Positions 1 to 37,008 of a DNA stretch of 37,008 bases are shown piece by piece (the first letter of the stretch is position 1; each line of letters starts with the position of its first letter). Where the stretch lies: assembly GCA_902505605.1 (NCBI GenBank), contig CABWKN010000006.1:1-37008 (forward strand), read 5' to 3'. The translations under genes were made by a program, and so were the position numbers. The stretch comes from Candidatus Guanabacterium sedimentis. Lineage in GTDB: Bacteria; Acidobacteriota; B3-B38; Guanabaribacteriales; B3-B38. Under the pieces are notes generated by a model. The model did no database searches and was not told the DNA's origin. It worked only from the letters and a program-made list of their open reading frames with translations.

Positions 1-81
1 TAGTCTAGGAGGTGAGATTGTGTTATTTTCCTTCCATCCTTATTAAGCATGCAATCTTCAATTTAAAAAAGGAGTGAGAGA

Positions 82-2403
82 ATGTTTTCAATTAAAAAAC
101 ATACAGGATTTATCATCACCTCATTCCTGCTTCTGTTCTTCTTCTTTCCTCTGAGCTTTTCCTCCTCCAGCAGTCCTCAGACCACAGGTGAGACCGAGCA
201 TCCATCAGCACTTATCTCTGACAGTTCCCTTCCCTTCGACCCGCGGGAGGTGGTGGAGAAATCTTCCAGCGCGGCGCCTGTTGACCCCATGGTGAGCAGT
301 TACACCAACATTGCCGTGGCTGCCCATTATCAGCGGGAGCCCAGGGTGGCTTACAACTCTACCGATAACACCTATCTGGTGGTGTGGGAGGATAAGCGCA
401 ATGGCACCTACCATATTTACGGACAGAGAGTAGACGCCGATGGGAGCCTTCTGGGCTCTAATATCGTTATCTTTTCACAGCCGTATCCCAGTAGAAATCC
501 CGATGTAGCTTACAGCTCCGTCAGCAACTACTGGCTGGTGGTATTCCAGTATGACTATGGTTCTGTTGGCGACTGGGACATCGTTTGTAGGAGGGTCAAT
601 GCTAATGGCACATTAGGAGGAGGCGGCGCTTACTATGTTTCTAACCCCTCCACTTCCGACCAGCGATATCCCCGAGTGGCTTACAACTCCACCGACAACA
701 ACTTCTGCGTGGTCTGGGAGGACGAAAGGAACGCAGACACCGATGAATGGGATGGCTATTCCCGCATAGTGACCGGCAATGAGGTTCCCACTACCACGGA
801 GAACATTGTGATGGGCGGCTCTTATGACCAGCAGCAACCAGCCATCGCCTACCTCCCCTCGGTCAACTGCTACCTGGTCGCCTGGCAGGTCAATTGGAGC
901 ACAGGAACGGAATGGAACATCCGGTGCTGCAGAGTGAATAAGGACGGTCTTCGCGTGTCGATGGCATCTTCGGTTAATTCTGCCGCAGATAATCAGTATA
1001 GTCCGGAGGTAGCTGCCAATACCGCTGATAACAACTTCATGGTAGTATGGAAGGATAACCGCAATTATGCAAGCACCGGCTCCGACATTTACGGTCAGCG
1101 GATGAGCAGTGCCGATACCCCTGCTATGGTGGGGAGCGAGATTGTTATCTGCACCAATTCCTACAATCAGTATAACCCTGCGGTCTGCCACTCCCCATAT
1201 TACAACAGGTATCTGGTCGCCTGGAATGACTTCAGACCCAGCGCATCTACAGCCGACATCTACGGACAGCTGGTCAAAGGCGACGGCACCGTGGAGGGAG
1301 CTGATAACGGTTTTAAACTCTCTTCGCAGTCCTATGTAAACGAGATTTACCCCCACTTGGCCTGGAACTCCTCCCATAAGAACTTCTTCCTGGCCCAGGA
1401 GGACAACCGCTACGCAGCCACCAGTTCCTACGACATCTTCGGCAGAAAGGTTACCCTTGAGTCGGCCATCGTTACCGGGATGGGCTATGGGGGGAACTCG
1501 TGGTATAAAGCCTTTGACATCTATGGGCGCCGCTTCATGAATGTCAAAGCCTTCGGAGCAGCTAATCCCAACGGAGAGATAGATGTGAGGGTAGCTGACC
1601 TGGATAAGGATGGCAACCCCGAGGTGGTCGTGGCTCACGGCTCCGCGGGGAAGTCGTGGATAAAGATATTCAGCTACGACGGCACCTTAAACACTGCCAT
1701 CAAGTGCTTCGGGGCTTCTAACACCGGGGGGCAGGTGCACCTGGCGGTGGGGGACTTCGATACCAATCCCTTAGACCTGGAGATAGCTGTATCTACGGGA
1801 AGGAACGGAACCTCACAGGTGAAGGTCTTCGAGACAGATGGTACGGTCAAGGCGAACTTCAAGGCCTACGGAGCAGGCAACACCCAGGGTGAGGTCTATC
1901 TGGCAGCGACTGATTTCGATGGGGATGGCAGAGATGAGATAATCACCGGCACCGGCATCGGGGGTAACTCCCTGGTGAAAATCTTTGACAGGACGGGCAC
2001 CTTCCAGAGTTCCTTCTCTGCTTTTGGCAGTGAGAACACCAATGGTTCCATCCATCTGGCTGGCGGCAACTTTGACGACAGTGCCGCTGATAAGGAGATA
2101 GCGGTAGCTACCGGTCACGGGGGGACAAACAAGGTGAAGATATTTGAGCAGGACGGCACCCTCATCAAATCGTTCAATGCCTTTGGCAGTGCCGGCAATC
2201 CCAATGGCTCGGTGCATATCAGCGCAGTGGAGATGGGCGCCTTTGCTGGCGTGGTAGATGAAATCCTCTGCGGTCAGGGTTACGGGGGGAAATCCTGGGT
2301 GAAGCTGTTTATCTATACTGGCGTTTTGGTCGGTTCGTTCAAAGCCTACGGTGCCACCAACGCCAACGGGGAGGTCTATGTCTCCGGCTCCCGCTCCCAT
2401 TAA
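82..2403 (+). CDS. Secreted repeat protein: N-terminal 'PRVAYNSTDNxYLVVWED' repeats followed by FG-GAP/VCBS-like repeats
   Basis: 773-aa ORF with a hydrophobic signal peptide. About seven N-terminal repeats and six C-terminal 'GxGGxSxVKIF..DGTxxxxFxAFGxxNxxGxVxLAxxDxDxDGxxEI' repeats. AAAGGAG ribosome-binding site upstream. Confidence 0.85.
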   Translation: MFSIKKHTGFIITSFLLLFFFFPLSFSSSSSPQTTGETEHPSALISDSSLPFDPREVVEKSSSAAPVDPMVSSYTNIAVAAHYQREPRVAYNSTDNTYLVVWEDKRNGTYHIYGQRVDADGSLLGSNIVIFSQPYPSRNPDVAYSSVSNYWLVVFQYDYGSVGDWDIVCRRVNANGTLGGGGAYYVSNPSTSDQRYPRVAYNSTDNNFCVVWEDERNADTDEWDGYSRIVTGNEVPTTTENIVMGGSYDQQQPAIAYLPSVNCYLVAWQVNWSTGTEWNIRCCRVNKDGLRVSMASSVNSAADNQYSPEVAANTADNNFMVVWKDNRNYASTGSDIYGQRMSSADTPAMVGSEIVICTNSYNQYNPAVCHSPYYNRYLVAWNDFRPSASTADIYGQLVKGDGTVEGADNGFKLSSQSYVNEIYPHLAWNSSHKNFFLAQEDNRYAATSSYDIFGRKVTLESAIVTGMGYGGNSWYKAFDIYGRRFMNVKAFGAANPNGEIDVRVADLDKDGNPEVVVAHGSAGKSWIKIFSYDGTLNTAIKCFGASNTGGQVHLAVGDFDTNPLDLEIAVSTGRNGTSQVKVFETDGTVKANFKAYGAGNTQGEVYLAATDFDGDGRDEIITGTGIGGNSLVKIFDRTGTFQSSFSAFGSENTNGSIHLAGGNFDDSAADKEIAVATGHGGTNKVKIFEQDGTLIKSFNAFGSAGNPNGSVHISAVEMGAFAGVVDEILCGQGYGGKSWVKLFIYTGVLVGSFKAYGATNANGEVYVSGSRSH

Positions 2404-2440
2404 TGTAGAGAAACCCTGAAGGAGACTGGATAAGACCTGT

Positions 2441-3274
2441 TCACTCTTTGTCGTGGAGGAGATTATCCATTTTTCGAGCGGCGCAATAGGCTCTTCGCAG
2501 AGACCTCCCTGCGAGGATGCTCCAGCGCGGTTCGAGGATATGGGTGCCCTTATAGCTTATCGCCCGGAACTTATCCATCACGCGCTCCCAGTCTATTATC
2601 CCGGAGAAGGGGAGAAGATGGCTGTCTTTGTCCCCTCGGTTGTCGTGGAGGTGAGTGGTAAGAACATAAGAGGAAGTCTCCACTATCCCCTCTGGCAGGC
2701 TGCCGGTAAGATGTGCATGAGCTATGTCAAGGCAGATGCCCACCCCCTTTAGTGATGAGTCCTTTATCAGAGCTGCCAGCCGATGGGGGAGGGAGAGCTG
2801 ATTGACGATGTTCTCTACCGCGATACTTACCCCCAGAGGGCGGAAGGTCCCCTCCAGCTCCTGAAGGCTTCTTATCCCCTGGGCGACCATCCTTTCGTCC
2901 CATTTGTCGTTGACATTGCCGAAGTGCACCACCAGATATCTCACCTCTATCTTTTCGCAGATGGAGAGGGCTCTGGTGATGAGGGCCACCGCCTCGCTGC
3001 GCTCTCTTTCATCCACAGCGCTAATGGAGAGCCACCTCCCCCTCAAAGCATCGGAGATGTGGGAGTAAAAGGGGGCATGGACGGAGTTCACCCGCAGCCC
3101 CGCTTTTTTGATGGCCTGGGTTATCTCCTCCACTCTGCCAGGATTGGTGAAGTCGAAATGGGGTCGGTTGGCGTAAAGCTCAATGGTCTGAAATCCCTGG
3201 CGGGCGATTTTCTGTATTAACCTGGGAGTGAGAGGGCGATTGGCAAAGATGTGGGTGGATAAGCCTATCTTCAT
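2441..3274 (-). CDS. Sugar phosphate isomerase/epimerase (xylose isomerase-like TIM barrel, AP endonuclease family 2)
   Basis: ORF 2441..3397. Family-typical start MKIGLSTHIF at 3274; motifs 'NSVHAPF', 'VVHFGN', 'VAVENI'-like, 'GICLDIAHAHLTG', 'THLHDNRG..DSHLLPFSGIIDW', 'HILEPR'. Confidence 0.85.
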   Translation of the reverse strand: MKIGLSTHIFANRPLTPRLIQKIARQGFQTIELYANRPHFDFTNPGRVEEITQAIKKAGLRVNSVHAPFYSHISDALRGRWLSISAVDERERSEAVALITRALSICEKIEVRYLVVHFGNVNDKWDERMVAQGIRSLQELEGTFRPLGVSIAVENIVNQLSLPHRLAALIKDSSLKGVGICLDIAHAHLTGSLPEGIVETSSYVLTTHLHDNRGDKDSHLLPFSGIIDWERVMDKFRAISYKGTHILEPRWSILAGRSLRRAYCAARKMDNLLHDKE

Positions 3275-3402
3275 CAGCAGAAGTCCTTCATCCTTTCCCA
3301 AGTGGAGCCTCTCCCATTGTAAGGGTGGGAGGATGATTTTGTCAACTCCTTTACCGGGTAGCTCTGAAGCAATGGCGGGAACGCCTGCCAATAACATTTT
3401 GC

Positions 3403-3431
3403 TTGATTAATAAAGGTAATGGTGATATAAA
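3403..3431 (+). promoter_or_regulatory. Putative sigma-70-type promoter (TTGATT-N17-TATAAA) for the YihY-family gene
   Basis: Read directly: TTGATT at 3403-3408, 17-nt spacer, TATAAA at 3426-3431, just upstream of the ATG at 3453. Confidence 0.4.
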
Positions 3432-3452
3432 ATTATCATTATAGGGGCGAGG

Positions 3453-4694
3453 ATGAAGTTGAAAGGGGTTCCAAGGGTCTTATCTCAGGAGTGGAAGCGA
3501 TTCCGCAGGGTGCTGCGGATGTTCTTTGAGGACCGATGTGTCCTGTGGGCGACCGCCATGTCCTTTGGCACCCTTTTTGCCATTGTTCCCCTCATTGTCC
3601 TGGCTTTCCCTCTGGTCTCCAATTTCCAGGTCTTCGCCGATACCGAGGCTAACTTTCGGGCGTTCATCTTCAAGCATCTGGTTCCCTCTTCGGGGGATAT
3701 AATCAACAGCTATATCACCCAGTTTGTGGAGAAGAGCACTTCGCTCAATGTGTGGGGATTGATTGTGCTGGTGCTGATAGCGGTCTCCATGCTCATTTCC
3801 ATCGAGCACGCCTTTAATAATGTCTTTAAGGTGAGAAAAGCCAGACCTTTTATCCATAAGTTCGCTATCTACTGGACCGGCATCACCGTGAGCCCTTTTC
3901 TCATAGGATTATCCTTTTACCTGTCCAATATTATTCCCAATCTGCTGGGAGAGAACAGCTTCTTTGCTTATCTGCGCTACATCTGGGGGCATATCTTCCC
4001 CTTGCTTCTTACCTGGTTGGCTTTCTTTATCCTCTACAAGATTTTTCCCAATAAGGAGATTAAGACAGTCCCTGCCCTGATAGGGAGCTTCGTAGCCGCC
4101 TGCTTCTGGGAGATCGCCAAAGCCGCCTTCGGCTTCTTTATCCCCCGGGCGGCTACCGTGCCTCAGCTCTATGGTCCGCTGAGCACCTTCCTGCTGTTCA
4201 TGGTCTGGATAGAGTGGTCGTGGATTAACCTCCTGTTTTGCGGAGAGCTGACTTACGACATAGAACAGCAATGGCTGCGGAGCTATGGACCAAAAAAAAG
4301 AATCCATGACCCGGAGAAATACCGTGAGTTTTACGCCCTGCGGATTGTACAGCTTATGGTGGACAGCTTCACACAGGGCAAGGGTCCTCTCAAGGTGTCT
4401 GAGCTCGCCCGCAAGCTGAAGCTCCCCCTTCCCTTTGTGGATGAGGTGATGAAAGCGCTGGAAAGCGGGGAGATTATCGCCGAACTGCCGGGAAAAAAGG
4501 GCAGATATCTTCTGGCTAAAGACCCTGAAATGATGAGCTTCGCTGATGTGATATTTTCTATAAACAGTAACCTGTTTCTCTTTCCCGAAGCAGAGGGGGA
4601 GCGGGGGAAGATAGGTCAGGTCTTCCAGCGGGTAAGGAAAAGCCTGGAGAGCACCCTCAAGGCAAAAGGCTTCGATTTTCAGCAGAAGAAATAG
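3453..4694 (+). CDS. YihY/virulence factor BrkB family membrane protein with a C-terminal winged-helix-like extension
   Basis: Multi-TM protein with the 'ATAMSFGTLFAIVPLIVLAFP' N-terminus and 'YGPLSTFLLFMVWIEWSWINLLFCGEL' motif of the family. The tail 'LKVSELARKLKLPLPFVDEVMKALESGEIIAEL' looks like a winged helix. Confidence 0.88.
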   Translation: MKLKGVPRVLSQEWKRFRRVLRMFFEDRCVLWATAMSFGTLFAIVPLIVLAFPLVSNFQVFADTEANFRAFIFKHLVPSSGDIINSYITQFVEKSTSLNVWGLIVLVLIAVSMLISIEHAFNNVFKVRKARPFIHKFAIYWTGITVSPFLIGLSFYLSNIIPNLLGENSFFAYLRYIWGHIFPLLLTWLAFFILYKIFPNKEIKTVPALIGSFVAACFWEIAKAAFGFFIPRAATVPQLYGPLSTFLLFMVWIEWSWINLLFCGELTYDIEQQWLRSYGPKKRIHDPEKYREFYALRIVQLMVDSFTQGKGPLKVSELARKLKLPLPFVDEVMKALESGEIIAELPGKKGRYLLAKDPEMMSFADVIFSINSNLFLFPEAEGERGKIGQVFQRVRKSLESTLKAKGFDFQQKK

Positions 4695-4739
4695 CTCTCC
4701 ATAAACCCCGCGGGCAATAAAAACACAGGAGATGTTTCT

Positions 4740-6719
4740 ATGAGAATTTTTAGCAAGCCTAAAACACTTATCATAATTACGGTTCCTATCATCCTGGTTT
4801 TGGTATTTATCTACCTCTTCTTAATTAAAGAGGAAAAAGCCTCCGACTACCTCGTCCTCAGAGGAGGGACTCTTATTGATGGCACCGGCAGCCCGCCTCT
4901 CTCCGAGGCGGTAGTCATCATCCAGGGAAACCGCATCCAATCCATCGCGCGCCTGGGTGAAGCAAAGCTCCCGTCCGATGCCCAGGTGATAGATTGCCGA
5001 GGGAAGACTGTTCTGCCGGGGCTGATCGATGTCCACATCCATCTTGGAGGGAGCCCCGGAGGGATGGTCACCCCAGCAGAGTATGCCCCCAGCATAATGT
5101 ATAAATATCTCAAGGGATACCTCATAAGCGGGGTGACCACCGTGAAAAGCGCCGGCGATATGATGGAGCTCATGCTTGATTTGCGGGAGAAGGAGAAGAG
5201 GGGAGAGCTGGTCAGCCCCCGGATTTTCTCCGTGGGACCTTGCTTCACTGCTCCAGGCGGGCACCCTGCTCATATATTTAAAGTTTTTCCTCCCCTGGTG
5301 GAATCGGCTACCCGCCAGGTCACCGACCCTGAGGTAGCCCGGCAGATGGTGAGGGAAGTCGCCGGAGCAGGGGTCGACTGCATTAAAGCCATCCTGGAAG
5401 ATGGAGGGGGTAAATTGCCCAAGCTTCCCTACCAAGCCTTTGCCGCCATTGTGGACGAAGCTCACCAAGCAGGACTTAAGGTCTCAGTCCACATCGGCAG
5501 CTACCAGGATGCCGAGGAGGCGGTGCGCCAGGGTGCCGACGGGCTGGAGCACGGCATCAGGGATGTCGATGAGATAAGCCCTCAGTTGATTGAGGAGATT
5601 AAAAGGAAGAACATCTACTACATCCCCACCCTATCGGTATGGGAGTCTTATTTCAGACTTATTGACGAGCCCGCCCTCCTGGAGGACCCCTTTCTCACGC
5701 ATAGCATCCCCAAGGAGATATTTGAAAGCCTCCAGCATCCCGAAAGCCCTTTCCGCCAGATAATGGCTGATGAGGCAAGGCTGGAGAGCATTCGGGAGAG
5801 ATACGCCGCTGCCAGAGCTAATCTCCTTCTGATGGCCCAAGCGGGAGTGAAGGTGGTGGCGGGCACCGATGCGGGTAACTCTCTGGTGTTCCATGGTGCG
5901 GCGGTCCATCGCGAGCTGGAGCTCATGGTCGATGCCGGGCTCTCCCCTATGGAGGCCATAGTTGCTGCCACCCGCACTGCTGCCGAGTATCTGGGACAAG
6001 TGGATGAACTGGGCACCATCGCTCCAGGGAAGCTGGCTGACCTGTTGGTGGTCAACGGCAACCCTTTGGAGGATATCACCTCCACAAAGGATATCCATCT
6101 GGTAGTAAAGAATGGGGTCATCGTTAACCGGGAGCAGCTGGCAGGGGAAGTCAATCCCGCCAAAAGGGAAGGAGTGCCCATCGAGCATCTGCCAGAGCTG
6201 GTGGACGATTTTGAGGATGGGGACCAGCTCTCCAACTGGAACTCCCGATGGCAGGTGGTGGCCGACCAGGTGGCAGGTGGCTCCTCTACCTGTGCTATTC
6301 AGATAATCCCCCAGGGAGCAGAAGGTTCGGCAAATTCCCTTCAACTCAGCGGCGAGGTGACCACTCAGTTTGCCTTTGGCTTTGCCGGCGTATCACTCAA
6401 CCTCATCCCTCCGGGTGCTGAGGCAGCGGATGTCAGTGAGTATAAGGGGATACAATTCTACGCCAAAGGGGATGGGAAACAATACCGGGTGGTCTGCGCC
6501 GCGCTGGCGGTTAGCGATTATGACGACTTCTTCCACCTGTTCACCGCCGGGGAAGATTGGCAGTTGGTGAAAATCCCCTTCGCCGAACTCATTCAGGTGG
6601 GCTTCGGCAAAAGGGTAGAGTGGACAGGCAGGGATGTAACCTCTTTGCAGCTTACGACCTTTGGTGCTCCTCATAAGTCCTTCCTGCTATTAGTAGATGA
6701 GGTCTCATTTTATAAATAA
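4740..6719 (+). CDS. Amidohydrolase family protein (imidazolonepropionase/prolidase-like) with a C-terminal CIA30/CBM-like domain
   Basis: 'GLIDVHIHLGG' metal motif, 'VSVHIGSYQDAEEAVRQGADGLEHG', 'VVAGTDAGN', 'GKLADLLVVNGNPL'. The final ~170 aa 'VDDFEDGDQLSNWNSRWQ...YKGIQFYAKGDGKQYRV...LLLVDEVSFYK' are CIA30/CBM11-like. Confidence 0.88.
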   Translation: MRIFSKPKTLIIITVPIILVLVFIYLFLIKEEKASDYLVLRGGTLIDGTGSPPLSEAVVIIQGNRIQSIARLGEAKLPSDAQVIDCRGKTVLPGLIDVHIHLGGSPGGMVTPAEYAPSIMYKYLKGYLISGVTTVKSAGDMMELMLDLREKEKRGELVSPRIFSVGPCFTAPGGHPAHIFKVFPPLVESATRQVTDPEVARQMVREVAGAGVDCIKAILEDGGGKLPKLPYQAFAAIVDEAHQAGLKVSVHIGSYQDAEEAVRQGADGLEHGIRDVDEISPQLIEEIKRKNIYYIPTLSVWESYFRLIDEPALLEDPFLTHSIPKEIFESLQHPESPFRQIMADEARLESIRERYAAARANLLLMAQAGVKVVAGTDAGNSLVFHGAAVHRELELMVDAGLSPMEAIVAATRTAAEYLGQVDELGTIAPGKLADLLVVNGNPLEDITSTKDIHLVVKNGVIVNREQLAGEVNPAKREGVPIEHLPELVDDFEDGDQLSNWNSRWQVVADQVAGGSSTCAIQIIPQGAEGSANSLQLSGEVTTQFAFGFAGVSLNLIPPGAEAADVSEYKGIQFYAKGDGKQYRVVCAALAVSDYDDFFHLFTAGEDWQLVKIPFAELIQVGFGKRVEWTGRDVTSLQLTTFGAPHKSFLLLVDEVSFYK

Positions 6720-6733
6720 AGGAGGTGGTCTCA

Positions 6734-7495
6734 GTGTCAGAATCAATGGTTGAAGCCAGGGGATTGGTAAAGCACTACGGCAAGGTGGAGGCTCTCAAGG
6801 GGATAGACTTTGCTATTGATAAAGGCGAGATCTTCGGGCTCATTGGTCCCAACGGAGCCGGGAAAACCACCACCGTCAACATCCTCTCCGCTTATGTCAA
6901 GCCCACTGGTGGTAAAGCGCTGGTTAATGGCAAAGATGTCACTTCCTCCCCCTACGAGATCAAAGTGCTATTAGGTGTGGTGCCCCAGGAGATAGCTATT
7001 TACCCCACCCTCAGCGCAGAGGAGAATCTACGCTTCTTTGGTAAGATTTATGGGCTTTCCAAAGAGAGCCTCAGCGACAGGGTTGACAATCTTCTGGAGC
7101 TGGCGGGTCTGCAGGAGCGCCGAAAGGAACCTGCTCAGCGTTTTTCCGGTGGGATGAAGCGACGCCTCAATCTGGTTATCGGTCTCCTCAACCAGCCGCG
7201 GTTGCTCCTGCTGGATGAGCCCACTTTAGGGGTCGACCCACAGTCCCGGGAGCATATCTTTGATACCATTTTTAAGCTAAAGGATAAGGGTACCACCATC
7301 CTCTATACCACCCATTACCTCGAGGAGGTGGAGAAGCTGTGCGACCATATTGCCATCATTGACGAGGGGAGGATTATTTCTCAGGGGACCCTGGAGGAGC
7401 TTCTCTCCCTGAGGGAGGAGGCCATCAAGGTGGAAAAGCCGAGAGGGCTGGAGCAGGTGTTCATTCAACTCACGGGCAAGAGGCTCAGAGATTAG
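6734..7495 (+). CDS. ABC transporter ATP-binding protein (ABC-2 exporter type)
   Basis: Walker A GPNGAGKTTT, signature FSGGMKRRL, Walker B LLLLDEPTLGVDP, H-loop TTHYLEE. AGGAGGT ribosome-binding site suggests a GTG start at 6734 rather than 6725. Confidence 0.93.
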   Translation: MSESMVEARGLVKHYGKVEALKGIDFAIDKGEIFGLIGPNGAGKTTTVNILSAYVKPTGGKALVNGKDVTSSPYEIKVLLGVVPQEIAIYPTLSAEENLRFFGKIYGLSKESLSDRVDNLLELAGLQERRKEPAQRFSGGMKRRLNLVIGLLNQPRLLLLDEPTLGVDPQSREHIFDTIFKLKDKGTTILYTTHYLEEVEKLCDHIAIIDEGRIISQGTLEELLSLREEAIKVEKPRGLEQVFIQLTGKRLRD

Positions 7496-7509
7496 GGAAG
7501 GAGCCAACT

Positions 7510-8715
7510 ATGAAGAAATTGCTTATTATCACCCTTTACGACCTTCTCTTTCTGGCAAAGGATAAAATGGCGCTTGTCTGGCTGATTGCCCTCCCTATCG
7601 GGTTCATCATAATTGGGGGGGCTGTCTTTTCGGGGATGGCCACCGGTGATGGCGAGCCCCTGGTAATTGACCTCCCGATAGTGGATAAGGACGGGGGAGA
7701 TATGGCTCAGGCGGTGCGCTCCATCCTGCAGGCGAACCCCTATATAAAGGTTGAGTCGTACGATGCCGAAGATGAGGCGCTCAAGCTGGTGGAGAAGGGC
7801 GATAAGGTGGCTGTTCTGGTCATCCCCGAGGGCTTCAGTCAGAGGGTGCGCAGCGGTGGTGATGTCAGGCTCAAATTGGCAGTCAGTGCAGGGGACCAGA
7901 TTCGGGTCCCTATGGTGAGGGGGATTGTGGAGGGTGTCGCCAGTGGTTTCTCCGCGGTGAATATCGCTGTGCGAGTGGCTATTGAGGAGGTTATACGGCA
8001 GGACAAAGAAGCTGACCTGGAGGAGGTAGCTCAGCGGACAGCCACCCGAGCCCGCCAGCTCCTGCAGCAACCCCCGGTAACAACTGAGGTGACCGTGGCA
8101 GGGAAAATGGAGGAGATAAACCTTTACACCCAGCTAATACCTGGTTACGCCATGATGTTCATCCTCTTCGGGATAATGGGGGGAGCGGAGTCAATCCTGG
8201 AAGAGAAAGCGAGGGGGACCTTCAAGCGGCTGGTTATGGCACCTATTATGAGATACCAGCTCTTAGGGGGTAAGCTTCTTGCCCATTTCCTCACTATCGT
8301 GGGGCAGATGATTCTGTTGTTCGCTTTCGGGTATTATATATACCACATAGACCTGGGTCCGTCGCTGTGGGCTTTCGCTCTGCTGGTGCTGGTGGCTTGC
8401 TTTACGGCTACCAGTCTGGGAGTGCTGTTGACCTCGATAATTAAAACCACCAGACAGTTAATTCCTATCACTGTATTCATCATACTGACAATGTCCGCCA
8501 TCGGTGGTTCCTGGTGGCCCCTGTGGATGGAGCCCGAGTGGATGCAGCAAGTAGCCCGCCTGACTATAACCGCCTGGGCCATGGAGGGATTCAATACCCT
8601 GATGATCAGGGGTGGAGGGCTGATGGATGTTATGCCCAACATCGTGGCTCTGCTGGTCTATGGGGGAATCTGCTTCGGCCTGGGTCTGTATTTCTTCAAG
8701 TTTACCGAGGAGTAA
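7510..8715 (+). CDS. ABC transporter permease (ABC-2 type)
   Basis: N-terminal TM, long extracytoplasmic domain, 'EEKARGTFKRLVMAPIMRYQLLGGKLLAHF' motif and C-terminal TM helices. Directly follows the ATPase gene. Confidence 0.9.
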   Translation: MKKLLIITLYDLLFLAKDKMALVWLIALPIGFIIIGGAVFSGMATGDGEPLVIDLPIVDKDGGDMAQAVRSILQANPYIKVESYDAEDEALKLVEKGDKVAVLVIPEGFSQRVRSGGDVRLKLAVSAGDQIRVPMVRGIVEGVASGFSAVNIAVRVAIEEVIRQDKEADLEEVAQRTATRARQLLQQPPVTTEVTVAGKMEEINLYTQLIPGYAMMFILFGIMGGAESILEEKARGTFKRLVMAPIMRYQLLGGKLLAHFLTIVGQMILLFAFGYYIYHIDLGPSLWAFALLVLVACFTATSLGVLLTSIIKTTRQLIPITVFIILTMSAIGGSWWPLWMEPEWMQQVARLTITAWAMEGFNTLMIRGGGLMDVMPNIVALLVYGGICFGLGLYFFKFTEE

Positions 8716-8754
8716 TCCCCAGCCCACCTTTCTGACTTCCGGACTTTGAGTCGC

Positions 8755-9765
8755 TCAAACCTCCATATAGCGGCTCAAAAGGGAGCGGATGTCCTGCCAT
8801 TGCTCTTTTCTTATTAAGTTTTGGTGGATGTATCGCAGGGTAGGGGGAATAAATTGGAGGTAAAATGTGTTTCCCTTCTCCACCGCCTGATAGGCAAAGG
8901 TACCCATAGCTTTGATGTTGCGCTGTAACGCCATAAGGTCGAACTCATCCCGAAACCTCTTCCCATCCCGGCGCGGCTCGAAGTGGGGGTGATGCGCGAG
9001 ATAATAGTGAATGAGCTCCTCCACCGTCCCTTCCTCCAGCTCAATGTAAGAGTCGCGCAGCAAGGAGACCAAATCGTAGCTATAAGGACCCATGCGAGCG
9101 TCCTGAAAATCTATGAGGTATATCTTCCCCCCTTTGAGCATGAGGTTCCGGGAGTGGTAATCCCGATGGCACAGCATCCGGGGGAGAGCTGCCAGCTCCC
9201 GGGAGAGGCGGGTAAACCATCCCCTTATGAGTGCTTCATCTTCGGGTGGGATTTCTCTTTTGAGGAGACCGATGAGGTAATGCTGGTAGAAGAAGTTGAG
9301 TTCCTCCAGCAGCTTCTCTTCATCAAAGGCTAAATGGTAAGCGTGATGCCGGGGTGTGAGGTGTTTGGTCCCCTCGGTCTGAAGGGTTATGAGGATATCA
9401 ATTGCCCTGCGGTAGATGGATTCCCGTTCCTCCCGCTTTAGGGAGGGGAAGAGGTGATAGAGCGTCGTATCCCCCATGTCTTCCAGCAGAAGCATCCCCT
9501 CATCCTCGCGGCAGCCGAGTATTCTGGGGGTGTGAAGAGAGAGTTTCCTCAATAGCTGGTCCATGGTGTAATAGGGGTGATGCTCGAGTGTGAACGAGCC
9601 GCGGTAGTGGGCTAACACGAGGGTTTTCTCTCCATCGAGGAGGAGACGATAATAAGTGCGGTCGGAGGCATCGCCGAGGAGCCTGTGGACTTCAAGCCGG
9701 TGGGGGGGAGTTCCTAAATGCTCCTCAAGAAAGGCTTTCAGCCTGGAGGTGGCTATAGGCTTCAA
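8755..9765 (-). CDS. Aminoglycoside phosphotransferase-family kinase, AmgK-like sugar kinase
   Basis: 'LLGDASDRTYYRLLLDGEKTLVLAHY', 'MLCHRDYHSRNLML', 'YLIDFQDARMGPYSYDLVSLLRDSYIEL'. Confidence 0.82.
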   Translation of the reverse strand: MKPIATSRLKAFLEEHLGTPPHRLEVHRLLGDASDRTYYRLLLDGEKTLVLAHYRGSFTLEHHPYYTMDQLLRKLSLHTPRILGCREDEGMLLLEDMGDTTLYHLFPSLKREERESIYRRAIDILITLQTEGTKHLTPRHHAYHLAFDEEKLLEELNFFYQHYLIGLLKREIPPEDEALIRGWFTRLSRELAALPRMLCHRDYHSRNLMLKGGKIYLIDFQDARMGPYSYDLVSLLRDSYIELEEGTVEELIHYYLAHHPHFEPRRDGKRFRDEFDLMALQRNIKAMGTFAYQAVEKGNTFYLQFIPPTLRYIHQNLIRKEQWQDIRSLLSRYMEV

Positions 9766-9867
9766 GGGCTTCCCCTTTCCAGCAGTATTTCACTCGTCAT
9801 TCTCTTTAAAGCCAAACAGGGTTAAAAAAGGCTCCCTTTCACTGGCATACAAAAGATAAATAAGCTT

Positions 9868-10080
9868 CTATTTGGGTGTTCGACCTTTACCAAGGTCTGC
9901 ATCAAACATAGAGGAGACCATGGCATAGACGAAATCCAGCGCTTCCTGATAGCTTGGAAAATGCCCTCGCAGGCGGTGAGCAATAGCCTCCAGGGAATCA
10001 GCGCTGAGGTCCCAATCGCACTCCTCCAGCTCGTTCAGCACTAACTCCTCTACATCGGGTTCTTTCTTCTCATGGTTCAT
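9868..10080 (-). CDS. Small conserved-looking hypothetical protein (~70 aa)
   Basis: ORF 9868..10155. Start at MNHEKKEPDVEELVL (10080) avoids overlap with ggt and has a purine-rich ribosome-binding site upstream. No recognised family. Confidence 0.55.
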   Translation of the reverse strand: MNHEKKEPDVEELVLNELEECDWDLSADSLEAIAHRLRGHFPSYQEALDFVYAMVSSMFDADLGKGRTPK

Positions 10081-10106
10081 AGAGGTAAAATCCCTCCATA
10101 ATATAG

Positions 10107-11819
10107 CTAATACCCCACCGCCACCCCGTCCATTCTGGGGTCGGCTCCGCCCCATAATTTCCCTGTTTTCGGGTCGACCAGAATGCCGTGGGCATCCCCT
10201 ATGGAACGCCGCTCCTTTAGCTGGTAGCCCCGTTGGAGCAGGGTTTTCAATATCTCGCCGGAGAGGGTATCCCTTTCATAGTAGAGGAAGTCGGGAGTCC
10301 ACTGGTGGTGGACCCTGGGAGCGGCTACTGCCTGCTGGATGTTCATTCCGTGCTGGATGACATTGAGTATCACCTGCAGAACGGTGGTGATTATGGTTGA
10401 GCCTCCGGGAGTCCCTATTACCATAAACAGCTTGCCGTCCTTGAGCAGGATGGTGGGGGTCATGGAGCTGAGCATCCTCTTATGGGGGGCAATGGCGTTT
10501 GCCTCTCCTCCAATGAGCCCGTACATATTGGGGAAGCCCGGCTTAGAGCTGAAGTCGTCCATTTCGTTGTTGAGGAGGAAGCCCGCTCCTTCCACTACCA
10601 CCTTGGAGCCGTACCCTCCGTTCAGGGTATAGGTGTTAGCCACCGCATTTCCCTTGCTGTCGACTACCGAGAAGTGGGTGGTCTCCTCGCTCTCGTAGAG
10701 GGTGGGGATGCCATGCGTTATCTGGTTGCTGGGGGTGGCGTGGGAGAGGTTGATTTTCTTTAGCCGGTCCTCGGCGTAGCGCTTGGATATAAGCCCCTGC
10801 ACCGGGATCTGGACGAAGCGGGGGTCACCCAGATACTCCGCCCGGTCGGCGTAGACCAGCTTCTCCGCCTCCACCATCAGGCTGATGCTCTCCGGGGTGT
10901 TGTGTCCCATGGAGGAGAGGTCAAATTCCTCTAAGAGATTGAGCAATTGCAGCAGAGCGACCCCTCCGGAGCTCGGCGGCGGCGCAGACAGTATCTCGTA
11001 CCCGCGGTAATTTCCCCTGACAGGTTCCCGGATGTAAGCCTGGTAAGAGGCTAAGTCCTCCAGAGTGATAAGCCCTCCGCCACGCTCCATCTCTTGTACG
11101 ATGAGCCGGGCTATCTCGCCTTTATAGAAGGCGGTGGGTCCCTCTTTGGCTATCAGCCTGAGGGTGCGGGCTAAATCGGGCTGACGGAAGACTTCGCCGG
11201 GCTGGTAGGGCTTTCCGTTCTTGAGGAAGATAGCGCTGGTGGAGGGAAAGCGAGAGAATATCTTGGCATAGCCCTCCAGCGAGCGGCTGAAGGGCTGGGT
11301 GACCTCAAACCCCTCCTCTGCCAGCTTGATAGCCGGAGCCATAACCTGGGGCAGGCTCATGGTTCCGTAGCGCTCCAGCGCCAGGTCCAGACCGGCCGGG
11401 GTGCCCGGCACACCTATGGCGAGATAGCCCAGGGTGCTGGCATCGGGGATAATCTCACCCTTTTCGTCAAGATACATATCCCGCTCGGCTCTGCCGGGTG
11501 CTTCCTCCCGGTAATCAACCAACACGGCTTTGCCTGTGTCAGCCCACCTGATGAGCATAAATCCGCCGCCTCCGATGTTCCCCGCCGAGGGGTGAGTAAC
11601 CGCCAGGGTAAAGGCGGTGGCGACAGCGGCATCCACTGCATTGCCGCCCTTTTTGAGAATTTCCACCCCCACCTCCGAAGCCAGCCTGTTGGTGGAGACC
11701 ACCATACCATGGGTAGCCTGCACCGGCTGAGGAGGCTCCTGGGGGGTGATGGTATTACCTATAAAGATGACCAAAGAAGCAATTATTAAGCCACTGATAA
11801 TTGTTTTAGTCCTTTGCAT
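10107..11819 (-). CDS. ggt: Gamma-glutamyltransferase
   Basis: 'THGMVVSTNRLASEVGVEILKKGGNAVDAAVATAFTLAVTHPSAGNIGGGGFML' and the catalytic Thr region 'TTHFSVVDSKGNAVANTYTLNGGYGS'. Start chosen at MQRTKTIISGLIIASLVIF (signal peptide); the ORF extends to 11969. Confidence 0.94.
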   Translation of the reverse strand: MQRTKTIISGLIIASLVIFIGNTITPQEPPQPVQATHGMVVSTNRLASEVGVEILKKGGNAVDAAVATAFTLAVTHPSAGNIGGGGFMLIRWADTGKAVLVDYREEAPGRAERDMYLDEKGEIIPDASTLGYLAIGVPGTPAGLDLALERYGTMSLPQVMAPAIKLAEEGFEVTQPFSRSLEGYAKIFSRFPSTSAIFLKNGKPYQPGEVFRQPDLARTLRLIAKEGPTAFYKGEIARLIVQEMERGGGLITLEDLASYQAYIREPVRGNYRGYEILSAPPPSSGGVALLQLLNLLEEFDLSSMGHNTPESISLMVEAEKLVYADRAEYLGDPRFVQIPVQGLISKRYAEDRLKKINLSHATPSNQITHGIPTLYESEETTHFSVVDSKGNAVANTYTLNGGYGSKVVVEGAGFLLNNEMDDFSSKPGFPNMYGLIGGEANAIAPHKRMLSSMTPTILLKDGKLFMVIGTPGGSTIITTVLQVILNVIQHGMNIQQAVAAPRVHHQWTPDFLYYERDTLSGEILKTLLQRGYQLKERRSIGDAHGILVDPKTGKLWGGADPRMDGVAVGY

Positions 11820-11841
11820 ATCTGCATCCTCCCTTGATACT

Positions 11842-11870
11842 ATGATAATAGAGGCTTTCCCCGTTGGCAA
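11842..11870 (-). promoter_or_regulatory. Putative sigma-70 promoter (TTGCCA-N17-TATCAT) for ggt
   Basis: Reverse complement reads TTGCCA, 17-nt spacer, TATCAT, 23 nt before the chosen ATG at 11819. Confidence 0.4.
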
Positions 11871-12057
11871 GGGTTTTCCTTTATCCCTTGAGAGTATGGT
11901 TTGAATAGCGAGGAGAAGGGCGAATATTTTTTCCACAGCTTTTTCAACATATTGTGGATTTATTATCAATTTATACTATATATAGATTGGAAGGCTAGAG
12001 AGCAGTCCTCGCGGTTAGACTGAAAGCGAGATTTCTTGAAGCCCTGGTTGAAGTTAG

Positions 12058-12924
12058 CTATTCAGTGATGACTATCTTTTTGCCCACCCCGTTTCTGATA
12101 AAGTTCTCGCCGTAGGCTTGGCTGAACTTTTCTATGGCCTGATCACCGGTGCAATGAGTGGGGGAGACCATTTTCACGCCCATCGACCTGAAGGCGCTGA
12201 TGATGTTCTCCAATTGCTGGGCGCTCTTTCCCCCTAAATGGAAACCACCCAGCACCAGGTAGACCTCTTGCCGGGTCAGCTCCTTTGCTCTCTTTATGAT
12301 GTCGACTATGCCGGGATGAGCGCATCCGGTGATGAGGATAATACCTTTGCTGGTCTCAATGATAAGGGATTGCTCGATTATAGAGGTACCCAGCTCTCCG
12401 GTGGTGTACACGCGGTCGCATATTTTAGCATAGTCCCCTACCTCCACCAGCTCGCCGTATTTCCCCGCTTTCTCCTTGAACGCCGCAGGGAAAGACCGAG
12501 GGAGATAGAGCTTTTTAGCTCCCCACTTCTCCAGGAAGGAGAACAAGCCCCCGGTGTGGTCGCCGTGGTAGTGGGATAGGGCGACAGCATCAACTCCTTG
12601 CGGCTTAAGCCCCAGTTTGTCTATGTTATCCAGCAGGATGGAGCCATTTCCCCCGGTATCAAACAGAATGGTAGTGCCATTAATCTCAATCAGGGCGCCG
12701 AACCCCCAGTTGGTGGTCAAGCCCTCTGTCCATAGGTAATTATCATAAACCGTAATAATGTTCACCTCAGATGCCTCCTTAAGGGAGGAGGAAAGCCTAT
12801 CAGACCCCCATCCTAATAAAAGAACCGCCGTGCAGACAAAAATCAGGGTCCATAAGGACCCTCCATTAAAAACCGACCCTCTTTTCATAAGTGTCTCCTT
12901 TTTAGATAAATGGGTTAAATGCAT
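12058..12924 (-). CDS. MBL-fold metallo-hydrolase, exported or membrane-anchored
   Basis: 'LSHYHGDHTGGL' HxHxDH motif, 'ILITGCAHPGIVDII', 'LGGFHLGG', 'SPTHCTG'. N-terminal hydrophobic segment; actual start may be MKRGSVFNGG. Confidence 0.87.
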   Translation of the reverse strand: MHLTHLSKKETLMKRGSVFNGGSLWTLIFVCTAVLLLGWGSDRLSSSLKEASEVNIITVYDNYLWTEGLTTNWGFGALIEINGTTILFDTGGNGSILLDNIDKLGLKPQGVDAVALSHYHGDHTGGLFSFLEKWGAKKLYLPRSFPAAFKEKAGKYGELVEVGDYAKICDRVYTTGELGTSIIEQSLIIETSKGIILITGCAHPGIVDIIKRAKELTRQEVYLVLGGFHLGGKSAQQLENIISAFRSMGVKMVSPTHCTGDQAIEKFSQAYGENFIRNGVGKKIVITE

Positions 12925-12987
12925 TACATATGACTATAGGAGCTTCTATTTTAACTTTGAAGCTGGCCGGGATAGAGGGGAGCTGTT

Positions 12988-14712
12988 TCATGGTTCCTCC
13001 AGCATGCTGGCGATTTGGCTCATAGTGTATCCATAGCTGCTCATGATGTCTCTCAATATGAGGCTCCTGGGAGTGGAGGATGGGATGTTTAGTTTTCGGC
13101 ACATCTGCTGGTGAGTCAGTCCCACCGCCTCGGCTACCTCTTGTAAGTTCATGCTTCCCCTCAAGGTCATGCCGCTCTTCAACACTATACCCCCTCCTCC
13201 CCTCTGTCTCTGTCCCGTGGCTCTTTTAGGAGCGGGCTGCACTTTCCTATATCTCGGTTTTATTTGCACTTCACCCTCATCACCGCGCAGCATCTGGATA
13301 ATCTGGTTCATACGGTATCCATATTTTTCCATTGTGTCCTTCAGGAGAGATTTTTTAGAGGTAGAAGCTGGGATGCCCAGCCTGAGGCACAACTCTTCAT
13401 GGGTCAGCTCGGCTTTCTCAGCTACCTCTTCCAGGCTCATGCTCCCTCTGATAACTACACCTGCCCTGAGCTCAACCCCACCTTCATACTCTTCCTCTTC
13501 TTCTTGCGGGGTAACCTGTTCTTCGCGGCGCAGCATCTCGACGAGCTGGCTCATGCTGTATCCATACTCCTGCATTATGTCCTTCAGGAGCAATTTTTTA
13601 GAAGAAGAGGCTGGTATTCTTAGCCTGCGGCATAACTCCTGGTGGGTTAGCTCGACTTTCTTGGCCACCTCTTCCAGGCTCATACTCCCTCTGATAACTA
13701 CTCCTTCCCTGAGCTCAACCCCACCCTCGGGCTTTGGCTCTTCTTCCTGAGGAATAGCGTGCAGCACTCTTCCACGCTGCGCTGCCGGGGGTCGCTCCGC
13801 TGACCCTCTGCTGGCGGTGGTCTGCCAGTAGCCGGTCAGCCTGGCCAGACCGATTGCCAGAAAGAAGAAAACCAGCAGCAGAGCGGTATAGCTGCCCAGG
13901 GAATAGTTCCGCCCAAAGGTGGTGGCCAGAAGGGCGCCCTTCTGAGGGCAGGCTTGCTCGCTCTCCAGGCAGGCGATGCATTCGGCTGATTTTAGCCTGT
14001 CAATGTTGGACAGCTTGATGTCTACCGGGCATTTGGTATCGCACAACTCGCAATTGGTACAGCTCTCTGCCACCCTTTTAATGGAGAAAAAGCTGATCTT
14101 ATTCAGCAGACCAAGAACAGCCCCCAGGGGGCAGAAGTAGCGGCACCAGAAGCGACCGATAAACAGCGAGAAGACCAATACTACTCCTAAGATGATATAG
14201 GCTGGCTGCAGATGCCTGGTGATGTTCTTGCCGAAATGAAAAAAGGCGACGAAGGGGTCGTAGTTCTCGAATACCATCCTCCCGGTGATATAGGTGGGTA
14301 TCACTATCAGGAGAACCACCCCATACTTCAGATACCTCATCTTAGCATCCACCACCGGCGGCAAGAGCGACTTTTTCTGCTTGAAGAGCTTGGCTCCCCC
14401 TATCCTTATCCACTCCTGCAGGGAGCCGAAGGGGCAAATCCATCCGCAAAATCCCTTGCCAAACAGCAGGGAGATACCCACCACGGCAATGAGCATCACA
14501 TAGGAGGAGTACTGAACCTTCCACACAAAGGTTCCATGGACCAGGTTGTTATACAGGGACTCTATGGCACCAAAAGGGCAATAGGCATGGACGGTAGCAG
14601 ATGTATCGGCTCCTCCCCTGATAACCAGATGGTTGATAGCAATATAGCTTATGAAAATAAAGAAGATAATCTGTACCAGGTAGCGGACAGGAAACCTCTT
14701 TTTCTTGGCCAT
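12988..14712 (-). CDS. Membrane-bound 4Fe-4S binding protein (NapH/CcoG-like) with three C-terminal helical repeats
   Basis: Multi-TM, 'GKGFCGWICPFGSLQEWI', 'GRFWCRYFCPLGAVLGL', 'CTNCELCDTKCPVDI', 'CIACLESEQACP'. C-terminal ~240 aa contain three copies of a ~65-70 aa module. Confidence 0.9.
   Translation of the reverse strand: MAKKKRFPVRYLVQIIFFIFISYIAINHLVIRGGADTSATVHAYCPFGAIESLYNNLVHGTFVWKVQYSSYVMLIAVVGISLLFGKGFCGWICPFGSLQEWIRIGGAKLFKQKKSLLPPVVDAKMRYLKYGVVLLIVIPTYITGRMVFENYDPFVAFFHFGKNITRHLQPAYIILGVVLVFSLFIGRFWCRYFCPLGAVLGLLNKISFFSIKRVAESCTNCELCDTKCPVDIKLSNIDRLKSAECIACLESEQACPQKGALLATTFGRNYSLGSYTALLLVFFFLAIGLARLTGYWQTTASRGSAERPPAAQRGRVLHAIPQEEEPKPEGGVELREGVVIRGSMSLEEVAKKVELTHQELCRRLRIPASSSKKLLLKDIMQEYGYSMSQLVEMLRREEQVTPQEEEEEYEGGVELRAGVVIRGSMSLEEVAEKAELTHEELCLRLGIPASTSKKSLLKDTMEKYGYRMNQIIQMLRGDEGEVQIKPRYRKVQPAPKRATGQRQRGGGGIVLKSGMTLRGSMNLQEVAEAVGLTHQQMCRKLNIPSSTPRSLILRDIMSSYGYTMSQIASMLEEP
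12991..13730 (-). repeat. Three diverged direct repeats (~200 nt each) encoding the C-terminal module of the polyferredoxin
   Basis: Copies begin GVELREGVVIRGSMSLEEVAKKVELTHQELCRRL..., GVELRAGVVIRGSMSLEEVAEKAELTHEELCLRL..., GIVLKSGMTLRGSMNLQEVAEAVGLTHQQMCRKL... Confidence 0.85.
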
Positions 14713-14858
14713 TTTTCGTTCTCCTTAATTTCTGTGCAACTATCTTTCGGTGACCATCATTAAGGCAAACACCAGCCATATCCTCAGGCGGCTGCCAAAG
14801 CCAAGGAGAAGTCCGCGTGGTAATGAATCACATATGGCATGCATATTCGCCGCAGCCT

Positions 14859-16040
14859 TCAGATTTTGTCCAGTGCATCCCGTAGGTCGTCGATGATGTC
14901 GTTTGCCTTTTCCAGACCGACCGATATCCTGATAAGCCCTGGAGTGATGCCTGTGGCTAACAGGGCTTCTTCACTGTAAGTGCTATGGGTCATGGAAGCT
15001 GGATGCTGAATAAGGGTATCCACATCCCCCAGACTCACCGCCAGGGTGCATATGTGCACGCTGTCCATTACCCTCCTTCCAGCCTCCTTTCCCCCCTTCA
15101 CTTCAAAGGCTACCATCCCCCCGAAGTTGTCCATCTGCCTCTTGGCGAGCTCGTGTTGAGGATGGCCGGGAAGCCCGGGATACCACACCGTCTCCACTGC
15201 TCGATGCCCCTCCAGAAACCTTGCCACTTCTAAGGCATTCTGGCAGTGCCTCTCCATCCTTATATGAAGGGTCTTGAGCCCCCGTATTATCAGCCAGGCA
15301 TTAAAGGGGCTCATACATCCCCCTACATTGGAGAGAATGGGATGTACCTTCTGGTAAACCTCCTCGCTGCCGACGACCAGACCTCCCACCAGGTCGCCAT
15401 GACCTCCCAGATATTTGGTGGCGCTGTGAATTACAATGTCGGCTCCCAGCTCCAGAGGTCGTTGCAAATAGGGAGTGGGAAAGGTATTGTCCACAATCAG
15501 AGGAATCCCCCGGGAGTGGGCAATTTCCGCTGCCCCGGCGATGTCGATAACCTTAAGGGTGGGATTAGCAGGGGTCTCAATAAAGATGCCCCTGGTGTTT
15601 TTTGCGATTCCCCTTTTAATCGTCTCCAGGTCGGTGGTATCAACCCAGATGGGCTCAATACCTATTTTGGGCAATACATTGGAGCACAAGGCATAAGTCC
15701 CCCCGTAAATGGTGTCCGAGAGGAGGAGACTATCCCCGGCACCCGCCAGGGCAATAAATACCGCGTGGATGGCTGCCATCCCCGAGGCGAAGGCTAACGC
15801 CGTCTCACCCCCTTCTAACAGTGCCATCCTGGTACACATCTGGTTGATGGTGGGGTTAGCTACTCTGGTGTAATAATACCCTTTGCGGTGGTTGATAAAC
15901 AGCTCAGCTCCATGCTGGGTGCTTTTGAAGGCGAAGGTCGAAGCGGGGTAGATGGGGGGCGCTATAGAGCCGGTTAAAGGATCCAGCTTATGGTCGCCAT
16001 GGACGATTAAGGTCTCCAAGCTCTCTTTACGATGTTCCAA
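14859..16040 (-). CDS. Cys/Met metabolism PLP-dependent enzyme (cystathionine gamma-synthase / methionine gamma-lyase type)
   Basis: 'TLIVHGDHKLDPLTGSIAPPIYPASTFAF', 'LLEGGETALAFASGMAAI', PLP-Lys motif 'VIHSATKYLGGHGDLVGG'. TTG start with AGGAGG ribosome-binding site. Confidence 0.92.
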   Translation of the reverse strand: MEHRKESLETLIVHGDHKLDPLTGSIAPPIYPASTFAFKSTQHGAELFINHRKGYYYTRVANPTINQMCTRMALLEGGETALAFASGMAAIHAVFIALAGAGDSLLLSDTIYGGTYALCSNVLPKIGIEPIWVDTTDLETIKRGIAKNTRGIFIETPANPTLKVIDIAGAAEIAHSRGIPLIVDNTFPTPYLQRPLELGADIVIHSATKYLGGHGDLVGGLVVGSEEVYQKVHPILSNVGGCMSPFNAWLIIRGLKTLHIRMERHCQNALEVARFLEGHRAVETVWYPGLPGHPQHELAKRQMDNFGGMVAFEVKGGKEAGRRVMDSVHICTLAVSLGDVDTLIQHPASMTHSTYSEEALLATGITPGLIRISVGLEKANDIIDDLRDALDKI

Positions 16041-16159
16041 AATAATCCTCCTTTAAGATATATAAAGACATCTGTTTACTCTGTTGCTTACGGTAAAATT
16101 AGCTATGGTAATTCACCAAGGAAGTCTTTCATTCTGAGACCTACAAAATCGGTCTATCA

Positions 16160-16534
16160 TTATTTATGGTAGGAGGTATGGCCATGGTCGCACATGCTCT
16201 CCCCGCCTTCCAGCTCCCCTTTGAGGATCTTCTCTATTACCTCGTCAACCGTTCCCGATACTCCCACCACGGTCTCAATACCCTGCTGAGCGAAGAGGCT
16301 CTGGGCACGGGGACCCATACCCCCGGTGATTACGTAAGTAACCCCTCGTTCAGCCAGAAAGCGGGGGAGAAAGCCTGGTTGGTGCCCCGGGTTGTCGATA
16401 AGCTCCCTGGTAAGCACCTTGTCTCCTTCAATCTCCACCAGGGTATAATGGGAACATCTGCCAAAGTGGGCACTGACATAGTCCATTTCAGTGGATATGG
16501 CAATCTTCATGGTTTTCATCCTTTTGCCTGACAC
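16160..16534 (-). CDS. NifX/NifB-type dinitrogenase iron-molybdenum cofactor biosynthesis domain protein (MTH1175-like)
   Basis: 'MKIAISTEMDYVSAHFGRCSHYTLVEIEGDKV..NPGHQPGFLPRFLAERGVTYVITGGMGPRAQSLFAQQGIETVVGVSGTVDEVIEKILKGEL'. Confidence 0.9.
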   Translation of the reverse strand: MSGKRMKTMKIAISTEMDYVSAHFGRCSHYTLVEIEGDKVLTRELIDNPGHQPGFLPRFLAERGVTYVITGGMGPRAQSLFAQQGIETVVGVSGTVDEVIEKILKGELEGGESMCDHGHTSYHK

Positions 16535-16572
16535 TCTCCTACATAGGGAGTGATAGTTTTAGAAATCGTGCT

Positions 16573-17466
16573 TTACTTCTTTTTCTTTCCGGGGACAGAC
16601 TTCAGGGGAGCTTTTTCTTTAGTCTTCTGGATGATAATGTTCACTATTTCCTTAAATGTTGTGGCAACATCGCTTTCGGGCTTTCTGATCAGGGCGGGAA
16701 TACCCTCATCGCACGATTCCACCACCGAAGGGTCGAAAGGGATGCTTCCTAAAAATGGCTTCCCCGTCTCCTCGGCTATTTTCTTTCCACCCCCGCATTT
16801 GAATAGGTCGGTCCTCTTCCCGCAGTGTGGGCAGATGAAGCCGCTCATATTTTCTATCACTCCTAACACCGGCATATTGACCTGACGGCAAAAGGTGATT
16901 GCTTTTCTTATATCGGTCAAAGCCACATCCTGGGGGGTGGTGATTACCAGGGCTCCATCGGCATCCTCAATAAGCTGACACACGCTCAAGGGTTCGTCTC
17001 CGGTTCCGGGGGGTGAGTCGACAACCAAGTAGTCAAGCTCGCCCCATTCGACATCTCTGAGAAATTGCTTGATGAGCGACATTTTCAGAGGTCCCCGCCA
17101 TATCACCGCATCCTCCTCTTTCCGCAAGAAGAAGCCGATAGACATCACCTTAAGGTTGGGCGAATAGTAGACCGGCTGAAGATTCCCCTCCTCACCTTCC
17201 ACCTGTCCCCACTCAATACCAAGCATTTTGGGGATGTTGGGTCCGTGGATGTCGATATCCATCAAACCCACTTTAAATCCCTTCTCGGAGAGGGCGAAAG
17301 CGATGTTGGTGGCAACTGTGCTTTTGCCCACCCCTCCCTTTCCGCTCATCACCAGGAGTTTATGCTTGATTTTGCCCAGTCTCTTATTTAAAGCTTCTTT
17401 CTCCTTCCACTGCTCCAGAGTGTTGTCCTTATGCTGCGGATTGTTCCTCTTTTTCATAACCTGCAT
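16573..17466 (-). CDS. mrp: Mrp/NBP35-type Fe-S cluster carrier ATPase
   Basis: 'MSGKGGVGKSTVATNIAFAL' deviant Walker A, 'GLMDIDIHGPNIPKMLG', 'DYLVVDSPPGTGDEPLS', 'GVIENMSGFICPHCGK'. Confidence 0.94.
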   Translation of the reverse strand: MQVMKKRNNPQHKDNTLEQWKEKEALNKRLGKIKHKLLVMSGKGGVGKSTVATNIAFALSEKGFKVGLMDIDIHGPNIPKMLGIEWGQVEGEEGNLQPVYYSPNLKVMSIGFFLRKEEDAVIWRGPLKMSLIKQFLRDVEWGELDYLVVDSPPGTGDEPLSVCQLIEDADGALVITTPQDVALTDIRKAITFCRQVNMPVLGVIENMSGFICPHCGKRTDLFKCGGGKKIAEETGKPFLGSIPFDPSVVESCDEGIPALIRKPESDVATTFKEIVNIIIQKTKEKAPLKSVPGKKKK

Positions 17467-17553
17467 TCCTCCTTTTGTGTGTTAACCGCACTACCTTCCA
17501 GCTTGACCCGTAAATGGCTTTTGAGTCCACAATATTATAACAGCAAAACCATC

Positions 17554-17919
17554 TCATCGCATCCCGAAACGCCGTCCCACCGATGCCTCGGTGATTTCGG
17601 TAAGCTGTCCATTCTTGAAGTGGTCTATGGCATCCCTAATCTGACCGGATGCTCCGATAAACACTCTGATCTGCGCCGCCCTCAGGCTCTGAAAGGCATT
17701 GGGACCACAATTGCCGGTGATTAACACCTCCACTTCTTTGTCAGCGGCCAGTTGAGCAGCCTTGATGCCGGCTCCTCCTCCCATTTGAGCGGCTTGGTTG
17801 GACAAAGCCTCCCATTCCATGGTATCCGGGTCAACGATTATGAAATAGGCGCAGCGTCCGAAGCGTGGGTCAACCTCTGAATCGAGGGTGTTTCCTTTGG
17901 AGCTGATGGCAATCTTCAT
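17554..17919 (-). CDS. NifX/NifB-type domain protein (second copy)
   Basis: 'MKIAISSKGNTLDSEVDPRFGRCAYFIIVDPDTMEWEALSN...GGAGIKAAQLAADKEVEVLITGNCGPNAFQSLRAAQIRVFIGASGQIRDAI'. Confidence 0.92.
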   Translation of the reverse strand: MKIAISSKGNTLDSEVDPRFGRCAYFIIVDPDTMEWEALSNQAAQMGGGAGIKAAQLAADKEVEVLITGNCGPNAFQSLRAAQIRVFIGASGQIRDAIDHFKNGQLTEITEASVGRRFGMR

Positions 17920-17997
17920 CGAAAGACCTCCTTTTTAAATGTCAAAATCTTCTTTTATTAACCATTCTATGGCTTCAGCCTGCGGGAGTTTATCAAG

Positions 17998-18228
17998 CTA
18001 CCTGGTGCAGCATCGTTTGGGGTCATCACAAGGATTGGTTATACCACAGCATTCAGAACCTGAGGGAGAGGGGCTCCCCTTCACCCTGACGCTTGCCGGA
18101 GCGGAGAAAATTTTCTCTATGCTCTCACTCCCGCAGTGGGAGCATTTAACCTGCCGGTTCCCGGTTACTCCAATGAGGTGCTCTGAAACCTTACCGCAAT
18201 CCCGGCACCTGTATTCGTAAATGGGCAT
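17998..18228 (-). CDS. FmdB-family zinc ribbon protein
   Basis: 'MPIYEYRCRDCGKVSEHLIGVTGNRQVKCSHCGSESIEKIFSAPASVRVKG'; extra Cys-rich tail CCGITNPCDDPKRCC. Confidence 0.88.
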   Translation of the reverse strand: MPIYEYRCRDCGKVSEHLIGVTGNRQVKCSHCGSESIEKIFSAPASVRVKGSPSPSGSECCGITNPCDDPKRCCTR

Positions 18229-18232
18229 AATC

Positions 18233-18730
18233 TCACCCCCTTGAATCCGGTTTTGAAATTATACCATTTATATCCTTCTTAACAAAGCCCTCTTTTGCAG
18301 CAGAGCCTCCCTTCAAGAAGTCAGCCGTAGCCTCCCGCAGGGTATCTGCTGCCAGGAGGGCACAATGCTGGTCGGGCTCTGGAAGACCACCAAGATTCTC
18401 TAAGACGGTCTGGTTAGTGATGTCTAAAGCATCTTCCACCCTTTTCCCTTTCACCAGCTCGGTAATCATACTGCCGCAGACGATGGTGGTCCCGCAGCCA
18501 TCGGTAAAGAACTTAGCCTCGGCAATTATGCCATCTTTTATCCTGAGATACATCTCCATGGTATCTCCACAGGGACCGGTTACCCTCCCATAGCCGTCAG
18601 GATTATCCATCCGTCCGATGTTTTTGGGGTTGAGGAAGATTTCCATCACCTTCTTGGAGTAGGTCTCCGCCATTTTTTGCAGGATCGATTTTTGCAGTGA
18701 ATCGGCAAACTTATCAAAATCAGACCCCAT
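18233..18730 (-). CDS. NifU/IscU-like iron-sulfur cluster assembly scaffold protein
   Basis: 'FLNPKNIGRMDNPDGYGRVTGPCGDTMEMYLRIKDGIIAEAKFFTDGCGTTIVCGSMITELVKGK...PDQHCALLAADTLREA'. GAGGAGG ribosome-binding site before ATG at 18730. Confidence 0.92.
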   Translation of the reverse strand: MGSDFDKFADSLQKSILQKMAETYSKKVMEIFLNPKNIGRMDNPDGYGRVTGPCGDTMEMYLRIKDGIIAEAKFFTDGCGTTIVCGSMITELVKGKRVEDALDITNQTVLENLGGLPEPDQHCALLAADTLREATADFLKGGSAAKEGFVKKDINGIISKPDSRG

Positions 18731-18836
18731 AGCCTCCTCACTTCTGATTAGCATTTAAGGTTATCCACCATATTGTTTAAGCCTTGGCTGGCGAATGACA
18801 TCCATCCCTGTCTCCGGGTCGATAACCTCTCTTATC

Positions 18837-20168
18837 TTAAACTTCCCTCATCTTTTCTTCCAAGGAGAGCATCTCTTCGTCAAACCTATGGGTAAATGTG
18901 GTCAGCCTCTTCAAGTTGGAGGTAGCAAAGCCATTTAGAGCATCTCTCACCACCTCGTCTTCCGATTGATAGATTTCAATAAAGCGGTTGCGCAGGGCGT
19001 AAAACCCTATCTCTCCTACCTCTTTGGTTATAAGGGCATCCACCTCCTCCTGTTCCAGAAAGTGGTTAGCCACTGCCAGACTAGCTCGGAGTTTCTTGTT
19101 TTTGAAAGGGTTAGGCTTGATGGAAAAATCTTCTACCTCCCCTTTCTTTATTCTGGCGAAGGCGAAAAATTTTGCTCTGCCAAAATGTTCGGACAGCCTC
19201 GATTCTAATCCCTTATTCTCCTTAAGGGGCACCATTACCCCAACTGCTCCGCTTTGATAGGGCTCAATTGATATACTGAAAGCCTCTATCTGGGGAAACC
19301 TATCCCTGGCCCTTTTCATTAACTGATGAGAAATCTCATGGCTTCGAGCCACATCAAGTGACTTCCTCATCTGGATTGACGCCTCTCCAAAGAAGAAGGG
19401 ACCCGCCTGCCTGATCTTTACCATTTCCACTCCCTTTACCTCTTTAAAGGAACGGAGAAGAGAACTTATCTCCCTCTCCATATGGGGGTTCATTGAGGCA
19501 TCCATCAGGCTGTAAATTGCTATGCGTCCGTTTTTAAGCCCTACCCACAAAATCAATAAAGCCAAACCCAGAGTGAAAACACCTTCTATATAAGGAATGT
19601 AAAAATAGCTGGCGGATATGGCAATAAAGACCACAAGAGAGGAGAAAATATGTAGCTGAGTGTCCTGGGAATTGGCGATTAGGCTCTGCGAGTTTATTTT
19701 ATCTCCCACCTTCCTCTCCCATCGGGCAAGGATATAAGATACCAGCGCCGATATAGCGGATATTCCCAGGGCGAAGTGAACCACTTTTATCTGCGGAAGC
19801 GTGCTCAGCCTACTTATTCCAGCAAGACCTAATGCAATCCCTCCGTAAAGTATTACCCCGGAGACGAACAGGGTAGCCAGACTCTCCGCCTTATAGTATC
19901 CATAGGGGAACCTCCTGCTCGGTCTGCGGCTGGCTATCCTCAAGCCGAACCAGGAGGCTAAGATAGTAAGCACATCGGAAGCAGAATGAACCGCCTCGGC
20001 CACCAGGGCAATGGAGCCTGAGAGATAACCTATAGCTCCTTTCCCTGCCGCCAGGGCAAGGGTTATCAGGGTGGCAAAGCCAGCCACCTGTTCTCCCTGT
20101 TTCAAATCTACCAAGGTATCGGACAAATGCCCGCCCTCCTTCTTTCCAGAGCAATCATAATCTATCAA
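18837..20168 (-). CDS. Cation diffusion facilitator transporter fused to a C-terminal NifX-like domain
   Basis: CDF region 'GYLSGSIALVAEAVHSASDVLTILASWFGLRIASRRPSRRFPYGYYKAESLATLFVSG'; C-terminal 'VGVMVPLKENKGLESRLSEHFGRAKFFAFARIKKGEV..FSIKPNPF...VDALITKEVGEIGFYALRNRFIEIY'. TTG start abutting the upstream stop codon. Confidence 0.88.
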   Translation of the reverse strand: MIDYDCSGKKEGGHLSDTLVDLKQGEQVAGFATLITLALAAGKGAIGYLSGSIALVAEAVHSASDVLTILASWFGLRIASRRPSRRFPYGYYKAESLATLFVSGVILYGGIALGLAGISRLSTLPQIKVVHFALGISAISALVSYILARWERKVGDKINSQSLIANSQDTQLHIFSSLVVFIAISASYFYIPYIEGVFTLGLALLILWVGLKNGRIAIYSLMDASMNPHMEREISSLLRSFKEVKGVEMVKIRQAGPFFFGEASIQMRKSLDVARSHEISHQLMKRARDRFPQIEAFSISIEPYQSGAVGVMVPLKENKGLESRLSEHFGRAKFFAFARIKKGEVEDFSIKPNPFKNKKLRASLAVANHFLEQEEVDALITKEVGEIGFYALRNRFIEIYQSEDEVVRDALNGFATSNLKRLTTFTHRFDEEMLSLEEKMREV

Positions 20169-20169
20169 T

Positions 20170-21045
20170 TTAGGCTTCCCCGGACTGATTGAGCAATCGG
20201 GTGGTGTTCTGCCATGTCCTTTCTATCTCCTGGGAGACCGCTCCTTGGGAGAACTCTATGACGCTTTTCCGGTGGACCATAGCCTCGGTGACCACAGTGT
20301 CAAAAGGGATTTCCCCCACCAGCTTTAGATTATTTTCCTGACAGTAGCTCCTGATGTTCTGCGAAATCTCCAGATTGATGTCACACTTATTGATGCATAC
20401 CGCGGTGGGTATTTTGAAGTGCGCCGCTAATGCTGCCGTCCGCCTCATATCATGTATTCCTGAAATGGTAGGCTCTGATATAATAAGCACCAGGTCGCTC
20501 CCCGTGATGGAGGAGATAACCGCACAGCCAATTCCCGGGGCACCATCGACAATAATGAGCTCCTTCCCTTTATTCTCAGCCAACATTTTAGCATTTTTCC
20601 TCACCAGGGTCACCAGCTTGCCGGAGTTCTCCTTGGCTACCCCCAATTGGGCGTGAACCAGGGAACCAAATCGGGTCTCCGAGATAAACCACTCACCGGA
20701 GACCTCTTCCTTAAACTCAATGGCTTCAGCAGGGCAGAAGTTATAGCATACCCCACACCCCTCGCAATCTATCTTATCAACCACATATCCTTCACTAATA
20801 GCTCCGAAGCGACAGAGCTCCCGACATTTACCACATTCGGTGCACAGCTCTTTATTAATAAAAGCTAAATTTCCGCTGCGAAACTCCTCGCGCCTGGTTA
20901 TTGTCGGGTCGAGGATAATGTGAAGGTCTGGCGCGTCTACATCAGCATCTGCCATAACTTTATCCTGCGCCAGGGTGGCAAAGGCGGCCACTATGGTAGT
21001 CTTCCCCGTGCCCCCCTTGCCGCTTATTACCACCAGTTCCTTCAT
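20170..21045 (-). CDS. MinD-type P-loop ATPase with inserted 2x[4Fe-4S] ferredoxin domain
   Basis: 'MKELVVISGKGGTGKTTIVAAFA', 'CTECGKCRELCRFGAI', 'CEGCGVCYNFCPAEAI', 'LIIVDGAPGIGCAVISSITG'. Confidence 0.93.
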   Translation of the reverse strand: MKELVVISGKGGTGKTTIVAAFATLAQDKVMADADVDAPDLHIILDPTITRREEFRSGNLAFINKELCTECGKCRELCRFGAISEGYVVDKIDCEGCGVCYNFCPAEAIEFKEEVSGEWFISETRFGSLVHAQLGVAKENSGKLVTLVRKNAKMLAENKGKELIIVDGAPGIGCAVISSITGSDLVLIISEPTISGIHDMRRTAALAAHFKIPTAVCINKCDINLEISQNIRSYCQENNLKLVGEIPFDTVVTEAMVHRKSVIEFSQGAVSQEIERTWQNTTRLLNQSGEA

Positions 21046-21881
21046 TCCCCAATCAACCTCTTTACTTCGCTTATCACCGAACGGAACTTTTCTTTATACT
21101 CCGGATATATATCTACCATCATCTCGCCCCTGGAATAGGCTTCGGCAATCCTCCTCTCCAGAGGTATCCGAAGCAAAACAGGGAGATTTTCCCGCTGACA
21201 AAACTGGTCTACTCCTCTGTCTCCGATGTCCGCTTTGTTGATTATTACTCCCGAGGGAATAGAAAGCGCCTTCACCATATCGACCGCCAGGGTAAGGTCG
21301 TATAGCCCGAAGGGAGTGGGCTCGGTGACCAGGATGACGTAGCCACTCCCCTTAATCGACTCGATCACCGGGCAGGAGGTCCCCGGTGGGGCATCGATAA
21401 TAACGGTTCCTTGGTTATTTGTCTTCTCCTTCACCGCTCGAATCAATGGGGGAGCCATCGGTTCCCCTACATGCAATCTGCCGTGAACGAAATCCACTCC
21501 CCTTACTACTCCTTTCTCCACCGTGCCGATCTCCCGCATCACCTCTGAGATCGCCGCTTCGGGACAGACCAAACTGCAACCCCCGCAGCCGTGGCAAAGC
21601 TCAGGGAAAACGAGGACCTTTTTTTTAACTGCTAATATAGCCCCATACTGGCATATCTCTCCGCACTTGCCACAAAAGGTGCACAGCTTTTCGTCAACCT
21701 GGGGGATGGGTATGCCCACCGACTCCGACCCATGAAACTTCGGCTTGAGGAAGAGGTGGGCATTGGGTTCTTCCACATCGCAATCTAATAGCTGGACTTT
21801 CCCATTGAGCGACAGAGCTAAATTGGTAGCTACAGTGGTCTTTCCTGTGCCTCCCTTGCCGCTGGCTATGCCAACTATCAT
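21042..21881 (-). CDS. MinD-type P-loop ATPase with inserted 2x[4Fe-4S] ferredoxin domain (paralogue)
   Basis: 'MIVGIASGKGGTGKTTVATNLALSL', 'CTFCGKCGEICQYGAI', 'CHGCGGCSLVCPEAAI', 'VIIDAPPGTSCPVIESIKG'. 4-nt ATGA overlap with the next gene. Confidence 0.93.
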   Translation of the reverse strand: MIVGIASGKGGTGKTTVATNLALSLNGKVQLLDCDVEEPNAHLFLKPKFHGSESVGIPIPQVDEKLCTFCGKCGEICQYGAILAVKKKVLVFPELCHGCGGCSLVCPEAAISEVMREIGTVEKGVVRGVDFVHGRLHVGEPMAPPLIRAVKEKTNNQGTVIIDAPPGTSCPVIESIKGSGYVILVTEPTPFGLYDLTLAVDMVKALSIPSGVIINKADIGDRGVDQFCQRENLPVLLRIPLERRIAEAYSRGEMMVDIYPEYKEKFRSVISEVKRLIGE

Positions 21882-21933
21882 TCACAAAGTCCCTTTCCTG
21901 CCTCCTCTGAATTAGAAACGAGCAGTAGACTTC

Positions 21934-22152
21934 TTATCCCCTGACCATAGCGGTTCCGCAATTAGGGCACTTAAGGTCGAAGCACGGTACGCCTCGCTGG
22001 TGAGTGAGGGTCTTTCCACACTTGGGACATACGCAGTTGCCTCCGGGACCAATGCTCTGTCCCCCCATGCGACCACGACCTCCACCGCGACCCAGCCCTC
22101 TCCCTGTTCCAGGACCTTTGCCCGTGGGACCTGTTCCATCGCCTCTTGGCAT
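21934..22152 (-). CDS. Small Gly-rich protein with a C-terminal double-CPxC metal-binding motif
   Basis: 'MPRGDGTGPTGKGPGTGRGLGRGGGRGRMGGQSIGPGGNCVCPKCGKTLTHQRGVPCFDLKCPNCGTAMVRG'. GGAGG ribosome-binding site upstream. Confidence 0.85.
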   Translation of the reverse strand: MPRGDGTGPTGKGPGTGRGLGRGGGRGRMGGQSIGPGGNCVCPKCGKTLTHQRGVPCFDLKCPNCGTAMVRG

Positions 22153-22454
22153 TTTTTACCTCCTTATCTTGGAAGCTTAATTGTTAATAAAATTGACAAG
22201 AAAATGATGAGGCCAACTTTAGCACTTTCATAAAAATCTCCCGCTCCTGCTTCTGCCACGCCCGAATCGCCATGGTATGGGATAGGGGCGGTAATGGGGA
22301 AAAAATGCAGGGATAGGGAACCATGGATGTAGTGATAAATCTTCTGCCAGGTTCATAGGTCAAGTGGTAATTCGGATGAAACCGCCTTGCGGCTGGAAGT
22401 GGGATACTGAAGTTAGCCATCTTTTTAAACTATTATTCTTATTTGTAAGAGAGG

Positions 22455-22495
22455 GGAAAGGGGATGCCAGAAGCTCATCCCCCTCCCTTTTTCTC
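22455..22495 (-). terminator. Probable intrinsic terminator after the DUF5320-like gene
   Basis: Inverted repeat GGGGATG-ccagaagct-CATCCCC (22460..22482) with pyrimidine/T-rich sequence on both sides, directly downstream of the stop at 22496. Confidence 0.6.
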
Positions 22496-22882
22496 TTATT
22501 TTTCAGGTGCTTTCTCCTTCCTCAGCTCCTCAATGCGGTTTCTTATAGCTTTCAGCTCCTCCTCCAGTGCTTTAGCCTCCTCTTCGAGGAATTTCCTCTC
22601 CTGAGCGGGAGCCTGGGGGTATATGGGTGCTGGTGGATAACCGTAAGCTCCCTGGTAATAGCCGGGGCCATAAGCTCCCACTGCACCTCTCCGCCCCCAG
22701 CCTCTTCCACCACCCCAGGCGCGTCCTCTGCCTCCGCCATAGGGCAAGCCACCTCTCCCTACTCCATATCTGCCACCGTAGGGATTCATAAAGCCGGGTA
22801 CCGGATAGCCGGCGCAATAGCCAGCAGCCCTTCCGGTCATCGGACCCATACCCCCGGGACCAGTTCTATCTCCTCTTGGCAT
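22496..22882 (-). CDS. DUF5320-like Gly-rich protein with a C-terminal coiled coil
   Basis: 'MPRGDRTGPGGMGPMTGRAAGYCAGYPVPGFMNPYGGRYG...' and tail 'ERKFLEEEAKALEEELKAIRNRIEELRKEK'. Confidence 0.9.
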   Translation of the reverse strand: MPRGDRTGPGGMGPMTGRAAGYCAGYPVPGFMNPYGGRYGVGRGGLPYGGGRGRAWGGGRGWGRRGAVGAYGPGYYQGAYGYPPAPIYPQAPAQERKFLEEEAKALEEELKAIRNRIEELRKEKAPEK

Positions 22883-22926
22883 TTACATCACCTCCTCCAA
22901 AGAGGTTAGTTTTTATAGTACATAAG

Positions 22927-23313
22927 TTAAAACCTTCGCCCTGGTCCCCGTGCACCCCAGTAACGCCATCTCTTTCTTCCCCCAGGGCTCAGAATAATAC
23001 CAGGCTCCAATTTCCCCTCTGTAAATAGCTTCAGCGCCTCATCAGCCTCTCCGGTCACCCAGGGGATCACTCTCACGCCGCTCTGCGTCAGAAACCTGGA
23101 CGAAAAGCAATCTATTGCCCCGCATATGACTACCTGCACTTCCCTCTGAATGAGCTGGTTTATCAGCTGTACGGCGGGTGCCAATCTTAAAGGAGTGAAC
23201 TTATTTTTATCAACGACCTTGCCTCCTTCTACTGTGACTATGAGAATATCGGGAGCGCAGTCAAACCGGGGTGATACCCGGGAACCAAAAAGGGGAATGG
23301 CTACTTTTGTCAT
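22927..23313 (-). CDS. NifX/NifB-type domain protein (third stand-alone copy)
   Basis: Start MTKVAIPLFGSRVSPRFDCAPDILIVTVEGGKV at 23313; '..VQVVICGAIDCFSSRFLTQSGVRVIPWVTGEADEAL'. Arg/Gly/aromatic C-terminus. ORF extends to 23382. Confidence 0.88.
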   Translation of the reverse strand: MTKVAIPLFGSRVSPRFDCAPDILIVTVEGGKVVDKNKFTPLRLAPAVQLINQLIQREVQVVICGAIDCFSSRFLTQSGVRVIPWVTGEADEALKLFTEGKLEPGIILSPGGRKRWRYWGARGPGRRF

Positions 23314-23334
23314 CACAGACCTCGCTGTGTAATG

Positions 23335-23350
23335 AGCAAATACTATGCCG
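23335..23350 (-). promoter_or_regulatory. Putative sigma-54 (-24/-12) promoter cGGCATagtatTTGCT
   Basis: Reverse complement of 23335..23350 is CGGCATAGTATTTGCT: GG-N10-GC spacing with GGCA and TTGCT elements. Predicted start ~23324, just before ATG 23313, next to a sigma-54 activator gene. Confidence 0.65.
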
Positions 23351-23446
23351 AAGATGGCGAGAGGAGATGAAATGTTTAACATACGATTTTACAAGGAGTT
23401 ACAGGCAAGCCGCGGAGAATGGCATCTCAGGAGGCGCCACCTATGA

Positions 23447-23485
23447 TTTCAATATGAAATATATAATTTCAAAAATGCAATGAAA
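23447..23485. promoter_or_regulatory. Candidate activator binding region (TTTCA/TGAAA half-sites)
   Basis: TTTCA(23447)-ATA-TGAAA(23455) and TTTCA(23467)-N9-TGAAA(23481): two inverted repeats whose left arms are 20 nt apart, ~100-135 bp upstream of the -24 element. Confidence 0.4.
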
Positions 23486-23497
23486 AGGATGGGGTGG

Positions 23498-24853
23498 TCA
23501 GATTTGCTCTATCTTATATCTCTTCATCTTTCGCCACAGGGTGCTTTTGGCAATTCCCAGAGCCTGGGCTGTTTTTCCCCGATGTCCGTTATTTCTTTTG
23601 AGGGTTTCTCTGATTATCTGGGCTTCCGCCTCCTGCAGCCCCTGGTAAGGGACGGGGCTCTCTCTCATGAGATGCTCCTGTTTTTCAATAACCTCCCTGG
23701 GAAGATGTTCCAGCTCTATGATGGACCCTTTGCAGAGGACAAAGGCATGCTCTATGATATTTTGCAGTTCCCTGATATTTCCGGGGAAATCGTAACGCAT
23801 GAGGAGGCGTAATACATCATCGGAGACACCGCTGATTTTCTTACCCATCTCCAGGTTGAAGACCCGAATGAAATGCTCTATGAGCAGGGGAATGTCTTCC
23901 CGTCGCTGGGACAAGGGAGGGAGCTCAATTTTGATGACATTGAGCCTGTAGTAAAGGTCCTCACGGAAGAGTCCCTTTTCCTTTAGCTCGGTTAAATCTT
24001 TGTTGGTAGCGGCAATAATGCGCACATCGACCTTGATGGTGGCGGTGGCCCCTAAGGGCTGGTACTCCTTTTCCTGCAGAACTCTGAGGAGCTTCACCTG
24101 CATGGAAGAGGACAGGTCTCCCACCTCGTCGAGAAAAATGGTTCCCTTATCAGCCAGAGTAAATCTTCCGGGTTTATCACTCCTGGCGTCGGTGAACGCC
24201 CCTTTGACATAGCCGAAAAGCTCAGATTCCAGCAGGGTATCGGGCAGAGCACCGCAGCTTACTATCACATAAGGCTTATTCTTGCGGGGACTCAGGTTAT
24301 GGATGGCGCGGGCGAAGAGCTCCTTGCCCGAACCGCTGGGACCCTGCAGGAGGATGGTGCTGTCGCTTTCGGCGATGTCGGGCAGGATGGCAAAGAGCTT
24401 CTGAATTTGATAGTTCTTACTAATGATGTCTTCAAAGCTGTATTGTTTGGAGAGTTCCTTTCTGAGTTTTTCGATGGCAGAGAGGTCGCGGAAGGTCTCC
24501 ACCCCACCCACTATGTGCCCTTTCTGGTCGCGCAAGATAGCGGTGCTAATGCTCACAGGGATGGTCTCTCCTCTCTGGTTGACGATATTAATAGGAAGGT
24601 CTATGATCTCCTTCCCGGTCTCCATGGTTCTCCTCAGGGCACAGGCGGTCTGGCAGATGTTGGCATGGAAGACATCAAAGCAGTGCTGACCTATGGCCTG
24701 GTGGCGGGTGATACCGGTGATTCGCTCTGCCGCCCGGTTGAAGGAGGTTATCTTCCACTCTTTATCAACGGTGAATACGCCATCGGCAATGCTGTCGAGG
24801 ATGATGTCAATAAATTGGCTTTCTTCTCTTTTTCCCATCGGCTCACGCAGCAT
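23498..24853 (-). CDS. Sigma-54-dependent transcriptional activator with PAS domain, AAA+ domain and Fis-type HTH
   Basis: PAS 'IILDSIADGVFTVDKEWKITSFNRAAERITG', 'GPSGSGKELFARAIH', 'ELFGYVKGAFTDA' (GAFTGA-type loop), 'TIFLDEVGDLSSSMQVKLLRVLQE', Fis-HTH 'IIRETLKRNNGHRGKTAQALGIAKSTLWRKMKRY'. Confidence 0.95.
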   Translation of the reverse strand: MLREPMGKREESQFIDIILDSIADGVFTVDKEWKITSFNRAAERITGITRHQAIGQHCFDVFHANICQTACALRRTMETGKEIIDLPINIVNQRGETIPVSISTAILRDQKGHIVGGVETFRDLSAIEKLRKELSKQYSFEDIISKNYQIQKLFAILPDIAESDSTILLQGPSGSGKELFARAIHNLSPRKNKPYVIVSCGALPDTLLESELFGYVKGAFTDARSDKPGRFTLADKGTIFLDEVGDLSSSMQVKLLRVLQEKEYQPLGATATIKVDVRIIAATNKDLTELKEKGLFREDLYYRLNVIKIELPPLSQRREDIPLLIEHFIRVFNLEMGKKISGVSDDVLRLLMRYDFPGNIRELQNIIEHAFVLCKGSIIELEHLPREVIEKQEHLMRESPVPYQGLQEAEAQIIRETLKRNNGHRGKTAQALGIAKSTLWRKMKRYKIEQI

Positions 24854-24875
24854 TCACGAAAAAATAGCTCTTTCT

Positions 24876-24904
24876 ATTTTATTCTCTTTGAGGAGTTAAT
24901 GCAA
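24876..24904 (-). promoter_or_regulatory. Putative sigma-70 promoter (TTGCAT-N17-TAAAAT) for the activator gene
   Basis: Read directly on the minus strand: TTGCAT, 17-nt spacer, TAAAAT. Confidence 0.5.
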
Positions 24905-25011
24905 TTGATTTATGTTCTGGAAGCGAGGGAACCAGAGGAGTGGAAATTGATTAATATTCAGTGGGGAAGACCTGGGTGGAAAAAGGGGTTTTTAGTGTGG
25001 CTTAACAGCAA

Positions 25012-27273
25012 TTAGCCGGCGAGGAATTTTTTAAACCAGGAGAGGATGGCTCCCTCGTATTTTTTGACCATCATCACCGAGGTTGGAGACTGTTTGGCAA
25101 CAATTTTGGGGATGGTGCCGAAAAACAGCCGCCTCCAGATGGGCTCGTTGGAGGAGCCAATGATCACCAGGTCGTGCTTACTCGATTCCTGAATAATACC
25201 GACCAGCACCGAACTTGCCTCTATAGCCTTCTTATCCAACTTTACTTCGCCTAAGTCCACATCCTCAAAGGTTTTGTCAACCCATTCCATCTGTTTCGTC
25301 CTCTGTTCCGGAGAGAGGGCGGGGTCAACGACAATTCCTGCGGTGAGCGTCGCCTGAGTGTTTCTGGCGATAAATGAGGCAATCTCAGCGGCTAATCGGG
25401 AATGAGGACCTCCGGCGGTGGGCAGGAAGATGCTTTTCAGTGCTTTAATCTCCCGCAGTCTTAATACGGCAATGTCGGATGGGGCATATTTTACCACGGA
25501 ATCGAGGACGGTGCCCATGAATCTATAACGGGTCTGACTGTACCCTTTCCATCCCAGAATGGTGAGGTCGATCTCATTCTCTTTTACGGTATCTATAATG
25601 GCCTCGGGGATATGATGAGCCACCCTGATCAAGCTGCTTACAGGGGCTTTTGCCTGCTTATCGGCAATCTGCAGGAGCCTCTTTTTCTCCTCCACAAAGC
25701 TCTTTCCCTGGGAGATGGGTGTCTGCTCGGGAAGCTCAACCACGCCCAGCAGGGTGAGGTTTGCCTGTCGGGCTTCGGCAATGGCGTTGGCAATGGTCAT
25801 CAGCGGATTTACCTCTTCCGGCTTGTCCAGAGCGACCATGATGTTATAGCCCTTGGGAGCTAACTCTTTCTCAGCATAGACGATCAGGGAAGCTTTAAAT
25901 TCCTTTTCCCTCTGGGAGGCATACAGATAATAAAAAACGATGCCGGAGATAATCCAGGCTCCACCCACATACCAGGCAATTCGGCTGAAGTTGAACATAT
26001 AGATGGCTAAAAACATCTGGGATGAAATTCCCAGAAGGGGCATTATAGGGAACCAGGGCATGATATAGCCCCGGTCCAACTCGGGTCGGTTTTTACGCAA
26101 ATTGATCAGTGAGATATTAACCAATAAGAATAACAGGAGGAACATAATATTACAGGCGCTGGCGACATCTTCAATAGGTAGGGAAATAGCCATTATGGCA
26201 ATGAAAATAGAGGAGATGAAGATAGCCCATTGGGGGGTTTTGCTTTTATGACTTACCCTCCCGAGAGCATGGGGCAGAGCACGGTCCCTCCCCATAGCGA
26301 ATGAGACCCGGGAAGATGAGTAAATAGTTGCATTTAAAGCAGATAATGTAGAGAACAGTCCACCGACAAGAATGATGAATCCTCCATAAGGCATAAAATG
26401 GCGGGCGGCTTCCACCACGGCTATCTCCTTTTTCAAGCCGAGAAACTTCCAGGTGGGCATTCCCTCAGCCTCAATACCGGCAATGGACACAAAGGCGATT
26501 AAAATGTAGATAGGAACAACGATGACAATGGCCCAGAATATGGCTCTGGGAATATTTTTCCGGGGGTTCTTGACTTCCTCACTGCATTGGGCAATAATCT
26601 CATAGCCCTGATAGGCGATGAAGGTCAATCCCATGGCAATAAACACCCCGCTCCATCCCATGGGCATGAAGGGAACGAAGTGTTTCAAAGAGACGGGCTC
26701 TCCGGCTATTTTGCTCACACCAAAGGCGATAAATAGCAACAGCAGAAAGACCTTTACGCTGGCGACCAGGTTAGCTGCTAACCCTGTCTCTTTAGTCCCC
26801 CTGATGTTGATGTAGCTAAAAATCACTATAGCAATAACAGCCAGAACCTTTGCCAAGGCTACTCCCTGAAGACCAAAAAGACTGACCTTCATCTCAGAAA
26901 GCATATGTCCGAAGTAGGCTCCAAATCCAAGGCTGTACAGGCTGCAGGCGACCATATGGGCAAACCAGCTCATCCAGCCACTGATGAAGCCGTTGGGCTG
27001 CGGGAGAGCCTCCTTGGTCCATAGATACCCTCCACCGGCATCGTGGAAGCACGAGCCGAGCTCGGCATAGGTCATGGCGGTGAAGATGGTGACCACCCCG
27101 TTTAAAATAAAGGCCAGGATCAGGGCTGGACCCGCCGCTCCCGCCGCCATACCGGTCAGCACAAAGATGCCGGCGCCGATCATCCCTCCGACACCGATCA
27201 TGGTGACCGAGAACGCTCCCAGCTCCCGGCTGAGCTTCTCCTGGGGTGCAAACGCCACCTCGCTCTTTGCCAT
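25012..27273 (-). CDS. APC-family amino acid permease fused to two universal stress protein (USP) domains
   Basis: 'LGAFSVTMIGVGGMIGAGIFVLTGMAAGAAGPALILAF' APC signature and ~12 TM; then 'YNIMVALDKPEEVNPLMTIANAIA...TILGWKG....GTVLDSVVKYAPSDIAVLR' and a second USP-like module ending 'LVIIGSSNEPIWRRLFFGTIPKIVAKQSPTSVMMVKK'. Confidence 0.92.
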   Translation of the reverse strand: MAKSEVAFAPQEKLSRELGAFSVTMIGVGGMIGAGIFVLTGMAAGAAGPALILAFILNGVVTIFTAMTYAELGSCFHDAGGGYLWTKEALPQPNGFISGWMSWFAHMVACSLYSLGFGAYFGHMLSEMKVSLFGLQGVALAKVLAVIAIVIFSYINIRGTKETGLAANLVASVKVFLLLLFIAFGVSKIAGEPVSLKHFVPFMPMGWSGVFIAMGLTFIAYQGYEIIAQCSEEVKNPRKNIPRAIFWAIVIVVPIYILIAFVSIAGIEAEGMPTWKFLGLKKEIAVVEAARHFMPYGGFIILVGGLFSTLSALNATIYSSSRVSFAMGRDRALPHALGRVSHKSKTPQWAIFISSIFIAIMAISLPIEDVASACNIMFLLLFLLVNISLINLRKNRPELDRGYIMPWFPIMPLLGISSQMFLAIYMFNFSRIAWYVGGAWIISGIVFYYLYASQREKEFKASLIVYAEKELAPKGYNIMVALDKPEEVNPLMTIANAIAEARQANLTLLGVVELPEQTPISQGKSFVEEKKRLLQIADKQAKAPVSSLIRVAHHIPEAIIDTVKENEIDLTILGWKGYSQTRYRFMGTVLDSVVKYAPSDIAVLRLREIKALKSIFLPTAGGPHSRLAAEIASFIARNTQATLTAGIVVDPALSPEQRTKQMEWVDKTFEDVDLGEVKLDKKAIEASSVLVGIIQESSKHDLVIIGSSNEPIWRRLFFGTIPKIVAKQSPTSVMMVKKYEGAILSWFKKFLAG

Positions 27274-27285
27274 AGTCCTCTTTCT

Positions 27286-27304
27286 TACCTGTTTGAGTCA
27301 GGTA
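27286..27304. promoter_or_regulatory. Inverted repeat TACCTG-TTTGAGT-CAGGTA upstream of the APC-USP gene
   Basis: 6-bp perfect arms, 13 nt before the start codon; an operator or leader hairpin is possible. Confidence 0.35.
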
Positions 27305-27320
27305 GCTATAAACTTTCCTT

Positions 27321-27348
27321 ATTTTATCCTCTTTTCAAGGGATGTCAA
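27321..27348 (-). promoter_or_regulatory. Putative sigma-70 promoter (TTGACA-N16-TAAAAT) for the APC-USP gene
   Basis: Perfect TTGACA -35 and TAAAAT -10 with 16-nt spacing on the minus strand. Confidence 0.55.
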
Positions 27349-27516
27349 TATAAAATCCTCCCCCGGCTTCGTTCGTAGTGTGCAAAACAAGAGGGTTTAG
27401 AATGAATAAGCAAGGTAAGAATAAAATAAAGGAAGGCTGAAAAAGGGGTCTTTGCCAAAAATGTTCGTGCTGATAACAGACAGCTATTAAGTGGGATTAT
27501 CGAGTGAATGATTTAT

Positions 27517-27556
27517 AAAAAAGAAGGAGCCTCCATTGTCGAAGACTCCCTCTTCT
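27517..27556 (-). terminator. Intrinsic terminator downstream of the DUF5666-like gene
   Basis: Minus strand: GGGAGTCttcgacaatggaGGCTCC followed by TTCTTTTTT. Confidence 0.55.
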
Positions 27557-27627
27557 CGCCGATTGAGAAATTGCTCGCTCGATGCTAACTATCTAATGAT
27601 TCGTCGTGTTAATGAAGTATTCTGTCT

Positions 27628-28833
27628 CTATTCTGCTATGGGGCCAACTACATAAATGGTATCGGTCAGCTCGAATGTCGTACCGTCAAGGAAAGTGCCG
27701 GTTATGGTGATCTCGTAGCTATCTCCGGACACAGCGTCTTCCAGCAGGGTAAAGGCATCCGCTTTGGCGAACCACGCTCGCACATGGTTGCCCGAACGCT
27801 TGGCAGACGAGGATTCTAATGGCACACCACTGTCCCCTTCAAGAATGATAGGTAAGCTGGTATCAACATCCGCGTAACCCTCGCCGCGTATCTCTACAGA
27901 GAAATGACCGGAGCTGCTCTGCCAGTTCACATTCCAGCTATTGGGTTTGATTAGAGCCCTGAATTCACCTAACTCCTCTTCCTCTTCGTCCTCGGTTTCA
28001 AGCTCAACTTTAGTAGCGTAAAATCGAGGTTGGTATTCAAAGCCTTTATAGACCCCCTCTCCTTCTACCAGCATATCTACTAAAAGGTCTTCGAAGCCAG
28101 TCAATTCGCCTCTGTACTCGGTATACTCATCGACATAAATGTCGTCAAGAAAGCCTGCTACGGTGAAAGAAAGATTAAGCTCATCAATCGTTAGAATTGC
28201 ACCCTTGAACTCGGCTTCCTGATAGTCAGCCTCAATTTTGGTGGCTACCCATCCCATGTCTGCTGTTTCTATGGCTTCGCCTTCAACCATAAGTCCCACA
28301 AATAAATCATCAAAAACTTGTATATCCCCTTTAAATTCGGTGGTGGATTCAATGATTATGGGATCGTCCATCCCTTCAACGGTGATGCTTTGAGCACCAG
28401 GGTCAATGTCGGTAATTTGCCCTTGGAATGGAGCTTCTCTGGCCATGCTCTCCACGGTTACCGCAGCGGAGGCACAATGAACCTGCATAGTGATTTTTTC
28501 GCTCGGCTTAATATCATTAATCACCATGCTTCCCTGGTAGTCGCCTTGAGCAAATGCCAATTGCTGGTCTCCCAGGGGAACACTCTGAAAGGCAAACAGA
28601 CCCTGAGTATCAGTAACAGCGGCAAGGTCGGTTCCAACAATGCTCACATTAATGCCATTCACTGAACCTTTACAGCTGGATAATACCTGACCGTTTACTG
28701 CAGCGGCGGCCTGATAGGATAGATCAGAGCCCACCGGATTGGAGCTTTTTTCTGAAGAACAGCTCAGGCACATGAGCAAGATTGCCACAGATAGCACGGC
28801 TAAAAATGGGGAGATAAATTTCACTTTACTCAT
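27628..28833 (-). CDS. Lipoprotein with carboxypeptidase-regulatory-like region and tandem DUF5666-like domains
   Basis: 'MSKVKFISPFLAVLSVAILLMCLSCSSEKSSNPVG' lipobox; 'GQITDIDPGAQSITVEGMDDPIIIESTTEFKG' and 'GAILTIDELNLSFTVAGFLDDIYVDEYTEYRG' repeats. Confidence 0.8.
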   Translation of the reverse strand: MSKVKFISPFLAVLSVAILLMCLSCSSEKSSNPVGSDLSYQAAAAVNGQVLSSCKGSVNGINVSIVGTDLAAVTDTQGLFAFQSVPLGDQQLAFAQGDYQGSMVINDIKPSEKITMQVHCASAAVTVESMAREAPFQGQITDIDPGAQSITVEGMDDPIIIESTTEFKGDIQVFDDLFVGLMVEGEAIETADMGWVATKIEADYQEAEFKGAILTIDELNLSFTVAGFLDDIYVDEYTEYRGELTGFEDLLVDMLVEGEGVYKGFEYQPRFYATKVELETEDEEEEELGEFRALIKPNSWNVNWQSSSGHFSVEIRGEGYADVDTSLPIILEGDSGVPLESSSAKRSGNHVRAWFAKADAFTLLEDAVSGDSYEITITGTFLDGTTFELTDTIYVVGPIAE

Positions 28834-28865
28834 ACTCTCCTCCTCGTTGAGTTCTTATCCATTAA

Positions 28866-28894
28866 ACTATAGCAGACCAAAATACCGGATGCAA
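28866..28894 (-). promoter_or_regulatory. Putative sigma-70 promoter (TTGCAT-N17-TATAGT) for the lipoprotein gene
   Basis: Direct reading on the minus strand; 33 nt before the ATG at 28833. Confidence 0.5.
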
Positions 28895-29388
28895 CAAAAA
28901 ATCCTTTTATATAATATGAGCAATTTTTATGCCTGATAAGTGAGTTTTTCTGAAAAAGTGAGAATCTATAATCCTCTTTGATTCAATAAGTTGGCAGGGT
29001 GCCCGTTTTCCCTCCTTTTTAATTATGTTCAAGCCGAAATATCAATCTGACAGTTTATGGCAAAATATGTCAGATATGACCGCTCAATGCAGGGAGCTTG
29101 ATTCCCTGAAATCAAAAGATATTTATGCTCGATTATCTTCCCAGCCGAGCAGTTCGCTTTCAGGTATATGTATATATTTTCCGTTCTCATCAAATGATGC
29201 ACGGCTGAAGGCAAGGTAATTATTTTATATTTCGCCATCGATAGTAGCCTGCATTACAGATATTTCTTGTTAGTAATTATAAATGAGTTGATATAGAATA
29301 TTGCGAAATTAAAGCTCAGGCTGCGATAATAGGTGTGTTTTTGCTCGAAGAGGTACTATTTTTTTAATGAGAGGATGAAAATTCTTCC

Positions 29389-29417
29389 TTGAATTTCTCA
29401 CATAATTTTTATATTAT
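29389..29417 (+). promoter_or_regulatory. Putative sigma-70 promoter (TTGAAT-N17-TATTAT) for the aldo/keto reductase cluster
   Basis: Direct reading; 27 nt before the ATG at 29445. Confidence 0.4.
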
Positions 29418-29444
29418 TAATCAAATGCGACGGAGGGAAAGTGA

Positions 29445-30638
29445 ATGGGACATAAAGAAATCACTAGAAGGGAGTTTATTGGAAGGACTACTGCGGGCGC
29501 ATTCTCCATCGGACTTGGTATTCCCCTGCTTAAGATGAGCCCGGTCACGCAAGAGCAGCGGGTTAACATTGTGTACCGTACTCTGGGCAGAACCAAGCTG
29601 AGGATTCCCATTGTGAGCTTTGGAGTCATGAACTCCGATAGCCCGGACTTGCTGAGAAAAGCTCTTGATATGGGAATAACGCATTTTGATACCGCCCATG
29701 GCTACCTCAGAGGCAATAGCGAGAGGGTCATAGGTGAGGTGATGCAGGAGACCGGGAGCAGGGATAAAGTGTATATCGGAACAAAGATATTCCTCTCGCG
29801 GGACTCGAGGAAGTTGGTCTATCTCCCCGAAGCCAATGAGGAGAATTTTAACAACATGCTGAATATCAGCCTCCAGCGATTACGCACCGACTATTTAGAC
29901 ATTCTCTACCTCCATCGCGCGGACAGTGTGGAAATGGTGAATTATGAACCCACCATGCGGATATTGGAGAAAGCTAAGGAGTCGGGCAAGGCGAGGTTTA
30001 TCGGCATCTCTTTTCATGGCAATGAGCCGGACATCATCCGTGCCGCTACTGACGCCGGCATCTACGATGTCCTCCTCACCAGATACAACTTCATGCAGGA
30101 ACACAAAGAGGAGCTTAAAAAAGCCATTCAATATGCCGCCGAAAGGGGAGTGGGAGTTGTAGCCATGAAGACTCAGTGTGGGTCGCGGGTGAACCAAAGG
30201 ATGGAAATCGACCACCGGGCGGCGCTGAAATGGGCGCTGAGCGATGAGAATGTATGCACCGCCATCCCTGGAATGACCACCTTTGACCAGATGGACCTCA
30301 ACTTCCAGGTCATGAGCGACCTGGCGCTGTCAGAGGCAGAGAAAAAATCGTTACAGCTTGCTTCTCTGCAGAGGGGGCCCTTCTACTGTCGGGATTGCCG
30401 CACCTGCATCGCCTCTTGCCCCCGCGATGTTGAAATTCCCACCCTTATGAGAGCTTATATGTATGCCGAAGGCTACCGAAACCACATTCAGGCGAGAATG
30501 ACAGTGGCGGAGCTGCCCGACCACTGCGGCTTGAAGGTGTGCCAGAATTGTGCCTCTTGCTCAGCGACCTGCAGGTATGGTATTAATATCAACGAGCGTG
30601 TGAAGATGCTCATTGCGGATGGCTTTTACCGGTGCTGA
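29445..30638 (+). CDS. Aldo/keto reductase with Tat-type signal and C-terminal ferredoxin-like Cys motifs
   Basis: 'TRREFIGRTTAGAFSIGLGIPLL' twin-arginine motif, AKR motifs 'FDTAHGYLRGNSERVIGEVM', 'DILYLHRAD', 'FIGISFHGN'; C-terminal 'CRDCRTCIASCP' and 'CQNCASCSATC'. Confidence 0.9.
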   Translation: MGHKEITRREFIGRTTAGAFSIGLGIPLLKMSPVTQEQRVNIVYRTLGRTKLRIPIVSFGVMNSDSPDLLRKALDMGITHFDTAHGYLRGNSERVIGEVMQETGSRDKVYIGTKIFLSRDSRKLVYLPEANEENFNNMLNISLQRLRTDYLDILYLHRADSVEMVNYEPTMRILEKAKESGKARFIGISFHGNEPDIIRAATDAGIYDVLLTRYNFMQEHKEELKKAIQYAAERGVGVVAMKTQCGSRVNQRMEIDHRAALKWALSDENVCTAIPGMTTFDQMDLNFQVMSDLALSEAEKKSLQLASLQRGPFYCRDCRTCIASCPRDVEIPTLMRAYMYAEGYRNHIQARMTVAELPDHCGLKVCQNCASCSATCRYGININERVKMLIADGFYRC

Positions 30639-30675
30639 AAACAGCATAATTTTACAACAAAAGACAGAGGCACTC

Positions 30676-31743
30676 TTGAAGAGAGAGTTGATACTCCTTT
30701 TCTCAATAGCTCTGGTCATGGGTATTCCCTTGTCGGGAGTGATGGCTTCAGAAGTCAGCCCCACTGGTGAAATAGCCCAGGGCAAGGAAGCCCTGAGAGC
30801 GCTGCTTCCCTCCGAGGAAGAAGTATCCGGCTGGGAGAGCCCTTCTCCTCCCCGATTCTTCGAGCCCGACAATCTGTGGGAATACATCAATGGGCAGGCG
30901 GAGCTGTATCTGGGCTATGGATTTCAGCTGGTGGTAACCTCGGATTACACCTCCCGGGAGGATTCCAGCTCCTTAGTCGTTGACATCTATCTGATGGAAA
31001 GCCCACACCACGCCTTCGGCATCTACGCCGCCGAGAGGACACCCGAGGATAACTTCATTGATGTGGGAGTGCAAGGCTATGTGGGAGGTAATATTCTTAA
31101 CTTCTGGAAGGGACCCTATTATGTGAAGCTCACATCCTTTCAAAGCTCTCCCAGCGCAGAAGAGGTGCTCATCAGGTTCTCCAGAGTAATTGCCGATAAA
31201 ATACCAGGGAGTTATTCCGAGCCTGAGCTTTTCGCCTGCTTCCCCGAAAAGAACAGGGTCAGGATGAGCGAAAGATATATCCCCCAGAACTTCATGGGGC
31301 ACGGATTCCTGAAAAATGGTTATCTGGTGAATTATCATCATGAGGGAATACGGTACCAGGTGTTTTTAGTTGAAAACAGCTCCCCGGAGGAGGCAGAGGA
31401 AGCCTTTGGTAAATATCATAACTTCATCAAAGATGACAGCAAGATTATTTCCCACGAAAAGAAGTCCGATTATCAGAAAATCAGGACAAGAAATAGAAAA
31501 AAGGTGGTCATCTTTCAGTATGGATCTATTATAGGCGGGGTTCTGAACATGGGGGATTTTCCCGAAGCTGACGAGATAATAGAGGAGATACTCACCAAGC
31601 TAAGGGGTCGAAATCTCTCGCAATCAGGAGGTGATAATGACAAAAAGGGTTTTAATCAACAGTCATTCCCGCCGCTCGTCCATCTTACTTACCGTACTTT
31701 TGTTTCTGCTGTTAGCCTTTATGCTGCTGGGGGGGAACGCTAA
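30676..31743 (+). CDS. DUF6599-like secreted protein
   Basis: Signal peptide (TTG start) LKRELILLFSIALVMGIPLSGVMA with AGAGG ribosome-binding site; 'LWEYINGQAELYLGYGFQLVVTSDYTS...VDIYLMESPHHAFGIYAAER'. ORF 30613..31743. Confidence 0.75.
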   Translation: MKRELILLFSIALVMGIPLSGVMASEVSPTGEIAQGKEALRALLPSEEEVSGWESPSPPRFFEPDNLWEYINGQAELYLGYGFQLVVTSDYTSREDSSSLVVDIYLMESPHHAFGIYAAERTPEDNFIDVGVQGYVGGNILNFWKGPYYVKLTSFQSSPSAEEVLIRFSRVIADKIPGSYSEPELFACFPEKNRVRMSERYIPQNFMGHGFLKNGYLVNYHHEGIRYQVFLVENSSPEEAEEAFGKYHNFIKDDSKIISHEKKSDYQKIRTRNRKKVVIFQYGSIIGGVLNMGDFPEADEIIEEILTKLRGRNLSQSGGDNDKKGFNQQSFPPLVHLTYRTFVSAVSLYAAGGER

Positions 31744-32830
31744 CAACCCCAGAATGCTGGCTGCCAGCGGGGTGTATCTTATCTTTCTCACCACCCTGAC
31801 CTACTTACTGTTCCGCACGGGGCGGATTGCCCGCTACCGCTCCATTTTCTTCTCCACATTTGCCATAGGATTTGTCATTACTTTTATTCCCATGATGTTA
31901 GAGACGAGGGGAAACATCGGATTAACTGCCCAGGACATGGCCAATCTCGATGTCCCTCTTTGCCACCTGACCATCCCCATGCTGCTTATTCCCGGGGCTG
32001 TGTATGGAGTTCTCATCTTCCCCACCAGGCTCTTTTCCGAGCTCGGCTTCTTCCCCATGCTTTTCCTCTGGCTGGGAGCGACCATAGTTCTGGGGAAAGG
32101 CTGGTGCAGCTGGGGCTGTTTTTACGGCGGTCTGGACGAGTTTTTCTCCAAACTGTCTCCTAAAAGGAAAATATCATCCAAAAAATTTAATTACACCTTA
32201 CGATTTTTCCCCTTTGCCCTGCTGCTGGTGATAGTTATCTGGGCTTTCCTGGCTCTGTCGCCTGTGTACTGCACCTGGCTCTGCCCTTTTAAAGCGGTGA
32301 CCGAATATGTGAAACCGGTTGACTGGCTGACCTGGCTTCAAACCGGTATATTCATCACCCTATTTCTGGGGCTGGTGGTTGCCCTGCCCCTGCTGATGAA
32401 GAGGAGAGTCCAGTGCGGTCTGTTCTGTCCCATTGGAGCATTTCAATCCCTGGTGGGGCTGGTAAATCCCTACAGGGTTCGCATAGACAGGGAGAAATGC
32501 AACCAGTGCGGAGCCTGCATCAACCAGTGCCCCACCTTCTCCATTACCAAAGAGACACTGGCCAAATACAAGGTTTCCATCACCTGTGCCCGGTGCGGGC
32601 GCTGCATGGAGATTTGCCCCAGAAATGCCATACAATTTTCATTGGTAGGAGTTCCTCTGAAAGCACACGCCACATCCACAAGCGGAAGTCTATTCAAAGA
32701 AGTAATTCGTGCCGACACGCTTTTTGTTTTTGGAGCTTTGCTCTTTGGGGGCATTTTCTCTAACGGTGTAGTGGCTGGCTCTCTGCTGAGAATAATCCAT
32801 CTCATCCAGACAGGCTCTTTTGTTTATTAA
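31637..32830 (+). CDS. Membrane-bound 4Fe-4S binding protein (NapH-like)
   Basis: 'GKGWCSWGCFYGGLDEFF', 'CTWLCPFKAVTEY', 'CGLFCPIGAFQSLVGL', 'CNQCGACINQCPTF', 'CARCGRCMEICPRNAI'. AGGAGG ribosome-binding site before ATG at 31637. Confidence 0.9.
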   Translation: MTKRVLINSHSRRSSILLTVLLFLLLAFMLLGGNANNPRMLAASGVYLIFLTTLTYLLFRTGRIARYRSIFFSTFAIGFVITFIPMMLETRGNIGLTAQDMANLDVPLCHLTIPMLLIPGAVYGVLIFPTRLFSELGFFPMLFLWLGATIVLGKGWCSWGCFYGGLDEFFSKLSPKRKISSKKFNYTLRFFPFALLLVIVIWAFLALSPVYCTWLCPFKAVTEYVKPVDWLTWLQTGIFITLFLGLVVALPLLMKRRVQCGLFCPIGAFQSLVGLVNPYRVRIDREKCNQCGACINQCPTFSITKETLAKYKVSITCARCGRCMEICPRNAIQFSLVGVPLKAHATSTSGSLFKEVIRADTLFVFGALLFGGIFSNGVVAGSLLRIIHLIQTGSFVY

Positions 32831-32842
32831 TAGGAGAAGTTG

Positions 32843-33046
32843 ATGGAAAATAAAAGGAAAATATCGACCAGGATTCGCATCGCAGTGATGTATCTCGTTG
32901 CCATCCTTCTGATTATCCTGATTCCCCTTATCTTTATCTCTTTTGGTTCGGGAATTATAGAAAAAGTCGGCAGAAAGATACCCATCAAAGAGGGAACCTT
33001 TGACCCGGAGACCGGAGGGCTGATATTGGATAAATCCGACCGCTGA
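32843..33046 (+). CDS. Small single-TM protein (67 aa) in the polyferredoxin cluster
   Basis: MENKRKISTRIRIAVMYLVAILLIILIPLIFISFGSGIIEKVGRKIPIKEGTFDPETGGLILDKSDR; AGGAG ribosome-binding site; tightly spaced with neighbours. Confidence 0.75.
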   Translation: MENKRKISTRIRIAVMYLVAILLIILIPLIFISFGSGIIEKVGRKIPIKEGTFDPETGGLILDKSDR

Positions 33047-33051
33047 GCATC

Positions 33052-33672
33052 ATGATGATGGAGCCTGTCATTAAAGCCTTTTTGCTGGGGCTCTCTACCG
33101 GAGCCTTATGTCTGGGCTATTGTTCCCCGGTGTTTGTTCCCCTGATGTTAGCAGAGCAACGGGAGGGTTTCTACGGAAAGCTAATCCCCTTTCTCCAATT
33201 CATGCTGGGGAGACTCATAGCGTATCTGACTTTCGGGCTTGTGGTGGGATGGGCGGGCAGCCAGATGGTGGAACAGGTACCCAGTTTTTTTATCGGCTTG
33301 TCATTTATCGGATTGGCTATTTTTATGTTTCTCTATGGATTAAAAGGAGGGTTCCCCAACCTGCAGCTCTGTCGGGTTATCTCTCCCCTTCTTCGCCGGA
33401 TAAAGATACCCTTTGTCTTTGGTCTGTTTATGGGTTTTAACCTCTGTCCTCCTTTTTTGCTGGCTTTTACCGATGTGTTCGTCTCCGGGGAGATATTTTA
33501 TGGATTGGCTTTCTTCTTGGTGTTTTTTCTGGTAACCTCTGTGTTCCTCTTCCCCCTGATTTTCCTGGGCTATCTCTCTGCGCTCCCTTCGCTGCGCCAG
33601 GTGGCTCAGTTAGCCGCCCTTATCATCAGCGTAATTTATCTTTTCCTCGGGGTAACTCAGCTCCTCTCCTGA
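33052..33672 (+). CDS. SafE/TauE- or CcdA/DsbD-like six-TM membrane protein
   Basis: 'FLLGLSTGALCLGYCSPVFVPLML' and 'FGLFMGFNLCPPFLLAF' pseudo-symmetric Cys/Pro motifs, multi-TM. Confidence 0.78.
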   Translation: MMMEPVIKAFLLGLSTGALCLGYCSPVFVPLMLAEQREGFYGKLIPFLQFMLGRLIAYLTFGLVVGWAGSQMVEQVPSFFIGLSFIGLAIFMFLYGLKGGFPNLQLCRVISPLLRRIKIPFVFGLFMGFNLCPPFLLAFTDVFVSGEIFYGLAFFLVFFLVTSVFLFPLIFLGYLSALPSLRQVAQLAALIISVIYLFLGVTQLLS

Positions 33673-33811
33673 CCCTTTCTCACACAGGCAGTAATATCAA
33701 CCTCTTGAGTATTCCCGTGATAAATTCACCTACACCATGCTGCCAGGGATATAGTGGCTTTGCTCACCTGTTTGAAAACCGAAGCTGCTGTGGATGGATG
33801 AGGTCTCAGTA

Positions 33812-35005
33812 TTACTCAACCGTAGTCAGTTTGACCTCTCCCTGAGCGTTTACCGCACCGAAGACTTTGAAGCTGCGGATAAAGGTTCCATTCGCCTTGA
33901 AGAGCTTGACCCAGGAGCTCCCGCCTTCACCATGCGCGCAGATTATCTCATCAATGTCATCGTCATCTATATCAGTAGCGGCTATCTCCACATCACCGTT
34001 GGTGTTACTACCAAAACCGAAGGCTAAGAATTGCTTGATGAGCGTGCCATCCTTTTCAAACAGCCTGACCTTGTTTCCCCCATTATAGCCGGTGGAGGTG
34101 ACGATCTCCAAATCAGCATCGGCATCAAAGTTCCCCACTGCCACATGCACCTCGCCGCCGGGGTTATCAGCGGCCTCAAATGCCTCGAAGGAGCGGATAG
34201 CGGTTCCATCACAGCTGAATATCTTCACCCGCGAGCTGCCGTCATTTCCCATACCAGCTATTATCTCGCAAACCCCATCGGCGTTCTCCAGGTCACCTGC
34301 GGCCACATGGACCTCGCCCTGAGCATTGCCAGCACCAAAAGCTTTGAAATTTCCTATGATGTTGCCATTAGTTTCGAAGAGCTTGATCCACGATTGCCCT
34401 CCATCACCCTGGGCTATGGCTATCTCCATAGAGGTATCAGCATCGAAGTTGCCTATGGCCAGATGGACCTCACCCTGAGCATTTGTAGCACCGAAGGCTT
34501 TGAAAGTGCTGATCTTGGAGCCGCTTACCTCAAAGAACTTGACCCACGATTTTCCTCCCTCGCCGTGTCCAGCGGCAATCTCATCCACATCATCTCCATC
34601 TACATCACCAGCATCCAGCTGTACCTCCCCGCGGGTATTAGCCGCTCCGAATGCTTTAAATGTGCTAATGCCAATCCCGTCGGTAGAAAAAAACTTCACC
34701 CACCCCTTACCATCTAATCCATGACCGCATACAATTCTTAATACAATTCCCTGAAGGGTGTGCACAAAGCCCGCCTTCATGATGTAGTTTGTGCTTGACG
34801 ACTCCCCCACCGGCGAAGGCTGACCAACGGCGTCCGTCACCTGATAATTGGTGGAAGATGAAGCCCCACCGGCATTATCAATCACATCCGAGGTCATCTG
34901 AAAATTGCTGCTGATGGAGAGGGCGAAGACCACCGCCCCCACCAACAAGGGGAGACCGATAAGCAGAAGCATTTTTACCCTTGGTCGTTTTTTTAATAAA
35001 GCCAT
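33812..35005 (-). CDS. Secreted FG-GAP/VCBS-like repeat protein
   Basis: N-terminal TM/signal, 'SSSTNYQVTDAVGQPSPVGESSSTNYIMKAGF' spacer, then six repeats like those in the 82..2403 gene. Confidence 0.85.
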   Translation of the reverse strand: MALLKKRPRVKMLLLIGLPLLVGAVVFALSISSNFQMTSDVIDNAGGASSSTNYQVTDAVGQPSPVGESSSTNYIMKAGFVHTLQGIVLRIVCGHGLDGKGWVKFFSTDGIGISTFKAFGAANTRGEVQLDAGDVDGDDVDEIAAGHGEGGKSWVKFFEVSGSKISTFKAFGATNAQGEVHLAIGNFDADTSMEIAIAQGDGGQSWIKLFETNGNIIGNFKAFGAGNAQGEVHVAAGDLENADGVCEIIAGMGNDGSSRVKIFSCDGTAIRSFEAFEAADNPGGEVHVAVGNFDADADLEIVTSTGYNGGNKVRLFEKDGTLIKQFLAFGFGSNTNGDVEIAATDIDDDDIDEIICAHGEGGSSWVKLFKANGTFIRSFKVFGAVNAQGEVKLTTVE

Positions 35006-35057
35006 GATTTATCTCCTTTCATCCTTATACCATTTTTTATGCCTGCTGACAAGCATT

Positions 35058-37008
35058 TTAATGTTTTTGGTGCTGGGGCTGCTTGACCGTGGCTGCTTTT
35101 GTCTCTACAGGGAGATTGGGTTCTGCGGGTGGCTGTTCAGGCTCGGTGAACTCCTCAAACCTCACCTCCTCATAGCCCCTTCGCTTGGCGACAATGCGGT
35201 AGTCAAAGCTGATATTGGAGGTGCCGTCCCCCTGCTCCCGCACCTCAAAGGAGTCCTTATCCTTGCGCGCAATGTATAATCCCTTCCACTCTCCGATGGG
35301 AGTGAGGAAAACCATGTATCCTGCTTCGGTGTTCGCCGTCTGCAAAAAGACGCTCTCTAACTGCACCACCGCCTGCCCGTTGACCAGTTGAGCCGTGCCG
35401 AAGTCCTCAAACCATATCTCCGGGCTTTCCATGGCATAAAGCAGCACCTTCTTGCCATTATCTATGGGCTGCACGCAGGTCTTAGCACCTCCGACGGTAA
35501 AGTCTCCGGTTACATGAGCATTGCCCACAAAATAGCCAGCATATCCGCTGGAGCTATAAGTTGAACCAAATACCCCATAATTGGTGCCGCTGGTGGCATT
35601 GACAATCCCAAAAACGCCAAAGCCACTGTCGCTATTAGTTGAACCAAATACCCCATAATTGGCCCCGCTGGTGGCAAGGGCCTCACCATGAACGCCATAA
35701 CCACTGGTGCTATCGCTTCTCCCTTGTACTCCATAAGCGGCGCCGGAGGTGGCAACATTAGAACCTTTAACGCCAGCACCGTCGGGGCTGTTGCTAACTG
35801 CAAGTAATCCAAAATTAACTCCACTGGAGGCAGTGGCCTCTGCTAAAACGCCATAGCCGCTGGGGCTATCGCTTCTTGAATGTACGCCAAATACTTTGCC
35901 GCTTGTGCCAGATGCATACGCATAAACACCACTTGCATAGTCGCTGGTGCTCGCGGTTGTACCATATACCCCATAAGTGGTGCCCTCGGTGGCAGTGGCC
36001 TCCCCATAAACGCCCCTACCGCTGGTGCTATCGCTTTTACCATGTACCCCATAAGTGGTGCCGCTGGTGGCAGAGGCATACCCAGAAACGCCAATACGAG
36101 CAGCTATTCCATAAATTCCTCGACCGTCTGGGCTATAAGTTTCGCCATATACACCGTAAGTGGCACCGCTGGTGGCAGTGGACAGGCCATAGACGCCATA
36201 AGTAGGAGCGAGCCCATGAACGCCCCAAGCGCCGGGGCTAACGCCTTCACCCATTACTCCCCAATTGGTGCCAGTGGTAGCAGTGGAAATACCATAAACG
36301 CCGTGCTTAGGACCTGTCCCATAAACGGCATAGCCTTCGGGGCTAGCGCTTATAGCATATACCCCCCAATTGGTGCCGCTGGTGGCAGATGCATACCCAT
36401 AAACGCCACAGCCGCCGGAACTATTGCTTCTACCATATACCCCATAATTTGAGCCGGAGTTGGCAACGGCCCAGCCATAAACGCCATAGCCGCTGGTGCT
36501 CCTGTTTATACCGTATACCCCAAAATTAATTCCGCTGGTGCTCCTGCTATTACCATATACCCCATAATTTATACCGCTAGCGGCAGTGGTCAACCCATAA
36601 ACGCCATAGCCGGTGGGGCTATCGCTTTTACCAAATACCCCATAAGTGAAGCCGCTGGTGGCAGTGGCCAACCCATAAACGCCAAAGCCGCTTGTGTTTG
36701 AAGTTATGCCATATAATGCTTCTAAGTCTGAAGTGTTAATAGTAAGCCTGCCGACCATCATATCACCTACGACATGCACAAATTCATAGGATTCCTTCCC
36801 ATCCAGCAGGTCAGCGTCCAGTCCACTGGTGTTGATCTTGGAGGCAGAGATGTTTGCCCCCGCATTAATATCAGCGTCCACAATGGTGCCATTCACTATC
36901 ATGGCGCTGGTGACGGAATCAGCCTGTCCCTCGTTGACATAGTCCGGGTCGTGATTATGCACCACCGGGGCGAAAGCCGAGGCATCCTCACCATCCCCCC
37001 TATCGGCA
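35058..37008 (-). CDS. Surface/secreted repeat protein with 'YGVYGxSxSxSG' repeats (5' end beyond window)
   Basis: The frame is open to the window edge (ADRGDGEDASAFAPVVHNHDPDYVNEGQADSVTSA...), so the listed GTG start at 36965 is probably not real. C-terminal non-repeat domain 'GAKTCVQPIDNGKKVLLYAMESPEIWFEDFG...'. Confidence 0.85.
   Translation of the reverse strand, partial: ADRGDGEDASAFAPVVHNHDPDYVNEGQADSVTSAMIVNGTIVDADINAGANISASKINTSGLDADLLDGKESYEFVHVVGDMMVGRLTINTSDLEALYGITSNTSGFGVYGLATATSGFTYGVFGKSDSPTGYGVYGLTTAASGINYGVYGNSRSTSGINFGVYGINRSTSGYGVYGWAVANSGSNYGVYGRSNSSGGCGVYGYASATSGTNWGVYAISASPEGYAVYGTGPKHGVYGISTATTGTNWGVMGEGVSPGAWGVHGLAPTYGVYGLSTATSGATYGVYGETYSPDGRGIYGIAARIGVSGYASATSGTTYGVHGKSDSTSGRGVYGEATATEGTTYGVYGTTASTSDYASGVYAYASGTSGKVFGVHSRSDSPSGYGVLAEATASSGVNFGLLAVSNSPDGAGVKGSNVATSGAAYGVQGRSDSTSGYGVHGEALATSGANYGVFGSTNSDSGFGVFGIVNATSGTNYGVFGSTYSSSGYAGYFVGNAHVTGDFTVGGAKTCVQPIDNGKKVLLYAMESPEIWFEDFGTAQLVNGQAVVQLESVFLQTANTEAGYMVFLTPIGEWKGLYIARKDKDSFEVREQGDGTSNISFDYRIVAKRRGYEEVRFEEFTEPEQPPAEPNLPVETKAATVKQPQHQKH
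35530..36700 (-). repeat. ~78-nt coding tandem repeats (26 aa = alternating 12- and 14-aa half-units)
   Basis: Recurring 'ccataaacgccatagccgctggtgctatc...ccatataccccataa' blocks; e.g. copies at ~36398 and ~36476 are 78 nt apart. Confidence 0.85.

Follow-up and report, generated by a model that had tools for sequence, protein, structure and literature searches.

The locus studied here raises the question of how an aldo/keto reductase (AKR) could work on the far side of the cytoplasmic membrane. AKRs are usually regarded as soluble enzymes that draw on NAD(P)H, a donor that an exported AKR does not have. The first-pass annotation of the locus, made from the sequence, proposed that a Tat-targeted AKR with two cysteine clusters instead receives electrons through a membrane polyferredoxin encoded beside it. 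We investigated this proposal using gene calls, profile and structure searches, and neighborhood comparisons. The window, that is, the whole 37,008-nucleotide stretch analyzed, is contig C6 in a draft genome of 2.2 Mb with a completeness of 80.8%.

A five-gene locus under purifying selection

Gene calls and profile matches confirmed the five co-directional open reading frames originally placed within this 4.2 kb (29445–33672; Table 1). Successive genes are separated, in order, by 37 bp, a 107 bp overlap, 12 bp and 5 bp. An identical five-gene order, including the 107 bp overlap, is found in a sister genome from candidate division B38 (L002), whose AKR is 91% identical to that of the window. 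The dN/dS values, in gene order, are 0.18 (AKR), 0.24 (DUF6599), 0.17 (NapH-like), 0.28 (small transmembrane (TM) protein) and 0.11 (DsbD_2), and therefore all five frames are coding, the small TM gene included; the five genes are real and evolve under purifying selection. Scans of the locus for promoters and terminators gave results near chance level.

Table 1. Genes of the locus, with positions counted from the first letter of the window
Feature	Position	Strand	Main match or note
Tat-targeted aldo/keto reductase (AKR) with C-terminal 2x[4Fe-4S] domain, 397 aa	29445..30638	+	PF00248, 1.9e-37
DUF6599 protein with N-terminal signal	30676..31743	+	PF20244, 2.9e-49
NapH-like membrane protein	31637..32830, ATG start	+	TIGR02163, 74 bits; Fer4, 3.6e-11
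67-aa single-TM protein	32843..33046, ATG start	+	no family; conserved beside NapH/DsbD_2
DsbD_2/CcdA-like membrane protein	33052..33672	+	PF13386, 5e-21

Two of the original gene descriptions were refined. The DUF6599-like secreted protein was upheld by its match to PF20244 (167.6 bits against a cut-off of 27); it probably starts at the TTG codon at 30676 and carries a Sec-type signal. The 3' end of its frame, however, had to be corrected: the last ~35 codons overlap the NapH-like gene in another frame (31637–31743), and DUF6599 homologues in other genomes end before this tail. For the last gene, first labeled SafE/CcdA-like, the CcdA-type assignment holds, and DsbD_2 is the better name (76 bits against the PF13386 cut-off of 24.9); cysteines lie in TM1 (CLGYC) and TM4 (NLCPP).

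An apparently exported AKR with Fe-S motifs and an altered cofactor site

The PF00248 profile, the (beta/alpha)8 fold and the catalytic tetrad (D82, Y87, K114, H157, retained in at least 41 of 43 orthologues) assign the first protein to the AKR superfamily. Its AF2 model (pLDDT 86.8) was matched by Foldseek to AKR14A1 (E about 1e-17) and other AKRs, and a profile search of the whole PDB with this protein returned only ordinary AKRs. AKR14A1/YghZ (PDB 4aub, 3n6q), which is among the best structural matches, differs from the window AKR in being cytosolic and NADP-binding and in having no Fe-S domain.

Both features that drew attention to the protein, the twin-arginine signal and the two cysteine clusters, were borne out by conservation. 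Near the N-terminus, in TRREFIG, R8 and R9 are invariant in an alignment of 43 orthologues, as are all eight cysteines of two C-x2-C-x2-C-x3-C motifs (C315/318/321/325 and C366/369/372/376); these have the form of a 2[4Fe-4S] ferredoxin, with Fer4 Pfam matches falling below the cut-off. The twin-arginine precedes a hydrophobic stretch, the signal has no clear cleavage site, and the genome encodes TatC (6e-71), so that the AKR is apparently exported by Tat. Tat substrates fold and take up cofactors before export, and the joint conservation of the arginines and the Fe-S ligands fits cluster loading and folding ahead of translocation. Cytosolic AKR relatives without the twin-arginine carry the same eight cysteines, and therefore export was not what the clusters evolved for.

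The first-pass annotation had also called for modeling of the cofactor site residues, and by conservation analysis the NAD(P) site of the AKR is not intact. We compared 43 exported AKRs with 68–69 canonical AKRs, 15 Fe-S AKRs related to that of L007 (12 of them without the twin-arginine) and three Bacteroidota AKRs. The catalytic tetrad is retained in every group. The beta7 glutamine at column 211 is found in 68/68 canonical and 1/43 exported AKRs; the columns around 211–216 are placed differently by two alignments, and the exported clade lacks the glutamine in both. Column 242, canonically S or E, is K in all 43 exported AKRs, and in the same clade the canonical P at 243 is replaced by T, the L at 244 by Q (35 of 43), the basic residue at 279 by T or N, and the N at 286 mostly by D. 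A methionine at 241 is common to the exported clade and the cytosolic Fe-S AKRs; that change is thus not tied to export. The altered sites span nicotinamide, pyrophosphate and adenine contacts. Judged from the alignment, the exported clade does not keep the residue set expected of an NAD(P)H-dependent AKR, in which the beta7 Gln and the S/N position are conserved together with residues for aromatic stacking and a basic residue for the 2'-phosphate. These changes make ordinary NAD(P)H binding by the exported AKR doubtful.

DUF6599 is a recurrent partner of the AKR

The AlphaFold2 model of the DUF6599 protein (pLDDT 85.6) consists of a duplicated alpha/beta module. A structure search with it gave no match below E 1e-3, and a sequence search of the PDB yielded no relative; the PknH sensor domain, TP0453, TM1622 and RseB, considered as fold relatives, were matched weakly, and we claim no function from the fold.

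Genomic association was more informative. In a sample of 297 genomes of the phylum, 36 encode the AKR (threshold E ≤ 1e-90) and 125 encode DUF6599; in counts that ignore shared ancestry, DUF6599 is present in all 36 genomes with the AKR and in 89 of the 261 others. Twelve of 47 AKR genes in the sample adjoin a DUF6599 gene, against about 0.2 expected by a rough estimate, and these neighbors span five families (f1, f7, f17, f22, f27) and three branches of the AKR tree. Outside the phylum, the two genes are adjacent in a Desulfobacterales MAG (L004), a deltaproteobacterial MAG (L006) and a Thermoplasmatota MAG (L003), whereas in a fourth outside genome, from Aminicenantes (L005), DUF6599 does not lie beside the AKR. 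The AKRs of the outside phyla interleave with that of the window in the tree, which suggests that the AKR-DUF6599 pair has been transferred between phyla as a unit. Conserved linkage, the check originally put forward for this neighborhood, thus holds for these two genes across several families and other phyla.

The membrane proteins form a separate module

The third gene encodes a protein with hydrophobic segments, three CxxxC motifs (159, 214, 262) and two Fer4 motifs (290, 319). It scores 65 and 74 bits against curated NapH models with cut-offs of 234 (NF007013) and 213 (TIGR02163), respectively, and we therefore treat it as NapH-like, not as NapH. It has no NapG part: the NapG-like domain after an internal twin-arginine, which marks dual Sec-Tat polyferredoxins and is present in L144, L246 and P0006, is absent from the window protein (P0003).

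In 10 of the 11 genomes with a DsbD_2 relative (E ≤ 1e-12), the latter is paired with a NapH-like gene, often with a single-TM protein joining the two and usually not next to an AKR; the small TM protein of the window is kept beside NapH/DsbD_2 in L002 and L185. The NapH-like, small TM and DsbD_2 genes are a separate conserved module that joins the AKR only in this genus. We therefore rejected the idea that all five genes form a block conserved outside the genus, given that the trio usually lies apart and the AKR-DUF6599 pair occurs without this NapH-like protein. The linkage initially proposed for all five genes stands in part: the AKR, DUF6599 and a polyferredoxin recur together, but the trio usually stands apart from the AKR. 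In L003–L006, where the AKR is paired with DUF6599 in three genomes and alone in one, a search found no orthologue of the window's NapH-like protein, an empty answer that proves little by itself; a NapH-NapG fusion is encoded elsewhere in three of these four genomes. We also considered copper or cbb3 oxidase assembly of the CcoG-CcoH type for the trio and dismissed it, no CcoG model being among the 25 best NCBIfam matches.

In L200 (6527–9131), a DsbD_2 relative lies beside a membrane-anchored protein that resembles a reductive dehalogenase.

A wider operon with a NapH-NapG fusion and a Tat-exported DUF362 protein

Across the phylum sample, we observed a repeated operon in the order DUF6599, Tat-DUF362, NapH-NapG fusion polyferredoxin. 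In family f27, Tat-DUF362 comes first, followed by a long polyferredoxin and then DUF6599, and in three genomes the AKR gene adjoins them in convergent orientation; this long polyferredoxin is a NapH-NapG fusion with an internal twin-arginine, and the linked polyferredoxins in relatives match NapH at 31–212 and NapG at 344–556. Searching with the f27-type fusion, we found it in 82 of the 297 genomes, including 35 of the 36 that encode the AKR and 47 of the 261 others, again counted regardless of shared ancestry. At 40 NapH-NapG loci, a Tat-type DUF362 gene is adjacent in 37, DUF6599 in 18, and a Tat-AKR lies directly downstream in seven; in those seven, the order DUF6599, DUF362, NapH-NapG, AKR holds wherever the contig is long enough. 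The downstream AKRs carry the twin-arginine and the MKTQ signature of the window AKR type, with a reduced cysteine set.

The window operon has no Tat-exported DUF362 gene; a second operon on contig C91 of the same genome (L246, 2–3423) encodes DUF6599, Tat-DUF362 and a NapH-NapG fusion. The core of the partnership first read from the locus therefore recurs, but the conserved unit is wider and also includes Tat-exported DUF362. For one NapH-NapG polyferredoxin with an internal twin-arginine, Tat dependence has been demonstrated, and its clusters are predicted to face the periplasm (PMC5449189). DUF362 belongs to the same Pfam clan as lactate racemase, which we take as a lead only (PMC11770544).

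At two loci (L204, 1922–7100; L207, 854–6800), another DUF362 subgroup is divergent to DUF6599 and is followed by a twin-arginine-bearing radical-SAM protein (AmmeMemoRadiSam-like) and a spermidine-synthase-like membrane protein.

A parallel case in Bacteroidota

A NapH-NapG fusion also adjoins a Tat-type AKR in Parabacteroides distasonis, Bacteroides finegoldii and a Prevotella MAG. These AKRs carry the two cluster motifs (2[4Fe-4S]) and a lipobox-like cysteine, and their nucleotide motif is preserved more fully (QxxLN, MEPLLGG, EHLQEN); in P. distasonis (L225, 5335–11332) the genes form mirrored duplicates, polyferredoxin-AKR followed by AKR-polyferredoxin. In the tree they fall among cytosolic Fe-S AKRs, far from the window's clade, and therefore AKR export and pairing with a NapH-type relay seem to have arisen twice, independently.

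Proposed mechanism and alternatives

The reading that we consider best, and give somewhat better than an even chance, is that of an extracytoplasmic AKR wired to a membrane polyferredoxin through its Fe-S clusters. Before Tat export, the AKR would fold in the cytosol and take up its two [4Fe-4S] clusters together with any organic cofactor; outside, its C-terminal Fe-S domain would take the place of NapG and exchange single electrons with a membrane polyferredoxin, the NapH-like protein in the window and the NapH-NapG fusion elsewhere. The TIM-barrel active site would thereby be coupled not to free NAD(P)H but to the pool of quinol or ferredoxin. The window AKR might be served by the NapH-like protein, the C91 fusion, or both, with the DsbD_2 and small TM proteins belonging to the window's version of the relay and DUF6599 acting as a secreted partner in substrate binding or docking. 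Fe-S clusters carry one electron, while AKRs move hydride, and therefore a two-electron carrier is needed between them; we identified no flavin or other such carrier at the locus for the AKR step. Gene content, residue conservation, cofactor-site changes and recurrent linkage are observed directly, whereas we infer that the AKR is exported and loaded with Fe-S clusters, that electrons pass between it and the relay, and that it binds a two-electron carrier. The original idea of a polyferredoxin wired to an exported Fe-S AKR is partly supported, and its core is strengthened: none of the three refuting observations named beforehand turned up in these comparisons, the arginines being conserved, linkage recurrent (also, independently, in Bacteroidota) and the NAD(P) site altered. 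The usual location of the window's NapH trio elsewhere weakens it.

The direction of electron flow is a matter of modest preference for outward transfer. AKR reactions run in either direction, and an exported AKR could oxidize an alcohol or a sugar and feed the electrons to the quinone pool by way of its Fe-S clusters and the NapH-type protein. This variant, which differs from the best reading in direction only, would agree with the proposal that NapH-like systems serve oxidases as well as reductases (PMC8238504), and nothing in the sequence fixes the direction; the characterized NapGH, however, runs outward from quinol (PMC5449189), and we judge the inward route unlikely, though worth keeping in view. 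The locus might instead hold two unrelated neighbors, an enzyme unit of AKR and DUF6599 and a membrane thiol or metal redox unit of the NapH-like, TM and DsbD_2 proteins, with no electron path between them. NapH and DsbD_2 do form a stand-alone pair in f7, f17, f26 and f27, and L003, L004 and L006 have the AKR-DUF6599 pair but lack that NapH protein; against this, the genes overlap and are tightly packed in two species, and other families show an independent link of the AKR and DUF6599 to NapH-NapG; mere proximity is, in our estimate, rather improbable.

The main rival keeps the AKR outside and supplies it with a trapped nucleotide. Zymomonas glucose-fructose oxidoreductase (GFOR), an NADP-bound oxidoreductase, is exported by Tat, which sets a precedent. 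A GFOR-like AKR would recycle tightly bound NAD(P) between two substrates as a redox-neutral epimerase, isomerase or oxidoreductase, its Fe-S domain being structural and the polyferredoxin a mere genomic neighbor. Retention of the tetrad in exported AKRs, the fuller nucleotide motif in Bacteroidota and the Fe-S domains of cytosolic relatives are all consistent with such an enzyme; the repeated, independent linkage of AKRs to NapH-NapG polyferredoxins and the eroded nucleotide contacts in the acidobacterial clade argue against it, leaving it with a small share of our confidence. Returning to the wired AKR, we tentatively suggest, with rather less than even confidence, that it represents a new class of extracytoplasmic oxidoreductases, in which an AKR would dispense with diffusible NAD(P)H, be wired by one-electron Fe-S transfer from a NapH-type protein, have DUF6599 and Tat-exported LarA-clan DUF362 proteins as partners, and have arisen at least twice, in the window's phylum, probably Acidobacteriota, and in Bacteroidota.

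Relation to known systems

The proposed relay resembles NapGH and NapH-NapG (Tooke et al. 2017, PMC5449189), where electrons pass from a NapH-type membrane Fe-S protein to an exported one, but the terminal partner there is nitrate reductase and here an AKR; the window has no NapG part, whose role would fall to the 2[4Fe-4S] domain of the AKR itself. NapH-like systems serve many extracytosolic oxidoreductases, and the modular NapH-like relays described by Meheust et al. (2021, PMC8238504) are in this sense similar; they include flavinylated subunits, whereas no FMN-binding domain was seen here, and that study does not list AKRs among the partners ("aldo" is absent from the text). Cytosolic Fe-S AKRs (COG1453-like; L007, L211–L216) share the barrel, the tetrad and the eight cysteines in the same places with the window AKR, but lack the twin-arginine, have QxxxN and MEPLxGG where exported AKRs have L/T and MKTQ, and in the loci examined have neither DUF6599 nor a polyferredoxin as a neighbor. 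CcdA/DsbD_2 thiol carriers (PF13386) have a similar cysteine pair in TM1/TM4-type positions, but pair with thioredoxin, whereas the partners of the window protein are a small TM protein and the NapH-like Fe-S protein.

A literature search on DUF6599 and on AKRs with polyferredoxin or Tat, with most subscription literature outside its coverage, returned nothing relevant. The NapH-type relay itself is known; the literature searched gave no account of an AKR as its terminal enzyme alongside DUF362 and DUF6599. If the proposed wiring is correct, it would provide a route for carbonyl or alcohol chemistry beyond the membrane that does not depend on free NAD(P)H, and would link two families of unknown function, DUF6599 and Tat-DUF362, to a pathway. 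Culturable Bacteroides and Parabacteroides carry the simplest, two-gene version.

Other features of the window

Downstream of the locus, two repeat-rich proteins, one FG-GAP-like and one with a long SGxNYGVYG repeat, are encoded on the minus strand (33812–36965). A 574-aa protein (12988–14712, minus strand) combines a NapH/Fer4_5-type membrane Fe-S domain with three subsequent ~60-aa repeats, an unusual fusion in which the repeats resemble small helix-turn-helix units (EVA..xLTHQELCRRLxIPxS..LLLKDIMxxYGYSMSQL). At 18837–21881 (minus strand), by visual inspection, two adjacent MinD/Mrp-type ATPases with inserted ferredoxin motifs adjoin a cation-diffusion-facilitator protein with a NifX/dinitrogenase-cofactor-like C-terminus.
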